Source: Gemmobacter fulvus
GTDB taxonomy: Bacteria; Pseudomonadota; Alphaproteobacteria; Rhodobacterales; Rhodobacteraceae
NCBI RefSeq assembly: GCF_018798885.1
Contig: NZ_CP076361.1
Location: 2,757,501-2,821,500, forward strand
Length of the DNA: 64,000 nucleotides
Direction: 5' to 3'
The translations under genes and the position numbers were made by a program. The notes below the pieces were generated by a model. That model searched no databases and had not been told where the DNA came from. It saw only the letters and a program-made list of their open reading frames with translations. Positions within the stretch are counted from its first letter, which is position 1, and every line of letters begins with the position of its first letter. Positions 1 through 64,000 of this stretch are shown piece after piece.

Positions 1-722
1 GGCTGCGCATGTCGGGCCTTGTCATGCTGCTGCCGCATGGGTTTGAAGGGCAGGGGCCGGAACACTCGTCGGCACGTCTGGAACGCTTCCTGCAAATGTC
101 GGCACATGACAACTGGATCGTTGCCAACTGCTCCACCCCGGCGAACTACTTCCACATTCTGCGCCGCCAGATCCACCGCGACTTCCGCAAGCCGCTGGTG
201 CTGATGACGCCGAAATCGCTGCTGCGCCATCCGCTCTGCGTGTCGACTGCGGCAGATTTCACCACCGGATCCAGCTTCCACCGCGTGCTGTGGGATGATG
301 CCGAGCGCGGCAACTCCAAAACCATGCTGAAGGCAGATGACCAGATCAAGCGCGTCGTGCTTTGTTCGGGCAAGGTCTATTATGACCTGCTGGCGGAACG
401 CGATGCGCGCGGGCTGGACGATGTCTATCTGCTGCGGGTGGAACAGCTGTATCCGATGCCGACCAAATCGCTGATCACCGAACTGGCGCGCTTCAAGCAG
501 GCCGAGATCATCTGGTGTCAGGAAGAGCCGAAGAACCAGGGGGCCTGGAGCTATATCGAGCCGAACCTGGAATGGGTGCTGGGTCAGGTGGGCGGGGCGA
601 CGAAACGCGCCCGTTACGCCGGGCGCAATGCCTCTGCCTCGCCGGCCACCGGCCTCGCATCGAAACATAAAGCCGAACAAGAAGCGCTCGTGAATGATGC
701 GCTGATCGCTGAAGGGAAATAA
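1..722 (+). CDS. sucA: 2-oxoglutarate dehydrogenase E1 (C-terminal part)
   Basis: The open frame runs in from the left edge, so only the last ~239 residues are present. E1 is the thiamine-diphosphate-dependent component that decarboxylates 2-oxoglutarate in the TCA cycle and passes succinyl to the E2 lipoyl arm. The visible part holds the conserved LPHGFEGQGPEHSSAR segment, then LMTPKSLLRHP and the C-terminal QEEPKNQGAWSYIEP block, all typical of SucA. The stop lies 3 bases before sucB, which supports one transcript and makes the assignment firm. The internal ATG at base 9 is not the gene start. Confidence 0.97.
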   Translation, partial: LRMSGLVMLLPHGFEGQGPEHSSARLERFLQMSAHDNWIVANCSTPANYFHILRRQIHRDFRKPLVLMTPKSLLRHPLCVSTAADFTTGSSFHRVLWDDAERGNSKTMLKADDQIKRVVLCSGKVYYDLLAERDARGLDDVYLLRVEQLYPMPTKSLITELARFKQAEIIWCQEEPKNQGAWSYIEPNLEWVLGQVGGATKRARYAGRNASASPATGLASKHKAEQEALVNDALIAEGK

Positions 723-725
723 ACC

Positions 726-1952
726 ATGAGCATCGAAGTCCGCGTCCCCGCTCTGGGCGAAAGCGTCACCGAAGCCACCATCGCCACCTGGTTCAAGAAG
801 CCGGGCGATGCCGTGACAGTTGACGAAATCCTGTGCGAGCTGGAAACCGACAAGGTCAGCCTTGACGTGCCGTCGCCTGCCGCCGGTATCCTGGGCGAGA
901 TCGTGGCGCAGGAAGGCGAAACGGTTGCCGCCAACGCGCTGCTGGCCACCATCACCGAAGGCGCTGCCGGGGCTGTGGCCGTGAAAGCGGTCGAGCCGAA
1001 AGCCGAAGCGGCCGCCGCCGTCAATTCGCCCGGTGCCGGGCCGGAAACCGTCACCGCGCGCGCCGACATCGAAGATGCCCCCGCCGCGAAAAAGGCGATG
1101 GCCGAGGCTGGTCTCAGCCGCGATGCGGTGCAGGGCACCGGTCGCGATGGCCGCGTGATGAAGGATGATGTGGCCAAAGCCGTGGCCGCTGCGGCCGCAG
1201 CCCCTGCGCCGGTGGCCGCCGCCCCCCGCGCGCCGGTTCCGGCGGATGACGCCGCCCGGGAAGAGCGTGTGAAGATGACACGCCTGCGCGCCACCATCGC
1301 CCGCCGCCTGAAGGACGCGCAGAACACCGCCGCCATGCTGACCACCTATAACGAGGTGGACATGTCGGGCATCATGGAGCTGCGCAACACCTACAAGGAC
1401 GCGTTCGAAAAGAAGCACGGCGTCAAGATGGGCTTCATGTCCTTCTTCGTGAAAGCCTGCACCCATGCGCTGAAGGAAGTGCCTGAGGTGAATGCGGAAA
1501 TCGACGGTCAGGACGTGGTTTACAAGAACTATGTCCATATGGGCGTCGCCGTCGGCACGCCGTCGGGCCTCGTCGTGCCGGTGGTGCGCGATGCCGATCA
1601 GATGGGCTTTGCCGCGATCGAGAAAAAGATTGCCGAACTGGGCCTGCGCGCCCGTGATGGCAAACTGTCGATGGCGGAAATGCAGGGCGGTTCGTTCACC
1701 ATTTCCAATGGTGGCGTCTATGGCTCGCTGATGTCTTCGCCGATCCTGAACCCGCCGCAATCGGGTATCCTCGGGATGCACAAGATCCAAGACCGCCCGG
1801 TGGTGGTGAATGGCCAGATCGTGATCCGTCCGATGATGTATCTGGCGCTGTCCTATGATCACCGCATCGTGGACGGCAAAGGCGCCGTGACCTTCCTTGT
1901 GCGCGTCAAAGAAGCGCTGGAAGACCCGCGCCGCCTGCTGATGGATCTGTAA
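726..1952 (+). CDS. sucB: dihydrolipoyllysine succinyltransferase, E2 of 2-oxoglutarate dehydrogenase
   Basis: 408 residues, normal for SucB. It moves the succinyl group from the lipoyl arm to CoA and forms the core of the complex. Residues 1-75 are a lipoyl domain with the attachment lysine K43 in [13 protein letters not shown]. An E3-binding domain lies at about 112-150 ([10 protein letters not shown]...[11 protein letters not shown]), followed by an Ala/Pro linker. The C-terminal catalytic domain ends with YDHRIVDG, giving H379 and D383. It starts 3 bases after the sucA stop, and the E3 gene lpdA follows after one small gene. Confidence 0.97.
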
Positions 1953-2046
1953 AACTGGTGGGGGCTTCGTGTGTGCAGACACGCGCGCCAAGCCCCCATC
2001 CCGCAGGATGCGCCCGTGTTCTGCGCATCCTTATCGGAGACCGCGC

Positions 2047-2445
2047 ATGATGCCCCCCGAACTCACCGCGCTGGCGCTTGCCGGTCTGTTGCAAGCCGTG
2101 CAATTCGTGCTGTTTGCCGTGCCCGCCAATCTGGAGCTGGGCACCGGCTATACCTCTTCGGCGCGTGACAAGCCGCCGTCGCGGCAGCTTTCGACGGTCA
2201 CCGCCCGGCTGCAACGGGCGATGAACAACCATTTTGAAGGCTTGATCCTGTTCACCATCGCCGTGCTGGTGGTGGTGCTGGGCAATCAATCCTCCGGCGT
2301 GACGGTGGCCTGTGCCTGGGCCTATCTCGCCGCCCGCATCCTCTATATTCCGGCCTATGCCTATGGTCTGCGCCCTTGGCGCTCGGCCATCTGGGCGGTG
2401 GGATTTTTCGCAACCGTGGCGATGCTGATCGCCGCTTTGATCTGA
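2047..2445 (+). CDS. MAPEG family membrane protein
   Basis: 132 residues with four hydrophobic segments. It matches the MAPEG fold (membrane-associated proteins in eicosanoid and glutathione metabolism), including the RAxxNHFEGLILF motif near residues 55-66 that marks this family. The bacterial members are thought to be glutathione-linked, but the substrate cannot be told from sequence. The start is the ATG after CGGAGA; a second ATG follows at once, so the start may be 2050. It sits between sucB and lpdA on the same strand, an arrangement I recall in other Rhodobacterales, so it is probably co-transcribed. Confidence 0.85.
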   Translation: MMPPELTALALAGLLQAVQFVLFAVPANLELGTGYTSSARDKPPSRQLSTVTARLQRAMNNHFEGLILFTIAVLVVVLGNQSSGVTVACAWAYLAARILYIPAYAYGLRPWRSAIWAVGFFATVAMLIAALI

Positions 2446-2520
2446 GACGTGCTGTCAGGGGCCAGACTGCGGATGCCGCGGTGACCGCCCCCCGGGCAGC
2501 TTTTCCAAAGGATGAACTCC

Positions 2521-3909
2521 ATGGCTGAATTTGACGTGATCATCATCGGTGGTGGCCCTGGCGGCTATGTCTGCGCCATCCGCTGTGCGCAGCTTGGCCT
2601 GAAAACCGCCGTGGTCGAGGGGCGCGACGCCTTGGGCGGCACCTGCCTGAATGTGGGCTGCATCCCGTCGAAGGCCTTGCTGAACGCCACGCATCATCTG
2701 CATGAAGTGCATGAGAACTTTGAAAAAATGGGCCTGATGGGCGCGCATCCGACCGTGGATTGGGCCAAGATGCAGGCCTATAAGCAGGATGTGGTGACCG
2801 GCAATACCAAGGGCATCGAGTTCCTGTTCAAGAAGAACAAGGTGACCTGGCTGAAAGGCTGGGGCAGCATTCCGGCACCGGGGCAGGTGACCGTCGGGGA
2901 CGAAACCCATACGGCCAAGCATATCGTGATTGCCACCGGATCGGAACCGTCGAGCCTGCCGGGTGTCACGGTGGATGAAGAGGTGGTTGTCACCTCGACC
3001 GGCGCCTTGGCGCTGGGGGCGATTCCGAAAACCATGGTGGTGATCGGGGCCGGGGTGATCGGTCTGGAAATGGGCTCGGTCTATGCGCGGCTTGGCACTC
3101 AGGTGACTGTGGTGGAATATCTCGACGCCATCACCCCCGGCATGGACGGCGAAGTGGCGAAGAGCTTCCAGAAGATCCTTGCCAAACAGGGCTTCAAATT
3201 CATCCTCGGCGCGGCGGTGCAGGGCACCGAACGCAGCGCTGGCGGCGCGAAAGTGGCCTACAAGCTGCGCAAGGACGACTCGGCGCATGAGATCGAGGCC
3301 GAGGTGGTGCTGGTCGCCACCGGCCGCAAACCCTATCTGGCCGGGCTTGGGCTGGAGGCGCTTGGCGTGGCGCTGGAACCCCGCGGACAGGTCAAGACCG
3401 ACGGCCATTTCGGCACCAATGTCAAAGGGCTCTATGCCATTGGCGATGCGATCATCGGCCCGATGCTGGCGCACAAGGCCGAAGACGAGGGCATGGCGCT
3501 GGCCGAAATTCTGGCGGGCAAATCCGGCCACGTGAATTATGGCGTCATTCCGGGCGTGGTTTACACCACGCCGGAAGTGGCCTCTGTCGGGCAGACGGAA
3601 GAGCAGCTGAAAGCCGCAGGCCATGCCTACAAGGTGGGCAAGTTCCCCTTCATGGGCAATGCGCGGGCGAAAGCGGTGTTCCAGGCCGATGGTTTTGTGA
3701 AACTGCTGGCCGACAAGGCCACCGACCGTATTCTGGGCTGCCATATCATCGGGCCGGGGGCAGGGGATCTGATCCACGAAGTCTGTGTGGCGATGGAATT
3801 CGGCGCTTCGGCGCAGGATCTCGCGCTGACCTGCCACGCGCATCCGACCTATAGCGAGGCGGTGCGCGAAGCCGCCCTTGCCTGTGGCGACGGCGCGATC
3901 CACGCCTGA
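2521..3909 (+). CDS. lpdA: dihydrolipoyl dehydrogenase (E3)
   Basis: 462 residues. It reoxidises the dihydrolipoyl arms using FAD and NAD+. The N-terminal FAD fold [11 protein letters not shown] is followed by the redox-active disulfide C42/C47 in [16 protein letters not shown]. The NAD fold [12 protein letters not shown] lies mid-protein, and the His-Glu pair is H441/E446 in HAHPTYSE. I chose the ATG at 2521 over the one at 2512 because AAGGA stands 8 bases before 2521, whereas 2512 abuts it. This is the last gene of the suc cluster and is followed by a clear terminator. Confidence 0.96.
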
Positions 3910-3928
3910 TTGCGGCCAATCCAACGGA

Positions 3929-3965
3929 AACGCCCGGACCGATGGTCCGGGCGTTGTTGTTTTTA
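3929..3965 (+). terminator. Rho-independent terminator of the suc-lpd operon
   Basis: A 12-bp perfect stem AACGCCCGGACC / GGTCCGGGCGTT closes a 3-base loop and is followed by GTTGTTTTT. It lies 19 bases after the lpdA stop. Confidence 0.93.
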
Positions 3966-3969
3966 CCTC

Positions 3970-3992
3970 GCGGCCCGTCTGCGACAGGCCGC
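3970..3992 (+). other. small hairpin preceding the dispersed 3' element
   Basis: GCGGCC and GGCCGC pair around an 11-base loop, 9 bases before the GAGTATTT element at 4002. Two other copies of that element also have a hairpin before them. Confidence 0.45.
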
Positions 3993-4001
3993 TCAGGCGA
4001 T

Positions 4002-4024
4002 GAGTATTTTTGCAAATTGCAAGA
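4002..4024 (+). repeat. dispersed 3' element, copy A
   Basis: Reads GAGTATTT, three bases, CAAA, two bases, GCAAGA. The same 18 fixed bases recur at 39232-39254 (minus strand) and 48982-49004. It lies 92 bases after the lpdA stop, in lpdA's sense orientation, and 10 bases from the 3' end of the convergent mutase gene. Confidence 0.8.
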
Positions 4025-4033
4025 CGGGTGGGG

Positions 4034-5998
4034 TTATTCGGCGGCGACCGGCGTGGGATCGACCAGACCGACGATATCCAGCATGATGCGGTTCAGCTCG
4101 AAATCCTTCGGGGTATAGACCGCCGCCACGCCCATCTTGCGCAGTTGCGCCGCATCTTCCTCGGGGATGATGCCCCCCACCACCAGCGGCACATTGCCGA
4201 TATCGGCGGCGCGCATCCGTTCCAGCACTTCGGAAATCAGCGGCAGGTGCGAGCCGGACAGGATCGACAGACCGACGACATGCGCCTGCTGGTCGACGGC
4301 GGCAGAGACGATTTCGGTCGGGGTGAGGCGGATGCCTTCGTAATGGATGTCCATGCCGCAATCGCGGGCGCGGGCGGCGATCTGTTCGGCCCCATTGGAA
4401 TGGCCGTCCAGACCCGGTTTACCCACGAGAAACTTGAGTTGCCGCCCGAGTTTGGATGAAACGCTGGCCACTGCCTCGCGGATCGGCTCCAGCCCCTCGG
4501 TGCGGTTGGAGGGGCTGCGCGACACGCCGGTGGGCGCGCGGTATTCGCCAAAGGCGGTCCGCACCACGGCGCCCCATTCGCCGGTTGTGGCCCCGGCTTT
4601 CGCAGCGGCGATCGAGGCGGGCATGACATTCTTGCCGGTGGCCGCCGCTTGACGCAATGCCTCCAGCGCGCGTTTCACCGCCGCCTCATCGCGGCTGGCC
4701 CGCCAGTCGTTCAGGCGGGCGATCTGGTCGCGTTCGGCATCGGCATCGGCCACCATGATGGCACCATCGCCTGCGGTCAGCGGCGAGGGGGCAGCCTCGG
4801 TCCAGCGGTTCACGCCGACGACCACGGTTTCCTTCGATTCGATCTTGGCGATCCGGTCGGCATTGGCTTCGACCAGACGGCCTTTCATGTAGTCGATGGC
4901 CGCCACGGCCCCGCCCATGCTGTCGATCTGCGCCAGTTCTGCGCGGGCACCGTCTTTCAACGCCTCGACCTTGCGATCAATCGCCGGGTTGCCGTCGAAC
5001 AGATCGTCATATTCCAGCAGGTCGGTTTCATAGGCGAGGATCTGCTGCATGCGCAGCGACCATTGCTGATCCCAGGGGCGGGGCAGGCCGAGCGCCTCGT
5101 TCCAGGCGGGCAGCTGCACCGCGCGAGCGCGGGCCTTTTTCGATAGCGTGACCGCCAGCATTTCGATCAGGATGCGGTAGACGTTGTTTTCGGGCTGCTG
5201 TTCCGTCAGGCCGAGGCTATTGACCTGCACGCCATAGCGGAAGCGGCGGTATTTCGCATCCTGAACGCCATAGCGGGTCAGGCAGATTTCATCCCAGAGA
5301 TCGACAAAGGCGCGCATCTTGCACAACTCGGTCACGAAGCGGATGCCGGCATTGACGAAAAACGAGATCCTGCCGACCATATTGGGGAAATCTTCGGCAG
5401 ACACTTTCCCTTTCAGATCATCCAGCACGGCGCAGCCGGTGGCGAGCGCGAAGGCCAGTTCCTGCTCTGGCGTGGCCCCTGCCTCTTGCAGGTGATAGGA
5501 ACACACGTTCATCGGGTTCCATTTGGGCAGATGTTTCTGGGTATAGGCCGCCACATCGGTGATCATCGACAGGCTGGGTTTCGGCGGGCAGATATAGGTG
5601 CCGCGGCTGAGATATTCCTTGATCAGATCGTTCTGCACCGTGCCATTCAGCTTGGACACATCGGCGCCCTGCTCTTCGGCGACGGCGATATAAAGCGCCA
5701 GAAGCCAGGGGGCCGTGGCGTTGATCGTCATCGAGGTGTTCATCTGCTCCAGCGGAATATCCTGGAACAGGCTGCGCATATCGCCCAGATGGGCCACCGG
5801 AACGCCGACCTTGCCGACTTCGCCACGGGCGAGTTCGTGATCACTGTCATAGCCCGTCTGGGTTGGCAGATCGAAGGCAACGGAGAGGCCGGTTTGCCCT
5901 TTGGCAAGGTTGGTGCGGTACAGCGCATTGGAGGCTGTTGCCGTGGAATGGCCCGCATAGGTGCGGAACAGCCAAGGGGTATCTTTCGTCGCGGTCAT
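4034..5998 (-). CDS. ecm: ethylmalonyl-CoA mutase, coenzyme B12-dependent
   Basis: 654 residues. It converts ethylmalonyl-CoA to methylsuccinyl-CoA in the ethylmalonyl-CoA pathway of acetyl-CoA assimilation, which replaces the glyoxylate shunt in many Rhodobacterales. The N-terminal barrel shows SVAFDLPTQTGYDSD and TSMTINATAPWLLALY. The C-terminal B12 domain has DGHSNG (D531, H533, G536), the DxHxxG signature whose histidine ligates cobalt. The sequence closely resembles what I recall of the R. sphaeroides enzyme and lacks the longer N-terminus of methylmalonyl-CoA mutase. I preferred the start at 5998 (GAGG 6 bases upstream) to 6025. It is transcribed alone, convergent with lpdA. Confidence 0.94.
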   Translation of the reverse strand: MTATKDTPWLFRTYAGHSTATASNALYRTNLAKGQTGLSVAFDLPTQTGYDSDHELARGEVGKVGVPVAHLGDMRSLFQDIPLEQMNTSMTINATAPWLLALYIAVAEEQGADVSKLNGTVQNDLIKEYLSRGTYICPPKPSLSMITDVAAYTQKHLPKWNPMNVCSYHLQEAGATPEQELAFALATGCAVLDDLKGKVSAEDFPNMVGRISFFVNAGIRFVTELCKMRAFVDLWDEICLTRYGVQDAKYRRFRYGVQVNSLGLTEQQPENNVYRILIEMLAVTLSKKARARAVQLPAWNEALGLPRPWDQQWSLRMQQILAYETDLLEYDDLFDGNPAIDRKVEALKDGARAELAQIDSMGGAVAAIDYMKGRLVEANADRIAKIESKETVVVGVNRWTEAAPSPLTAGDGAIMVADADAERDQIARLNDWRASRDEAAVKRALEALRQAAATGKNVMPASIAAAKAGATTGEWGAVVRTAFGEYRAPTGVSRSPSNRTEGLEPIREAVASVSSKLGRQLKFLVGKPGLDGHSNGAEQIAARARDCGMDIHYEGIRLTPTEIVSAAVDQQAHVVGLSILSGSHLPLISEVLERMRAADIGNVPLVVGGIIPEEDAAQLRKMGVAAVYTPKDFELNRIMLDIVGLVDPTPVAAE

Positions 5999-6133
5999 GG
6001 CGGGCCTCGTGAATCGCGTCTGCAACTTTATTGCTTGAGAAACGTGATAGGGGAAAGATTATGCCAATGTCAATTCGCTGCGTTGCGGCATGGCTGCATT
6101 TACCTCTGGCGTGGCAGCGCATAGGCTTGGTGC

Positions 6134-7492
6134 ATGACAACAACGGTTGAACTTCCGCTCTGGTTGGTGGTGCTGGCTTTGGTTCTCGCGGCGATTGCCG
6201 CGTTGGAACGGGTATTGATGCCCTCGGCGCGCTGGTTCCTGCGGCGGCGGATGGAGCGGCTGCTAGGGCGGCTCAACACCCATTTGGCGCGGCCCATCCA
6301 TCCGTTTCGCCTGATGGCGCGGCAGGACCGCATCGTGCAATTGACCTATGATCCCAAGGTGTTGCAGGCGGTGATGGAGCATGCGCAAGAGACAGGCGTG
6401 CCCGAGCCGGTGGCGTTTCAGGAGGCGCGCACCTATGCGCGCGAAATCGTGCCGGGGTTTTCGGCGCTGGTCTATTTCGGCTTTGCCACCCGGGCGGCGC
6501 GCTGGCTGTCGCGGTTGCTGTATCGGGTGCGGGTCGGGCGGGTGGATACGGCCCTGGCCGGGATCGACCCCGAGGCGACGGTGATCTTCGTGATGAATCA
6601 CCGTAGCAATATGGATTATGTGCTGGTCACATGGCTGGTGGCGAACCGCTCGGCCCTGTCTTATGCGGTGGGCGAATGGGCGCGGATCTGGCCATTGTCG
6701 CGGTTGATCCGGGCGATGGGGGCCTATTTCATCCGGCGCGGCTCGCGCAATGCGCTCTATCGCCGGGTTCTGGCGCGCTATGTGCAGATCACGGCAGCCG
6801 AAGGGGTGACGCAGGCGGTGTTTCCCGAAGGCGGCCTGAGCCTTGATGGCCGGGTCGGGGCGGCCAAGATGGGGCTGCTGTCCTATATCTTGCAGGATTT
6901 CGGGCCGGATCACCGGGATGTGGTCTTTGTGCCGGTGGGCATCGGTTATGACCGCGTGCTGGAGGATCGCCTGCTGGTCGAGGCAGATCGCAAGGGCGTG
7001 CGGCGGTTCCGCGCCGGGGCCTTTGGCATTCTGGCATTTGTGACGCGCATGGCGTGGCGCAAGCTGCGGGGGCGTTTTACCGGCTTTGGGGCGGCGGCGG
7101 TGGCCTTTGGGGCGCCGCTGTCGCTGCGCGGCTGGCTGGCCACCCAGACCGGGGCCGAGCCCGAGGCGCTGGGGGCGGCGCTGATGGCGCGGGTGGCCGA
7201 GGCGGTGCCGATGCTGCCGGTGCCGCTGGTGGCGGCGGCGGTGCGGGCAGGGGCACGGGATCGCGCCGGGGTGGAGGCCTCGGTCACGGCGCTGGTGGCA
7301 CAGTTGGAGGCCAAAGGCGCGGGGGTGGAGCTTGCCGAGGGCGGGATTGCCGCCACGGTGGACGAGGGGCTTCAGGCGCTGCTGGCGCGGGGCATCCTGT
7401 TCGATCTGAATGGCCTGCGCGTTGTGTCAGGCAAGGAGTCGCTTCTGGCTTTTCAGGCTGCGGCCGTAGAACAGAGAATTCAAATTCAATAA
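6134..7492 (+). CDS. PlsC/PlsB-type glycerolipid acyltransferase
   Basis: 452 residues. An N-terminal hydrophobic segment (about 8-28) is followed by an acyltransferase domain with the catalytic HxxxxD motif in NHRSNMD (H156, D161) and the FPEGG motif at 230-234. These place it among enzymes that acylate glycerol-3-phosphate or 1-acylglycerol-3-phosphate at the membrane. It is longer than ordinary PlsC (about 240) and shorter than PlsB (about 800), with an Ala/Gly-rich C-terminal region of unknown role. It may be a glycerol-3-phosphate acyltransferase, but the substrate is not proven. No strong ribosome site precedes the ATG. Its stop codon lies inside the loop of the inverted repeat at 7478-7505. 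Confidence 0.8.
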   Translation: MTTTVELPLWLVVLALVLAAIAALERVLMPSARWFLRRRMERLLGRLNTHLARPIHPFRLMARQDRIVQLTYDPKVLQAVMEHAQETGVPEPVAFQEARTYAREIVPGFSALVYFGFATRAARWLSRLLYRVRVGRVDTALAGIDPEATVIFVMNHRSNMDYVLVTWLVANRSALSYAVGEWARIWPLSRLIRAMGAYFIRRGSRNALYRRVLARYVQITAAEGVTQAVFPEGGLSLDGRVGAAKMGLLSYILQDFGPDHRDVVFVPVGIGYDRVLEDRLLVEADRKGVRRFRAGAFGILAFVTRMAWRKLRGRFTGFGAAAVAFGAPLSLRGWLATQTGAEPEALGAALMARVAEAVPMLPVPLVAAAVRAGARDRAGVEASVTALVAQLEAKGAGVELAEGGIAATVDEGLQALLARGILFDLNGLRVVSGKESLLAFQAAAVEQRIQIQ

Positions 7493-7505
7493 GTTGAATT
7501 TGAAT
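7478..7505. promoter_or_regulatory. perfect AT-rich inverted repeat, SqrR/BigR-like operator
   Basis: ATTCAAATTCAA, loop TAAG, TTGAATTTGAAT: a 12-bp perfect inverted repeat. The inner part (7484-7499) fits ATTC-N8-GAAT, the consensus I recall for the sulfide-responsive repressor SqrR of Rhodobacter. Each arm is itself a tandem hexamer. The acyltransferase stop TAA is in the loop. The next gene, 60 bases downstream, encodes a DUF2892/YgaP-type membrane protein, a family linked to BigR/SqrR regulons. Confidence 0.6.
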
Positions 7506-7564
7506 ATGTGATGTGGTAGGCCAGTGGAAAGGCGCGGTCTGCGCCGGAATCTTCGGGGGATACC

Positions 7565-7768
7565 ATGACACTTGACCGTTCGATCTTTCTGTTTGCCGGG
7601 GTGATGGTGCTGCTGAGCGTGGCACTGACGCTGTGGGTCTCGCCCTCTTTCATGTGGCTGACCGTGTTCATCGGGGCCAATCTGATCCAGTCATCCTTCA
7701 CCGGCTTCTGCCCGGCGGCGCGGCTGTTCAAGGCGCTTGGCATCAAGGCAGGCTGCGCATTCCAATAA
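7565..7768 (+). CDS. DUF2892 (YgaP transmembrane-like) membrane protein
   Basis: 67 residues with two closely spaced membrane segments (about 6-24 and 28-48), then FTGFCPAARLFKALGIKAGC, the typical end of the DUF2892/YgaP-like membrane domain. Relatives are found fused to or beside rhodanese and sulfur-transferase proteins. The exact job is unknown. The protein here is only the membrane domain, without a rhodanese. GGGG stands before the ATG. The SqrR-like operator upstream suggests induction by sulfide or persulfide (inference). Confidence 0.8.
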   Translation: MTLDRSIFLFAGVMVLLSVALTLWVSPSFMWLTVFIGANLIQSSFTGFCPAARLFKALGIKAGCAFQ

Positions 7769-7782
7769 GAATTTGCGCCGAA

Positions 7783-7796
7783 TTGATGCAGGTCAT
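7783..7796 (+). promoter_or_regulatory. FnrL/FNR-type binding site upstream of uspA
   Basis: TTGAT-GCAG-GTCAT matches TTGAY-N4-RTCAA at 9 of 10 positions. Its centre (7789.5) is about 61.5 bases upstream of the start site expected from the -10-like TATAAC at 7839-7844, a classic position for FNR activation. No good -35 is visible, as expected for an activated promoter. Confidence 0.55.
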
Positions 7797-7838
7797 GGCG
7801 GCGAGAGAATCCTCCTGTGAAAAAATGTTGCATTAGGG

Positions 7839-7844
7839 TATAAC
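7839..7844 (+). promoter_or_regulatory. -10 element of uspA promoter
   Basis: TATAAC stands 28 bases before the uspA start codon. The 17-base-upstream hexamer is TGTGAA, a poor -35, consistent with the activator site at 7783-7796. Confidence 0.45.
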
Positions 7845-7871
7845 TCTGAAATGCAGCAAAAGGAGGCTCAG

Positions 7872-8285
7872 ATGACACACAAGATCCTTTGTACCACGGA
7901 CGGCAGCGCGCACTCAAATGTCGCTGTCGCTCAAGCCGCTGAAATCGCGTCGAAATTCGGGGCGTCTTTGTCCATCTGCGTGGTGAATATCGCCCATGGT
8001 GGCCCGAAGGGCCCGTTGATCCATCACTGGACGGCGGCAGAGGTGGCCGGGCTGCTGGATGCGGCTGTGGCGCTGGCGGCGCAGCATGGTGTTGCCGAGC
8101 CCAAGCGGGTGGACATCATCAGCCGCGAGGCCGCCACCGGGATCGTGCATTACGCCGAGGCCAATGGCTATGACCACATCGTTGTCGGCACCGGCGACAA
8201 GCGGGGCGTGTCGCGGCTGATGCTGGGCTCTGTTGCCGCCGATGTGATGGCGCGGGCGCATTGCACCGTGACCGTCGCGCGCTGA
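7872..8285 (+). CDS. universal stress protein UspA family
   Basis: 137 residues, a single Usp domain. The N-terminus ILCTTDGSAHS is the usual beta-1 strand with the nucleotide-contacting Asp. The C-terminus VVGTGDKRGVSRLMLGSVAADVM is the glycine-rich ATP-binding loop. Usp proteins are cytoplasmic stress-survival factors; no precise reaction is known. I chose 7872 because AAGGAGG lies 5 bases before it; the earlier ATG at 7851 would put that site inside the gene. An FNR-type site upstream suggests induction at low oxygen. Confidence 0.88.
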   Translation: MTHKILCTTDGSAHSNVAVAQAAEIASKFGASLSICVVNIAHGGPKGPLIHHWTAAEVAGLLDAAVALAAQHGVAEPKRVDIISREAATGIVHYAEANGYDHIVVGTGDKRGVSRLMLGSVAADVMARAHCTVTVAR

Positions 8286-8383
8286 TGCCACAGCCCCCTG
8301 TGGCGCACTGACGCGGGGTTCGGCAAAACACCTGTCTTTGCCCCTCCCTTTCCGCTACGCTGCATCGCGGCAAGAGGATTCGG

Positions 8384-9007
8384 ATGGGCAAAGTCATTAC
8401 GGTTGCACAGCAGAAGGGCGGCGCGGGGAAAACCACGCTGGCCGTCAATCTGGCGGTGTGTTTCGCCAAGCAGGGGTTGCGGGTGGCGCTGATCGACAGC
8501 GATCCGCAGGGCAGCCTTGGCCGTTGGTTCATGACACGTCTGGACCGGCTGGGCGCGCCGGATCTGGAGTTTTCCACCGCCTCGGCCTGGGGGGTGGGGT
8601 ATGAGTGCAAAAAGCTGCGCCAAAGCCATGACATCGTGATTGTCGACACGCCGCCCAAGGTGGACAGCGATCTGCGGCCCGCGCTGCGCGAGGCGGATCT
8701 GGTGCTGATCCCGGTGGCGGCCAGCCATGTCGATCTGTGGGCAACCGATGGTGTGCTGGATCTGGTGGCGCGCGAAAGTGGCCGGGCGCTGATCGTGCTG
8801 AACCGCATGACCTCGGGCACGCGCCTGTCCGACGAGGTGGCGCTGGCCGCCGAAGGCGTGGCGCAAGTCGCCTCGGCGCGGCTGGTGAACCGCGTGGCCT
8901 TTGCCGAAACGCTGGGGCAGGGGTTGGCGGCGGCAGAAGGACGCGGGTCAGCGGCCACCGAAGCCAAGGCGCTCGCCGCCGAAGTTCTGGCCGTTCTGGC
9001 CGAATGA
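8384..9007 (+). CDS. orphan ParA-family ATPase
   Basis: 207 residues. The deviant Walker A motif [10 protein letters not shown] has the signature lysine K11 as well as K16. [13 protein letters not shown] and IVIVDTPPK follow as the switch regions. ParA/MinD proteins use ATP-dependent dimerisation on DNA or membrane to position chromosomes, plasmids or protein clusters. There is no ParB-like gene next to it, so it is more like the orphan ParAs that position other cargo (for example PpfA) than the chromosomal ParA; the cargo is unknown. It appears to be a single-gene unit ended by the hairpin at 9016-9035. Confidence 0.85.
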
Positions 9008-9015
9008 AATCGCAA

Positions 9016-9035
9016 GGGCGGGGAACTCCCCGCCC
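9016..9035. terminator. terminator-like hairpin between convergent genes
   Basis: GGGCGGGG, loop AACT, CCCCGCCC: a perfect 8-bp GC-rich stem 8 bases after the parA-like stop and 5 bases beyond the stop of the small minus-strand gene. It has no T-run, so termination could serve either direction. Confidence 0.6.
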
Positions 9036-9040
9036 TGTGA

Positions 9041-9118
9041 TCAGAACACGTCGAAGAAATACAGCAGAATGATGATGGGGATCGGGATGCCGATCATCCA
9101 CGCAAATATGCCTTTCAT
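9041..9118 (-). CDS. 25-residue single-span membrane protein (small ORF)
   Basis: Read directly from the minus strand: ATG at 9118, 25 codons, TGA at 9041. The protein begins MKGIFAWMIGIPIPIIILLY and ends FFDVF, that is, one continuous hydrophobic helix with a Gly-Ile-Pro-Ile-Pro kink and a lone acidic residue near the end. AGGAGG stands 6 bases before the ATG, close to ideal. I recall near-identical tiny proteins annotated as hypothetical in other Rhodobacterales, but no function. It resembles regulatory small membrane proteins that bind larger membrane complexes (inference only). Confidence 0.72.
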   Translation of the reverse strand: MKGIFAWMIGIPIPIIILLYFFDVF

Positions 9119-9214
9119 GGGGTGCCTCCTGTGCAGCGTCTGGCAATCAAACGCCGCATGAAGGATCGGGTTCCCATCAGGCAGTCGGGGCGGACCATGG
9201 CCCGCCCCTGACAA

Positions 9215-10870
<1,656 letters not shown>

Positions 10871-11134
10871 GGCGGCATTCCTCCGAGGGTGATTACAGCG
10901 CCCATCTAGTCAAAATCACGGCGAAGGGCAATCCATCTGCCTGCGGGCAGGCGTGGCTGTTTTGCAGCAGGGCGCGTACGGGCAGGGCATCTCGGATGGC
11001 GCTGCCCAGACCCCGCGCCGTGTGTGCGGCAGGCCATTGTAACACTGCGCGACTTCGGATCAACATGCCGGAAAGCCTGCCGGACGGTGTGGCAGGGGCG
11101 CGCGGCAGGTCGCGCGTGGAGGAGTGCGTTCGAG

Positions 11135-11764
11135 ATGAGATCAGGCTTTCCGGTCGCGCGGCGCGGAATGGTCATCGGCTTGCTGGGCGGATCCTTTGAT
11201 CCGGCGCATGAAGGCCATGTGCATATCACCCGCGAGGCGCTGCGGCGGTTCGGGCTGGACCGGGTGTGGTGGCTGGTCAGCCCCGGCAATCCGCTGAAGG
11301 CGCGCCAGCCCGCGCCAATGGCCGAGCGGATCGCGCAGGCGCGGCGGCTGATGGATCATCCGCGGGTGGTGGTGACGGATCTTGAGGCGCGCATGGGCAC
11401 ACGCTTTACGGCAGCGACGCTGAAGGGGCTGAAGGCGCGTTATCCGGGGGTGCGTTTCGTCTGGCTGATGGGCGGGGACAATCTGGTGCAGTTTCACCGC
11501 TGGGACCGCTGGGAATGGATCATGCAGACTGTGCCGATCGGGGTGCTGGCGCGGCCCGGATCGGGGGTGAAGGGACGGCTGGGCCGCGCCGCGCGGGTCT
11601 ATGCGCGGGAGCGGGTGAGCGAGGCGCAGGCCGAGCGTCTGGGCCATATTCCGGCCCCTGCCTGGGTCTTTGCCGATGTGCCGTTGAAGGCGCTCTCCTC
11701 CAGTGCCATCCGGGCGCGCGGCGATTGGGGCCGGTCCGGCACGCCCGGAATGCCGCCGGAGTGA
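11135..11764 (+). CDS. nadD: nicotinate-nucleotide adenylyltransferase
   Basis: 209 residues. It joins ATP and nicotinate mononucleotide to form NaAD in NAD synthesis. The N-terminal nucleotidyltransferase motif [11 protein letters not shown] carries the catalytic HxGH (H25-H28), followed by [11 protein letters not shown] and, near the end, the SSSAIR motif (here [10 protein letters not shown]) that binds ATP phosphate. I chose the ATG at 11135 (GGAGGAG about 10 bases upstream) rather than 11024, which would add 37 Arg/Ala-rich residues unlike the family. Confidence 0.93.
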
Positions 11765-11782
11765 CGGGAATTTGACGACAGC

Positions 11783-11818
11783 GGGGGCTGTCTGCCCCCC
11801 GGCAGGCTTTCGCCTGCC
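11783..11818. terminator. paired hairpins after nadD
   Basis: Two stem-loops lie back to back: GGGGGC/GCCCCC (about 11783-11799), and GGCAGGC, loop TTTC, GCCTGCC (11801-11818). They precede the variant 3' element at 11826. This is a form I recall as common after Rhodobacterales genes. There is no T-run. Confidence 0.6.
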
Positions 11819-11825
11819 GCCCCCC

Positions 11826-11848
11826 GAGGATATTTGCACCAATGTGAA
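11826..11848 (+). repeat. dispersed 3' element, divergent copy D
   Basis: GAGGATAT, TTG, CACC, AA, TGTGAA is a looser relative of the GAGTATTT element at 4002, 39232 and 48982. It lies 61 bases after nadD in sense orientation and just after two hairpins. Confidence 0.5.
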
Positions 11849-11870
11849 TGGGCAGAAGTGAGTCTGGCAG

Positions 11871-13334
11871 ATGGGTTGGACACGGCGCGGGATTTTGGCG
11901 GGCTTGCTGGCAGGGGCGGCGTTTCCGGCGGCGGCAGAGGCGCCGTCGGTCTCGCCGCTGCCGCGCCGCCGCGGTGATGGTGGCGAGACTCGGCAGCAGA
12001 TCGAGACGGCGGCGCGGCTGATCGCGGCAGCGCAGCTGGGCGGCGCGGTGGGCTGTCTGGTGGCGGATGCCGCAACCGGCGCGGTGCTGGAGGCGGAAGC
12101 GGCTGATCTGGGCCTGCCGCCTGCAAGCGTGATGAAGGCGCTGACGGCGGCCTATGCGCTGGACCGGTTGGGGGCGGCGCATCGGTTCGAGACGCGGGTT
12201 CTGGCCACTGGGCCGGTGGTCGGTGGGGTGGTGCAGGGGGATCTGTTGCTGGTGGGCGGCGGCGATCCGGTGCTGGACAGCGACATGCTGGGCGATCTGG
12301 CGGCAAGGCTGGCGGCGCAGGGTATTCGCGGGGTGCGGGGGCGGTATCTGGCCTGGGGCGGGGCTTTGCCTGCGCTGGAGCGGATTGACGCCGAGCAACC
12401 GGAGTTCGTGGGCTACAACCCGGCGCTGGCCGGGCTGAACCTGAATTTCAACCGGGTGAATTTCGAATGGGCCCGGGCGGCGCAGGGCTGGACGCTCACG
12501 ATGGATGCGCGGGCCGAGCGGTTTGTGCCCCTGGTGCGTATGGCCGAGGTGCAGGTGGTGTCGCGCGCGCAGCCGCTGTTCCGCTATGAGGGCGGCGCGG
12601 GGGGGGACCGTTGGACCGTGGCCGCAGAGGCCTTGGGCAAGGGCGGCAGCCGCTGGTTGCCGGTGCGCCATCCTGCAATCTATGCGGGCGAGGTGTTCCA
12701 GACCCTTTGTGCCGCGCAGGGCGTGGTTCTGCCCGATGTGGCTGTGGCCGAGATGCGGCCCGAGGGGGCGGTTCTGGCGGCGCATCGCAGCGAGACGCTG
12801 GATATGATTCTGCGCGGCATGTTGAAACATTCCACCAATCTGACCGCCGAAGTGACCGGCCTTGCCGCATCGGAGGCCGCGAGTTTGCGGGTGTCGGCGC
12901 TGGCGATGCAGGAATGGGCGCGGCTGCGCCATGGGGTTTCGGCGCGGTTCGTTGACCATTCGGGGCTGGGCGGCAGCTCGCGGATTTCGGCGGCGGATAT
13001 GGTGCGCGCGCTGGTCGGGGTGCAGGACGGGATGTTGCCGGGATTGCTGAAGCCGCATGGGATGCGCGATGGCAAGGGCAAGCTGATCGAGGGGCATCCG
13101 GTGCAGGTTCTGGCGAAAACCGGCACGCTGAACTTTGTGTCCAGCCTTGCCGGCTATATCCAGCCGCCGGGCGGGCGGCGGCTGGCCTTTGCGATCTTTG
13201 CCGCTGATGTACCGCGCAGGGCTGCGCTGGCCGAGGCCGAGCGCGAGCGGCCCGCGGGCGGCGAGGCTTGGCTGAAACGGGCGCGGGCCTTGCAGGCGCA
13301 GCTGGTCAGCCGCTGGGCCGGGCTTTACGCCTGA
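11871..13334 (+). CDS. dacB: D-alanyl-D-alanine carboxypeptidase/endopeptidase (PBP4 type, class C)
   Basis: 487 residues. It trims or cleaves peptidoglycan peptides in the periplasm. An N-terminal export signal with a twin arginine (WTRRGILAGLLAGAAFPAAAEA) is visible. The penicillin-binding triad is SVMK (S86, K89), STN at about 322 and KTG at 416. The large insert after the SxxK motif is typical of the PBP4 (peptidase S13) family. The twin-arginine start might indicate Tat export, but it is short of the full consensus. It follows nadD closely and is convergent with the TerB-like gene, with only 9 bases between their ends. Confidence 0.92.
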   Translation: MGWTRRGILAGLLAGAAFPAAAEAPSVSPLPRRRGDGGETRQQIETAARLIAAAQLGGAVGCLVADAATGAVLEAEAADLGLPPASVMKALTAAYALDRLGAAHRFETRVLATGPVVGGVVQGDLLLVGGGDPVLDSDMLGDLAARLAAQGIRGVRGRYLAWGGALPALERIDAEQPEFVGYNPALAGLNLNFNRVNFEWARAAQGWTLTMDARAERFVPLVRMAEVQVVSRAQPLFRYEGGAGGDRWTVAAEALGKGGSRWLPVRHPAIYAGEVFQTLCAAQGVVLPDVAVAEMRPEGAVLAAHRSETLDMILRGMLKHSTNLTAEVTGLAASEAASLRVSALAMQEWARLRHGVSARFVDHSGLGGSSRISAADMVRALVGVQDGMLPGLLKPHGMRDGKGKLIEGHPVQVLAKTGTLNFVSSLAGYIQPPGGRRLAFAIFAADVPRRAALAEAERERPAGGEAWLKRARALQAQLVSRWAGLYA

Positions 13335-13343
13335 GGCGGCCGG

Positions 13344-13766
13344 TCAGGGCCGCAGATGGCGCACCCTTGCGCCCCATTCGATGGCTGCCGCGTGCAGCCT
13401 GTCGATGTTCAGCTCGTCGCGGATCTCTTCGAGCATGCGCAGCTCCACCTCGCGCAGGGTGCCATCTGCCGCCGCCACGTCGCAGGCCAGCGCATAGGCG
13501 GTTTCATAAAGCCGCTCGGGCAGGCCATCGCGGATCAGTCCGAACAGCGCATCCAGCCCGTCCTCTTCTTCGAACAGGTCAAACACGGTCTGCGAAATCT
13601 GGCGCATCCGGTCGGCATCATAGGCGGCAAACACCGGCATGTGATTGACCATGCGGTGAATCGCCACCAGTTCGGCCGTGCGCATATTCTCGTCAGAGGC
13701 GGAAACGGCGATCATCACGGCGACAAGCGCATCCTGAGGCGACAACGAGGCGGGGGTATCGGGCAC
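13344..13766 (-). CDS. TerB-like (tellurite resistance TerB fold) protein
   Basis: 140 residues, all helical in appearance, with the TerB-fold pattern: ALVAVMIAVSASDENMRTAEL at the N-terminus and ACDVAAADGTLREVELRMLEEI in the second half, two similar helix pairs with conserved acidic residues. TerB-fold proteins bind metal and act at membrane or stress complexes; the role here is unknown and there are no other ter genes. The start is GTG, with AAGGA 8 bases upstream. It is convergent with dacB and divergent from lysS. Confidence 0.75.
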   Translation of the reverse strand: MPDTPASLSPQDALVAVMIAVSASDENMRTAELVAIHRMVNHMPVFAAYDADRMRQISQTVFDLFEEEDGLDALFGLIRDGLPERLYETAYALACDVAAADGTLREVELRMLEEIRDELNIDRLHAAAIEWGARVRHLRP

Positions 13767-13883
13767 GGGTAAGATCCTTTGATCCGGTGTTGGCCCTTAG
13801 AATATTGACGCGGGCGGGGGGCGGCAATAGGAGACGGGGCGTTGGCGGGCACGGGGCCCGCCCCGATGCCTGAGGATGCGCCG

Positions 13884-15464
13884 ATGTCTGCCCTGCGTGA
13901 CGCCGCGATGAAATCAAAAGCCTGGCCCTTTGAAGAGGCCCGCCGCATCCTCAAACGTTATGAAAAGAAGGCACCGGAAAAGGGCTATGTGCTGTTCGAG
14001 ACGGGCTATGGACCGAGCGGGCTGCCGCATATCGGCACCTTCGGCGAAGTTGCGCGCACGACGATGATCCGCCGCGCGTTTGAGGTGATCAGCGACATTC
14101 CGACGCGGCTGATCTGTTTTTCGGATGATGTGGACGGCATGCGCAAGGTGCCGGAAAACGTGCCGCAGCAAGAGATGCTGTATGCGAATATCCAGAAGCC
14201 GCTGACCTCGGTGCCCGATCCGTTCGGGCAGTATGAAAGCTTTGGACATCACAACAACGCCATGCTGCGCCGCTTTCTGGATACGTTCGGGTTCGAATAT
14301 GAATTCATCAGCGCGACGGAATTCTACCGCTCGGGCCAGTTTGACGACACTTTGAAACTGGCGACCGAACGCTATGACGCAATCATGGCGATCATGCTGA
14401 AATCCCTGCGTGAAGAGCGGCAGCAGACCTATAGCTGCTTCCTGCCGATCCACCCGGAAACCGGGCGGGTGCTCTATGTGCCGATGAAGAATGTCGATCC
14501 GGTCAACCATACCATCACCTTTGATGATGAGGAGGGCCGGGAATGGACGCTGCCGGTGACGGGCGGCCGTGTGAAGCTGCAATGGAAGCCCGATTTCGGC
14601 GCGCGCTGGGCGGCGCTGGGCGTCGATTTCGAGATGTATGGCAAGGACCACTCGACCAATACGCCGATCTATGACGGCATCTGTGAAGTGCTGGGCGGCA
14701 AGAAGCCCGAACACATGACCTATGAGCTGTTCCTGGATGAAACCGGGCAGAAGATTTCCAAATCCAAGGGCAACGGGCTGACCATTGATGAATGGCTGAC
14801 CTATGCCTCGGCGGAAAGCCTGAGCTATTTCATGTATCAGAAGCCGAAAACGGCCAAGCGGATGCATTTTGATGTGATCCCGCGCGCGGTGGATGAATAT
14901 CACCAGCAATTGCGCGCCTATCCGACGCAGGACGTGGATCAGCAGGTGAACAATCCGGTCTGGCATATCCATTCCGGTCAGCCGCCGGAAAGCCGGATGG
15001 TGGTGCCGTTCTCGATGCTGCTCAATCTGGCATCGGTGGCCGGGGCTGTGGATGCCAAGGGGCTGTGGGGCTTTATCAAGCGCTATGCGCCCGAGGCCTC
15101 GCCAGAGGCGAACCCGGATCTGGATGCGGCGGCGGGCTTTGCCGTGCGGTATTTTGCGGATCGCATCGCGCCGACACGGGCCTTCCGCCTGCCGACCGAG
15201 ACCGAGCGCGCCGCGATGGCCGATCTGCGGGCGCGGCTGGCGGTCTGGCAGGGTGGTCTGGATGATGAGGCCCTGCAAAGCATGGTCTTCGCCGTCGGCA
15301 AGGACCATGGGTTCGAGCCGCTGCGCGACTGGTTCAAGGCCCTTTACGAAGTGCTGCTGGGCGCGTCGGACGGGCCGCGCTTTGGCGGGTTCATCGCGCT
15401 TTACGGGGTCGAGGAAAGCATTGCCCTGCTGGACCGGGGGCTGGCGGGCGAACTGGTGCGCTGA
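13884..15464 (+). CDS. lysS: lysyl-tRNA synthetase, class I
   Basis: 526 residues. It charges tRNA-Lys, using a class I Rossmann fold rather than the class II fold of most bacteria; the class I form is typical of archaea and alphaproteobacteria. HIGT (49-52) is the HIGH-type motif and KISKSKGNG (about 290) the KMSKS loop. [17 protein letters not shown] and [17 protein letters not shown] are typical of archaeal-type LysRS. I chose 13884 ([14 protein letters not shown]) because GAGG lies 9 bases upstream and relatives start there; 13842 is the longest frame. A terminator follows. Confidence 0.94.
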
Positions 15465-15493
15465 GCGCGCGCCTCCATGTGACGCCATCTTCG

Positions 15494-15527
15494 GGGCGGG
15501 CCTGCTTGCAGGTCCGCCCTTCCTTTT
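15494..15527 (+). terminator. Rho-independent terminator of lysS
   Basis: GGGCGGGCCTGC, loop TT, GCAGGTCCGCCC (12 pairs, one G-T), then TTCCTTTTG. It lies 29 bases after the lysS stop. Confidence 0.88.
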
Positions 15528-15548
15528 GTGCCCTGCGGATTTCCGGGG

Positions 15549-15588
15549 CTTTCGTCAAAGCTTCACCAAACCGCGTCACTCTCGTCAT
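15549..15588 (+). promoter_or_regulatory. weak Pho-box-like region upstream of phnC
   Basis: Four TCA-type half-sites (TCGTCA, TTCAC, CGTCAC, CGTCAT) lie in 40 bases, the place a PhoB site would be expected for a phosphonate operon. Spacing is 8, 13 and 9 rather than the regular 11, so the match is poor. Confidence 0.3.
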
Positions 15589-15632
15589 ATCCGCAGCGTA
15601 GCACCCGCCTCGGAACATGAGGGAGCGATGCG

Positions 15633-16442
15633 GTGCTGCAAGTCAATCAGGTGACACGGCGGTTCGGGGCCAAGGCCGCCGTTGACAGGATCAGCTTTGC
15701 GGTGGATCGCCCGGCTTTCGTGGGCATCATCGGGCGGTCAGGCGCCGGCAAATCGACCTTCCTGCGCATGATGAACCGGCTGACGGATGCCAGCGAAGGC
15801 GAGATCCTGGTGGACGGGCGCAATGTGCTGGCGCTGGTCGGGCAGGAAAAGCGCCAGTGGCAACGCCAATGCGCGATGATCTTTCAGCAATTCAACCTCG
15901 TGCCGCGGATGGATGTCTGCTCCAACGTGCTGCATGGCATCCTGAACGGGCGCTCGCTGGCGGCGACGCTGTTCAACCTGTGGTCCGAAGCCGAAATCAC
16001 CCGCGCGCTGGGCATCCTCGACCGTCTGGGCATTGCCGAACAGGCCCCGAAACGTGCCGAGGCGCTGTCGGGCGGTCAGCAGCAGCGCGTCGCCATTGCA
16101 CGGGCGCTGATGCAGGATCCCAAGGTCATTCTGGCGGATGAGCCGATTGCCTCGCTCGATCCGATGAATGCGCAACTGGTGATGGATACGCTGCGCCGCA
16201 TCCATGACGAGGATGGCCGCATGGTCATCGCCAACCTGCATACGCTCGATACCGCGCGCCGCTATTGCGACCGGGTGATCGGGATGCGCGATGGCCGCAT
16301 CGTGTTTGACGGCACGCCCACCCAACTGACCACCGGCGTTGCCCGCGACATCTATGGCGCGGATGCCTCGTTCAACGAGGCCGCGACCTCGACCTCCATC
16401 GAACAGCCGGACCGCGCCTATGCGGATGCGATGCTCGGCTGA
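15633..16442 (+). CDS. phnC: phosphonate ABC transporter ATP-binding protein
   Basis: 269 residues. It is the ATPase that drives phosphonate uptake. Walker A is GRSGAGKST (about 30-38), the signature [15 protein letters not shown], and Walker [14 protein letters not shown]. The Q-loop reads [14 protein letters not shown]. The pattern is that of the PhnC subfamily, supported by the phnD and two phnE genes that follow. The start is GTG with GAGGGAG upstream. The operon follows the lysS terminator, so it has its own promoter, probably under phosphate-starvation control (inference). Confidence 0.93.
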
Positions 16443-16487
16443 TCTTTCACCGGCCCCGGCATGGGGCCAAACCCATCGGAGACTTCC

Positions 16488-17390
16488 ATGAAAATGTTGC
16501 TTGCCGCCCTTGTCGCCACCACCGCCCTGTCGGGCACGGCCATGGCCGAAGGTATCACCGGTTTCAACATCGGCCTGCTGGGCGGTGAAAACGCGCAGGA
16601 CCGGATGACCTCGAACGAATGTCTGCGCAACTATGCCGAAGAAACGCTGGGCGTGCCGGTCAAGCTGTTCGCGCCCGCCGATTATGACGGCGTGATCCAG
16701 GGCCTGCTGGGCGGCACGATCGACATGGCCTGGCTGGGCGCATCGGCCTATGCCAAGGTCTATCTGACCGACCCCGAAGCGGTGGATGTGGCACTGGTGA
16801 AAACCAACCTCGACGGGTCGTTCACCTATCACTCCATCGGGTTTGCCCGCAAGGACAAGGGCGTGACCTCGCTGGCCGACATGAAGGGCAAGGTGTTTGC
16901 CTTTGGTGATCCGAACTCGACCTCCGGCTATCTGATCCCTTCGGTGGAAATCCCCGAGGCCATCGGTGCCACGATGGAAAATGGCGATTATTTCGGCGAG
17001 GTCAAATTCGTTGGCGGGCACGAGCAGACCATCGTGGCCGTTGCCAATGGTGACGTGGACGCCGGTGTGACCTGGGCCGATGGTCAGGGCAACTGGGAAG
17101 ACGGCTACAACTCGGGCGCGCTGCGCAAGGCGGTGGATGCCGGTCTGGTCGACATGAACGACGTGGTGGAGATCTGGAAATCTAAGCCGATCCCGGAAGG
17201 CCCGGTCGTGCTGCGCCGCGCGCTGCCGCAGGACGTGAAAGACAAGATGATTGATCTGGTCAAGGGCATGCACGCCAAGGACGCCGATTGCGCCTATGGC
17301 ATCGCGGCGGGCGAAACCGCCGGGTTTACCCCGATCACCCATGATTACTACGGCTCGATCATCGCCGTGCGCCAGCAACAGGCCAACTGA
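16488..17390 (+). CDS. phnD: phosphonate ABC transporter substrate-binding protein
   Basis: 300 residues. A classic Sec signal MKMLLAALVATTALSGTAMA-EG shows it is periplasmic. The mature part has FNIGLLGGENAQDRM, LGGTIDMAWLGASAYAK and FGDPNSTSGYLIPS, the ligand-binding motifs of PhnD proteins; the serine/threonine run contacts the phosphonate group. I chose 16488 (GGAGA 5 bases upstream) over 16461, which would put charged residues before the signal. It captures phosphonates for the PhnE permeases. Confidence 0.93.
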   Translation: MKMLLAALVATTALSGTAMAEGITGFNIGLLGGENAQDRMTSNECLRNYAEETLGVPVKLFAPADYDGVIQGLLGGTIDMAWLGASAYAKVYLTDPEAVDVALVKTNLDGSFTYHSIGFARKDKGVTSLADMKGKVFAFGDPNSTSGYLIPSVEIPEAIGATMENGDYFGEVKFVGGHEQTIVAVANGDVDAGVTWADGQGNWEDGYNSGALRKAVDAGLVDMNDVVEIWKSKPIPEGPVVLRRALPQDVKDKMIDLVKGMHAKDADCAYGIAAGETAGFTPITHDYYGSIIAVRQQQAN

Positions 17391-17406
17391 GGTTTCATGA
17401 CGCGAC

Positions 17407-17442
17407 GCCGGGTCTCCGCAGGGAGGCCCGGCAATTCTTTTT
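17407..17442 (+). terminator. internal terminator/attenuator between phnD and phnE
   Basis: GCCGGGTCTCC, loop GCAG, GGAGGCCCGGC, then AATTCTTTTT. It is a strong Rho-independent form inside the operon, 16 bases after phnD. It should let the binding protein be made in excess over the permeases. Confidence 0.85.
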
Positions 17443-17470
17443 GACCGGGCGGCGCGCAGGGGGCTGGCAG

Positions 17471-18361
17471 ATGGTGGATGTGGCATATGGACCGGAACCG
17501 GGGCCGCGCAGGAAACAGGGCAGTCAGGAGCCGTTCGGAACCGAGGCATATCTTGCCATGGTGCGCCGTAAGCGGATGTATGGCGGTATTCTGCTGATCC
17601 TGTTCGTGGCGATGATGGCTGCCGGTTTTCAACTGGCAGACGGGCGCAATGCGGGCGGGTTCTGGCAGGGGCTGCATCAGGTGGGGGCGTTCCCCTCCGA
17701 GGTTCTGGCCGAGGCCTGGGCCCGCCGCGCCAATCTGCCGGGGCTGGCTTGGCAATTCGTGCCCTCGCTGATCGAAACCCTGAACATCGCGGCGGTCTCG
17801 ACGCTGCTGGGCGGGCTTGCCGCCATGGCGCTGGCGCTGCTGTCCACCCGCGGGCTGGCGCGCTGGTTCCGGCTGATCCCGCTGTTCCGGCGCATGCTGG
17901 ATGCGTTTCGAGCGGTGCCGGAAATTGTGGTGGCGCTGGTGCTGATCTTCATTCTGGGCGGCGGGCCGGTGCCTGCGGTGATTGCCATCGCGCTGCACAC
18001 CACCGGTGCGCTGGGCAAGCTGTTTTCCGAAGTGGCCGAAAACGCCGATCTGCGCCCGGTCGAGGGGCTGACCTCGGTCGGGGCGGGTTGGGGGCAGCGC
18101 ATGGCCTTGGGCGTGCTGCCGCAGGTCGCGCCGAACTGGATCAGCTATGCGCTGCTGCGGTTTGAAATCAACGTGCGCGCCTCGGCCATTCTGGGTTTCG
18201 TGGGCGAGGGCGGCATCGGCCATGACCTGAAGCTGGCGATGCAATGGGGCGGCGGCAAATACGATCAGGTCGTGGCGATCTTCCTCATCCTGTTCCTGAC
18301 CATCGTGGCGATTGACCAGATGTCGGATCATTTCCGCAACCGTCTTGTGAAGGGGCGCTGA
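17471..18361 (+). CDS. phnE: phosphonate ABC transporter permease PhnE (first copy)
   Basis: 296 residues. The first membrane span is at about 37-55 (YGGILLILFVAMMAAGF). The inner-membrane permease core follows with five or six spans and the EAA-like loop AENADLRPVEGLTSVGAGW, ending GILGFVGEGGIG-type (here AILGFVGEGGIGHDLK). I chose the ATG at 17471 rather than the TTG at 17441, which overlaps the terminator T-run. The second permease starts 3 bases after this stop, so the two probably form the transmembrane dimer. Confidence 0.9.
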   Translation: MVDVAYGPEPGPRRKQGSQEPFGTEAYLAMVRRKRMYGGILLILFVAMMAAGFQLADGRNAGGFWQGLHQVGAFPSEVLAEAWARRANLPGLAWQFVPSLIETLNIAAVSTLLGGLAAMALALLSTRGLARWFRLIPLFRRMLDAFRAVPEIVVALVLIFILGGGPVPAVIAIALHTTGALGKLFSEVAENADLRPVEGLTSVGAGWGQRMALGVLPQVAPNWISYALLRFEINVRASAILGFVGEGGIGHDLKLAMQWGGGKYDQVVAIFLILFLTIVAIDQMSDHFRNRLVKGR

Positions 18362-18364
18362 GCC

Positions 18365-19675
18365 ATGGTGGATGCAACGCTTTCGGACCAGATGTTCGGC
18401 CAGTTCCGCCGCCGCCGTCTGACCGCGCTGGCCGTGCCCGCGCTGATCCTGTGTTACCTGGCCTATGCCTTTGTCGCTTTTGATGTGGCCAGTCTGGCCG
18501 GGCGGGCACGGCTCGACAATGCGGCAATCCTGCTGTCGGATTTCTGGAGCTACAAGACCCATGTCACGCGCGACAACCGGGCGGGTGATCTGACCATCGC
18601 CATCGAGGGCGAATCCAAGGGCACCTATCCGGCGGGGATGCGCCCCGACTGGGTGCAGGTCGATGGCGATGTGACGCGGATTGATCTGGGGCAGGGCCAT
18701 CTGGTCACCTATGATGCGGCAGGCGCGCGCTATGACGTGCCCGGATATGGCCGCATCGACATCCGCCCCGAGGCGGGCAAACTGGTGCTGACCGCGCCAG
18801 AGCCGCTGCCCGACTGGATCAATGCCTCTGACACCCGCGTGTCGGTGACGACAGAGGCAGGCCGCTTTGCCTATACCCGGTCCAAGGTTGAAACCTTCCG
18901 CTATCAACCGGGGTGGGAGCTGTTCTTCTTTACGCTGGACAGCCCGTTTTATGGCAAATCGCTTGGCGAACTGACAGGGCTTGCGCTCTGGGGCGACCGC
19001 ATCGACCCCGACCGCCCGAATATCCGCGCGATCCTGTCCGACATCTGGACCAACAAGATGTGGCGGCATGGCGATGTGGTCTGGGCCATGTTCGAAACCG
19101 TGCTGATGGCGTTTCTGGGCACGTTCGGTGCGGCCATCGTGGCGCTGCCGCTGGCCTTTCTGGCAGCCTCGAACTTCACGCCGGTCCGGGTGATCCGCTT
19201 CGGCTTCCGGCGGCTGTTCGATTTCGTGCGTGGGGTGGACGGGCTGATCTGGACCATCATCCTCAGCCGCGCCTTCGGGCCGGGGCCGATGACCGGCGCG
19301 CTGGCGATCCTGATCACCGATGCGGGCAGCTTTGGCAAAACCTTCTCCGAGGCGCTGGAAAACATCGACGAAAAGCAGGTGGAGGGCATCCGCTCCACCG
19401 GGGCCAATGGCGTGCAGCGCGCCCGCTTTGGCGTGATCCCGCAAGTGACGCCGGTGCTGATCAGCCAGGTGCTGTATTATCTGGAAAGCAATACCCGCAG
19501 CGCCACGGTGATCGGCGCGATTGTGGGCGGTGGCATCGGGCTGATGCTGACGCAGGCGATCATCACCCAGAAGGACTGGGAGGAGGTGGCCTATTACATG
19601 GTGCTGATCGTGCTGCTGGTCATGCTGATGGACACGCTGTCGGGCTGGCTGCGCCGCCGGTTGATCAAGGGCTGA
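18365..19675 (+). CDS. phnE: phosphonate ABC transporter permease PhnE (second copy, with periplasmic insert)
   Basis: 436 residues, about 140 more than the first PhnE. One span at about 20-40 is followed by some 170 residues without membrane segments (about 45-215), probably periplasmic and rich in beta-type sequence. The permease core then shows AMFETVLMAFLGTFGAAIVALPLAF and the EAA-like loop ALENIDEKQVEGIRSTGANG. The insert has no motif I recognise; it could help dock PhnD or recognise substrate (inference). It lies between phnE and a hexapeptide transferase. Confidence 0.88.
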   Translation: MVDATLSDQMFGQFRRRRLTALAVPALILCYLAYAFVAFDVASLAGRARLDNAAILLSDFWSYKTHVTRDNRAGDLTIAIEGESKGTYPAGMRPDWVQVDGDVTRIDLGQGHLVTYDAAGARYDVPGYGRIDIRPEAGKLVLTAPEPLPDWINASDTRVSVTTEAGRFAYTRSKVETFRYQPGWELFFFTLDSPFYGKSLGELTGLALWGDRIDPDRPNIRAILSDIWTNKMWRHGDVVWAMFETVLMAFLGTFGAAIVALPLAFLAASNFTPVRVIRFGFRRLFDFVRGVDGLIWTIILSRAFGPGPMTGALAILITDAGSFGKTFSEALENIDEKQVEGIRSTGANGVQRARFGVIPQVTPVLISQVLYYLESNTRSATVIGAIVGGGIGLMLTQAIITQKDWEEVAYYMVLIVLLVMLMDTLSGWLRRRLIKG

Positions 19676-19686
19676 GGAGGCTCCCC

Positions 19687-20313
19687 ATGCAAACTACCCC
19701 CAGACTGTCGGCCACGGAGCCGGTTATCCAGCCCGGATGCAGCATCATCAACAGCAGCTTCGGGGCCTATTGCGAGGTGGGCACCGGCAGCCGCATCCTG
19801 AATTCGACCTTTGGCGATTATGCCTATTGCGACCGGCTGGCTGATATTGCCAATACCACCGTGGGCAAGTTTGCCAATATCGCCGCCATGACGCGGATCG
19901 GCCCGACCGATCACCCGCTGCGGCAGGCGGCGCTGCATCATTTCACCTACAGATCTGCAGATTATTGGCCGGATACCCCGGATGATGCGGAGTTCTTCGC
20001 CCATCGCGTCAGCCGCCGCACCGTGCTGGGGGCGGATTGCTGGCTTGGGCATGGCGTCATCGTGAAGCCAGAGGTGACGCTGGGCATCGGTGCGGTTGTG
20101 GCCTCTGGCGCGGTGGTCACCAAGGATGTGTCCCCGTTCATGATCGTGGCCGGGGTGCCTGCCGTGCCGGTGCGTGCAAGGTTCGCCCCGGCGGTGGCCG
20201 AACGTCTGCTGGCGCTGGCCTGGTGGGAGTGGGACCATGCACGGCTGCGCAGCGCCCTGCCGGATTTCCGCACGCTGGAGGCCGAGGCGTTTCTGGAGCG
20301 CTACGAGGGCTGA
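19687..20313 (+). CDS. hexapeptide-repeat acetyltransferase of phosphonate operons
   Basis: 208 residues. Left-handed beta-helix hexapeptides occupy about 20-60 (GAYCEVGTGSRILNSTFGDYAY) and again at 118-150 (GADCWLGHGVIVKPEVTLGIGAVVASGAVVTKDV), followed by the cap PFMIVAGVPAVPVR. It fits the phosphonate-metabolism transferase family often found with phn genes and loosely related to chloramphenicol or galactoside acetyltransferases. Acetyl-CoA is the likely donor and the acceptor is unknown. GAGGAGG lies upstream. Its presence argues for true phosphonate rather than phosphite uptake, though the C-P lyase genes are not in this window. Confidence 0.82.
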   Translation: MQTTPRLSATEPVIQPGCSIINSSFGAYCEVGTGSRILNSTFGDYAYCDRLADIANTTVGKFANIAAMTRIGPTDHPLRQAALHHFTYRSADYWPDTPDDAEFFAHRVSRRTVLGADCWLGHGVIVKPEVTLGIGAVVASGAVVTKDVSPFMIVAGVPAVPVRARFAPAVAERLLALAWWEWDHARLRSALPDFRTLEAEAFLERYEG

Positions 20314-20428
20314 GCCTGCGCGAGCGCGCCTTAGCCCTAGCCAGCGCAGAGAAATGCCGCTACTCTGTTTGTCAGAGCCGGGGCAACACCGGCCAGATAG
20401 GCAAGCAGGCGTAATCAGGCGGTTCCCC

Positions 20429-21595
20429 ATGACTGAGATGGTCTATGGCTCCATGCCCGTTCGGGTGACGGAGCCGGTTCTTCCCCGTTGGTGGCGCACC
20501 ATCGACAAATGGTCGCTCACGGCCGTGTTGGTGCTGTTCGGTATCGGCATCTTGCTGGGGCTTGCGGCCTCGGTGCCCTTGGCCACGCGCAACGGGCTGG
20601 ATCCGTTCTATTATGTGCAGCGGCAGGCGTTTTTCGGTGCACTGGCGATTGCGGCAATGCTGGGCACGTCGATGCTGACGCCCGATATGGTGCGGCGGCT
20701 GGCGGTTGTGGGCTTTGTCGGGGCGTTTTTCGCGCTGGCAATGCTGCCGGTGTTTGGCACCGATTTCGGCAAGGGGGCGGTGCGCTGGTTCTCGTTCGGC
20801 TTTGCCTCGGTGCAGCCATCGGAGTTTCTGAAACCCGGCTTCATCGTGCTGTCGGCCTGGCTGATGGCCGCCGCGCAAGAGGTGAACGGCCCGCCCGGCA
20901 AAAGCATATCCTTCGGCATCACCTGCATTATCGTCGGTTTTCTGGCGATGCAGCCCGATTTCGGTCAGGCCATGCTGGTGCTGTTCGGTTGGGGCGTGGT
21001 GTATTTTGTGGCCGGGGCACCGTTCCTGCTGATCACGGTGATCATCTCCATTACCGGCGTGGCCGGGTTCGTGGCCTATGGATCGTCGGAACACCTTGCC
21101 CGCCGGATTGACGGCTTTCTGTCGCCCGAGGTCGATCCCCGCTCGCAGCTGGGCTACGCGACCAACGCGATTCAGGAAGGCGGCTTCTTCGGGGTCGGCG
21201 TGGGCGAGGGACAGGTGAAATGGACCTTGCCCGACGCGCATACCGATTTCATCATCGCCGTGGCGGCCGAGGAATATGGCCTGATCCTCGTGCTGTGCAT
21301 CATCGCGCTGTATGGCTGCGTCGTCGTGCGGTCAATGTTCCGGCTGATGAAGGAACGTGATCCCTTCGTGCGGCTGGCCGGTGCGGGTCTTGCCTGCATC
21401 TTTGGTGTGCAGGCGATGATCAACATGGGCGTTGCGGTGCGGCTGCTGCCCGCCAAGGGCATGACCCTGCCATTCGTCAGCTATGGCGGTTCGTCGGTGA
21501 TCGCCGCAGGCATCACTGTCGGCATGTTGCTGGCGCTGACCCGCACCCGCCCGCAGGGGCAGATGGGTGACATCCTCTTCCGTCGGGGCCGCTGA
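20429..21595 (+). CDS. ftsW: peptidoglycan glycosyltransferase FtsW
   Basis: 388 residues, about ten membrane spans. A SEDS-family polymerase that makes septal peptidoglycan from lipid II with FtsI. Motifs include [23 protein letters not shown] (the SEDS RW...QPSE block), [10 protein letters not shown] and [14 protein letters not shown] at the C-terminus. I chose the ATG at 20429 ([13 protein letters not shown]); the longer frame would add an Arg-rich non-membrane stretch. It heads the distal half of the division cluster and ends 1 base before murG. Confidence 0.93.
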
Positions 21596-21596
21596 G

Positions 21597-22700
21597 ATGG
21601 CCGCCCCGGACAAGGCGCCGCTTCTGCTGATCGCAGCAGGCGGCACGGGCGGGCATATGTTCCCGGCGCAGGCGCTGGCCGAGGCGATGATCGCCCGCGG
21701 CTGGCGGGTGAAACTGTCGACCGATGCGCGCGGGGCCCGTTATGCCGGCGGTTTTCCGGCGCAGGTGCCGGTCGAGCAGGTCGCCTCGGCCACCTTTGCG
21801 CGTGGCGGTCTGGCCGCCAAGGCGCTGGTGCCGTTCCGCATTGCCGGGGGGGTGATTTCGGCGGTGCTGGCACTGCGGCGCGACCGCCCGGCGCTGGTAG
21901 TGGGGTTTGGCGGCTATCCGTCAATTCCGGCACTGGCCGCCGCGACGCTGCTGCGCCTGCCGCGCATGATCCATGAACAGAATGGCGTGCTGGGCCGCGT
22001 CAATGCCCTGTTCGCCCGTAGGGTGGATGCGGTGGCCTGCGGCACCTGGCCCACTACCCTGCCGGAGGGGGTGGAGGGAATTCACACCGGAAATCCGGTG
22101 CGCGGCGCGGTGCTGGAACGCGCGGGCGCGGGGTATATTCCGCCCGGTGACTATCCGATGGACATCGTGGTGATCGGCGGCTCTCAGGGCGCGCGCATCC
22201 TGTCGGATGTGGTGCCTGCCGCCATTGCAGCCCTGCCAGAGGCCGTGCGTGCGCAGTTGCGCGTGGCGCATCAGGCCCGCGCCGAAGACCTGCCACGTGT
22301 AGTTCAAGCCTATGATACGGCAGGCATATCTGCCGATGTGCAGCCCTTCTTCACCGATATTCCGCGCCGCCTGTCCGAAGCGCAGCTGGTGATCTCGCGC
22401 TCTGGCGCTTCGTCGGTTGCGGATATTTCGGTGATCGGCCGCCCGTCGATCCTGATCCCCTTTGCCGCCGCCACCGCCGACCACCAGACTGCCAATGCGC
22501 GCGGGCTGGTCGATGCCGGGGCCGCCATCCTGATCCCCGAATCCGCCCTTGACCCCGCCAGCCTGTCCGCGCAAATGGCCGCCGTGCTTTCTCAGCCGCA
22601 GGCCGCCATGCGGATGGCGGTCCTTGCCACGGCGCAGGGACGCCCCGATGCGACCGACCGTCTGGTGGAGCTTGTCCTGCGCCTTGCCCGGAAAGAGTGA
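21597..22700 (+). CDS. murG: undecaprenyl-PP-MurNAc-pentapeptide GlcNAc transferase (MurG)
   Basis: 367 residues. It adds GlcNAc to lipid I to give lipid II at the inner face of the membrane. The N-terminal domain starts with the glycine loop [13 protein letters not shown], and the conserved GGSQGARI and [11 protein letters not shown] blocks bind UDP-GlcNAc. I chose the ATG at 21597, one base after the ftsW stop, over the in-frame GTG at 21567. It is tightly linked to murC, whose start is 4 bases after this stop. Confidence 0.95.
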
Positions 22701-22703
22701 CCC

Positions 22704-24122
22704 ATGAACGCTGCCGCCGCCACCAAACTGCCCGGAGAACTGGGCCCCATTCATTTCGTCGGCATCGGCGGCATCGGCATGTCGGGCATTGCCGAAGTGC
22801 TGATGACCTTGGGCTATCCGGTGCAGGGATCGGATGCCAAGGCGTCGAAGATCACCGACCGCCTTGTGACGCTGGGCGCACGCTTCTTTGAAGGCCAGCG
22901 CGCCGAGAATATCGGCGATGCGGCGGTGGTGGTGATTTCGTCGGCCATCAAGAAGGGCAACCCCGAACTGGAAGAGGCCCGCCGCCGGGGCCTGCCCGTG
23001 GTGCGCCGTGCCGAAATGCTGGCCGAGCTGATGCGGCTGAAATCCAATATCGCCATTGCGGGCACGCATGGCAAAACCACCACGACGACCATGGTGGCGA
23101 CCTTGCTGGACAAGGGCGGGTTCGATCCGACCGTCATCAATGGCGGGGTGATCCATGCCTATGGCTCCAACGCACGCGCCGGGGCAGGGGAATGGATGGT
23201 GGTCGAGGCCGATGAAAGCGACGGCAGCTTCAACCGTCTGCCCGCCACCATTGCCATCGTCACCAATATCGACCCCGAACATATGGAGCATTGGGGCAGC
23301 TTTGATGCGCTGCGCAAAGGCTTCTATGACTTCGTGTCGAACATCCCGTTCTATGGTCTGGCGGTCTGCTGCACCGATCATCCCGAGGTGCAGGCGTTGG
23401 TCGGGCGCGTCACCGACCGTCGCATCGTCACCTTCGGCTTCAACGCGCAGGCCGATGTGCGGGCGATCAACCTGACCTTCGAAAATGGCGTGGCGCATTT
23501 TGACATTGCGCTGCAAGGCGAGGGCAATGGCGCGGTGATCGAGGGCTGCACCCTGCCGATGCCGGGGGATCACAACGTGTCCAACGCGCTGTCTGCGGTG
23601 GCCGTGGCCCGCCACCTTGGCATGAAAAAGGATCAGATCCGCGACGCGCTGGCCGCGTTTGCCGGTGTCAACCGCCGCTTCACCAAGGTGGGCGAGGTGA
23701 ATGGCGTGACCATCATTGACGATTATGGCCATCACCCGGTTGAAATCGCGGCTGTGCTGCGCGCCGCCCGGCAGGCGACCAAGGGGCGTGTCATCGCCGT
23801 GCATCAACCGCACCGCTATACCCGCCTGTCCTCGCTGTTCGAGGATTTCTGCACCTGCTTCAACGAGGCGGATGTGGTGGCGATTGCCGAGGTTTATGCG
23901 GCGGGTGAAGACCCGATCCCCGGCGCCTCGCGCGATGATCTGGTGGCCGGGCTGATCGCGCATGGCCATCGCCATGCCCGCGCCCTGATGAACGAGGACG
24001 ACCTGGAGCGGCTCGTGCGCGAACAGGCCCGTCCGGGCGACATGGTGGTCTGCCTTGGGGCAGGCACGATCTCGACCTGGGCCAATGGTCTGCCCGCCCG
24101 GCTGACGGGCAAGGCCGCATGA
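22704..24122 (+). CDS. murC: UDP-N-acetylmuramate--L-alanine ligase
   Basis: 472 residues. It starts the peptide stem by adding L-Ala to UDP-MurNAc, with ATP. The N-terminal domain has [17 protein letters not shown]. The ATP loop is [12 protein letters not shown] at about 116. The central domain shows EADESDGSF and [10 protein letters not shown], and the C-terminal domain HQPHRYTR. The arrangement is standard for Mur ligases and the assignment is firm. It lies between murG and DUF2484. Confidence 0.96.
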
Positions 24123-24171
24123 GCGGAGCGACGGGCAGAAACCGCATCACGCAGGATGTGGAGCCGGGCCA

Positions 24172-24417
24172 ATGACCGCCTCTTTGACCGTGGCCTGCCT
24201 CTGGGCGCTGGTGGCGACGCTGATCGCCATGGCGCCGCGCCGCTGGCACTGGCCCGCCGCCTATGCGCTGGCGCTGGTGGGGATTCCGCTTTTGGGCTGG
24301 ATCACCTATGAAAACGGGCCGTTCTGGGGGATGCTGGCGCTGGCGGGCGGGGCAAGTGTGCTGCGCTGGCCGCTGATCTTTCTGTTGCGCCGGATGCGCG
24401 GGCAGGGGGCGGACTAG
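24172..24417 (+). CDS. DUF2484 membrane protein
   Basis: 81 residues with three closely spaced hydrophobic segments and basic loops (ALVATLIAMAPRRWHW, AYALALVGIPLLGW, GMLALAGGASVLRWP). DUF2484 is found almost only in Rhodobacterales and usually between murC and murB, as here. Its place suggests a link to cell-wall synthesis, but no function is known. GGAG stands about 9 bases before the ATG. Confidence 0.88.
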   Translation: MTASLTVACLWALVATLIAMAPRRWHWPAAYALALVGIPLLGWITYENGPFWGMLALAGGASVLRWPLIFLLRRMRGQGAD

Positions 24418-24492
24418 CGGCCTGCTGCCCGGTCGCGCCGGTTTGCACGCATATGACTTGAACACGGGCAAAACCGCCATTACCACAGGGCC

Positions 24493-25419
24493 ATGATCCC
24501 GCTTCCCACCCCGCGCGGCGCCTTGACGCCGAACCGCCCTCTGGCCGATCTGACATGGTTGCGTGTCGGTGGGCCTGCCGATGTCCTGTTTCAGCCTGCC
24601 GATCTGGCGGATCTCTGCGCCTTTCTGGCGGCGCTGGATCCGGCTGTGCCGGTGTTTCCGATGGGGGTAGGGTCCAACCTGATCGTGCGCGATGGCGGCT
24701 TGCACGCCGTGGTGATCCGTCTGGGGCGTAATTTCAACGGGATCGAGATCGACGGTGACCGTGTGACGGCAGGGGCCGCGGCGCTGGACGCCCATGTCGC
24801 GCGCAAATCCGCCGAGGCGGGCCGCGATCTGACTTTCCTGCGCACCATTCCCGGCTCTGTCGGCGGGGCGGTGCGGATGAATGCCGGGTGTTATGGCCAT
24901 TATGTTGCGGATGTGCTGGAGGAAATCCAGATCGTCACCCGCGATGGCACGCTGCAAACCCTGCCCGCCACCGCGCTGAACCTGCGCTATCGCCAATCCG
25001 ATCTGGCCGAAGGGGCGGTGATCGTCTCGGCTACATTCCGCGCGCCTGCGGGCGATCCGGCCAGCCTGGCCGCGCGGATGGAAGATCAACTGGCCAAACG
25101 TGACGCCAGCCAGCCCACCAAAGAGCGCAGCGCCGGGTCGACCTTCCGCAATCCGCTGGGGCGCAGCTCTACCGGCGCGGCGGATGACACCCATGAACTG
25201 AAGGCCTGGAAGGTGATCGACGCCGCCGGTATGCGCGGTGCCCGTCGGGGTGGCGCGCAGATGAGCGAGATGCATTCCAACTTTCTGATCAACGCGGGTG
25301 GCGCAACTGCCGCCGATCTTGAAGAATTGGGCGAGGATGTGCGAAAAAGGGTTTTCCAACACAGCGGGATCACGCTAGAGTGGGAAATCATGCGCGTCGG
25401 TGAACCGGCGGCAAAATAA
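24493..25419 (+). CDS. murB: UDP-N-acetylenolpyruvoylglucosamine reductase
   Basis: 308 residues. An FAD- and NADPH-dependent enzyme that makes UDP-MurNAc. The FAD-binding fold shows [11 protein letters not shown] and [10 protein letters not shown]. The type I/II core has [22 protein letters not shown]. The C-terminal domain contains AGSTFRNP, carrying the catalytic serine, then [12 protein letters not shown] and MHSNFLIN, as in type II MurB. The ATG at 24493 has only a weak ribosome site. Confidence 0.95.
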
Positions 25420-25457
25420 CAAGAATATCAGGGCAACAGACCCTGAAGAGGCAGTAA

Positions 25458-26381
25458 ATGGCGAGCAAGTCGGGCAAGACGGGCTCCCTCGTGGCGGTTT
25501 TGAAGGGTGGGCTTTCCGCAGAGCGGGAGGTTTCTCTTGTGTCTGGGCGTGAATGCGCCGCCGCTCTCAGGGAAGCCGGGTATCAGGTGGTCGAGGTCGA
25601 GGCCGGCCCCGATCTGGCCGCACGTCTGGCCGAGATCAAACCCGATTGCGTGTTCAACGCCCTGCATGGCCGCTGGGGTGAAGATGGCTGTGTGCAGGGC
25701 CTGCTGGAATGGATGCGTATTCCCTATACCCATTCCGGGCTGCTGGCCTCGGCGCTGGCCATGGACAAGCAGCGCAGCAAGGACGTGTTCCGCGCCGCTG
25801 GTCTGCCGGTGCTGGACAGCGTGCTGGCCGCACGCGACACCGTGCGCAAGACCCATGTGCTGCAGCCGCCCTATGTGGTGAAACCGAACAACGAAGGCTC
25901 GTCCGTCGGGGTCTATATCGTGCATGAGGCGGCCAACAGCCCGCCGCAGCTGTCGGATGACATGCCTGAAACGGTGATGGTGGAAACCTATGCCCCGGGG
26001 CGCGAGCTGACCTGCGCCGTGCTGGGCGACCGGGCCTTGGCGGTGACGGATATCATCACCTCAGGCTGGTACGATTACCACGCGAAATATTCGGTCGGCG
26101 GCTCGCGGCACGAGGTTCCGGCGCAGATCCCGGCCGAAATTACCGCCGCCTGTTTCGATTATGCTCTGCGCGCCCACCGGGCGCTGGGGTGCCGTGGCCT
26201 GAGCCGCACCGATTTCCGCTGGGACGAGATGCGCGGTCTGGCCGGGCTGATCCTGCTGGAAACCAACACGCAGCCGGGCATGACGCCAACCTCGCTGGCG
26301 CCGGAACAGGCCGCCCATCTTGGCATCAGCTTTCCCGAGCTTTGCGCCTGGATCGTGGAGGATGCGTCATGCAACCGCTGA
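25458..26381 (+). CDS. ddl: D-alanine--D-alanine ligase
   Basis: 307 residues. An ATP-grasp enzyme that makes the D-Ala-D-Ala dipeptide. Visible motifs are [16 protein letters not shown] at the N-terminus, [13 protein letters not shown] in the ATP-grasp, the tyrosine loop [11 protein letters not shown] (which favours D-Ala over D-lactate as acceptor), and [12 protein letters not shown] at the metal site. The last 13 bases overlap ftsQ. AGAGG stands ahead of the ATG. Confidence 0.96.
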
Positions 26382-27307
26382 CCGCAGACCGGCGCTATCC
26401 GGCGGATCCGTCGCGCGGCGCGGCGGCGCGGCCACAGGCGGGCGACATGCGCCGCGATCCGGCACCGACCCGCATGGCCTACCGGATGCAGCGGCTGTGG
26501 CTTACACCACTGTTCCGCATCGTGATGCGGGTGGGGCTGCCGGCCTTTCTGATCGTGTTCGTGGCAGGGGTCTGGCTGGGCAATGACGCGCGCCGGGCGG
26601 CCCTGCTGTCGAAGGTGGATGATCTGCGCACGGCAGTGGAGCAGCGCCCGGAATTCATGGTGTCGGTTCTGTCGATCAGCGGCGCGTCGCCGTCGCTGGA
26701 CGCGGCGATCCGCGATATTCTGGCGATCAAACTGCCGCAATCCAGTTTCGATCTGGATCTGGAGGCGGCCCGCGCCCGTATCGCCACGCTGGATGCGGTG
26801 GCGCAGGCGGATGTGAAGGTCAAAAGCGGCGGTGTGCTGGAGGTGACGATCACCGAACGCCAGCCCGCGCTGATCTGGCGCAAGGGCGACGAGCTGGACC
26901 TGCTGGACAAGACCGGGCGCCGTGTCGCCAAGGTGCTGACCCGCGCCGACCGTCCCGACCTGCCGGTGATGGCGGGCGAGGGGGCCGATCTGGCGGCAGC
27001 CGAGGCGCTGGCGCTGGTGCGGGCCGCCGAACCGATCACGCCCCGCCTGCGCGGCCTTGTGCGCATGGGTGAACGGCGCTGGGATCTGGTGCTGGACCGG
27101 AACCAGCGCATCCTGCTGCCCGCCAAGGAACCTGTTCGTGCGCTGGAACGCCTGCTGGCGCTGGACAAGGCCGAAGACCTGTTGAACCGCGATATTTTCA
27201 CCGTGGACCTGCGCAACCAGATGCGCCCCACGCTACGCCTTGCCCCCCATTCCTTGCGCGAATTGCGTCGTGCCAAGGGTATTGAGACTGCGGAGAGTGA
27301 CCTATGA
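26369..27307 (+). CDS. ftsQ: cell division protein FtsQ
   Basis: 312 residues. A bitopic divisome protein: a cytoplasmic arm of about 45 residues, a single span ([22 protein letters not shown]), a POTRA domain starting [23 protein letters not shown], then the FtsQ beta domain ([24 protein letters not shown]). The start at 26369 overlaps ddl and has GGAGG 7 bases upstream. The last 4 bases overlap ftsA (ATGA). Confidence 0.94.
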
Positions 27308-28638
27308 CCGATCTCTACCAATCGCAGCGTGCCATGCGGAACATGCGCCGCGCCGCCATGCAGCGCGGCGTTGTGGCCATTCTCGACATCGGGTCGAGCA
27401 AGATTGCCTGCCTCGTGCTGCGCTTTGACGGGCCGGAACGGCGGCGCGAAAGCGATGGCGTCGGCTCCATGGCCGGGCAATCGCAGTTCCGCATCATCGG
27501 TGCGGCCACCACCCGGTCGCGCGGGGTGCGGTTTGGCGAGATTGCCGAAATGACAGAGACCGAGCGCGCCATCCGCACCGCCGTTCAGGCGGCGCAGAAA
27601 ATGGCCAATGTGCGGGTCGATCATGTCATCGCCACCTTTTCGGGGGCAGAGCCGCGCAGCTATGGCCTTGCGGGCGAATGGGAATTGCAGGATTCCGTGG
27701 TGACAGAGCAGGACGTGGCGCGGGTGCTGTCGGCCTGCGACATGCCGGACATCGGCTATGGCCGCGAAGTGCTGCACGCGCAGCCGGTCAATTTTGCGCT
27801 GGATCACCGCACCGGGCTGGGCGATCCGCGCGGCCAGATCGGCAACCGGCTGGCCTGCGACATGCACCTGCTGTCTGTCGAGGCCTCGGTGGTGCAAAAC
27901 CTGTTCTACTGCATCAAGCGTTGTGATCTGGAACTGGCGGGCATCGCCTCGTCGGCCTATGTTTCGGGCATTTCCAGCCTTGTGGAAGACGAACAGGAAC
28001 TGGGGGCGGCCTGCATCGACATGGGCGGCGGCTCTACCGGGATTTCGATCTTCATCAAGAAACACATGATCTTTGCCGACAGCGTGCGCATGGGCGGCGA
28101 TCATGTGACGCTCGATATCTCCAAGGGCCTGCAAGTGCCGATGGCGGTGGCCGAGCGGATCAAGACCAAACATGGCGGGGTGCATGCCACCAGCATGGAT
28201 GACCGCGAGATGATCGAGATGGGCGGCGACAGCGGCGATTGGGAAAAAGACCGCCGCCGCGTCAGCCGGACCGAGCTGATTGGCATCATGCGCCCGCGCG
28301 TCGAGGAAATTCTGGAAGAAGCGCGCGCCCGGCTGGATGCAGCGGGCTTTGACCACCTGCCCAGCCAGCAGATCGTGCTGACCGGCGGCGCAAGCCAGAT
28401 CCCCGGCCTTGACGGGCTGGCCGCCCGTATCTTGGGCCAGCGCGTGCGCCTCGGGCGTCCGCTGCGGATTCAGGGGCTGCCGCAGGCCGTTACCGGCCCG
28501 GCGTTCTCCTCGGCTGTCGGGTTGTGCCTGTTCGCGACCCATCCGCAGGATGAATGGTGGGATTTCGATATCCCGTCCGAGAAATATCCGGCGCGGTCAC
28601 TGAAACGGGCGTTGAAATGGTTTAAGGACAATTGGTGA
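27304..28638 (+). CDS. ftsA: cell division protein FtsA
   Basis: 444 residues. An actin-fold ATPase that ties FtsZ filaments to the membrane. It shows AILDIGSSKIACLVLR (phosphate 1), CIDMGGGSTGISIF (phosphate 2) and LTGGASQIPGLDGLA (adenosine motif). A C-terminal amphipathic helix (ARSLKRALKWFKDNW) is the membrane anchor. A slightly long N-terminus (about 20 residues) precedes the core. It is translationally coupled to ftsQ. FtsZ follows after a 233-base gap, so ftsZ probably has its own promoter as well. Confidence 0.95.
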   Translation: MTDLYQSQRAMRNMRRAAMQRGVVAILDIGSSKIACLVLRFDGPERRRESDGVGSMAGQSQFRIIGAATTRSRGVRFGEIAEMTETERAIRTAVQAAQKMANVRVDHVIATFSGAEPRSYGLAGEWELQDSVVTEQDVARVLSACDMPDIGYGREVLHAQPVNFALDHRTGLGDPRGQIGNRLACDMHLLSVEASVVQNLFYCIKRCDLELAGIASSAYVSGISSLVEDEQELGAACIDMGGGSTGISIFIKKHMIFADSVRMGGDHVTLDISKGLQVPMAVAERIKTKHGGVHATSMDDREMIEMGGDSGDWEKDRRRVSRTELIGIMRPRVEEILEEARARLDAAGFDHLPSQQIVLTGGASQIPGLDGLAARILGQRVRLGRPLRIQGLPQAVTGPAFSSAVGLCLFATHPQDEWWDFDIPSEKYPARSLKRALKWFKDNW

Positions 28639-28757
28639 AGCCAATTTCCCCTTTACCCCCCAAATCATGTGTCCAAGGCGAAATCCCGCTGACAAGGCCC
28701 AATTATCCCCCATATTTTGTGGGAAACTTGTGTTTTTTTCGTGACCTTGCCCGCGTC

Positions 28758-28766
28758 TGTGGATAG
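28758..28766 (-). promoter_or_regulatory. DnaA-box-like site upstream of ftsZ
   Basis: TGTGGATAG matches the DnaA box (TGTGGATAA on this strand) at 8 of 9 positions, 106 bases before the ftsZ start codon. DnaA is known to activate ftsZ in Caulobacter, so the position is plausible. Confidence 0.35.
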
Positions 28767-28871
28767 AATTGCGGATAAGTCAGGATTTCGACGCAGGGGA
28801 CAGGCGTATCGAAAGTCCTGAAAAGAAAATGAAAATCTCTGGCGGCCCATAAAAAAGCAGGCGGATTGGCA

Positions 28872-30530
28872 ATGACTCTGAATCTGATGATGACCTCCCA
28901 GCGCGAAGAGCTGAAGCCGCGCATTACTGTGTTTGGCGTCGGCGGTGCGGGCGGCAATGCCGTCAACAACATGATCGACAAGAATCTGGAGGGGGTGGAG
29001 TTCGTTGTTGCGAATACGGATGCCCAGGCACTCCAGCAAAGCAACGCAACCGCCAAGATCCAGATGGGGCCGAAGGTCACAGAAGGTCTGGGGGCAGGGG
29101 CGCGCCCGACGGTCGGCGCTGCCGCCGCCGAAGAAACCATCGAAGCCATCGTGGATCATCTGGCAGGGGCGCATATGTGCTTCATCACCGCCGGCATGGG
29201 CGGTGGCACGGGAACCGGCGCTGCACCGATCATCGCGCAGGCCGCGCGTGAGCTGGGCGTGCTGACGGTCGGTGTTGTCACCAAACCGTTCCAGTTCGAA
29301 GGCAACAAGCGGATGCGTCAGGCCGAGGAGGGCATCGAGGCCCTGCAAAAGGTCGTCGATACGCTGATCATCATTCCGAACCAGAACCTGTTCCGTCTGG
29401 CCAACGAACGCACCACCTTTACCGAAGCCTTCGCCATGGCCGATGACGTTCTGTATCAGGGCGTCAAGGGCGTGACCGATCTGATGGTGCGCCCCGGCCT
29501 GATCAACCTCGACTTTGCCGACGTGCGCTCGGTGATGGACGAGATGGGCAAGGCCATGATGGGTACCGGCGAAGCCTCGGGCGAAGATCGCGCCGTGCAG
29601 GCCGCCGAAAAGGCCATCGCCAACCCGCTGCTGGATGAAATCAGCCTGAACGGTGCCAAGGGTGTGCTGATCAATATCACCGGCGGCTATGATCTGACCC
29701 TGTTCGAACTGGACGAGGCCGCCAATATCATCCGCGAAAAAGTGGACCCGGATGCCAATATCATCGTGGGCTCGACGCTCGACACCTCGATGGAAGGCAT
29801 GATCCGCGTGTCTGTCGTGGCCACCGGCATCGACGCTTCCGCTTCGAACCGTGCCGAAACCCCGGCACGCCGCCCGATGGCGCAGCAGCCTGCCTTTACC
29901 CCGGCCGCCGAGCCGCGCGTTGAAGCCCGTCCGGCTGTGACGGTTTCGGTCGTTCCGGCGCAGCAGCCCGCTCCGGCCCCGCAGCAGCATTACCAGCCGC
30001 AGATGGCCCAGCCGACCCCGAGCCTGTTTGACGCGCCGCAACAGCAGCCCGCCAGCTTTGCCCCGATGGCCGAGCCGGAGCATGTTGTCATGGATGACAT
30101 GCCGCCCCCGGCCTATCGTCCGCAGCAGCCTGCCGCCGCCCCGGCGCGTAGCCTTGCTGCGCATGACGAAGATGCGGCAGCCTTTGTCGCCCCGCGTCCG
30201 CGCGCCGCTGGCCAGCCCTCGCCCGAGGCGATGGCCCGTCTGCAAGCCGCTGTGACCAAGAACCCGGCAACGGCCCAGCGTCCCCAGCAACCGGCCCCGC
30301 AACCGCGCGGTGCCGCCCCGGCAGCCCCGGCCCGGCCCGCCGCGGAAAAGCCGCGCTTCGGCATCGGGTCGCTGATCAACCGCATGGCTGGCCACACGGC
30401 AGAGCCCGCAGCGGAACGTCCGGCCCCGCGCCAGCAGCCGCAAGTGACCCATTATGACGACGAGCCGGAGCTTTCCGCCGATCAGGAACGCATCGAAATT
30501 CCGGCATTCCTGCGCCGTCAGGCCAACTGA
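28872..30530 (+). CDS. ftsZ: cell division protein FtsZ
   Basis: 552 residues. A tubulin-like GTPase that forms the Z-ring. The GTP site [14 protein letters not shown] lies at about 113, and the T7 loop includes [11 protein letters not shown]. The linker is long (about residues 320-535), rich in Pro, Gln and Ala, as in many alphaproteobacteria. The tail [12 protein letters not shown] is the C-terminal peptide that binds FtsA. I chose the ATG at 28872 over the TTG at 28866. A Rho-independent terminator follows. Confidence 0.97.
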
Positions 30531-30562
30531 CCCGCGATTGTGCGGTCACAATTTGTCAAGAG

Positions 30563-30591
30563 AAAGCCCGGGTGACCGGGCTTTTTCTTTT
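30563..30591 (+). terminator. Rho-independent terminator of ftsZ
   Basis: AAAGCCCGG, loop GTGA, CCGGGCTTT (9 pairs), then TTCTTTTGT. It starts 33 bases after the ftsZ stop. Confidence 0.93.
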
Positions 30592-30648
30592 GTATTTTCA
30601 GGGTGTTGCTGCTGAATTGGCGGAATGTTGCACCACCTTTGTCCGACT

Positions 30649-30664
30649 GTTACATCCGGTTACA
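30649..30664 (+). promoter_or_regulatory. GTTACA direct repeat upstream of lpxC
   Basis: GTTACA occurs twice with start-to-start spacing of 10 bases, about 115-130 bases before lpxC. It is a possible response-regulator half-site pair; the regulator is unknown. Confidence 0.3.
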
Positions 30665-30721
30665 AAGAGTGAGTTGAGCAAAACCGCCCCCGGACTTACC
30701 TAGACATCGCGGCCATGACCT

Positions 30722-30730
30722 TGTGGATAA
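30722..30730 (-). promoter_or_regulatory. perfect DnaA box upstream of lpxC
   Basis: TGTGGATAA is the exact complement of the DnaA box TTATCCACA. It lies 47 bases before the GTG start of lpxC. A single 9-mer, so occupancy is not certain. Confidence 0.4.
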
Positions 30731-30777
30731 CCTGGGGAAGTGCGCCGTGGAACTCTGGTCCATCTTGGGGGCTGAAC

Positions 30778-31698
30778 GTGCAGAACACCTTGAAATCCGC
30801 TGCGGTCTTTACTGGCCTTGGCCTGCACTCGGGGGAACCCGTGCGCATGGTGGTACGTCCGGCTGCCGCCGAGACGGGCATCTGGTTCCGTCGCACCGAC
30901 CTGTCGGCAGGGGATGTGATGATCCCGGCGCGCTGGGATGCGGTTGTGCCCTCCAAGCTCTGCACGCTGGTCGCCAATCCGTCGGGTGTGTCGGTGTCGA
31001 CCATCGAACATATCATGGCGGCGCTTGCCGGCTGTGCGATCCACAATGCGATCATCGACATTGACGGGCCGGAAGTGCCGATCCTTGATGGCTCGTCCGT
31101 GTCCTTTGTCGACCGTTTCCTGCAAGTGGGTCTGGTGGCGCAAGCCGCCCCCGTGCGTGCCATCCGCGTGCTGAAAACCGTGGAGGTCGGCGAGGGCGAG
31201 GCCGTGGCCCGGCTGGAGCCGTCGGACATGCTGGAGATCGACTTCCAGATCGACTTTACCGAAGCCGCCATCGGCCGTCAGGAAAAAACCCTGAACATGG
31301 CGAATGGCGCTTTTGTGCGCGAGCTGTGCGACAGCCGCACCTTCTGTCTGCAATCCGATGTGGACCGGATGCGCGCCAACGGGCTGGCGCTTGGCGGCAC
31401 GCTGGAAAATGCCGTGGTGTTCGAGGATGGCCGGGTGCTCAGCCCCGGTGGCCTGCGTCATTCGGATGAGCCGGTGCGCCACAAGATGCTCGACGCCTTG
31501 GGCGACCTGTCGCTGGCGGGTGGGCCGATTCTGGGCCGCTATACCGGGGTGCGCGCGGGCCATGCCCTGACCAACCGGCTGCTGCGCGCGCTGTTCGCGC
31601 AACCCGAGGCTTGGGCCTATGTGGATTGCAGCACCCAGACCGGCTGCAAGCTGCCGGGTATGGGTGTGCATCGCGGTGATCTGCCGGCGCAGCTCTGA
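30778..31698 (+). CDS. lpxC: UDP-3-O-acyl-N-acetylglucosamine deacetylase
   Basis: 306 residues. The zinc enzyme that commits UDP-GlcNAc derivatives to lipid A. Zinc ligands are H78 in STIEHIMAAL and H235/D239 in HKMLDALGDL; GHAL gives the catalytic H262. I chose the GTG at 30778 (GGGGG 9 bases upstream; protein then starts MQNTLKSAAVFTG like the family) over the ATG at 30715, which would add 21 odd residues and include the DnaA box. Length equals the usual 305. Confidence 0.95.
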   Translation: MQNTLKSAAVFTGLGLHSGEPVRMVVRPAAAETGIWFRRTDLSAGDVMIPARWDAVVPSKLCTLVANPSGVSVSTIEHIMAALAGCAIHNAIIDIDGPEVPILDGSSVSFVDRFLQVGLVAQAAPVRAIRVLKTVEVGEGEAVARLEPSDMLEIDFQIDFTEAAIGRQEKTLNMANGAFVRELCDSRTFCLQSDVDRMRANGLALGGTLENAVVFEDGRVLSPGGLRHSDEPVRHKMLDALGDLSLAGGPILGRYTGVRAGHALTNRLLRALFAQPEAWAYVDCSTQTGCKLPGMGVHRGDLPAQL

Positions 31699-31851
31699 GC
31701 GGCATATTCTGCAACGCTGCGCCAACAAAGGCGTTTTGCGCCCCGGATTTTTCTGTGCTAGGACAAGCCAAACAGCCTGGCAGTTCGGTGCCCCCTTGCG
31801 CCGCTGCGCGGGTTTGCCCTGCGCGGAAGGGCCGGAATTGACGAGGCGAAT

Positions 31852-32703
31852 GTGCGTAAGATGACAGGCGGAAATTCGGGCGCGGGCATCCTTGGCGGTC
31901 TGCTTCTTGCAGCGATGCTGGCAGGGTGTGGCGGCGGCAGTTCCAAGGAAGTGCCGCTGGATACGCTCAGCGCCGAGCAGATCTACAAGCGTGGCGAATT
32001 CACGCTGGAGCAAGAGGGCAAACCGGAATCCGCGATCCGCTATTTCGCCGAGGTTGAGCGCCTGTATCCCTATTCCGAATGGGCGCGCCGTGCCTTGATC
32101 ATGCAGGCCTTCACCTATCATCAGGGTAAGAACTATGAAGACGCCCGTGCCGCCGCACAGCGTTTTCTGGATTATTACCCCGGCGATGAAGAAGCCGCCT
32201 ATGCCAAATACCTGATGGCGCTGTCCTATTATGACCAGATCGACGAAGTGGGCCGCGATCAGGGGCTGACCTTCCAGGCGCTTCAGGCGCTGCGCGAAGT
32301 GATCGAAGAATACCCCAATTCCGAATATGCCCGCTCGGCGATTCTGAAGTTCGACCTGGCGTTCGACCATCTGGCCGCCAAAGAGATGGAGATCGGGCGC
32401 TATTACCTGAAGAAGGGGCACTACACCTCGGCGATCAACCGCTTCCGTGTGGTGGTGCAGGACTTCCAGACCACGACGCATACCGCCGAAGCGTTGCACC
32501 GTCTGGTCGAGGCCTATCTGGCGCTCGGCTTTACCGATGAGGCGCAGACGGCCGGGGCGATTCTGGGCCACAACTATCAGTCCAGCCCGTTCTATGACGA
32601 CAGCTATAAACTGCTGACCGGGCGGGGCCTGTCGATGGAGGCCAAGGGCGACAGCTGGCTGAGCAAGGTTTACCGTCAGGTGATCAAGGGCGAATGGCTG
32701 TAA
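31852..32703 (+). CDS. bamD: outer membrane assembly lipoprotein BamD
   Basis: 283 residues. A lipoprotein of the Bam complex that folds outer membrane proteins. A lipobox LAGC puts the lipidated cysteine at residue 26. Tetratricopeptide-like repeats follow (QIYKRGEFTLEQEGKPESAIRYF; HQGKNYEDARAAAQRF; YYLKKGHYTSAINRF). GTG at 31852 has GAGG 5 bases upstream; an ATG three codons on is the alternative. It is followed 35 bases later by recN. Confidence 0.94.
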   Translation: MRKMTGGNSGAGILGGLLLAAMLAGCGGGSSKEVPLDTLSAEQIYKRGEFTLEQEGKPESAIRYFAEVERLYPYSEWARRALIMQAFTYHQGKNYEDARAAAQRFLDYYPGDEEAAYAKYLMALSYYDQIDEVGRDQGLTFQALQALREVIEEYPNSEYARSAILKFDLAFDHLAAKEMEIGRYYLKKGHYTSAINRFRVVVQDFQTTTHTAEALHRLVEAYLALGFTDEAQTAGAILGHNYQSSPFYDDSYKLLTGRGLSMEAKGDSWLSKVYRQVIKGEWL

Positions 32704-32738
32704 GGATGGCGGGGTAAGCCTCGCCTGCGGGAACCAAG

Positions 32739-34382
32739 ATGCTGCGTTCGCTCGATATCCGGGACATGCTGATCATTGATCGGCTCTCGCTGTTGTTTCA
32801 GCCGGGGCTGAATGTGCTGACCGGGGAAACCGGGGCAGGCAAATCCATTCTGCTGGACAGTCTGGGCTTTGTGCTGGGCTGGCGTGGTCGGGCCGAACTG
32901 GTGCGGCAGGGGGCCGAACAGGGCGAAGTGGTCGCGGTGTTCGACCTGCCGCCCGCCCATGCCGCCCGGGATGTTCTGGCAGAATACGGGATCGAGGCCG
33001 AGGACGAACTGATCCTGCGCCGGATCAACCATGCCGATGGCCGCAAGACCGCCTGGGTCAATGACCGCCGCGTCTCTGGCGAGGTGCTGCGCGCGCTGTC
33101 GGACCGGCTGGTGGAACTGCATGGCCAGCATGACGACCGGGGTCTGCTGAACCCGCGGGGGCACCGGCAGATGCTTGATGCTTATGCCGGGCTGGATCTG
33201 GCCCCGGCGCGCGCCGCATGGTCGGCCCTGGCCAGCAGCAAGAAGCAGCTTGCGGCGGCGGAAGGGGCCTTGGCGGCAGTGCAGGCCGAAGAATCCTTCC
33301 TGCGTCATGCGGTGGCCGAACTGGACAAGCTGAACCCTGAATCGGGCGAAGAGGCGGTGCTCGACACCCGCCGCCGCGCCATGCAGGCATCGGAGAAAAT
33401 CCGCGCGGATGTGGCGCGGGCGGCGGCCACCCTGTCAGAGCAGGGGGCCGAGGCGATGCTGCTGGAGGCGCTGCGGCGGCTGGAAGGGGCGGCGGATCAG
33501 GCCGATGGCGCGCTGGATGCGCCGATTGCCGCGTTGAACCGCGTGCTGATGGAATTGGGCGAGGCGCAATCCGGCGTGGATCGGTGCCTTTCGGCGCTGG
33601 ATTTCAACCCGGCAGAGCTGGAGGCGCTGGAAGAGCGACTGTTCGCCATCCGGGCGCTGGCGCGCAAACATTCGGTGCTGCCGGACGATCTGGGCGGTTT
33701 CGCCGAAGGGCTGCGGACCCGGCTGGAGGCGCTCGATGGCGGGGCGCAGAACATTGCGGCACTGACGCGGGCAGTGGCGCTGGCGCAAGACAGCTATGAT
33801 GCAGCGTCGGCAGAGTTGACCGCCATCCGGCGTGCGGCGGCGCTGCGACTGGATGCGGCGATGGCAGCAGAGCTGGCCCCGCTCAAGATGGAGCGGGCGG
33901 TGTTTGTCACCCATGTGACCGAGGGCGATCCGGGGCCGGAGGGGCGCGATGCGGTGGCCTTTACCGTGGCCACCAATCCGGGTGCCCCGGCAGGGCCGCT
34001 GAACCGCATCGCCTCGGGCGGTGAGCTGAGCCGGTTCCTGCTGGCGCTGAAGGTCTGCCTGACCGGCGATACCCCCGGCATGACGCTGATCTTTGACGAG
34101 ATCGACAGGGGCGTCGGCGGGGCCACGGCGGATGCGGTGGGGCGCAGACTCAAGGCGCTGGCGACGGGCGCGCAGGTTCTGGTGGTGACACACAGCCCGC
34201 AGGTTGCGGCGCTCGGGGCGCATCACTGGCGGGTGGAAAAGCGGGTTGTGGCTGATATGACGACCTCGACTGTCACACCGCTGGACGGGGCCGCGCGGAT
34301 CGAAGAGATCGGGCGGATGCTGTCGGGCGACAGCGTGTCGGATGCCGCGCGCGAGGCCGCCCGCGCCCTGCTGGCAGGCTAG
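32739..34382 (+). CDS. recN: DNA repair protein RecN
   Basis: 547 residues. An SMC-like ATPase for double-strand break repair. The N-terminal head has Walker A LTGETGAGKSILLDSLGF. The middle is a long helical, charged region (about 150-380). The C-terminal head has the signature SGGELSRFLLALK and Walker B TLIFDEIDRGVGGATADAVG. LexA-type boxes of the alphaproteobacterial kind are not visible upstream. Confidence 0.95.
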   Translation: MLRSLDIRDMLIIDRLSLLFQPGLNVLTGETGAGKSILLDSLGFVLGWRGRAELVRQGAEQGEVVAVFDLPPAHAARDVLAEYGIEAEDELILRRINHADGRKTAWVNDRRVSGEVLRALSDRLVELHGQHDDRGLLNPRGHRQMLDAYAGLDLAPARAAWSALASSKKQLAAAEGALAAVQAEESFLRHAVAELDKLNPESGEEAVLDTRRRAMQASEKIRADVARAAATLSEQGAEAMLLEALRRLEGAADQADGALDAPIAALNRVLMELGEAQSGVDRCLSALDFNPAELEALEERLFAIRALARKHSVLPDDLGGFAEGLRTRLEALDGGAQNIAALTRAVALAQDSYDAASAELTAIRRAAALRLDAAMAAELAPLKMERAVFVTHVTEGDPGPEGRDAVAFTVATNPGAPAGPLNRIASGGELSRFLLALKVCLTGDTPGMTLIFDEIDRGVGGATADAVGRRLKALATGAQVLVVTHSPQVAALGAHHWRVEKRVVADMTTSTVTPLDGAARIEEIGRMLSGDSVSDAAREAARALLAG

Positions 34383-34505
34383 ACCGCCGCGACGAGTTTT
34401 GCTGCGTTGCAGAAAATGCAAGGCGGCACGGCGCAGGTGGCGGTTGTTCTGTCAGCCCCTATGACCCATATTGAGCGCAGGGAGGCTAACCATACGAGGT
34501 TCGCC

Positions 34506-34670
34506 ATGTTGTCCACCGTGACCAAAATCATCCGCGCGCTGCGCATTCCGACCGCCGAAGAACTGGAGCAATCCTATCTGAGCAGCGCACGGGATCGCAT
34601 TGACCTTGAACACCGTCAGCGCGAAATCGACAGCGGAAAATTCCGCCGTCACTATTCCGCCTATTACTGA
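34506..34670 (+). CDS. small DUF3563-like protein
   Basis: 54 residues. The second half (EELEQSYLSSARDRIDLEHRQREID) resembles the DUF3563 pattern of a tyrosine-leucine turn followed by an acidic/basic helix ending in REID; the first ~18 residues are helical and basic. It is probably soluble or peripheral and its function is unknown. I chose the ATG at 34506 (GAGG 6 bases upstream); the longer frame at 34407 starts in intergenic sequence. It is convergent with the SnoaL-like gene, 2 bases apart. Confidence 0.6.
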   Translation: MLSTVTKIIRALRIPTAEELEQSYLSSARDRIDLEHRQREIDSGKFRRHYSAYY

Positions 34671-34672
34671 GC

Positions 34673-35056
34673 TCAGCCGTCCGTGGCGCTGAATTGCAGC
34701 GTCACGGCCTGCCAGCCTTCGGGTTTTGCGACCAGCGTGGCAATCAGCAGCGCGCCGATGCGGCCAAGGTCGCGGCCTTCGGCATCGACAAGGCCAGACA
34801 GGACGAACCGCTGATGCAGCACGGCGGCCCCCGGCCCCAGCGGGCGCAGCTTGCCCTTGCCAGTGACCAGACGGGCGCGGCTGAACAGGCCGGTCAGTTC
34901 TGCCTCGAAGGCAGCGGTGATGGCGGTGCGGCCTTCGCACCACAGCCCGGTCAGGGTCAGCATATCTGCGTCCTCGCAGGCCAGTTGTGCCAGCCCCTTG
35001 GCGTCGCGCGCGCTCCAGAGGGTGACGAAGCTGCGGGTGAAATCATCCGGCGTCAT
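34673..35056 (-). CDS. SnoaL-like/SgcJ-type NTF2-fold protein
   Basis: 127 residues with the NTF2-like pattern: DDFTRSFVTLWSARDAKGLAQLACEDADM at the N-terminus and WCEGRTAITAAFEAELTG, then a beta-rich half. The family includes polyketide-modifying and unrelated enzymes and binding proteins, so the function is open. I chose 35056 rather than 35107. Its first 14 bases overlap the flavoenzyme gene upstream, so the two are translationally coupled. Confidence 0.7.
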   Translation of the reverse strand: MTPDDFTRSFVTLWSARDAKGLAQLACEDADMLTLTGLWCEGRTAITAAFEAELTGLFSRARLVTGKGKLRPLGPGAAVLHQRFVLSGLVDAEGRDLGRIGALLIATLVAKPEGWQAVTLQFSATDG

Positions 35057-36422
35057 GCGGCGGCACCAATTTTCCGGGGTTGAGGATATTGTCGGGGTCC
35101 AGCGCATGTTTCAGCGTGCCCATGACCGCCCAGGCGTCACCATGTTCGGCCTGCATATAGGCCAGCTTGCCCATGCCGATGCCATGTTCGCCGCTGACCG
35201 TGCCGCCCAACCTTAGGGCGCGTTCGGCCATGCGGCTGGCCAGCGCCTTGGCGGTTGCGGCCTCGGCGCGGCTTTCGGAGTCAATCAGCAGGATGGCATG
35301 AAAATTGCCATCGCCCACATGGCCAAGGATCGGCCCCGGAATACCGCTTTCGGCGATATCGGCCCGCGTTTCCTCGACCGCCTCGGCCAGTTTTGAAATG
35401 GGCACACAGACATCGGTCACAATCGCCGTGGCACCGGGTCGCGAGGCGAGGCAGGCCGGGTAGGCGGCATGGCGCATCCTCCACAGCGCGCTGCGCTCCT
35501 CGGGCTTTTCGGCCCAGCGAAACCCGGTGCAGTCATGGCTTTCGGCAATCTCGCCAAAACGCGCGGCCTGTTCGGCGACACCTGCGGGAGAGCCGTGAAA
35601 CTCCACCAGCAAATGCGGGGCCAGCGGCAGGTTTTGCTGGGCATGGGCGTTGCAGGCGGCAACCGCCGCCGGATCGAGAAATTCGATCCGCGCCATCGGC
35701 AGACCGGACTGAATGGTTTCGATCACGCAATCGACCGCCGCCCCCATGCTGGCAAAGGCGCAGACCGCCGCCGACACCGCTTCGGGCTGGCCATGCAGGC
35801 GCAGCGTCAGTTCGGTGATCAGACCCAGCGTGCCCTCTGACCCGACAAACAGCGCCGTCAGATCATAGCCCGCGCTGGATTTCGGCGCGGCCGTGCCGGT
35901 GCGGATCAGCCGACCATCGGCCAGCGCCACCTCCAGCCCCAGCACCGCGTCGCGCATCGTGCCATAGCGCACCGCCGTCGTTCCCGAGGCGCGGGTGGCA
36001 GCCATACCGCCCAGCGAGGCATTGGCCCCCGGATCGACCGGGAAGAACAGCCCCGTCGCCCGCAATTCGCGGTTCAGATCTTCGCGTGTGATGCCGGGCT
36101 GCACCCGCACCAGCATGTCTTCGGGGCTGACCGACAGCACGCGGTTCATGCGTACGAAATCCACACTCACGCCGCCATGCAGCGGCAGGGCATGCCCCTC
36201 CAGCGAAGTGCCGGCCCCCCAGCCGATCACCGGCAGCCGATGTGCGGCGCAGATCCGCAGGATCGCGGCCACCTCGGCGCTGGTTTCGGGAAAGACCACT
36301 GCATCGGGCAGGCCGGTGCGGATATGGGTCTCGCTTTGCGCATGGGCGGCGCAGACGGGGCGGGCGGTGCTGAACCTGTCGCCCAGCAGGGCGGAAAGGG
36401 CCGAAAGTGCGGGGGCTGTCAT
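35043..36422 (-). CDS. FAD-linked oxidase, D-lactate dehydrogenase (cytochrome) type
   Basis: 459 residues. The PCMH-type FAD domain (about 35-215) shows IGWGAGTSLEGHALPLHGG and the phosphate loop GANASLGGMAATRASGTTAVRYGTM. The C-terminal FAD-oxidase domain has SSAGYDLTALFVGSEGTLG, GHVGDGNFH and SGEHGIGMGK. The family oxidises D-lactate, glycolate or related 2-hydroxyacids; this one is closest in layout to the single-subunit D-lactate dehydrogenase rather than to three-subunit GlcDEF. There are no glcE/F partners nearby. AAGGA precedes the ATG. Confidence 0.82.
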   Translation of the reverse strand: MTAPALSALSALLGDRFSTARPVCAAHAQSETHIRTGLPDAVVFPETSAEVAAILRICAAHRLPVIGWGAGTSLEGHALPLHGGVSVDFVRMNRVLSVSPEDMLVRVQPGITREDLNRELRATGLFFPVDPGANASLGGMAATRASGTTAVRYGTMRDAVLGLEVALADGRLIRTGTAAPKSSAGYDLTALFVGSEGTLGLITELTLRLHGQPEAVSAAVCAFASMGAAVDCVIETIQSGLPMARIEFLDPAAVAACNAHAQQNLPLAPHLLVEFHGSPAGVAEQAARFGEIAESHDCTGFRWAEKPEERSALWRMRHAAYPACLASRPGATAIVTDVCVPISKLAEAVEETRADIAESGIPGPILGHVGDGNFHAILLIDSESRAEAATAKALASRMAERALRLGGTVSGEHGIGMGKLAYMQAEHGDAWAVMGTLKHALDPDNILNPGKLVPPHDAG

Positions 36423-36487
36423 GCCGGGCGTCCTTGCATTTTCGCCACCCTAAAGAAGCGGGCAGGCAAGGGAAAGGCCGGGCGGTA

Positions 36488-37129
36488 TCAGCGGGCGGCA
36501 ACCTGCTCAATCGCCACAGCCAGATCGCCATAGCCGGTAAAGCGGCGTTCATAGGCAAGGCCCAGCCGCGCGGCGCAGTCTGCCGCCTTGGCATCCAGAG
36601 CCGGATCGTCGGTCTGCGCCTGATACACCAGCTTGGTGTAATTGCCGAACATCATGCGGATCAGTTCCGGGTGTTTGTCAAACCCCATGGGCCGCCAGAC
36701 AAAGGCATCGAACTGCCGCACCAGAAAATCGGTGAGGTAGAAGGCGGTGATCTCGTCCTCTGCGATCTTGGCGAAGGTGGCATTGCCTTCAAAGAACGAA
36801 TAACAATGCGGGCCTTCCAGCATTTCCACGCCCAGCTCGGCGCATTTGGCCTGCAACAGGCCGCCGGTGCCGCAATCGGCATAAAGGATGAACACCGCCT
36901 CATAATCCGCGCGATGTTCGGCCACGGCGGCGGCCACGGCATCGGGGATGCGGTCGGGCCAGAGATGCAGATTGGCGGGCAGACATTGCAGATCCAGATG
37001 AGCCCAGCCGCCCGCGCGTTTCACGGCCAGCACCTCATGTGCCAGCGCCCCGCAGGCAATCAGCAGGACGCGGCCCTGATGCGCGGGGGCGAGGCCGGTC
37101 TCGGTCAGCTTTACATCGTCGGGGCGCAT
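36488..37129 (-). CDS. DUF1638 protein
   Basis: 213 residues. Typical start RVLLIACGALAHEVLA with a central ILYADCGTGG and the PHCYSFFEGN block; the conserved cysteines at about 26, 87 and 106 could bind a metal. DUF1638 genes are often found with corrinoid proteins and trimethylamine-type methyltransferases, so a role in methyl-group or corrinoid metabolism is likely but unproven. AAGGAAGG lies before the ATG. A terminator separates it from the corrinoid gene upstream, so it may be made separately. Confidence 0.82.
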   Translation of the reverse strand: MRPDDVKLTETGLAPAHQGRVLLIACGALAHEVLAVKRAGGWAHLDLQCLPANLHLWPDRIPDAVAAAVAEHRADYEAVFILYADCGTGGLLQAKCAELGVEMLEGPHCYSFFEGNATFAKIAEDEITAFYLTDFLVRQFDAFVWRPMGFDKHPELIRMMFGNYTKLVYQAQTDDPALDAKAADCAARLGLAYERRFTGYGDLAVAIEQVAAR

Positions 37130-37197
37130 GGCAGCCTTCCTTAGGCGTCTGGCTCAGGTGTGGGGATGGGGCGGCAGCGCGTCAAGGTCCACCCGCA

Positions 37198-37228
37198 AAA
37201 GAAAAGGCGCGCCACCGGGCGCGCCTTT
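37198..37228 (-). terminator. Rho-independent terminator of the corrinoid gene
   Basis: AAAGGCGCGC, 6-base loop, GCGCGCCTTT (10 perfect pairs). Reading the minus strand, it is followed by TCTTTTG. It lies 22 bases after the corrinoid stop. Confidence 0.88.
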
Positions 37229-37250
37229 GCAAAAACGAACCAGCGCGCGA

Positions 37251-37949
37251 TCAGGCGCTGAGCTGGTTGTGCTTGCGCGCCACGAACTGCTTGGCGGTTT
37301 CCACCGCAACGGCGGCATCGCGGCAATAGGCATCCGCACCGATTGCCCGGCCAAATTCCTCGTTCAGCGGCGCACCGCCGACCAGCACGATGTAATCCTC
37401 GCGCATGCCTTTTTCTTTCAGCGTGTCGATGACGACCTTCATGTAAGGCATGGTCGTGGTCAGCAGCGCCGACATGCCAAGAATGTCAGGCTTTTCGGCT
37501 TCCAGCGCCTCGAGGTATTTCTCGACCGAATTGTTGATGCCCAGATCCAGCACCTCGAACCCGGCGCCTTCCATCATCATGCCGACAAGGTTCTTGCCGA
37601 TGTCATGGATGTCGCCCTTCACGGTGCCGATCACCATCTTGCCCATGCGCGGCGCGCCGGTTTCGGCCAGCAGGGGCTTCAGGATGAACATGCCCGCCTT
37701 CATGGCATTGGCGGCCAGGAGCACTTCGGGCACGAACAGGATGCCGTCACGGAAATCGGCGCCCACGATGGTCATGCCGGCGACCAGTGCCTTGGTCAGG
37801 ACATCATAAGGGGTCCAGCCGCGTTCCAGCAGGATCGTCACGCCCTCTTCGATCTCTTCTTTCAGGCCGTCATAGAGATCGTCGTGCATTTGCAGGACCA
37901 GCTCATCGTCGGACAGGTCAGAGAGGATGATATCGTCTTCGTCAGCCAT
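37251..37949 (-). CDS. corrinoid (B12-binding) methyl carrier protein
   Basis: 232 residues. The N-terminal helical cap domain (about 12-100) has VPEVLLAANAMKAGM. The B12-binding Rossmann domain begins VIGTVKGDIHDIGKNLVGMMM with the DxHxxG motif D113, H115, G118, where the histidine coordinates cobalt. Such proteins (MtbC/MttC/MtgC type) shuttle a methyl group between a substrate methyltransferase and tetrahydrofolate. No MttB- or MtbA-like partner is in the window. I chose 37949 (AGGAG 7 bases upstream); longer frames are spurious. Confidence 0.88.
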   Translation of the reverse strand: MADEDDIILSDLSDDELVLQMHDDLYDGLKEEIEEGVTILLERGWTPYDVLTKALVAGMTIVGADFRDGILFVPEVLLAANAMKAGMFILKPLLAETGAPRMGKMVIGTVKGDIHDIGKNLVGMMMEGAGFEVLDLGINNSVEKYLEALEAEKPDILGMSALLTTTMPYMKVVIDTLKEKGMREDYIVLVGGAPLNEEFGRAIGADAYCRDAAVAVETAKQFVARKHNQLSA

Positions 37950-38088
37950 GGAAGGGCTCCTGCGGGGATGTGTCTCTCCTTCAATGCGCCGGATGTGCGG
38001 GCGGGACTTTTCGCTTTGCGACATGGCGGTAGGTAAAGGCGACAGCGAGAGCCCTTGTCCTTGCAAACCCCGGCTGCCCCTTGCGAAT

Positions 38089-38103
38089 GTTCTTTATTTG
38101 TTC
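38089..38103 (+). promoter_or_regulatory. LexA (SOS) box of the alphaproteobacterial GTTC-N7-GTTC type
   Basis: GTTC TTTATTT GTTC is an exact match to the SOS box known for R. sphaeroides and relatives. It ends 11 bases before the start codon of the radical SAM gene, so it would cover the promoter or first transcribed bases. Confidence 0.65.
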
Positions 38104-38114
38104 TAGTTTTTGCC

Positions 38115-39203
38115 ATGGCCGAACGCGATACAGCACTCAGACCGGAAATACGTGTGCGGGCGCGCGGCGCGCTCGACAATGCGACGGGCCGGTTTGAACG
38201 CGAAACCCGTGTTGCCGTCGACGATGGCTGGGATCTGCCAGAGGACGAACGGCTGCTGCGCACCGAGATCCGGGTGGAGCGGCCCCGCTCGGCGCTCAGC
38301 TTCAATCGCTCGCCCGATCTGCCGTTTGACCGCTCGGTGAACCCCTATCGCGGCTGTGAACATGGCTGCGTCTATTGCTTTGCCCGGCCCAGCCATGCCT
38401 ATCTGAACCTGTCGCCGGGCCTCGACTTTGAAACGCGGCTGATTGCCCGCCCCGGTATCGGCGCGGTGCTGGCGCAGGAGATCGGCGCGAAAGCCTATCA
38501 GGTTGCGCCCATCGCCATCGGCACCAATACCGACCCCTATCAACCCTGCGAGGCGCAATATGGCGTCATGCGCGAGGTGTTGGAGGTGTTGTCACGCTGG
38601 AGCCATCCGGTTGCGATCACCACCAAGGGCGTGCTGGTGGAACGTGACCTCGATCTGCTGGGGCCGATGGGGCAGGCCGGGCTGGCGCGGGTGGGGATCT
38701 CGGTCACCACGCTGGATCCGGGTCTGTCGCGCAGCCTTGAACCGCGGGCGGCAGCGCCCGCGCGGCGTCTGGCGGCGATCCGGCGGCTGACCGATGCCGG
38801 GGTGCCGGTGCGGGTGATGGTGGCACCCGTCATCCCCGGCCTGACCGACAGCGAGCTGGACGCGATTCTGGCCGAAGCGCGCGCGGCGGGGGCCGTGGCG
38901 GCCAGCTGGATCATGCTGCGCTTGCCACGCGAAGTGGCCCCGATGATGAAAGACTGGCTGGAGGCGCGGCTGCCGGGGCGGGCGGCCAAGATCATGGCCC
39001 GCATACGCGAGGTGCATGGCGGGCGCGACTATGACGCGACCTTTGGCAAACGCATGCGCGGCGAGGGCCTGTGGTCCGAACTGATTGCCGAACGTTTCCG
39101 GCTGGCCTGCGCGCGGCAGGGGCTGGATGTGGCGCAGCCGCCGCTGCGCCGCGACCTGTTCGCGCGCCCCGCACAACCGGGCGATCAGCTCAGCCTGTTC
39201 TGA
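38115..39203 (+). CDS. PA0069-family radical SAM protein
   Basis: 362 residues. The cluster-binding motif is CEHGCVYC (C81, C85, C88), spaced as C-x3-C-x2-C. The N-terminal segment YRGCEHGCVYCFARPSHAY and ending GDQLSLF are shared with the PA0069 family, distantly like spore photoproduct lyase (SplB). The reaction is unknown. I chose the ATG at 38115 (MAERDTALRPE) over 38055. The upstream LexA-type box suggests a DNA-damage role, which would suit an SplB-like repair enzyme (inference). Confidence 0.85.
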   Translation: MAERDTALRPEIRVRARGALDNATGRFERETRVAVDDGWDLPEDERLLRTEIRVERPRSALSFNRSPDLPFDRSVNPYRGCEHGCVYCFARPSHAYLNLSPGLDFETRLIARPGIGAVLAQEIGAKAYQVAPIAIGTNTDPYQPCEAQYGVMREVLEVLSRWSHPVAITTKGVLVERDLDLLGPMGQAGLARVGISVTTLDPGLSRSLEPRAAAPARRLAAIRRLTDAGVPVRVMVAPVIPGLTDSELDAILAEARAAGAVAASWIMLRLPREVAPMMKDWLEARLPGRAAKIMARIREVHGGRDYDATFGKRMRGEGLWSELIAERFRLACARQGLDVAQPPLRRDLFARPAQPGDQLSLF

Positions 39204-39231
39204 TCGGCAGATTTGGACAAACCGCAAACCA

Positions 39232-39254
39232 TCTTGCATTTTGCCCAAATACTC
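39232..39254 (-). repeat. dispersed 3' element, copy B
   Basis: On the minus strand: GAGTATTT, GGG, CAAA, AT, GCAAGA, with all 18 fixed bases as in copies A and C. It starts 23 bases after the stop of the glutamine-synthetase-like gene, in that gene's sense orientation. Confidence 0.8.
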
Positions 39255-39277
39255 ACTTTTGCCAGCGCCGTCGCCCC

Positions 39278-40672
39278 TTACACCGTATGCAGATACAGAT
39301 CGAAGTCCACCTCTGACACCGTGCGCGCCACGCGGGCGTATTCGGCGGCCTTGATGGCGGTAAAGGTGCGGTGCATGTCTTCGCCCAGGGCGTCTTTCAG
39401 AAAGGCGGAGGCCTTGGCCGCCTCGATGGCCTGCCGCCAGTCCACCGGGATCGGCGGCGCGTCCGGCGCATCGGCATAGCCATTGCCGGTGGTTTCGGGG
39501 CCGGGGTCGATCTTGCCGCGCAGACCGTGGCGCAGGCCCGCAAGCACGGTCGCCGCCACTAGATAGGGGTTGGCATCCACACCCGCCGGGCGATGTTCGA
39601 TCCGCCGCGCCTTGATGTCACCGGCGGGGATGCGCAGCGCGACCGAGCGGTTGTTCACCCCCCATGTCGGGCTGACCGGCGCATAGGACTGGCTGGCAAA
39701 CCGCCGCCAGCTGTTGGCATGGGGTGCAAAGACCAGCATGGATTCACCCATGGTGGCACGCATCCCGCCCAGAGCGTGCAGGATCGTGTCGGACCACTGG
39801 CCCTCCTGCGCCTCCATGAACACATTGCGCCCCGCATCATCCTGCAACGACACATGGAAATGCATGCCCGAGCCGGCATAGTCCTCGTTCGGTTTGGCCA
39901 TGAAGCAGGCAGTCACGCCATGGGCGCGGGCCTGCGCGCGCACGATGCGTTTCAGCCGCATCAGATCATCCGCCGCCTGCATCACATCGGCGCGGTAATG
40001 CAGAGTCAGCTCATATTGGCCGGGCGCATATTCCGAGATCATGGTTTCGGCCATGATGCCCGCCTTGGCCGCCCCGGCATAGATGTCGGAAAACAGCGGC
40101 AGCATCCCGTGCAGGTGATCGACGGAATAGACCTCGGTCTTGCTGGAGGGGCGGCCATCCAGCACGTCACGGGCGGGCACCATCTTGCCGTTCGCGTCAC
40201 GCTCATTGGCCAGCAGGAAGAACTCCAGCTCGAACGCGCCGGCCGGATGCAGCCCTTCGGCGGCCAGCGCATCGACCTGCCGTTGCAACGCGTGGCGCGG
40301 ATCGGAGGTCATCTTGTTGCCCTCCAGATCATACATCGACATGAACACCTCGCCGCGTGGCGGCTGGGTGTTGTGCAGCGGCTTCAGCGTGCCGGGGATC
40401 GGCCAGGCGCGCAGATCCCCATCGCCCTGATCCCAGATCAGCCCGGTTTCATGCACATCCTCGCCGCAGATATCCAGCCCGAGGATGGAGATCGGCAGAT
40501 GCCGTCCGCTTTTGTAAAAGCCGGACAGTTCATGGCGGCGGATGATCTTGCCGCGCCCGATGCCATTGGCGTCGTGCAGCACGATGTCAAACGCCTCGAT
40601 CTCGGGATGGGCGGCGAGGAAGGCTTCGGCCTCGGCAAGGGTGGAGCCGGAGGGGGAGGGGAGATCGGTCAT
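39278..40672 (-). CDS. glutamine-synthetase-family ligase (gamma-glutamylamine synthetase-like)
   Basis: 464 residues, in the GlnA type III/PuuA range. It has the beta-grasp N-domain (EAFDIVLHDANGIGRGKIIRRHEL) and the catalytic barrel with FELEFFLL, GSGMHFHVSLQDD, NNRSVALRIP and RRIEHRPAGVDANPYLVAA. These residues bind ATP, metal and glutamate. PuuA-type members attach glutamate to amines rather than ammonia, so the likely substrate is an amine such as putrescine or agmatine (inference). The gene overlaps the class III aminotransferase stop (ATGA), so the two are coupled. Confidence 0.82.
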   Translation of the reverse strand: MTDLPSPSGSTLAEAEAFLAAHPEIEAFDIVLHDANGIGRGKIIRRHELSGFYKSGRHLPISILGLDICGEDVHETGLIWDQGDGDLRAWPIPGTLKPLHNTQPPRGEVFMSMYDLEGNKMTSDPRHALQRQVDALAAEGLHPAGAFELEFFLLANERDANGKMVPARDVLDGRPSSKTEVYSVDHLHGMLPLFSDIYAGAAKAGIMAETMISEYAPGQYELTLHYRADVMQAADDLMRLKRIVRAQARAHGVTACFMAKPNEDYAGSGMHFHVSLQDDAGRNVFMEAQEGQWSDTILHALGGMRATMGESMLVFAPHANSWRRFASQSYAPVSPTWGVNNRSVALRIPAGDIKARRIEHRPAGVDANPYLVAATVLAGLRHGLRGKIDPGPETTGNGYADAPDAPPIPVDWRQAIEAAKASAFLKDALGEDMHRTFTAIKAAEYARVARTVSEVDFDLYLHTV

Positions 40673-42057
40673 ATCGCAAACAGCTCTGTCAGAATTTCGT
40701 CAAAGGCGGCAATCAGGCGGTCAATCTGGCGGGTTCTGGTCGCCGGGCTGATCAGCATCATGTTGTGGAACGGGGCAATCAAGCAGCCGCGGTTCAGCAG
40801 GGCGGTGTGCAGTGCTGCCTCCACCTGTGGCTGATGCGCAGCGGCGGCTTCGGCACCGTTGCGCAGCGGGCCGGGGGCGCAGATGAATTCAACCCGCGCG
40901 CCGACGCGCACGACATGCCAAGGCGCCTGATGCGCGGCAATCACCCGCGACAGGCCCTTGGCCAGACGGGCGGCGCCTTTTTCCATGCGGGCATAGGCCT
41001 TTGCCGTCATCACCTCGGCCAGCGTGGCGCGCAGGCAGGCGAATTGCATCGGATTGGCCGAGAGTGTGGTGCCCATGCCGGAATGGCCCGCCGGGCGCTG
41101 CGCGTCATAGGCGGCAAAGCGGCGGGCCAGGTCGGCGGTCATGCCCCAGACGGCGGTCGGCATGCCGCCTGCGACGCATTTGCCGACCACGAACATGTCG
41201 GGCACCAGCCCATGCACCGCGGTATAGCCGCCAAGGCCCGAGGAAATCGTATGGGTCTCGTCGATGATCAGCACCGCGCCATTGCGGGTGGCAAGGTCGC
41301 GCAGCCCGGCATGGAAACCGGGATCGGGCAGGACCATGCAGGAATTGGTCATCACCGGCTCGGTCAGGATGGCGGCAATCTCGCCCGAGGCCAGCGCCGC
41401 CTCGACAGCCGTCAGATCGTTGAATTCGACGCAGGTGGCGGTCTGCGACAGATCGCTGATCTGGCCGACAAGACCGGGGCGGGCGACGGTCTGACCATCG
41501 TGCAGCGCCACCATCGTGTCATCGACCGTGCCATGGTAACAGCCGTTGAACACCAGCACCTTGGGCCGCCCGGTGACCGCCCGCGCCACCCGCAGGGCAA
41601 AGCGGTTGGCATCGGTGGCGGTGGTGGCGATCTGCCATTGAAACGCGCCGAAGCGCTGGGTCAGCAGATCTGCGGCGGCCAGCGCAGCCTCGGTCGGCAG
41701 CATATAGGTCAGGCCATGGCGCGCCTGTTTGCGGATGGCCTTGGCCACCGGGGCTGGGGAATGGCCGAACATGGAGCCGGTATCGCCCAGACAGAAATCG
41801 TCGATGCCGTAGCCATCCAGATCGGTCAGGGCCGCGCCCTTGGCCTCGGCCACCAGCATCGGGAAGGGCATCGGCCAATCCTTCATCCAGTGCATCGGCA
41901 CACCATCCAGAAAATGCTGGCTGCCCGCCGCCAGCGCCGCGCGGGTTTTCGGGCGCGATGCGGCAAAGCGCTTGGCTTCGCGGGTGGCCAGCGCCGTGAG
42001 CCGCTCGGGGCGGATACCGGCGATGCGGGGGTCTGGGGTCGGCTGGGCTTTGGCCAT
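40669..42057 (-). CDS. class III PLP aminotransferase (GSAM/omega-type)
   Basis: 462 residues. The PLP lysine is K293 in VVGKCVAGGMPTA and the ring-nitrogen Asp is D266 in IIDETH. The region normally reading SGTEA is here TATDAN (about 146-151), a variation that may mark a subfamily. Class III enzymes act on omega-amino groups or make aldehydes from amines, and this one may supply or consume the aldehyde of the AruI reaction. The substrate is not known. GGAG lies before the ATG. It may start its own transcript from the gap at 42058-42249. Confidence 0.82.
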   Translation of the reverse strand: MAKAQPTPDPRIAGIRPERLTALATREAKRFAASRPKTRAALAAGSQHFLDGVPMHWMKDWPMPFPMLVAEAKGAALTDLDGYGIDDFCLGDTGSMFGHSPAPVAKAIRKQARHGLTYMLPTEAALAAADLLTQRFGAFQWQIATTATDANRFALRVARAVTGRPKVLVFNGCYHGTVDDTMVALHDGQTVARPGLVGQISDLSQTATCVEFNDLTAVEAALASGEIAAILTEPVMTNSCMVLPDPGFHAGLRDLATRNGAVLIIDETHTISSGLGGYTAVHGLVPDMFVVGKCVAGGMPTAVWGMTADLARRFAAYDAQRPAGHSGMGTTLSANPMQFACLRATLAEVMTAKAYARMEKGAARLAKGLSRVIAAHQAPWHVVRVGARVEFICAPGPLRNGAEAAAAHQPQVEAALHTALLNRGCLIAPFHNMMLISPATRTRQIDRLIAAFDEILTELFAI

Positions 42058-42099
42058 GGGTCAGCTCCGGCAACGGGGGATGACCGGCTTATGCGGGAT

Positions 42100-42113
42100 A
42101 ATTTGATCAAATT
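42100..42113. promoter_or_regulatory. perfect 14-bp palindrome, possible operator
   Basis: AATTTGATCAAATT is a perfect palindrome 43 bases before the class III aminotransferase start. It stands out in this GC-rich sequence. The regulator is unknown; it is unlike the operator at 45729. Confidence 0.5.
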
Positions 42114-42169
42114 CAAGGTGGCGTTTTGCCAAAGTGACAGATCGCCCAGATATCACCCAGAAAGGGGGG

Positions 42170-42206
42170 GCCAGCGACGCGGGCATCGAGCCCGCCCCGC
42201 TGGCAT
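42170..42206 (-). terminator. hairpin after the AruI-like gene
   Basis: A nested inverted repeat: CCAGCG..GCTGG outside and GCGGGC..GCCCGC inside. It lies 44-80 bases after the decarboxylase stop on the minus strand. There is no T-run, so it may only reduce read-through. Confidence 0.45.
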
Positions 42207-42249
42207 TGCCATGGGATGCGCAACCGGCGCGCGGTGACCGACGGCGGGA

Positions 42250-43821
42250 TCAGTCGGCGCGGATCTCGATCAGGCGCGGGCCGGTGCAGCGGGGGCCGAG
42301 GGCGCGGCGCAAGTCCTCGGCCTTGCTGGCGACCGACTGGAACGGCAGATCGCAGGCGGCAGCGAAGGGCTCCAGCCGCAGCGGCGTCGGATCGCAGCCC
42401 AGCACCGGCACGTTGACGGCGCGCATCGCCTCGGCAATCTCGCCAAAGCCATGATTGTTCCATACAAGGAAGGTGACGGGCAGTTGTTCGTCCCGCGCGG
42501 TGCGCAGCTCTCCGGGCGAGAATTGCAGCCCGCCATCGCCGATCAGGCAGATCACCGGCGTGCCGGGGGAGGCGAGGGCGGCGCCGATGGCGGCACCGGG
42601 GCCAAAGCCAAGCGCGCCATAGCCGGTGGCGGCGTTGAACCAGCCACCGGGGCGATCGTGGTCGTAGTATAGATTGCCCGCATAGACCGGCTGGGTGCTG
42701 TCGCCCACGATCAGCGCGCCGGGCAGGGTGTCGCGGATCGTGTCGAGCAGGGTGATCTGGTGGCGCATCGCCTCGGTCAGCTCGGCCAGCGCCGCTGTGC
42801 GGGTCTCGGCGGCGCGGGCTGCCCCGTCAGCCTGTCGGGCCGACAGCAGTGGCAGCAGGCCGACAAGGCTGGCTCCGCAATCGGCCTGCAGGGTCAGGGC
42901 GGCGGGGTGGCGGGCGAGCTGTTCGGCGCAAAGATCGACGCGGATCATGCCCGACACATCGGGAAAGCCGCCGCGCAAATACATATCGTAATCGGTGGGG
43001 CCGAATTCGGTGCCAAGCGCCAGAATCTGATCCGACGCGGCGATCAGCGCCCGGGTCGCCTCCAGCGAGGGCGAGGCAGGCACGCAGAGCGGATGGCCAT
43101 GGAGCAGCCCGCGCGCATTGGCGGTTTGCACCACCGGGGCATCCAGCGCTTCGGCCACGGCCAGCACTGCGGCCCCGCATTGGCGCGCGCCGCCGCCGAC
43201 AAGGATCAGCGGGCGGCGGGCGGCATTGAGTCGCTGCGCCGCCTCGGCCAGCTGCGCCGGATCGGGATGGCGCATCGGCGCGGGCAGCGGCGGGCGCGGC
43301 AGCGCGGCGGGCAACGGCATCACATCGGTGGGCACCTCGATATGCACCGGGCCGGGGCGGCCCGTGGTCAGCGCGGCAAAGGCGCGGGTGAGCACCGGCT
43401 CCAGCATGTCGGGGCTGGTGATCTGGAAGCTGGGGCAGAGGCTGCGCACCATCGCGCCCTGATCCGGCAATTCATGCAGCAGGCCAAGCCCCTGACCCAG
43501 ACTGTCGCGCCGGTTCACGCCGGAAATGATCAGCACCGGCACCGAATCCTCGCGTGATTGCGCCATGGCGGTCAGCGCATTGGTCAGGCCGGGGCCAGTG
43601 ATCACAAAGGCCACGCCGGGTTTGCCCGATACCCGGGCATAGCCATCGGCCATGAAGGCTGCCCCCTGTTCGTGGCGCGCGGTGACATGGCGGATGCCCG
43701 AGCCGGGCAGGCCGCGATAAAGCTCGATCGTATGCACGCCGGGGATGCCGAACACCACTTCGACGCCACGCGCCTTCAGGCCCGCGACAAGGGCTTCACC
43801 GACGGAAAGGGCTTTGGTCAT
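42250..43821 (-). CDS. aruI: thiamine-diphosphate decarboxylase, 5-guanidino-2-oxopentanoate (2-ketoarginine) type
   Basis: 523 residues. The N-terminal ThDP domain has the catalytic Glu in TARHEQGAAFMADGYAR (about 49), and the C-terminal domain has the GDG...NN cofactor motif (IGDGGLQFSPGEL to VWNNHGFGE, about 425-460). Best fits AruI, which decarboxylates 2-ketoarginine to 4-guanidinobutyraldehyde and CO2; benzoylformate or phenylpyruvate decarboxylase-like enzymes are alternatives. I chose 43821 (GGAA upstream) over 43851. It follows the AruH-like gene, which supports the arginine assignment. Confidence 0.75.
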   Translation of the reverse strand: MTKALSVGEALVAGLKARGVEVVFGIPGVHTIELYRGLPGSGIRHVTARHEQGAAFMADGYARVSGKPGVAFVITGPGLTNALTAMAQSREDSVPVLIISGVNRRDSLGQGLGLLHELPDQGAMVRSLCPSFQITSPDMLEPVLTRAFAALTTGRPGPVHIEVPTDVMPLPAALPRPPLPAPMRHPDPAQLAEAAQRLNAARRPLILVGGGARQCGAAVLAVAEALDAPVVQTANARGLLHGHPLCVPASPSLEATRALIAASDQILALGTEFGPTDYDMYLRGGFPDVSGMIRVDLCAEQLARHPAALTLQADCGASLVGLLPLLSARQADGAARAAETRTAALAELTEAMRHQITLLDTIRDTLPGALIVGDSTQPVYAGNLYYDHDRPGGWFNAATGYGALGFGPGAAIGAALASPGTPVICLIGDGGLQFSPGELRTARDEQLPVTFLVWNNHGFGEIAEAMRAVNVPVLGCDPTPLRLEPFAAACDLPFQSVASKAEDLRRALGPRCTGPRLIEIRAD

Positions 43822-43869
43822 GGGCAGATTCCTGTGCAAGCAGAGGTGCAACCGGGGACGGCGTGGCGC

Positions 43870-45057
43870 TCAGGCCGCCTTGTCCAGCAGACGGGCGGCA
43901 TGGCGGGCGATGCGGGCGCAGCCTTCCAGAACGATGTCATCCGGCTGGCTGAGGGCGAAGCGCAACCAGCCCGACAGCGCCGCGCCAAAGCTTTCACCGG
44001 GCATCACCGCCACATGCTCGGCCTCCAGCAGAGAGGCCGCGAAAGCCTCGCCCGACAGCCCGGTTTCACGCACGTCGATCAGGGCGAACATGCCGGCATC
44101 GGGGCGATGCACGCGCAGGCCCGCCGTGCCATTCAGCCGGTCATGAATCAGGCCAGCGCGGCGCTGAAAACGGTCGACCATGCCGGGGGCCACGGCAGAG
44201 GGATGGTTGACGGCCTGTGCCGTCATATCCGCGATGAAGGGCTGATTGCCGAACAGCATGGTTTCCGACAGCGGCAACAGCCGGTCGGCAAAGTCTGCCG
44301 GGCCGATGCACCAGCCCGAACGGAAGCCGGGGGCGGCATGGGATTTGGAGATCGAGGCACAGGCAATGCTGCGCTCCGCCAGTTCCGGCAGATCAAGCGG
44401 CGAGGCAAAGGCCACCCCGTCAAAGACCAGATCCTCATAGACCTCGTCCGACACGATCCACAGATCATGCTGCACCGCCAGCGCGCCAAGCGCCGCGATG
44501 TCGTCGCGGGTCAGCACCGCGCCGGTGGGGTTGTGTGGCGTGTTCAGAAACAGCACCCGGCTGCGCGGCGTGATCGCCGCCGCCACATCTGCCACGCGCA
44601 GGCGGAAGCCGTGTTCGGGGCGCAGTGTCACCGGCACGGGCTGCGCCCCCGTGGCGCGGATCAGTCCTTCATAGGTGGCATACATCGGATCGCCGATGAT
44701 CACCTCGTCGCCGCTTTCGACCAGCGCCATCAGCACCGCAAACAGCGTGGTCTGCGTGCCCGGAAAACACATCACCTGTTCGGGGCCGAAATGACGGCCG
44801 CGCCGGGTGCTGTAGCGGGCGGCGAGGGCGCGCAGCAGGCCCGGCTCTCCGCGGCCATTGGAATAGCCGGTGCGACCGGATTCCATCGACCGGGCGGCGG
44901 TCTCGATCAGTTCGGGCGGGCAGGGGGCATCGGGTTCGCCAATGGTGAATTCCAGCACCGGGGTGCCTGCGGCCTTCATCTTGCGGGCGCGGGCGTGGAT
45001 TTCCCATTTTGCCCCGCCCAGACCGGCGAGACGTTCAGTGATGCTGGCGTATTTCAT
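43870..45057 (-). CDS. aruH: class I/II aminotransferase, AruH-like (arginine:pyruvate transaminase)
   Basis: 395 residues, a fold type I PLP enzyme. The PLP lysine lies in SISKSHAAPGFRSGW (about 236), with VLFLNTPHNPTGAVL and IVSDEVYEDLVFDG. Length and layout follow P. aeruginosa AruH, the arginine:pyruvate transaminase that feeds AruI. Aspartate aminotransferase-like specificity cannot be excluded. GGAG stands before the ATG, which overlaps the tetR stop (ATGA), so it is coupled to the regulator. Confidence 0.72.
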   Translation of the reverse strand: MKYASITERLAGLGGAKWEIHARARKMKAAGTPVLEFTIGEPDAPCPPELIETAARSMESGRTGYSNGRGEPGLLRALAARYSTRRGRHFGPEQVMCFPGTQTTLFAVLMALVESGDEVIIGDPMYATYEGLIRATGAQPVPVTLRPEHGFRLRVADVAAAITPRSRVLFLNTPHNPTGAVLTRDDIAALGALAVQHDLWIVSDEVYEDLVFDGVAFASPLDLPELAERSIACASISKSHAAPGFRSGWCIGPADFADRLLPLSETMLFGNQPFIADMTAQAVNHPSAVAPGMVDRFQRRAGLIHDRLNGTAGLRVHRPDAGMFALIDVRETGLSGEAFAASLLEAEHVAVMPGESFGAALSGWLRFALSQPDDIVLEGCARIARHAARLLDKAA

Positions 45058-45719
45058 GGGGCGGACTCCGGTAAGGGGGCACCGTCTGTCGGTGACAGAT
45101 ACGGCAGAAGATCATGGCCGGTGATGGCACCGACAGCTTGCAGCGCGATTTGTTCCAGCTCGCCCGGGGCAAAGGCCGAGGGCAGCGCGCAACCTTCAAG
45201 CCACAGACCGTCGATCACGCCGTTGCAGGCGATGGCCATGGCGCGGTGGCGGGTCGGGTCATTCGGTGCGGGCAGGGCGGCGATCAGGCCCTGCAAGGTA
45301 TCGCGGTAGCCCAGATAGGTTTCGGCATGGACAGCGGCCATATCCGCATCGCGCCGCACCTGATGGATGAAGCCGGCCCAAAGCCCCATGCGGCGCGGAT
45401 CGAGCACCGGCGGGCGCAGCGCTGCGGCCACATAATCGGCCAGACGGGCGCGGGGATCGGCGGGGGCCTGATCGAGCACCGTGGCATTGTCGCTGTTCAT
45501 GCGCTGCATCAGCGCGCGATATGCCTCGCGGGTCAGTTCTTCCTTGGACTGGAAGTAATGGCGGATCAGGCCGGGGGTGACGCCTGCCCGATCCGCGATG
45601 GCGCGCACCGTGGCCGATCCGGGCCCGCCTTCGGAGATCAGATCAAGCGCTGCGGAAATCAGCGCATCGCGCCGCCGCTCTTCGCCTTCGCGTCTGAATT
45701 TGCGCCGTTCGCCGGTCAT
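45054..45719 (-). CDS. TetR-family regulator (BetI-like C-terminal domain)
   Basis: 221 residues. The N-terminal HTH is RRDALISAALDLISEGGPGSATVRAIADRAGVTPGLIRHYFQSKEEL. The ligand domain has MGLWAGFIHQVRRD and the VIDGLWLEG segment seen in BetI/AcrR-type regulators. It likely represses both its own operon and the divergent importer through the palindrome at 45729, 9 bases from its start. The ligand is unknown, perhaps a guanidino or keto acid (inference). Confidence 0.85.
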   Translation of the reverse strand: MTGERRKFRREGEERRRDALISAALDLISEGGPGSATVRAIADRAGVTPGLIRHYFQSKEELTREAYRALMQRMNSDNATVLDQAPADPRARLADYVAAALRPPVLDPRRMGLWAGFIHQVRRDADMAAVHAETYLGYRDTLQGLIAALPAPNDPTRHRAMAIACNGVIDGLWLEGCALPSAFAPGELEQIALQAVGAITGHDLLPYLSPTDGAPLPESAP

Positions 45720-45728
45720 CGTCGCCTC

Positions 45729-45748
45729 AATTATACACTTGCATAATT
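45729..45748. promoter_or_regulatory. TetR operator candidate in the divergent promoter
   Basis: AATTATACACTTGCATAATT: the ends AATTATAC and GCATAATT are inverted repeats at 7 of 8 positions. It sits in the 73-base gap between tetR (minus) and the ABC ATPase (plus), so one operator could control both. Confidence 0.6.
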
Positions 45749-45792
45749 ACAAACTTGTGGTCTTACTGCAATAAGGTAATCACGGAGTCCCG

Positions 45793-46569
45793 ATGACGCA
45801 GAGTGAGGGCGGCAGCCGACCTGAGGCAATCCGAATTGAAGGGTTGCACAAATCTTTCGGCCCGATCGAGGTGCTGAAAGGCGTGTCCCTGACCGCGCGC
45901 GAGGGTGATGTTGTCGCCATCATCGGCGGTTCCGGCTCTGGCAAATCCACCATGCTGCGCTGCATCAACTTTCTGGAAACGCCGTCGGCAGGCAAGATCG
46001 TGATCGGTGGCGAGGCAGTGGAGATGCGCGCGGATGGCACGCCCGCCAATCGTCGCCAGTTGGAGCGGTTGCGCCAGAGCCTTGGCATGGTGTTCCAGCA
46101 ATTCAATCTGTGGACCCACAAGACCATTCTGGAAAACCTGATCGAAGTGCCGGTGCATGTGCTGGGCTGCCCTAAACCCGAGGCCATCTCACGGGCGCAA
46201 AAACTGCTGGACCGGGTGGGGCTGGCGCAAAAGGCCGATGCCTATCCGGCCTTCCTGTCAGGCGGGCAGCAGCAGCGCGCCGCCATCGCCCGCGCCCTGT
46301 GCATGGAGCCGCGCGCGATGCTGTTCGATGAACCGACCTCGGCGCTGGACCCCGAACTGGTGGGCGAAGTGCTGAACGTGATCCGCGATCTGGCCGCCGA
46401 AGGTCGCACCATGATCCTCGTGACCCATGAAATGAAGTTCGCCCGCGAAGTGGCGAGCCATGTGATCTATCTGCACAACGGCCTGATCGAAGAAGAAGGG
46501 CCGCCCGATGCCCTGTTCGGCGCGCCCCGGTCCGACCGGCTGAAACAATTCCTGAAAAGCGTGGGATAA
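45793..46569 (+). CDS. polar amino acid ABC transporter ATP-binding protein
   Basis: 258 residues. Walker A GGSGSGKST, Q-loop MVFQQFNLWTH, signature SGGQQQRAAIAR and Walker B MLFDEPTSALDP place it in the HisP/GlnQ/ArtP family. The long HisP-type Walker A to Q-loop stretch (EAVEMRADGTPANRRQLERLRQ) is usual in transporters of basic amino acids. It drives import with the following three genes. CGGAG lies before the ATG. Confidence 0.9.
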   Translation: MTQSEGGSRPEAIRIEGLHKSFGPIEVLKGVSLTAREGDVVAIIGGSGSGKSTMLRCINFLETPSAGKIVIGGEAVEMRADGTPANRRQLERLRQSLGMVFQQFNLWTHKTILENLIEVPVHVLGCPKPEAISRAQKLLDRVGLAQKADAYPAFLSGGQQQRAAIARALCMEPRAMLFDEPTSALDPELVGEVLNVIRDLAAEGRTMILVTHEMKFAREVASHVIYLHNGLIEEEGPPDALFGAPRSDRLKQFLKSVG

Positions 46570-46603
46570 CCCACCGAACCGACCAACAGCAAAGAGGTAC
46601 ATA

Positions 46604-47374
46604 ATGAAAAAATTCGCCCTGACCCTGACTGCCGCCCTGCTTCTGTCCGGTGCCGCAATGGCCGAAACCGTAAAGGTGGGCATCGCCTCGGAACCCTATC
46701 CGCCCTTCGCCTCGCCGGATGCGTCGGGCAAATGGACCGGATGGGAGATCGAGATGATCGGCGCGGTCTGCAAGGCCGCCGAAATGGAATGCGAGATCGT
46801 GCCCGTGGCCTGGGATGGCATCATCCCGGCGCTGACGGCGGGGCAGATCGACGCGATCATGGCCTCGATGTCGATCACCGAAGAACGCATGCAGACCATT
46901 GATTTCTCGGACAAGTATTACAACACGCCAGCTATGATCGCCGGGGCGAAAGGCGTCGAGATGACGCCCGATGCAGCAGGGCTGACCGGCAAGATCATCG
47001 GTGTGCAGGTCTCGACCATCCACGAAACCTATGTGCAGAAGCACTTCAAGGACGTGGCGGCAGAGATCAAGATCTATACCACGCAGGATGAGGCCAATCA
47101 GGATCTTGTGGCGGGCCGGATCGACGCAACGCAGGCCGACAGCATCGCGCTGGATGCCTTCCTCACCTCCGAAGCCGGGGCTGCCTGCTGCGAGTCCAAA
47201 GGGGCAGTCGCCAGCGACCCCGAGGTGCTGGGCCTTGGCGCCGGGGTCGGGCTGCGCAAGGGCGAGGATGCGCTGAAGGCAAAGTTCAACGCCGGGATCG
47301 CCAAGGTGCTGGAAGACGGCACTTATGAGGCGATTTCCAAGCCCTATTTCGCATCGTCGATCTACGGCGGCTGA
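46604..47374 (+). CDS. polar amino acid ABC transporter substrate-binding protein
   Basis: 256 residues with a Sec signal MKKFALTLTAALLLSGAAMA-ET, so it is periplasmic. The mature protein has GIASEPYPPFASPD, VPVAWDGIIPALTAGQIDAI and MSITEERMQTIDFSDKYYNTP, the pattern of lysine-arginine-ornithine/histidine-binding proteins. A basic amino acid such as arginine is the likely ligand given the neighbouring AruH/AruI-like genes, but opines are also possible. AGAGG stands before the ATG. Confidence 0.88.
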   Translation: MKKFALTLTAALLLSGAAMAETVKVGIASEPYPPFASPDASGKWTGWEIEMIGAVCKAAEMECEIVPVAWDGIIPALTAGQIDAIMASMSITEERMQTIDFSDKYYNTPAMIAGAKGVEMTPDAAGLTGKIIGVQVSTIHETYVQKHFKDVAAEIKIYTTQDEANQDLVAGRIDATQADSIALDAFLTSEAGAACCESKGAVASDPEVLGLGAGVGLRKGEDALKAKFNAGIAKVLEDGTYEAISKPYFASSIYGG

Positions 47375-47379
47375 CGTCC

Positions 47380-48123
47380 GTGCTGGCGCTGATCGGGGCC
47401 GCGGGTGCGGCCTCCACGCTGGAGCTTTTGCAGCTTTCGCCCCCCGGTTGGGGGGCGAACCTGCTGCGCGGATTGATGAATTCGATCCTGATTGCCTCGG
47501 GCGCCTTCGGATTGGGCATCTGCATCGGCATTTTCGGGGCTTACGGCAAGCTTTATGGCGGGCCGGTGCTGCGCGATCTGCTGGGCATTTACACGACAGT
47601 GGTGCGGGCGGTGCCGGAACTGGTGCTGATCCTGATCCTCTATTACGCGGTGACGGATGCGGTGAACCAGCTGCTGATCTCGTTCGGTTATGCGCGGATC
47701 CAGCTGTCGGGGCTGGCGGCGGGCATTGCGGTGCTTGGCGTGGTGCAGGGGGCCTATGCAACCGAGGTGCTGCGCGGGGCCATCCTGGCGGTGCCGGCCG
47801 GGCAGATCGAAGCCGCGCGCGCGATGGGCATGCCTGCCGGGCTGCTCGCGCGGCGGATCACGCTTCCCGCCATGCTGTCCTTTGCCATGCCGGGGCTGGC
47901 CAATCTGTGGCTGGTGGCCACCAAGGATACCGCGCTGCTGGCGGTGGTCGGCTTTGGCGAGTTGACTCAGGAAACCCGGCAGGCGGCGGGCACGACCAAG
48001 GCCTATTTCACCTTCTTCATGGCGGCGGGCATGTTGTATCTGACGCTGTCGATCGGATCGGGCCTGCTGTTCGGGCGGATTGAAAAGTGGGCGCGGCGCG
48101 GCCAGCCGGAGGTGCGCGGATGA
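47380..48123 (+). CDS. amino acid ABC transporter permease (HisQ/ArtQ type)
   Basis: 247 residues with five or so membrane spans. The EAA loop is GAILAVPAGQIEAARAMGMPAGLLARRITLP. The start is GTG with a weak ribosome site 5 bases after the binding-protein stop. It overlaps the second permease by the ATGA at the end. Together they form the membrane heterodimer. Confidence 0.88.
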   Translation: MLALIGAAGAASTLELLQLSPPGWGANLLRGLMNSILIASGAFGLGICIGIFGAYGKLYGGPVLRDLLGIYTTVVRAVPELVLILILYYAVTDAVNQLLISFGYARIQLSGLAAGIAVLGVVQGAYATEVLRGAILAVPAGQIEAARAMGMPAGLLARRITLPAMLSFAMPGLANLWLVATKDTALLAVVGFGELTQETRQAAGTTKAYFTFFMAAGMLYLTLSIGSGLLFGRIEKWARRGQPEVRG

Positions 48124-48890
48124 CCGGGTTCTGGCAAACGCATCGGGTGGTGATGGCGCTGGTCGCGCTGGCGCTGCTGGTCTGGTGTGTGCTGCGGCTG
48201 CGCTGGGAGTGGTTGCCCGAATACCTGCCGCTGGCGGCGGCGGGCATCTGGCGCACGATCTGGATTCTGGCGGTGACGGTGCTGCTGGGCATGACGCTGG
48301 CCATCCCTCTGGGCTTGGCGCAGGCGGTGGGGCCCTGGTATCTGGCCGCACCTGCGCGGGTATTCTGCACCGTGGTGCGCGGCACGCCACTGCTGTTGCA
48401 GCTGTGGCTGCTGTATTACGGGCTGGGATCGCTGTTTCCGCAAATTCCCTGGATCCGGGGCAGTGACCTCTGGCCGATCCTGCGGCAGGCCTGGCCCTAT
48501 GCGGTGCTGGCGCTGACGCTGAGCTTTGCAGGCTATGAGGGCGAGGTGATGCGCGGCGCTTTCCGCAGCGTGCCGAAGGGCCAGCTGGAGGCGGCGCGGG
48601 CGATGGGCATGCCACGCTTCACCATCCTGCGCCGGATCTGGCTGCCGCAGGCGCTACACCGCGCGCTGCCGACGCTTGGTGGCGAGACGGTGTTGCAGTT
48701 GAAGGCCACGCCGCTGGTGGCGACGATCACGGTGGTGGATATCTATGCCGTCTCCAGCCGGGTGCGGCAGGATACCTTCATCACCTATGAGCCGCTGTTG
48801 CTGCTGGCGCTGGTCTATCTGGTGATCACCGGGGTGATCGTGCTGGCCTTCCGCTGGCTGGAGCGGCGGGTGCCCGCCCGCGTCGCCTGA
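48120..48890 (+). CDS. amino acid ABC transporter permease (HisM/ArtM type)
   Basis: 256 residues. The EAA loop is RGAFRSVPKGQLEAARAMGMPRFTILRRIWLPQA, with the conserved VVRGTPLLLQLWLLYYGLG before it. I chose the ATG at 48120 (GGAGG 8 bases upstream, ATGA overlap with the first permease) over 48087. It is the last gene of the importer; a copy of the dispersed 3' element lies 91 bases after the stop. Confidence 0.9.
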   Translation: MTGFWQTHRVVMALVALALLVWCVLRLRWEWLPEYLPLAAAGIWRTIWILAVTVLLGMTLAIPLGLAQAVGPWYLAAPARVFCTVVRGTPLLLQLWLLYYGLGSLFPQIPWIRGSDLWPILRQAWPYAVLALTLSFAGYEGEVMRGAFRSVPKGQLEAARAMGMPRFTILRRIWLPQALHRALPTLGGETVLQLKATPLVATITVVDIYAVSSRVRQDTFITYEPLLLLALVYLVITGVIVLAFRWLERRVPARVA

Positions 48891-48981
48891 CCCCGCCGGA
48901 TCCAGCGGAGCGCGCTGCCGCGCGCACGCCTCTGTCTCGGCAACCGGGGAAGGCCCGGCTTGCCTTGGGTGCCTGCGGCGC

Positions 48982-49004
48982 GAGTATTTTGACAAAGAGC
49001 AAGA
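48982..49004 (+). repeat. dispersed 3' element, copy C
   Basis: GAGTATTT, TGA, CAAA, GA, GCAAGA: the 18 fixed bases equal those of copies A and B. It is 91 bases after the permease stop, in sense orientation, about the same distance as copy A from lpdA. Confidence 0.8.
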
Positions 49005-49071
49005 TGCAGGGTTGCTTGACCTCTGGAGGGTGGGATTGTAGGGCGCGGGCACTGCCATGGAGGCCCCCGGA

Positions 49072-49776
49072 ATGAGTGAAGATCAAGCTGCCCCTGAACG
49101 GCGCAATTTTTATGGCCGTGTGCATGGCAAGACCCTGCGCGCCAGCCAGAAAACCTATCTGGCCGAAGATCTGGAGCGGCTGAGCCTTGCTGGTGTGACG
49201 GTGGCCGACAATCCGGCGCGGGTGTCGCTGGATGTGGCGGCCATCACGGGCGGCAGGCCCTTGTGGCTGGAGGTCGGCTTTGGCGGCGGCGAGCATCTGG
49301 TGCATATGGCCGCGCGGTATCCCGGGATCGCGATCATCGGCTGTGAGCCTTTCGTGAATGGCATCGCGATGCTGCTGGGCAAGATCCGCGCGGCGGGGGT
49401 GGACAATCTGTGCATCCATCCCGGAGACGTGCGCGATCTGTTCGATGTGTTGCCCGATGCCTGTGTGGCCAAGGCTTTTCTCAATTATCCCGACCCCTGG
49501 CCCAAGGCCCGGCATCATCGCCGCCGCTTTGTGACGCAGGGCTATCTGAGCGCGCTGGCGCGGGTGATGCAGCCGGGGGCCGAGTTCCGCGTGGCGACCG
49601 ACATTCCCGATTATGTGCGCCAGACGCTGGAAGAAGTGCCGCAGGCCGGGTTTGATCTGCTGGCGCAGACCGGGCGGGGGGCGGCCTGGGACGACTGGCT
49701 GTCGACGCGATACGAGCAGAAGGCGCTGCGCGAAGGCCGCGATCCGCATTACCTGACCTTCCGGCGCCAAGGCTGA
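49072..49776 (+). CDS. trmB: tRNA (guanine-46-N7)-methyltransferase
   Basis: 234 residues. It methylates G46 of tRNA using SAM. The Rossmann core has LWLEVGFGGGEHLVHMAARYPG, IGCEPFVNGI, and the TrmB-specific NYPDPWPKARHHRRRF. I chose the ATG at 49072 (GGAGG 8 bases upstream) rather than 49057. The segment RNFYGRVHGKTLRASQ near the N-terminus is typical. The importer precedes it, and it is transcribed independently. Confidence 0.95.
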   Translation: MSEDQAAPERRNFYGRVHGKTLRASQKTYLAEDLERLSLAGVTVADNPARVSLDVAAITGGRPLWLEVGFGGGEHLVHMAARYPGIAIIGCEPFVNGIAMLLGKIRAAGVDNLCIHPGDVRDLFDVLPDACVAKAFLNYPDPWPKARHHRRRFVTQGYLSALARVMQPGAEFRVATDIPDYVRQTLEEVPQAGFDLLAQTGRGAAWDDWLSTRYEQKALREGRDPHYLTFRRQG

Positions 49777-49866
49777 TCGGTCAGGGCTGATCGGCCAGCG
49801 CGCGCCCGGTTAGGCGCGTCTTGGGGCGGATCGGGCAGGCTGATCTCCGTTTGCACCGGAGGGATC

Positions 49867-50922
49867 ATGTCGCGCATCCGCATCACCAATTGCCATGTTC
49901 ACACCTTTACCGACCGGCATGTTCCGGCGCGCTATCCGCATCTTGTGGTGATGCCGTTCAAGCGGGCGCCCTGGCTGGTGCGGGGGCTGGCAGGGCTGGC
50001 GCGGCTGGCCGGGCAGGAGGCGGCGGCGGCATCGCTGCGCCGGTTGCACCGGTTTCAGCGCGCGGCAGGGGTGGCGGATCAGGCCGAGATCTTTGCCGAG
50101 CTGGTGGCGCAATATCCGCGCGGCACCCGCTTTGTCGTGCTGCCGATGCAGATGGCGGGCATCGGGCATGGCCGGGTGCGGGCGGGTCTGGCGGCCCAGC
50201 ATGACGAGCTTGCGGCGCTTGCGGCGGCCCATCCCGGTCTGGTGATCCCCTTTGCCACCTGCGATCCGCGTCTGCCGGGGGCCGCCGAGGAGGTGCGGCG
50301 CTGTCTGGAAACGTTGAAGTTTCGCGGGCTGAAGCTTTATCCTCGGCTGGGATATGCGCCAGACCATCCGGTTCTGATGCGCGAGATCTATCCGCTGCTG
50401 AATGCCCGTGGGTTGGCGGTGGTCAGCCATTGTTCACGCGGCGGTGTCACGGGGCGGCTGCCCCGGGCACAGGCGGATGAATTTTGCGCGCCGCAGGCCT
50501 TTGCGCCGGTGTTGCGCGCCTTTCCGCAGATGCAGGTCAATCTGGCGCATTTTGGCGGCCAGAGTGAGTGGGAGGCCTATATCGGCGAGGGCCTGAACCC
50601 CTATGCGCCGCAAGCTGCTGGCAATTGGCTGATCGCGCTGCGGGAGATGATCGAAAGCGGCGCGTTTCCCAATCTCTGGACCGATATTTCCTACACGCTG
50701 TTTCAGTCGGATGCCTTCTTGCCGTTTCTGCGCCTGTTCCTTGACCATCCGGCGTTGCGGGCGCGGGTGCTGTTCGGGTCCGATTTCTACATGACCCGGC
50801 AGGAAAGCCTGTCGGAGCGGGCGGTTGCGGTGCGGTTGCGGGCAGGGCTGGGCGAGGATCTGTTCCGCCAGATTGCCGAGACCAACCCGGAGCGGTGGTT
50901 GCGGGATGCGGCGCGCGGTTGA
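49867..50922 (+). CDS. amidohydrolase (TIM-barrel metallohydrolase)
   Basis: 351 residues. The start NCHVHTF gives a metal HxH (H10, H12). Later come KFRGLKLYPRLGY (a probable bridging Lys region), VVSHCSRGG, VNLAHFGG and LFGSDFY with the metal Asp. It belongs to the amidohydrolase 2 family (decarboxylases, lactonases, hydrolases); no substrate can be assigned. GGAGG stands before the ATG. It has no obvious operon partner. Confidence 0.8.
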   Translation: MSRIRITNCHVHTFTDRHVPARYPHLVVMPFKRAPWLVRGLAGLARLAGQEAAAASLRRLHRFQRAAGVADQAEIFAELVAQYPRGTRFVVLPMQMAGIGHGRVRAGLAAQHDELAALAAAHPGLVIPFATCDPRLPGAAEEVRRCLETLKFRGLKLYPRLGYAPDHPVLMREIYPLLNARGLAVVSHCSRGGVTGRLPRAQADEFCAPQAFAPVLRAFPQMQVNLAHFGGQSEWEAYIGEGLNPYAPQAAGNWLIALREMIESGAFPNLWTDISYTLFQSDAFLPFLRLFLDHPALRARVLFGSDFYMTRQESLSERAVAVRLRAGLGEDLFRQIAETNPERWLRDAARG

Positions 50923-51084
50923 TCCGGGGCCGACAGCCCGCACCAAGGCCCGTGGCAGGTGCTGGGGCGACCTTGACCGGCGGGGGCGATACGCTGCGTG
51001 GGCCGGGTCGCCCTTCCTTGGGACTGGACCGGCCCGCGCGCTTGCGCTAACGGAACAACGCATCATTCGCGCGAAGGAAATCCG

Positions 51085-52431
51085 ATGTCTGGCCATGGCG
51101 AACCGCAACCGATGACCGCCCGCAAATCGGCGCCGCTCAAGGGCACCGCTGCTGTGCCGGGCGACAAGTCGATCAGCCACCGCGCGCTGATCTTCGGCGC
51201 GATGGCGGTGGGCGAGACCAAGATCACCGGGTTGCTGGAAGGGCAGGATGTGCTGGATACCGCTTCGGCCATGCGCGCCTTCGGGGCCGAGGTGATCCGG
51301 CATGACGCGGGCAGCTGGTCGGTGCATGGCGTCGGCGTTGGCGGCTTTCGTGAGCCTGCCGACGTGATCGACTGCGGCAATTCCGGCACCGGCGTGCGGC
51401 TGATCATGGGCTGCATGGCCACCACGGCGATGAGTGCCACCTTTACCGGCGATGCCTCGCTGCGCAAGCGCCCGATGGGCCGGGTGACGGATCCGCTGAG
51501 CCTGTTCGGCGCGCGGGCCTATGGCCGTCAGGGCGGGCGTCTGCCGATGACCTTGGTGGGGGCTGCCAATCCCGTGCCGGTGCGCTACGCCTTGCCGGTT
51601 GCCTCGGCGCAGGTGAAATCGGCGGTGCTGCTGGCCGGGCTGAATGCGCCCGGCGACACGGTGGTGATCGAACGCGAGCCGACGCGTGACCATTCCGAAC
51701 GGATGCTGCTGGGCTTCGGCGCGCAGTTGCATGTCGAAAAAGGCCCCGAGGGCCATGTGATCACCCTGACCGGCCAGCCCGAATTGCGGCCGCAAAGCGT
51801 GGCGGTGCCGCGCGATCCGTCCTCGGCGGCGTTTCCGGTCTGTGCGGCGCTGATCGTCGAGGGGTCGGACATTCTTGTGCCCGGTGTCAGCCAGAACCTG
51901 ACGCGCAATGGCCTCTATCTGACGCTGGTCGAGATGGGCGCCGAGATCGAATTCCAGAACCCGCGCACCGAGGGCGGTGAGCCGGTGGCCGATCTGCGCG
52001 TGCGCTTCTCGGGCAATATGAAGGGCATCGAAGTGCCGCCCGAACGCGCGCCCTCGATGATCGACGAATATCCGATCCTGTCGGTGGTGGCGTCTTTTGC
52101 CACCGGCAAGACCGTCATGCGCGGCGTGAAAGAGCTTCGGGTCAAGGAATCGGACCGGATCGACGCGATGGCGCGCGGGCTGGAGGCCTGCGGCGTGACC
52201 ATCGAGGAGGATGAGGACACGCTGATCGTTCACGGCATGGGCGCAGGCGGGATGCCGGGCGGTGCCACGGCGAAAACCCATCTGGATCACCGTATCGCCA
52301 TGAGCTTTCTGGTGGCGGGCATGGCGTCGCAACAGCCGGTGACGGTAGATGACGCCTCGCCCATCGTCACTTCCTTCCCAATCTTTGAAGGGCTGATGAC
52401 CGGGCTGGGCGCGCGGTTCGGGCAGGAATGA
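51085..52431 (+). CDS. aroA: 3-phosphoshikimate 1-carboxyvinyltransferase (class II EPSPS)
   Basis: 448 residues. It joins shikimate-3-phosphate and PEP for aromatic amino acids. [46 protein letters not shown] and [10 protein letters not shown] mark it. The closer likeness is to class II (CP4-type) enzymes, yet the loop reads [11 protein letters not shown] with Gly where CP4 has the glyphosate-tolerance Ala. I chose 51085 (AAGGAAA upstream) over 50998. cmk follows after 43 bases. Confidence 0.95.
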
Positions 52432-52474
52432 GCGGGGCGTTCGGCCCCCATGATCTGAAACGGAAAGGCAGCAG

Positions 52475-53077
52475 ATGATTTTCACAGTGGCGATCGACGG
52501 ACCTGCTGCCGCAGGCAAGGGCACGATCTCGCGGGCGGTGGCTGACCGCTTTGGCTTTGCGCATCTGGATACCGGGCTGCTGTATCGCGCGGTCGGCATG
52601 TTGGGCGGTGATCCGGCAACTGCGGCCCGCAATCTGACCGCCGAAGATCTGCAACGGCTGGATCTGCGCTCGCTTGCGGCGGGGGCGGCGGCCAGCCGTG
52701 TCGCGGTGATCCCCGAGGTGCGCGCCGCCCTGTTCGATTTCCAGCGCCGCTTTGCCCGGCGCGAGGGCGGGGCGGTTCTGGATGGCCGCGATATCGGCAC
52801 GGTGATCTGCCCAGATGCCGAGGTGAAGCTTTACGTCACCGCCAGCGCCGAGGTGCGTGCGCGCCGTCGCTGGCTTGAACTGGGCGGTGAGGCTGCGGCC
52901 CAGCCCTTTGCCGAGGTTCTGGCCGAGGTGGAAGCGCGCGACGCCCGCGACATGGGCCGCGCCGATGCGCCGCTCAAACCGGCGGCGGATGCCGTGCAGC
53001 TTGATACCAGCCTGATGAGCATTGATGAGGCAGTGGCCGCAGCCTTTGCCCATATCACGGCGCATCTGCCGGGCTGA
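52475..53077 (+). CDS. cmk: (d)CMP kinase
   Basis: 200 residues, on the short side for Cmk but normal for alphaproteobacteria. It phosphorylates CMP and dCMP. P-loop [18 protein letters not shown], the CMP-binding YRAVG and [23 protein letters not shown] are visible. It lies in the usual aroA-cmk-rpsA order. Confidence 0.95.
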
Positions 53078-53256
53078 GCGCTACCGCCTTTCCCTTGCCA
53101 GCAAGGCACAAAGCCGCTAAGAGGCACCATCCTGAAAAGGGAGTCGCCCGCGCCGGTTTTCCGGGGCGGCCACGCATTTCCGGCCACAGGGCCAGCAAAG
53201 ACCGGCGGAGCCAACCGCATGGCCAGTCAAATCACGTGTAAAGGAAACTGATCTAT
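53078..53256 (+). promoter_or_regulatory. long rpsA leader
   Basis: A 179-base gap before rpsA holds a small GCGCCGG/CCGGGGC-type hairpin near 53150-53170 and ends with AAAGGAAA 10 bases before the ATG. S1 controls its own translation in other bacteria through leader structure. I cannot fold this reliably. Confidence 0.35.
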
Positions 53257-54942
53257 ATGTGCGCTAAAGCATCCATGGAAGAATTCGAAGCCCTTCTGAA
53301 AGAAAGCTTTGAAATTGACACCCCCGAAGAGGGTTCGGTTGTCAAAGGCCGGGTTATCGCGATTGAAGCGGGCCAGGCCATCATCGACGTCGGCTACAAG
53401 ATGGAAGGCCGCGTTGACCTGAAAGAATTTGCCAACCCCGGCGAAGCCCCCAGCATCAATGTGGGCGACGAGGTTGAAGTGTATCTGGATCGCGTGGAAA
53501 ATGCCCGTGGCGAAGCCCAGATCAGCCGTGACAAGGCCAAGCGCGAAGAAGCTTGGGACCGTCTGGAAAAAGCCTATGCGAACGAGACCCGCGTCGACGG
53601 CGCGATCTTCGGCCGCGTCAAGGGCGGCTTCACTGTCGATCTGGGCGGCGCTGTTGCGTTCCTTCCCGGCTCGCAGGTCGACGTGCGCCCCGTGCGCGAC
53701 GCTGGCCCGCTGATGGGCATGAAGCAGCCGTTCCAGATCCTGAAAATGGACCGTCGCCGTGGCAACATCGTTGTGTCGCGCCGCGCGATCCTCGAAGAAT
53801 CGCGTGCCGAACAGCGTGCCGAAGTCATCTCCAATCTGACCGAAGGTCAGACCGTGGATGGTGTGGTCAAGAACATCACCGAATACGGTGCGTTCGTTGA
53901 TCTGGGCGGCGTGGACGGCCTGCTGCACGTGACCGACATGGCATGGCGCCGCGTCAACCACCCGTCGGAAATCCTTGCCATTGGTGAAACTGTCAAAGTG
54001 CAGGTCATCAAGATCAACAAGGAAACCCATCGTATCAGCCTGGGCATGAAGCAGCTCCAGTCCGATCCGTGGGATGCCGTGGAAAAAGCCTACCCGCTGG
54101 GTTCGGTCCACAAGGGCCGCGTCACCAACATCACCGATTACGGCGCCTTCGTGGAGCTGGAAGCCGGTGTCGAGGGTCTGGTTCACGTGTCCGAAATGTC
54201 CTGGACCAAAAAGAACGTGCACCCCGGCAAGATCGTTTCGACCTCGCAAGAAGTCGACGTCATGGTTCTGGAAATCGACAGCGCCAAGCGCCGTGTGTCG
54301 CTTGGCCTCAAGCAGACCCAGCGCAATCCGTGGGAAGTCTTTGCCGAGACGCACCCGGTTGGCACCGCGATTGAAGGCGAAGTCAAGAACATCACCGAAT
54401 TCGGTCTGTTCGTCGGCCTCGACAATGACATCGACGGCATGGTTCACCTGTCTGACCTGTCCTGGGATCAGCGCGGCGAAGAAGCCATCCAGAACTACCG
54501 CAAGGGCGACGTGGTGAAAGCCGCTGTCACCGAAGTGGACATCGAGAAAGAGCGTATCTCGCTCTCGATCAAGGCTCTGGGCGACGACACCTTCACCGAT
54601 GCAGTCGACGGCGTGAAGCGCGGCTCGATCGTGACCTCGACCGTCACCGCGATCGAAGAAGGCGGCATCGAAGTCGAATACAACGGCATGAAATCCTTCA
54701 TCCGTCGTTCCGACCTGTCGCGCGACCGGGCAGACCAGCGCCCCGAGCGTTTCCAGATTGGCGACAAAGTCGATGCCCGCGTTACCAACGTGGACAGCAA
54801 AACCCGCCGTCTGGGCCTGTCGATCAAGGCCCGCGAAATCGCGGAAGAGAAAGAAGCTGTCGAACAGTATGGCTCGTCCGATTCGGGTGCATCGCTGGGC
54901 GATATCCTCAGCGCAGCTCTCAAAGGCGGCGACCGGAACTGA
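53257..54942 (+). CDS. rpsA: 30S ribosomal protein S1
   Basis: 561 residues with six S1 RNA-binding domains in series; repeats of [27 protein letters not shown] type start at about 26, 110, 195, 280, 367 and 454. It brings mRNA to the ribosome. The ATG at 53257 ([14 protein letters not shown]) agrees with relatives in sequence from the second methionine. Fewer GC-third codons than flanking genes are consistent with high expression. A hairpin follows. Confidence 0.96.
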
Positions 54943-54964
54943 TCCTGACCTCGGTCAGGTTGTG

Positions 54965-54990
54965 CAGGCCCCTCCGAAAGGTGGGGCCTG
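54965..54990 (+). terminator. hairpin after rpsA
   Basis: CAGGCCCC and GGGGCCTG pair around a 10-base loop 22 bases after rpsA; a T-run occurs only some 25 bases further on. Confidence 0.6.
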
Positions 54991-55141
54991 TGGCCATTCT
55001 GGCGGCTTTTTGCTGATCCGGACGGCCAAGTTACGGCGATTGCACGGGTTTTCCTTTTGTCAGCGGGATTTTTTTGCCTATAGTCCAAGCACAAGAAAAA
55101 CGCGGGCCGGTTGCCACATCGCCCCAGGGGGGACACTTCGG

Positions 55142-55426
55142 ATGATCCGTTCGGAACTGATCCAGAAAATTGCGGATGAAAACCCGCATCTCACGCAACG
55201 CCATGTCGAGCGGATCGTGAACACTGTTTTCGAAGAAATCATCGAGGCGCTTGCCAAGGGCGACCGGGTGGAGCTGCGCGGCTTTGGCGCGTTCTCTGTC
55301 AAGTCGCGCGATGCGCGGGTGGGACGGAACCCGCGCACGGGGGAAGCGGTTGAAGTGGAAGACAAGAAGGTGCCCTTCTTCAAGACGGGCAAACTGCTGC
55401 GCGACCGGCTGAACGGCAAAGCGTAA
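55142..55426 (+). CDS. ihfB: integration host factor subunit beta
   Basis: 94 residues. It bends DNA with IHF-alpha. Starts [30 protein letters not shown], with the beta-arm [21 protein letters not shown] typical of IhfB. Position after rpsA is the usual one. I chose the ATG at 55142 over the long frame from 54758. lapA follows after 77 bases. Confidence 0.95.
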
Positions 55427-55503
55427 GCGCGGGGCGCGATGCGGCGTGGCGTTCTGCCCCGGTCCGACAGCGTCACCGATACTGAAGGAGGCACGGTCCG
55501 CCG

Positions 55504-55860
55504 ATGCTGCGATATCTGCGTTATCTCATTCTGCTGGTTCTGGGGCTGTGCCTGCTGACCGTGGCGCTGGCCAACCGCGCGCCGGTGCTGGTCAAGGCGC
55601 TGCCCGATGATGTCGCCGCCGTGGCGGGCCTGTCCTGGCAAATCGAGATCCCGCTGTTCCTGGCGATTTTCGGCGGCGTGGCGGTGGGCCTGCTGATCGG
55701 CTTCGTCTGGGAATGGATCCGCGAACATCGCCACCGGGCCGAGGCCAGCACCCAATCCGCCGAAGCCCGCCGGTTGCAGCGCGAGCTGGCGGCGATGCGC
55801 GACGCCAAGGGCGTGGTGCAGGATGATGTTCTGGCCATCCTCGACCGGAAGGCAGGCTGA
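55504..55860 (+). CDS. LapA-family (DUF1049) membrane protein
   Basis: 118 residues. Two membrane spans (about 5-24 and 48-70) frame a short periplasmic loop, and a helical, charged cytoplasmic tail (70-118) follows. LapA proteins work with LapB in controlling LPS synthesis in enterics, but such a role here is only inferred. The stop is 3 bases before trpF, so they share a transcript. Confidence 0.78.
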   Translation: MLRYLRYLILLVLGLCLLTVALANRAPVLVKALPDDVAAVAGLSWQIEIPLFLAIFGGVAVGLLIGFVWEWIREHRHRAEASTQSAEARRLQRELAAMRDAKGVVQDDVLAILDRKAG

Positions 55861-55863
55861 TCC

Positions 55864-56502
55864 ATGTCCGATATCCGTGTGAAGATCTGCGGTCTGCGGA
55901 CCGTGGCCGATGTTGCCGCCGTGGCTGCCGCCGGGGCGGCCTATGCGGGCTTTGTGTTCTTTGCCAAAAGCCCGCGCCACCTGACGATTGACAGCGCGCG
56001 CGAACTGGCGCTGGCGGCCCCGGTGGGGCTGGCGAAGGTGGCGCTGACGGTGGATGCCGATGACGCCACGCTGGATGCGATTGTCGCGGCGGTGCCGCTG
56101 GACATGCTGCAACTGCATGGCCACGAAAACCCCGACCGTGTGGCGGAACTCCGCAGCCGCTATGGCCTGCCGGTGATGAAGGCGGTGGGTGTGGCGGATG
56201 AGGGCGATCTGGCGGCGCTGTTTGATTACACGCTGGTCGCGGATCAGATCCTGATCGACGCGAAACCGCCCAAGGATGCCGTGCTGCCGGGCGGCAATGG
56301 CCTGTCATTCGACTGGCGGCTGGTGGCGCAGCGGCGCTGGTTGCGGCCCTGGATGCTGGCGGGGGGCCTGACTGCCGCAAACGTGGCCGAGGCGATCCGG
56401 CTGACCAATGCGCGGCAGGTCGATGTCTCGTCAGGGGTGGAATCGGCCCCGGGCGTCAAGGATGCGGCCCGTATCGCGGCTTTCGTGCAGGCGGCGCGTT
56501 AG
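55864..56502 (+). CDS. trpF: phosphoribosylanthranilate isomerase
   Basis: 212 residues, a TIM barrel. It converts PRA to CdRP in tryptophan synthesis. KICGLR at the start has the catalytic Cys, and DAKPPKD...LSFDWRL and [14 protein letters not shown] are typical phosphate and active-site segments. In relatives trpB follows directly; here an antisense gene and repeats intervene. Confidence 0.94.
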
Positions 56503-56535
56503 GCGCCCGGCGGTCTGAAAAACGAAAACATGGGA

Positions 56536-56572
56536 AATGTGCGGCCCTCTTGGGGGCTTGGGGCCGCACATT
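56536..56572. repeat. 12-bp perfect inverted repeat
   Basis: AATGTGCGGCCC and GGGCCGCACATT enclose a 13-base loop, 34 bases after trpF. No T-run follows. It sits at the boundary of the antisense DUF4394 gene and the tandem repeats, so it could be a terminator for both convergent genes or the end of an inserted segment. Confidence 0.65.
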
Positions 56573-56574
56573 CA

Positions 56575-56626
56575 CCAGCCACTCGTCACGGTAACATTGA
56601 CCAGTCACTCGTCACGGCAAACGTTG
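56575..56626. repeat. two-copy 26-bp tandem repeat
   Basis: CCAGYCACTCGTCACGGY and the next two bases occur twice at a 26-base period (56575 and 56601); only two differences in the first 20 bases. The rest of each unit is degenerate. No function is known. Confidence 0.7.
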
Positions 56627-56638
56627 GCTCTGCCGCCC

Positions 56639-57418
56639 TTACATGGCGGGCAGAATGGTCAGATCGCGCAGCGGGGCATCGGCCCCCTGAAGCGGCCAGG
56701 AGGCGGTGATCTTGCCGCTGACCAGATCGACGGTATGCAGCCCGCCATTGGCGGCCAGCCATGCGGTGTTCACGCCCTCTGCCGTGGTGGCCACATCAAA
56801 CCCGATCGGACCCTCCAGCGTGGCCCCCAGTGCGCCGATGGTGGCCAGCACGCCGTCATTCGGTTTGGTCTGCTGGATCAGCGCCGACATACCGGTGTCG
56901 ATGTCGAACATCGCGGTCTTTTCGGGTTTGCCGAAGCTGTTGGTATAGGCCACGGCCCCGATCATCGGCGCCTTGCCGATATTGGCATCGGCGGCGTCAA
57001 AGGCAATCGCACCATCGACGGTCACGGCCCCGCTGGCCATATCGACGCGGTGGTTGGTGGTGCCCGACATGACGCGCAGCTTGTCGGCAGCGGGGTTCAC
57101 ATCAACGATCACAGCCGCACCTTCGGCGATGCTCAGCATCGTGTCCATCTGGCTCAGCATCTTGGTCGCGCCGGTGGCGGGATCAATGCTGACGATGGCC
57201 TGCGTGTCGGTCACGCCGATCAGCTCCGATGTGCCGGGGCGCCAGTCGATGCCGAGCAGGCGGGTCACGTCCTGTGCCTCGACAGTGCCGGTCACTGTGG
57301 CTGTGGCGGGATCAATCATCACCAGCGTCTTGTCGCCCGAAAGGCCAAGCGCGGTTTGCGCCAGGCCGGGCGACGCGGCGGCGGTGGTGATCAGCAAAGC
57401 GGCGAAAAGGCGGGTCAT
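56639..57418 (-). CDS. secreted DUF4394 protein
   Basis: 259 residues. A Sec signal MTRLFAALLITTAAASPGLAQ-TA shows export. DUF4394 proteins look like beta-propellers; visible repeats are DPATATVTGTVE, DPATGATKM, DMASGAVTVDG and DLVSGKITASW, each a 'D-x-A-T/S-G' turn. The function is unknown. I chose 57418 (AGGAG 6 bases upstream). It is antisense between trpF and trpB, not a usual place. Confidence 0.78.
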   Translation of the reverse strand: MTRLFAALLITTAAASPGLAQTALGLSGDKTLVMIDPATATVTGTVEAQDVTRLLGIDWRPGTSELIGVTDTQAIVSIDPATGATKMLSQMDTMLSIAEGAAVIVDVNPAADKLRVMSGTTNHRVDMASGAVTVDGAIAFDAADANIGKAPMIGAVAYTNSFGKPEKTAMFDIDTGMSALIQQTKPNDGVLATIGALGATLEGPIGFDVATTAEGVNTAWLAANGGLHTVDLVSGKITASWPLQGADAPLRDLTILPAM

Positions 57419-57641
57419 CTGTCTCTCCTTTTGGTCGGTGGCTGGCAGGGCAGACGGCACCGGATCCGGGGATCGGCGCAGGCATACCCTGCCGCGATAC
57501 CAAAGATACGGAGCGCTGCGCCCGAAAGTTTCACCCAAGGCACAGAAAATTCGTGATGCGCCAAAGCAGGGGCGATGCTGCGCACTTTACCCTGTGCCAC
57601 AAGGGCGCTACATCGGGTCGAGATAGCAAAAAGGGTGCGCC

Positions 57642-58874
57642 ATGGCCGATGACGGGATCAACAGCTTCATGACCGGGCCGGATGAACAGGGCCGCTTTGG
57701 CATGTTCGGCGGGCGCTTCGTGTCGGAAACCCTGATGCCGCTGATCCTTGATCTGGAAGCGCGGTATGAATTTGCCAAGACCGACCCGGAGTTCTGGGCC
57801 GAGATGGACGATCTGTGGAAGCACTATGTTGGCCGTCCGTCGCCGCTGTATTATGCAGCGCGGCTGACCGAGCATCTGGGTGGGGCCAAGATCTATCTCA
57901 AACGTGACGAGCTGAACCACACCGGCGCGCACAAGATCAACAATGTGCTGGGCCAGATCATTCTGGCGCGGCGCATGGGCAAGACCCGGATCATCGCCGA
58001 AACCGGCGCGGGCCAGCATGGCGTGGCGACGGCGACGGTCTGTGCCAAGTTCGGGCTGAAATGCGTGGTCTACATGGGCGCGCATGATGTGGAGCGGCAG
58101 GCCCCGAACGTATTCCGCATGCGCCTGCTGGGCGCCGAAGTGGTGCCGGTGACCAGCGGCCGCGGCACGTTGAAAGACGCGATGAACGATGCGCTGCGCG
58201 ATTGGGTCACGAATGTGCGCGACACTTTCTATTGCATCGGCACGGTGGCGGGGCCGCATCCCTATCCGGCGATGGTGCGCGATTTCCAGTCGATCATCGG
58301 CAAGGAAGTGCGCTGGCAACTGGCCGAGCAGGAGGGCGAGGGGCGTCTGCCCGATACCGTGATCGCGGCCATCGGCGGCGGCTCCAATGCCATGGGCCTG
58401 TTCTTCCCCTTCCTCGATGATCCTTCGGTGCGCATCATCGGCGTCGAGGCCGGCGGCAAGGGCGTGGATGACCGGATGCAGCATTGCGCCAGCCTGACCG
58501 GCGGTCGCCCCGGCGTGCTGCATGGCAACCGCACCTACCTGCTGCAAGACCCGGATGGGCAGATCCTCGAGGGCTTTTCGATCTCGGCGGGTCTCGATTA
58601 CCCCGGCATCGGGCCGGAACATGCCTGGCTGCACGATACCAAGCGCGCCGAATATGTCTCGATCACCGATGTCGAGGCGCTGGAGGCGTTCCAGCTGTCC
58701 TGCAAGCTGGAGGGGATCATTCCGGCGCTGGAGCCGTCACACGCCTTGGCGCATGTGATGAAGATCGCGCCGACCCTGCCGAAAGACCATATCATCGTGA
58801 TGAACATGTGTGGCCGGGGCGACAAGGACATCTTCACCGTCGCCAAACACCTTGGCTTTGACATGAAGATCTGA
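57642..58874 (+). CDS. trpB: tryptophan synthase beta chain
   Basis: 410 residues. A PLP enzyme that makes tryptophan from indole and serine. The PLP lysine is K98 in [11 protein letters not shown], the phosphate loop is GGGSNAMG and the channel region [19 protein letters not shown] lies before the ATG. trpA is not in the window. A terminator follows. Confidence 0.96.
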
Positions 58875-58910
58875 CGCACCACGCCATCTGACCCGCTAAA
58901 CTTTGGTTTA

Positions 58911-58941
58911 GGCCCCGAAACCCTGTGGTTCGGGGCCTTTT
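58911..58941 (+). terminator. Rho-independent terminator of trpB
   Basis: GGCCCCGAA, 9-base loop, TTCGGGGCC, then TTTT. It lies 37 bases after trpB. Confidence 0.92.
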
Positions 58942-59077
58942 AAACATTTGCGGAATGGACCTGCGGGGGCGTGCGGTCGTCAGATGGCCCATCCCTTGCC
59001 GGATGACATACGCCAGAACGGCGACGCGGCGGGGGGCAGCGGCAATCGGGCAGATTGTCTTTATGGGAGTTGCAAGC

Positions 59078-59692
59078 ATGTATATTTCAGGATCACGCGC
59101 GTTGTTGGCCAGTGTCGCATTTTGCGCGGGCATGGCCGGACCAGCCTTGGCGGTGCCGCTCGCCGGGGGCACGGCCCTCGCCCCTTTGGGGGCGGATCAA
59201 ACCGCCGCTGCGTCGATGGCGGGCCTGTTGATCCTCGCCGAGGCCGAGGGTGAGGCGGGGAACGAGTCGGGGGACGAGGATGCAGGCGGCACCGATGAAG
59301 GTGCGGCAGAGGACGGCGATACCAGCCTTGGCGATCCGGTCGATGGCCGTGACGGCTGCGACAATTGCCGGGACGAGGACGCGACCGGTACCGATCCCGG
59401 TGACGATGCGGGCGAGGACGTGACCGAAGGCGAGTTGCCGGATGGCGAAGTCACCGAAGGCGAAGTGACCGATGGCGAGGTCACGGATGACGACGGCATG
59501 GCCTGGGCCGGCGGCAGCCCGGATTTCTGCGAAGCCTGTGGCGGCGAAGTGGTGAGTGAAGAGACGGTTCAGACCACCGCAACCCGGTCTGACCGCAGCG
59601 CCCCGCGTGGCACCTCGTTCAGCCGCAAGGAACGCGGCGCCGATCTGCGCGAAGGCTGCCGGGGCACCGCCAGGGTGGCCTGCAGCGACTGA
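59078..59692 (+). CDS. secreted, highly acidic protein with two CxxC pairs
   Basis: 204 residues, not recognised. An N-terminal signal runs to about 25 (MYISGSRALLASVAFCAGMA, cleavage after ALA). The middle (about 60-145) is very acidic, with short repeats of the form (D/E)-G-E-(V/L)-(T/P) near residues 125-145. CDNC and CEAC are the CxxC pairs, and two further cysteines lie near the C-terminus. The tail turns basic (SRKERGADLREG). It may bind Ca or other metal, or be redox-active (inference). I chose 59078 (GGGAG 8 bases upstream) over longer starts that lie in the trpB terminator. Confidence 0.65.
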   Translation: MYISGSRALLASVAFCAGMAGPALAVPLAGGTALAPLGADQTAAASMAGLLILAEAEGEAGNESGDEDAGGTDEGAAEDGDTSLGDPVDGRDGCDNCRDEDATGTDPGDDAGEDVTEGELPDGEVTEGEVTDGEVTDDDGMAWAGGSPDFCEACGGEVVSEETVQTTATRSDRSAPRGTSFSRKERGADLREGCRGTARVACSD

Positions 59693-59753
59693 GGCAACCC
59701 GGCCCGTCTGCCCCCGTGGCAAACCGGCCCCTGTCGTGTAAACTGCAAGAACA

Positions 59754-59781
59754 GGCCTGCCCCGCATCACCGGGGCGGGCC
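59754..59781 (+). terminator. terminator-like hairpin after the acidic protein gene
   Basis: GGCCTGCCCCG and CGGGGCGGGCC pair (10 of 11 plus one G-T) around a 6-base loop. It lies between the acidic-protein gene and the PepSY gene and lacks a T-run. Confidence 0.5.
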
Positions 59782-59828
59782 AGATGGCAAGGGGCGGCGC
59801 AGACCGCCATGCCCCGGAGGATGACAGC

Positions 59829-60290
59829 ATGAAACGCGCCGCCGTAACCGCCCTGATCTGCGCCTGCCTGCTGACGGCGGGCAGCCCGCCAGTGCAGGCC
59901 GCCAGTGTCGACGAGGCGCTGGTCGCGCAGCTTTATGCGCAGGGCTATCATTCGGTGCAGGTCAGCCGCACCTTTCTGGGCCGGGTCAAGATCAATGCCG
60001 TGCTGGGCGATCTGCGGCGCGAGATTGTGGTGAACCCGCATACCGGCGAAATCCTGCGCGACTATCAGACCGAAGTGAATCGCTTTGCCGGGCGGGGCAG
60101 CTCAGGCGAGACGGGCAGCAGCACCACGGTAACGCGCAGCACGCCGTCCAAGGGTGGCATCTCGGTGCCCGATATCGTGGACCGCAGCGGCGGATCGGAT
60201 CGTCCTGACAGATCTGGCCCCGGGGCAGGCAACGGCGGGGCGGGCACGGCGTCCAGTGGCGGGGGCGAGACCGTCGGAGATGTGCCATGA
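59829..60290 (+). CDS. exported PepSY-like protein
   Basis: 153 residues. A signal peptide runs to about 25 (MKRAAVTALICACLLTAGSP, cleavage after QAA). A PepSY-like domain covers about 27-80: LVAQLYAQGYHSVQVSRTFLGRVKINAVLGDLRREIVVNPHTGEILRDY. The C-terminal half is low-complexity Ser/Gly/Thr. PepSY domains are thought to inhibit or sense partners in the periplasm. The ATGA overlap couples it to the membrane LuxR regulator, which suggests it is a sensor input (inference). GGAGG 8 bases before the ATG decides the start. Confidence 0.75.
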   Translation: MKRAAVTALICACLLTAGSPPVQAASVDEALVAQLYAQGYHSVQVSRTFLGRVKINAVLGDLRREIVVNPHTGEILRDYQTEVNRFAGRGSSGETGSSTTVTRSTPSKGGISVPDIVDRSGGSDRPDRSGPGAGNGGAGTASSGGGETVGDVP

Positions 60291-60874
60291 CGGGGCCGAC
60301 CCCGGCACGGTTTCGCCGGTTTCTGACGCGCGGATCGGTCGGTATCGGGCTGCTGTTGGCGGTGCAGGGCCTCTGCGCCGCCGTGTTCATCCTCGATATC
60401 CTGTCCTCGCTGATCGGGTTCCGCGCCGCGCCGATCAGCTGGCAATTGCGCGAGATCGTCGAACTGGGCGCGGCTTTGGGCCTGCTGACCGGCCTCGGGC
60501 TGGGGGCCTATGCGCTGCGTCATGCGCTGGCCGAGCGCAACATGGCCGAAGCGCGGCTGCGCCGGGCCTCGGGGGCCTTTGCCGAGATCCTGAACGAGCG
60601 GTTCTGCGAATGGGGCCTGACCCCGGCCGAGCGCGACGTGGCGCTGTTTGCGATCAAGGGCCTGTCCACCGCCGAAATCGCCGCTTTGCGCGAAACCTCG
60701 GAAGGCACGGTCAAGGCGCAGACCAATGCGATCTACCGCAAGGCCAGCGTGACGGGGCGGCCGCAACTGCTCAGCCTGTTCATCGAGGAATTGATGCGCG
60801 ACGATGGCCCGCTGCACAGCACCCCCGCCGAAGCGGCGAAGCCCCGCGCCGTGCCTCGCTCGGATGCGGCCTAG
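60287..60874 (+). CDS. membrane-anchored LuxR-type HTH regulator
   Basis: 195 residues. Two membrane spans (about 19-42 and 57-78) are followed by a helical stalk (about 80-105) and a LuxR/FixJ HTH: LTPAERDVALFAIKGLSTAEIAALRETSEGTVKAQTNAIYRKASV (about 111-155). There is no receiver or ligand domain. The spans would place the HTH in the cytoplasm and a loop of about 14 residues outside. With the PepSY-like protein it could form a one-step signalling pair. The start overlaps the previous stop (ATGA). Confidence 0.8.
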   Translation: MTGPTPARFRRFLTRGSVGIGLLLAVQGLCAAVFILDILSSLIGFRAAPISWQLREIVELGAALGLLTGLGLGAYALRHALAERNMAEARLRRASGAFAEILNERFCEWGLTPAERDVALFAIKGLSTAEIAALRETSEGTVKAQTNAIYRKASVTGRPQLLSLFIEELMRDDGPLHSTPAEAAKPRAVPRSDAA

Positions 60875-61245
60875 GCTTCGGCGTATAGCCGAAGTACGCT
60901 CATCGGAACCACATCCAGCGTGCGGATATGGGTGGCGGCCAGATTGACCTGCGGCGCAGCCCCTTCCTCATGCGCCTGCAGGAAGCGGCCCGCGCAGAGG
61001 CACCAACGATCCCCCGCCTTCAGCCCCTTGAAACCGTATTCCGGGCGCGGCGTCGACAGGTCATTGCCCAGATATTTCGACATCGCCAGAAATTCATCCG
61101 TCATCACCGCACAGACCGTATGCCGCCCGGCATCCGCATCGCCGGTATCGCAGCAGCCATTGCGCCAGAACCCGGTCACCGGCGCGGTGGAGCAGGTTTC
61201 CAGCGGTTGCCCCAGGACATTGACGGACGGGTCTTTCTCAGCCAT
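60871..61245 (-). CDS. DUF2237 protein
   Basis: 124 residues. Small and cysteine-rich: NVLGQPLETCS, FWRNGCCDTG, HTVCAVMTDEFL and WCLCAGRF are the conserved blocks of DUF2237. The function is unknown; metal binding is likely from the cysteines. Its first 8 bases overlap the serine hydrolase gene upstream on the minus strand. It is convergent with the LuxR-type gene, overlapping by 4 bases. Confidence 0.85.
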   Translation of the reverse strand: MAEKDPSVNVLGQPLETCSTAPVTGFWRNGCCDTGDADAGRHTVCAVMTDEFLAMSKYLGNDLSTPRPEYGFKGLKAGDRWCLCAGRFLQAHEEGAAPQVNLAATHIRTLDVVPMSVLRLYAEA

Positions 61246-62401
61246 CTGCGGCCTCCAGTGCTGCGGTCAGGGTGCGGAACATGGCGATATTCTGCGCCTC
61301 GACTCCCGCTGCGGTAAAGCCCTTGTCGGCGCCATTCGCGGCAATCACAACCCCCGCCGCGCGATTGACATAGATGAACTGGCCATAGACGCCCTGCGCC
61401 AGAAACTCGCCCGGCGCGGCCCCCTGCGGGATCCACCATTGATAGCCATAGCCCATCGCGCCCGGCGGGGTGACGGCCTGCGGCACGGTGGATTGCGCCA
61501 CCCAATCGGCGGGCACGATCTGCCGCCCTTGCACCGCGCCATTGTTCAGGAACAGCAGGCCCATGCGGGCATAATCGCGCGTGATCAGATTGAGCCCGCC
61601 CAGCACGAAAGGTTGGCCAAGGCCATCGGTCAGATAATAGGGTTCCTCCTCCAGCCCCAGCGGCTGCACGATCCGCGTGGCCAGCAGATCGGCCAGCGGT
61701 TGCCCGGTGGCGCCAGCGATCACCATGCCCAGAACATGGGTGTCGATCGACACATATTGCCAGCTGTCGCCGGGGGGCGCCCGCCGTGCGGTAATGCCCG
61801 CCGTAAAGGCATCCATCGAGCCGCCAAGGCCCAGAACCCGGCCCATCTTGTTGATGTCGGACGAAAATTTCAGATAATCCTCGTCGAATTCCACACCTGC
61901 GGTCATATTGGCCACCTGCCGCACCGTGGCCCCGGCATAGGCAGACCCGGCGAGAGCCGGCGCATAGGCCTCGACCGGGCGGTCCAGATCAAGGGTGCCA
62001 TCCGCAACCAGCGTGCCCATCAGCGCCGACAGAAAGCTTTTCGCCACCGACCAACTGATCCGCCGGTCCAGCGGGCCTGTGCCGAGGTAATAGCTTTCAT
62101 GCCGCAATTGCCCGTCCTTGACGAGAACCAGCGCCGTGACCGACCGCTGCGCCACCCAATCCTGTGCTTCGGGCGGCAGCGCGAAGGGTGTGCCCGCAGG
62201 CAGGGGCAGGGGGGCGGCATCGCCCTTGGGCACCGGCACCGACAGGAAGGCCGCATCCATATGGCTGAAATTCTGCACGATGCGCCCGGTGTCAAACAGG
62301 GTCAGCACGGCGTGCAGCCGTGCCAGATCGTCACGTTTCCAGACGGCAAGGGCGGCAAGGATCAGGACAATGATCCCAAGGGCTTTGATGATGCGGCGCA
62401 T
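61238..62401 (-). CDS. serine hydrolase (class C beta-lactamase/esterase-like)
   Basis: 387 residues. A membrane anchor or signal at residues 4-22. The nucleophile motif is SVAKS (SxxK) and the YxS-type tyrosine is in QYVSIDTHVLG. The C-terminal third has the beta-lactamase fold pattern GYGYQWWIP and YGQFIYVN. Substrate may be an ester or a peptidoglycan amide; a true beta-lactamase role is unlikely to be told from sequence. It is coupled to the DUF2237 gene. Confidence 0.82.
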   Translation of the reverse strand: MRRIIKALGIIVLILAALAVWKRDDLARLHAVLTLFDTGRIVQNFSHMDAAFLSVPVPKGDAAPLPLPAGTPFALPPEAQDWVAQRSVTALVLVKDGQLRHESYYLGTGPLDRRISWSVAKSFLSALMGTLVADGTLDLDRPVEAYAPALAGSAYAGATVRQVANMTAGVEFDEDYLKFSSDINKMGRVLGLGGSMDAFTAGITARRAPPGDSWQYVSIDTHVLGMVIAGATGQPLADLLATRIVQPLGLEEEPYYLTDGLGQPFVLGGLNLITRDYARMGLLFLNNGAVQGRQIVPADWVAQSTVPQAVTPPGAMGYGYQWWIPQGAAPGEFLAQGVYGQFIYVNRAAGVVIAANGADKGFTAAGVEAQNIAMFRTLTAALEAADG

Positions 62402-62427
62402 GATGTCTCCTCTGCGCCCAACATAGC

Positions 62428-63138
62428 CTAGCGGAAGCGGTCTGCCAGCTTTTGCAACGCCGAGCGCGGGTCGGGTGACGCTTCCGTTGCGTCCGGGGCT
62501 GCCGGTTTGGCGGTGGCCGGGTCAGGTTTGGCGCGTGGTCCGGGCCGTTCGGTGCCGGTGGAGGACCGGGGCGGCGCGGTGCGCAGCGCCACCGCATTCA
62601 GGAAACGCGCGCCATCGCCATCGGCCAGCGCCGCCGCGCCGTCGGAAATGCCGCGCAGCAGATCCTCCAGCCAGTCCTGTTCGGACTTGGCAAAATCATG
62701 CAGCACATAACCCGCGACCGCATCCTTGTGCCCCGGATGACCTATGCCCAGCCGCACGCGGCCATAGGCCTCGCCGACATGCGCATGGATGGAGCGCAGG
62801 CCGTTATGCCCGGCATGGCCGCCGCCCTGTTTGACGCGGGCCTTGCCCGGGGCCAGATCCAGCTCGTCATGGAATACCACCAGATCGGCGGGCGTCAGCT
62901 TGTAGAAGCGCAGCGCCTCGCCCACGGCCTGCCCCGACAAGTTCATGAAGGTTTCGGGCTTCAGCAGGATCACCTTGTCGGCCCCCAGCCGCCCTTCGCA
63001 GAACAGCCCCTGAAAGCCGCGCTTCCACGGGCTGAACCCATGGTCCGCCGCGATGCGGTCCAGTGCCATGAAACCGATGTTATGTCGGTTGCCCGCATAT
63101 TTCGCACCCGGATTGCCCAATCCTGTCCACAGCTTCAT
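62428..63138 (-). CDS. pth: peptidyl-tRNA hydrolase
   Basis: 236 residues. It frees peptides from tRNA after premature release. N10 and H20 in [15 protein letters not shown] and the Asp in FHDELDL form the active site. A C-terminal Pro/Ala/Thr-rich tail (about 190-236) extends beyond the E. coli length of 194 and is common in Rhodobacterales. I chose 63138 (GAGGGCGCA upstream) over 63243. It is divergent from the monooxygenase gene. Confidence 0.94.
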
Positions 63139-63254
63139 TGCGCCCTCATTGCCTCTTGACCCGCCCCGGTAATGCCCCGATTTTACGGGCAATGCCAGAC
63201 AGCGCGCATCGTGCCAGCCATCCAGCCCCGAAACTGACTGCAAGGGATGTGCAC

Positions 63255-63569
63255 ATGTACCTCACCATGAACCGTTTCAAGGTCAAGCCGGGGCAAGAGG
63301 CGGCGTTCGAGGCGATCTGGCGCAGCCGCGACAGCTATCTGCCGCAGGTGCCGGGCTTTGTGTCCTTTCACCTGATGAAAGGGGCCAGCAGCCACAGCCA
63401 CACGCTCTATGCCTCGCATACGCTGTGGCAGAGTGCGGCGGATTTCACCGCCTGGACCAAATCCGAGGCGTTTCGCGCCGCCCATCGCGGGGCGGGCAGC
63501 CATGGCGACATCTATGCCGGGCACCCGGAGCTGGAGTTGTTCGCCTCGGTCCAGGAGATCACCGCCTGA
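63255..63569 (+). CDS. antibiotic biosynthesis monooxygenase (ABM)/heme-degrading-like protein
   Basis: 104 residues. A dimeric alpha-beta barrel type: [33 protein letters not shown] and [15 protein letters not shown] are the ABM/HmoB-type blocks. The Asn of NRF and the Trp-His near the C-terminus suit heme-degrading members, but the quinone-type ABM family is as likely. AAGGGA lies before the ATG. No operon partner. Confidence 0.75.
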
Positions 63570-63622
63570 TCGGTTGACTTCGCACCGCCGAGGTCCGAGT
63601 CTGCCGGGAAACGGAGGTCTTG

Positions 63623-64000
63623 GTGAAGGCGACGGTTGTCTGTTCGATGCGCAATGAAGGGCCGTTCCTTGTGGAATGGGTCTGCTGGTATCGGATGCTG
63701 GGCTTCACCGATCTGGTCATCGTCACCAATGATTGCACCGATCATTCGCCCGAGTTGCTGGACCATCTGGCGCGGGCGGGATGGGTGCATCACCTGCGCT
63801 CGGATGTGGTGCCGGGCGAAAAGGTGGTGGCGGCCAAGCTGAAACAGGCGCGTCGCCATCCGGCGGTGCGGCGGGCCGATTGGGTGCTGGTCTGTGATGT
63901 CGACGAATTTCTGGTGATCCATCGCGGCGCGGGCAAGCTGGCGGATCTGCTGGCCCCGCATCTGGCCGAGAGCGGGCCTGACATGCTGGCCATGGCGATC
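63623..64000 (+). CDS. glycosyltransferase family 2 (N-terminal part)
   Basis: 126 codons are open to the right edge of the window, so the gene is partial. The start reads MKATVVCSMRNEGPFLVEWV and then the DLVIVTNDCTDHSPELLDHL and CDVDEFLVI blocks; DVDEF is the DxD-type metal and sugar-nucleotide site. This is the pattern of the GT2 group often labelled Glyco_tranf_2_4, usually for polysaccharide or cell-surface sugars. GTG at 63623 has GGAGG 5 bases upstream. Confidence 0.82.
   Translation, partial: MKATVVCSMRNEGPFLVEWVCWYRMLGFTDLVIVTNDCTDHSPELLDHLARAGWVHHLRSDVVPGEKVVAAKLKQARRHPAVRRADWVLVCDVDEFLVIHRGAGKLADLLAPHLAESGPDMLAMAI

Follow-up and report, generated by a model that had tools for sequence, protein, structure and literature searches.

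The 64,000-nucleotide stretch of Gemmobacter fulvus DNA analysed here (the window) contains a group of genes which we read, with a probability of about two in three, as a TetR arginine/ornithine module adjoining a polyamine gamma-glutamylation cassette under separate control. Two linked pathways of known kinds are more likely than a single new pathway which lacks its middle steps. The genes of the cassette are annotated by family names alone, for example as "transaminase". A conserved palindrome links them to agmatinase, PuuA/PuuB-like and PotF-type genes, so that the cassette gains a testable role, with a polyamine regulon predicted for it.

Layout of the locus

The locus consists of five minus-strand genes and a divergent importer. 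The cluster described in the earlier note was confirmed, since its coordinates and family assignments were all reproduced, including the basic amino acid importer and the TetR gene between importer and enzymes. In the following, the AruH/AspC-like aminotransferase is called AT1, the decarboxylase DC, the class III aminotransferase AT3 and the PuuA-like ligase GS.

39278 to 40672, minus strand: GS, gamma-glutamyl ligase, PuuA-like (Gln-synt_C), nearer PuuA than GlnA
40669 to 42057, minus strand: AT3, class III aminotransferase of the PRK07046 group (713 bits, cut-off 425)
42058 to 42249, minus strand: DC-AT3 gap of 192 bp, promoter region of AT3-GS
42101 to 42112, no strand: palindrome ATTTGATCAAAT inside the 192-bp gap, predicted operator of the AT3-GS cassette
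42250 to 43821, minus strand: DC, TPP-dependent 2-oxo acid decarboxylase, AruI/IlvB1-like (PRK07524, 680 bits, cut-off 500)
43870 to 45057, minus strand: AT1, class I aminotransferase, AspC/AruH-like (by identity to relatives; under every NCBIfam cut-off shown)
45054 to 45719, minus strand: TetR/BetI-type regulator (Pfam TetR_N, TetR_C_6)
45731 to 45746, minus strand: predicted TetR operator TTATGCAAGTGTATAA, between the TetR gene and the importer
45793 to 46569, plus strand: ABC importer ATPase, HisP/LAO type (NCBIfam best match HisP, 340 bits, equivalog cut-off 466)
46604 to 47374, plus strand: substrate-binding protein, Lys/Arg/Orn type (TIGR01096, 217 bits, cut-off 256; Pfam SBP_bac_3)
47380 to 48123, plus strand: importer permease, HisQ type (NCBIfam and Pfam profiles)
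48120 to 48890, plus strand: importer permease, HisM type (ATG at 48120, longer open reading frame from 48087; NCBIfam and Pfam)

The start of DC was set at the ATG at 43821; a longer frame with a TTG start begins at 43851. TetR and AT1 overlap by 4 bp, and so do AT3 and GS. The TATDAN stretch is present in AT3. AT3-GS was also considered as a simple tail of the TetR operon; its own promoter palindrome and the 192-bp gap speak against this.

The TetR module

AT1 shows 59% identity to a protein of Sinorhizobium sp. (K101) and 41% to a putative AruH, so called from its gene context. DC is 56% identical to the S. meliloti (Ak57) enzyme and 42% identical to an AruI-like protein. It lies above the cut-off of PRK07524, the AruI subfamily of NCBIfam, a model which also captures the enzyme of S. 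meliloti and four further ones that were scanned. NCBIfam/Pfam profiles and identities thus bear out the AruH-like and AruI-like family calls made before. The Pseudomonas-like model behind them holds for the families; the nearest characterised pair is instead AspC-IlvB1 of S. meliloti (59% for AT1, to the Sinorhizobium sp. protein, and 56% for DC). In the study on this pair, AspC is active on arginine, ornithine, agmatine and putrescine, IlvB1 has a 7-fold higher activity on 5-amino-2-oxopentanoate, and the pair is reported to act on substrates derived from ornithine and on those derived from arginine (PMC7268258).

For the module in G. fulvus we infer the following substrates and order of reactions. 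The LAO-type ABC importer would take up arginine and/or ornithine, AT1 would transaminate them to the 2-oxo acid, and decarboxylation by DC would yield 4-guanidinobutanal or 4-aminobutanal. An aldehyde dehydrogenase and a ureohydrolase encoded elsewhere may then lead to GABA. The earlier note had stated that dehydrogenase and guanidinobutyrase are absent, which is true for the cluster; in the genome, 7 arginase-family and 22 aldehyde dehydrogenase matches are candidates for these steps. Guanidinobutyrase-like genes are encoded there, and relatives of two ureohydrolase types that occur beside AruI-like genes were found (67-76% and 56-63% identity; no NCBIfam name at E 1e-90). The best of the 22 aldehyde dehydrogenase matches reaches 44% identity.

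The predicted TetR operator TTATGCAAGTGTATAA is expected 0.01 times in the window and is the sole match in the genome at 0-1 mismatch. At two mismatches, the genome contains fewer matches than the reversed control. A looser form of the site was found upstream of 34 of 49 TetR genes, and a TetR-type site was absent upstream of all 124 AT3 genes checked. A second predicted site was not found genome-wide at 0-1 mismatch. The earlier note had named as refuting the location of the dehydrogenase or guanidinobutyrase gene elsewhere under the same regulator; candidates for these genes are encoded elsewhere, but the single TetR site does not place them under this regulator.

Another substrate for this module, such as lysine, histidine or methylated arginine, while AT3-GS would act on the corresponding amine, is a minor possibility, and the corresponding caveat in the earlier note was supported. 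LAO/His-type importers do not discriminate these compounds, and the enzymes under the PRK07524 label are reported to differ in their preferences. Ruegeria, Phaeobacter and Sulfitobacter carry, in the position of AT3-GS, a gene whose annotation is arginine deiminase family protein or dimethylarginine dimethylaminohydrolase, which hints at a modified arginine. Arginine and ornithine are favored by the S. meliloti relatives, which were assayed on substrates derived from these two amino acids (PMC7268258), and by related decarboxylases, which adjoin ureohydrolase genes elsewhere in the phylum, in further families and classes. Nothing on this locus was found in the accessible parts of papers dealing with Ruegeria and the diatoms or algae associated with it.

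The AT3-GS cassette and its palindrome

AT3 exceeds the cut-off of the PRK07046 subfamily, and its structure model is closest to 5YKR/5YKT (48% identity, TM-score 0.93). A haem-type role as HemL is unlikely from its sequence, which scores 220 bits against hemL (cut-off 527) and does not keep the PVR and AFEAGF stretches, presumably the substrate stretches of HemL. GS is 36% identical to E. coli PuuA versus 25% to GlnA, and the alignment shows that the DGSS stretch of GlnA, which we take to have a role in ammonium binding, is missing from GS. Its best NCBIfam matches are gln_synth_III (196 bits, cut-off 470) and GGputSyn (185 bits, cut-off 650), both far under cut-off. Judged by these profiles, GS is not an E. 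coli-type PuuA equivalog. Fold searches confirmed the folds without telling PuuA-like enzymes from ammonia-using ones; with GS, plain glutamine synthetases rank first. Of the four enzymes, which the earlier note proposed to compare by profiles and structure, the profiles placed DC in PRK07524 and AT3 in PRK07046; AT1 and GS stayed under the cut-offs. To our knowledge, no activity has been described for any PRK07046-GS pair. The literature matches listed, which covered few subscription papers, include no work on AT3-GS next to arginine genes.

The palindrome ATTTGATCAAAT is expected 0.01 times in the window. Its core 10-mer was found upstream of AT3 in 19 of the 21 linked units and in 39 of the 73 free ones, and 61 of its 66 occurrences in 1.41 Mb of AT3 loci fall upstream of AT3. 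It was not found in the remaining 2 linked and 34 free units, nor at the more distant AT3-GS pairs of Mesorhizobium-type, Shinella and non-alphaproteobacterial loci. In the own genome, where selected stretches were scanned, ATTTGATCAAAT also precedes an agmatinase gene (442 bits, cut-off 302) and a GS-GATase-GS-PuuB-like cluster, of which the PuuB-like protein is 44% identical to E. coli PuuB. In two relatives (L050 and L166) it is located ahead of PotF-type operons. Further sites were detected at a PRK07480 aminotransferase gene and a hemerythrin gene in L050, and at an aldehyde dehydrogenase gene in a third locus (L056).

The predicted TetR operator differs from ATTTGATCAAAT, and the two modules would therefore be separately controlled. 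AT3-GS would act as a polyamine cassette, in which GS may gamma-glutamylate a diamine, e.g., putrescine, and AT3 may transaminate the polyamine or its gamma-glutamyl derivative, alongside or replacing a PuuB-type oxidase. Because the predicted regulon holds agmatinase and the PuuA/PuuB-like cluster, the breakdown of agmatine would go hand in hand with that of putrescine.

Several other genes occur near AT3-GS. A response regulator-type gene, considered as a candidate regulator, is present in 12 loci. A CbiX-domain gene, found in 36 loci, was also considered for this role, but it is not a regulator. Genes for an FMN-dehydrogenase, trpA and ychF lie nearby in 24, 17 and 15 loci, respectively; rather than functional partners, they resemble a shared insertion site. 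A cyanophycin link, suggested by cyanophycinase-type and synthetase-like genes behind AT3-GS in L041, L042 and L153, is weak, because the first two belong to one genus and L153 is probably the same contig as L041.

Adjacency of the modules and comparison with known systems

GS is the next gene after AT3 in all 80 kept loci (of 588 found), and 7 of the 80 lie beside AT1. Six of the 80 named loci repeat the order TetR-AT1-DC-AT3-GS (Tabrizicola rongguiensis L144, Gemmobacter straminiformis L151, Tabrizicola oligotrophica L152 and the MAGs L154, L162 and L170), which is beyond chance. Within the family searched, AT3-GS is a common pair, with AT3 in 64 of 394 genomes. Both DC and AT3 were found in 31 genomes, DC only in 28, AT3 only in 33 and neither in 302, and AT3 is present in 26 of 29 genomes with a DC of at least 62% identity versus 4 of 29 below 62%. 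The two modules thus co-occur beyond expectation in counts from which kinship was not removed. On the AT3 tree (FastTree; weak support at 40 of 120 inner branches), adjacency requires 13 changes, at least 6 of them forced. It therefore looks selected; a serial pathway would account for this too.

In such a serial route, AT1 and DC would form 4-guanidinobutanal or 4-aminobutanal, AT3 would convert it to agmatine or putrescine, and GS would produce the gamma-glutamyl amine. It fits the gene order, the recurring adjacency and the co-occurrence of AT3 with window-like decarboxylases. We regard it as improbable. This DC is missing from 33 of the 64 AT3-positive genomes (cut-off E 1e-140), and two genomes, a congener and Gemmobacter tilapiae, carry AT1 and AT3-GS in one locus without it. 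AT3 has a separate promoter element in common with agmatinase and PotF-type genes. The route is also chemically circular, because the aldehyde is aminated and the amine then needs oxidising again. Gamma-glutamyl agmatine would leave a PuuB-type step without a free primary amine to act on. Equally doubtful is AT3-GS as a transaminase-type gamma-glutamylation route which also accepts AT1-DC aldehydes. If true, 2-oxo acid decarboxylation, re-amination and capture as gamma-glutamyl amine would bring arginine/ornithine into the polyamine pathway without a PLP amino acid decarboxylase.

The reading of the earlier note, with AT3-GS in place of the middle steps, is thus not supported, given the separate cassette with its shared palindrome, the AT3-positive genomes without DC and the ureohydrolase and dehydrogenase genes elsewhere in the genome. 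The locus cautions against treating neighbouring genes as one pathway, as two modules with different predicted control sites are repeatedly adjacent.

The S. meliloti aspC-ilvB1 genes (SMc02262-SMc02263) share the importer divergent from TetR-AT1-DC (S. meliloti Ak57, Sinorhizobium sp. K101) and an operator of the same form; AT3-GS is not adjacent in these two records, and the substrates were assayed there, whereas those of the G. fulvus enzymes are predicted. Pseudomonas AruH-AruI belong to the same enzyme families and the same NCBIfam decarboxylase subfamily, but identity to an AruHI-like pair is 41% and 42%, and the neighbours are different. The AT3 model resembles 5YKR/5YKT, a P. aeruginosa PAO1 structure under the title glutamate-1-semialdehyde aminomutase, whereas AT3 lacks the two HemL stretches. 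E. coli Puu and Pseudomonas Pau are similar in that GS is nearer PuuA than GlnA and the predicted AT3-GS regulon holds PuuA/PuuB-like, Pot-type and agmatinase genes. In contrast to them, PuuB, PuuC and PuuD types are missing from the AT3-GS cassette, and in every one of the 80 kept loci the ligase gene comes after that of a class III aminotransferase.

Two proposed modules and two predicted operators

Gene calls and family searches bore out the coordinates and families which the earlier note had claimed for the cluster genes.

Features of the cluster in the window (genes from family searches)
39278-40672, minus strand: PuuA-like gamma-glutamyl ligase (GS)
40669-42057, minus strand: class III aminotransferase (AT3)
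42250-43821, minus strand: AruI/IlvB1-like TPP-dependent 2-oxo acid decarboxylase (DC)
43870-45057, minus strand: AspC/AruH-like class I aminotransferase (AT1)
45054-45719, minus strand: TetR regulator
45731-45746: predicted TetR operator, the window copy of the TTAT-C-GTATAA palindrome
45793-48890, divergent from the TetR-to-GS genes: LAO/His-type ABC importer

The cluster probably consists of two modules with two predicted operators. Module 1 comprises the importer and TetR-AT1-DC, module 2 the AT3-GS cassette. Transcription on the minus strand runs in the order TetR, AT1, DC, AT3, GS, with 4-bp overlaps between TetR and AT1 and between AT3 and GS, and a gap of 192 bp separates DC from AT3. 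The adjoining stretch (35043-38066) presumably encodes a GlcD-type FAD oxidase, a DUF1638 protein and a corrinoid methyltransferase-type protein, judged by eye from their resemblance.

A palindrome of the form TTAT-C-GTATAA was found upstream of 34 of 49 TetR genes in a loose-pattern scan, several of the misses being sites cut through by the end of the extracted stretch. The window copy is the sole place in its own genome (4,677,627 bases, 7 contigs) with zero or one mismatch to TTATNCANNYGTATAA. At up to two mismatches there are 9 forward and 9 reverse matches, and the reversed control gave more (26 and 24). None of the 124 AT3 genes scanned has a TetR-type site upstream.

The DC-AT3 gap carries ATTTGATCAAAT at 42101-42112 (expected 0.01 in the window). 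Its core, TTTGATCAAA, was counted for AT3 genes of at least 66% identity, near-copies dropped. It lies within 250 bp upstream of AT3 in 19 of the 21 genes located beside module-1 genes (window included) and in 39 of the 73 others, usually at a distance of 33-51 bp from the start codon. The 1.41 Mb of counted loci contain 66 occurrences, not including the window's own site; 61 of them lie upstream of AT3 genes and the remaining 5 at other places. One of these five (L145) stands just inside a called AT3 start that was probably set too early; the other four, three in L050 and one in L166, are described below. In the full set of 133 AT3 loci, from which copies and distant loci had not been removed, 62 carry the core; it occurs in none of the Mesorhizobium-type, Shinella, Pseudosulfitobacter and non-alphaproteobacterial AT3 loci scanned. 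Upstream of more distant AT3-GS units (L364, L366, L062-L064, L071, L197) it is replaced by GTGATCAC palindromes, which might be read by a related regulator whose site has changed.

Occurrence and function of the AT3-GS cassette

A genome scan found 588 AT3 relatives. Among the best 80, which were kept, GS is the next gene in all 80, and AT1 or DC stands beside the pair in 7 (L144, L151, L152, L154, L162, L170, L192). More distant relatives without GS occur in L070, L369 and L056 (35% identity in L056). Of 196 genomes sampled from the order, 24 have AT3 (E 1e-60); in the family sample of 394 it is present in 64 (E 1e-140), and DC was found in 59 at the same threshold. Both are present in 31 of these 394, DC only in 28, AT3 only in 33 and neither in 302 (Fisher p ~6e-13, merely indicative because the genomes are related). 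Among the 58 DC-positive genomes, own excluded, AT3 accompanies DC of at least 62% identity in 26 of 29 and DC below 62% in 4 of 29. In a FastTree built from 123 AT3 proteins, the 21 labelled as neighbours of AT1, DC or the importer call for 13 changes of that label, at least 6 of them forced by well-supported branches. Adjacency to module-1 genes was thus gained or lost several times.

Module 1 is conserved in Sinorhizobium, Ruegeria, Phaeobacter, Sulfitobacter and many genomes of the window's family; in the Sinorhizobium meliloti Ak57 record AT1 is split into two pieces. What follows 3' of DC varies: AT3-GS directly (L036, L281, L284, L285, L287, L288, L291, L294, L296, L299), an arginine deiminase/dimethylargininase-like gene (L306-L309, L313, L319-L322, Ruegeria/Phaeobacter/Sulfitobacter plasmids), or neither. 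In the last three genera this gene (L066:10603-11385, L067:8036-8818, L072:10612-11394, plus relatives) directly follows the decarboxylase and occupies the position of AT3-GS in the window; the substrate of its product would help to fix that of module 1. In L151 and ten or so relatives (L152, L154, L285 and others) the importer is not beside TetR, and a cation-efflux gene and an SH3-domain gene lie upstream of TetR.

A serial route, in which AT1 and DC would yield an aldehyde, AT3 the amine and GS the gamma-glutamyl amine, is unlikely. In the congener G859 one locus (L370) holds TetR-AT1, importer and AT3-GS without DC, and the only DC match of that genome is 75% identical to the second decarboxylase of the window's genome. 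In Gemmobacter tilapiae (L192) AT3-GS directly follows AT1, and DC was not found at E 1e-60. AT3-GS therefore does not need this DC. The earlier idea of AT3-GS as the middle of an arginine route is not favoured, given its occurrence without this DC, its own palindrome and its polyamine-gene ties.

These ties include its palindrome partners. Both L050 and L166 have TTTGATCAAA in front of a PotF-type substrate-binding gene (PotF is the best NCBIfam match, at 435 bits and 420 bits, respectively, against a cut-off of 636); the Pot-type operon lies directly 5' of AT3-GS in L050, and a further GS intervenes in L166. The L050 ATPase passes the polyamine ABC cut-off (406 vs 356). Also in L050, TTTGATCAAA precedes a PRK07480 class III aminotransferase gene (756 vs cut-off 510), and the gene after it has PuuB as its best E. 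coli match in the comparison set, its best NCBIfam match being L-pipecolate oxidase, below cut-off. L056 has a site before a gene for an aldehyde dehydrogenase that is 36% identical to PuuC. An AT3-type palindrome (L050:447) is also located upstream of a hemerythrin-domain gene.

Among four similar plasmid loci, a histone-deacetylase-family gene, whose product may act as an acetylpolyamine hydrolase, lies 3' of AT3-GS in L062 and L063 and not in L064 and L071. Pseudosulfitobacter AT3-GS is tied to an LAO-type importer, an FAD oxidoreductase and a second GS. In L041, L042 and L153 (one genus), a peptidase S51 (cyanophycinase-type) gene and two cyanophycin-synthetase-like genes follow GS. PA5522 and PA5523 of P. 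aeruginosa are presumably orthologues of the GS/AT3 pair. A published table lists PA5522 (glutamine synthetase) and PA5523 (aminotransferase) among the genes that spermine-NONOate raises (PMC13024080). The ties of the cassette being to polyamine genes, we assign it to the gamma-glutamylation of polyamines; what AT3 itself catalyses is inferred.

Palindrome sites and route enzymes elsewhere in the genome

The own-genome scan covered stretches chosen around GS, ureohydrolase and dehydrogenase genes and gave three palindrome sites: the window, an agmatinase gene (L087; 442 bits vs cut-off 302) and the L058 cluster (GS-GATase-GS-PuuB-like). The latter two sites lie ~110 bp before the called agmatinase start and the first GS, respectively. 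The L058 ligases, one of them scanned as L002, are 36% and 35% identical to PuuA and the oxidase 44% to PuuB. The palindrome is absent at the four other GS genes (L001, L003, L006, L007), the other six ureohydrolases and the eight dehydrogenase loci scanned. One polyamine regulon is probable.

The missing middle of the arginine route described earlier is a gap local to the cluster; ureohydrolase and aldehyde dehydrogenase matches exist elsewhere in the genome. There are seven arginase-family matches. The one at C3:304052 shares 67-76% identity with ureohydrolases of L336-L340 that have AruI-like decarboxylases nearby, and that at C2:180229 shares 56-63% with those in L130, L135, L137 and L142. 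NCBIfam at E 1e-90 names none of the seven but the agmatinase, so "guanidinobutyrase-like" is a label by context. An aldehyde dehydrogenase from a ureohydrolase/AruI-like operon, used as query, gave 22 matches (best 44%). The case that the earlier note had set against its own reading, such genes elsewhere under the same regulator, holds for their location but not for the regulator: no ureohydrolase or aldehyde dehydrogenase match has a close TetR site. A second PRK07524 decarboxylase (C1:1781418) is 50% identical to DC. Its flanks (L124, C1:1772500-1792400) are, on one side, the genes of an ABC importer that includes an SBP_bac_8 protein and, on the other, those of NadA and an FAD-binding protein.

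Comparison with known enzymes

The locus is ordinary in its parts and a useful correction to the one-pathway reading. DC scores 680 against NCBIfam PRK07524 ("5-guanidino-2-oxopentanoate decarboxylase", cut-off 500), which all 5 other decarboxylases scanned, the S. meliloti enzyme included, also exceed. IlvB1 of S. meliloti is reported to be seven times more active on 5-amino-2-oxopentanoate, and AspC to accept arginine, agmatine, ornithine and putrescine (PMC7268258). For these reasons the PRK07524 label leaves the DC substrate unfixed. The proposed likeness of DC to AruI holds at the level of this model and that of AT1 to AruH at the level of the family, but an AruHI-like pair of a possibly pseudomonad genome is only 41% and 42% identical to AT1 and DC, whereas a Sinorhizobium sp. 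relative reaches 59% to AT1 and the S. meliloti decarboxylase 56% to DC.

AT3 scores 713 against the PRK07046 group model (cut-off 425). Its predicted structure (mean pLDDT 86.6) is closest to 5YKR/5YKT of P. aeruginosa PAO1, at 48% identity. GS falls below the cut-offs of both the type III glutamine synthetase model (196 bits, cut-off 470) and GGputSyn (185 bits, cut-off 650), and is therefore claimed by no family model. Plain glutamine synthetases ranked highest in a fold search with its predicted structure (mean pLDDT 76.5). By sequence, GS is closer to E. coli PuuA (36% identity) than to GlnA (25%).
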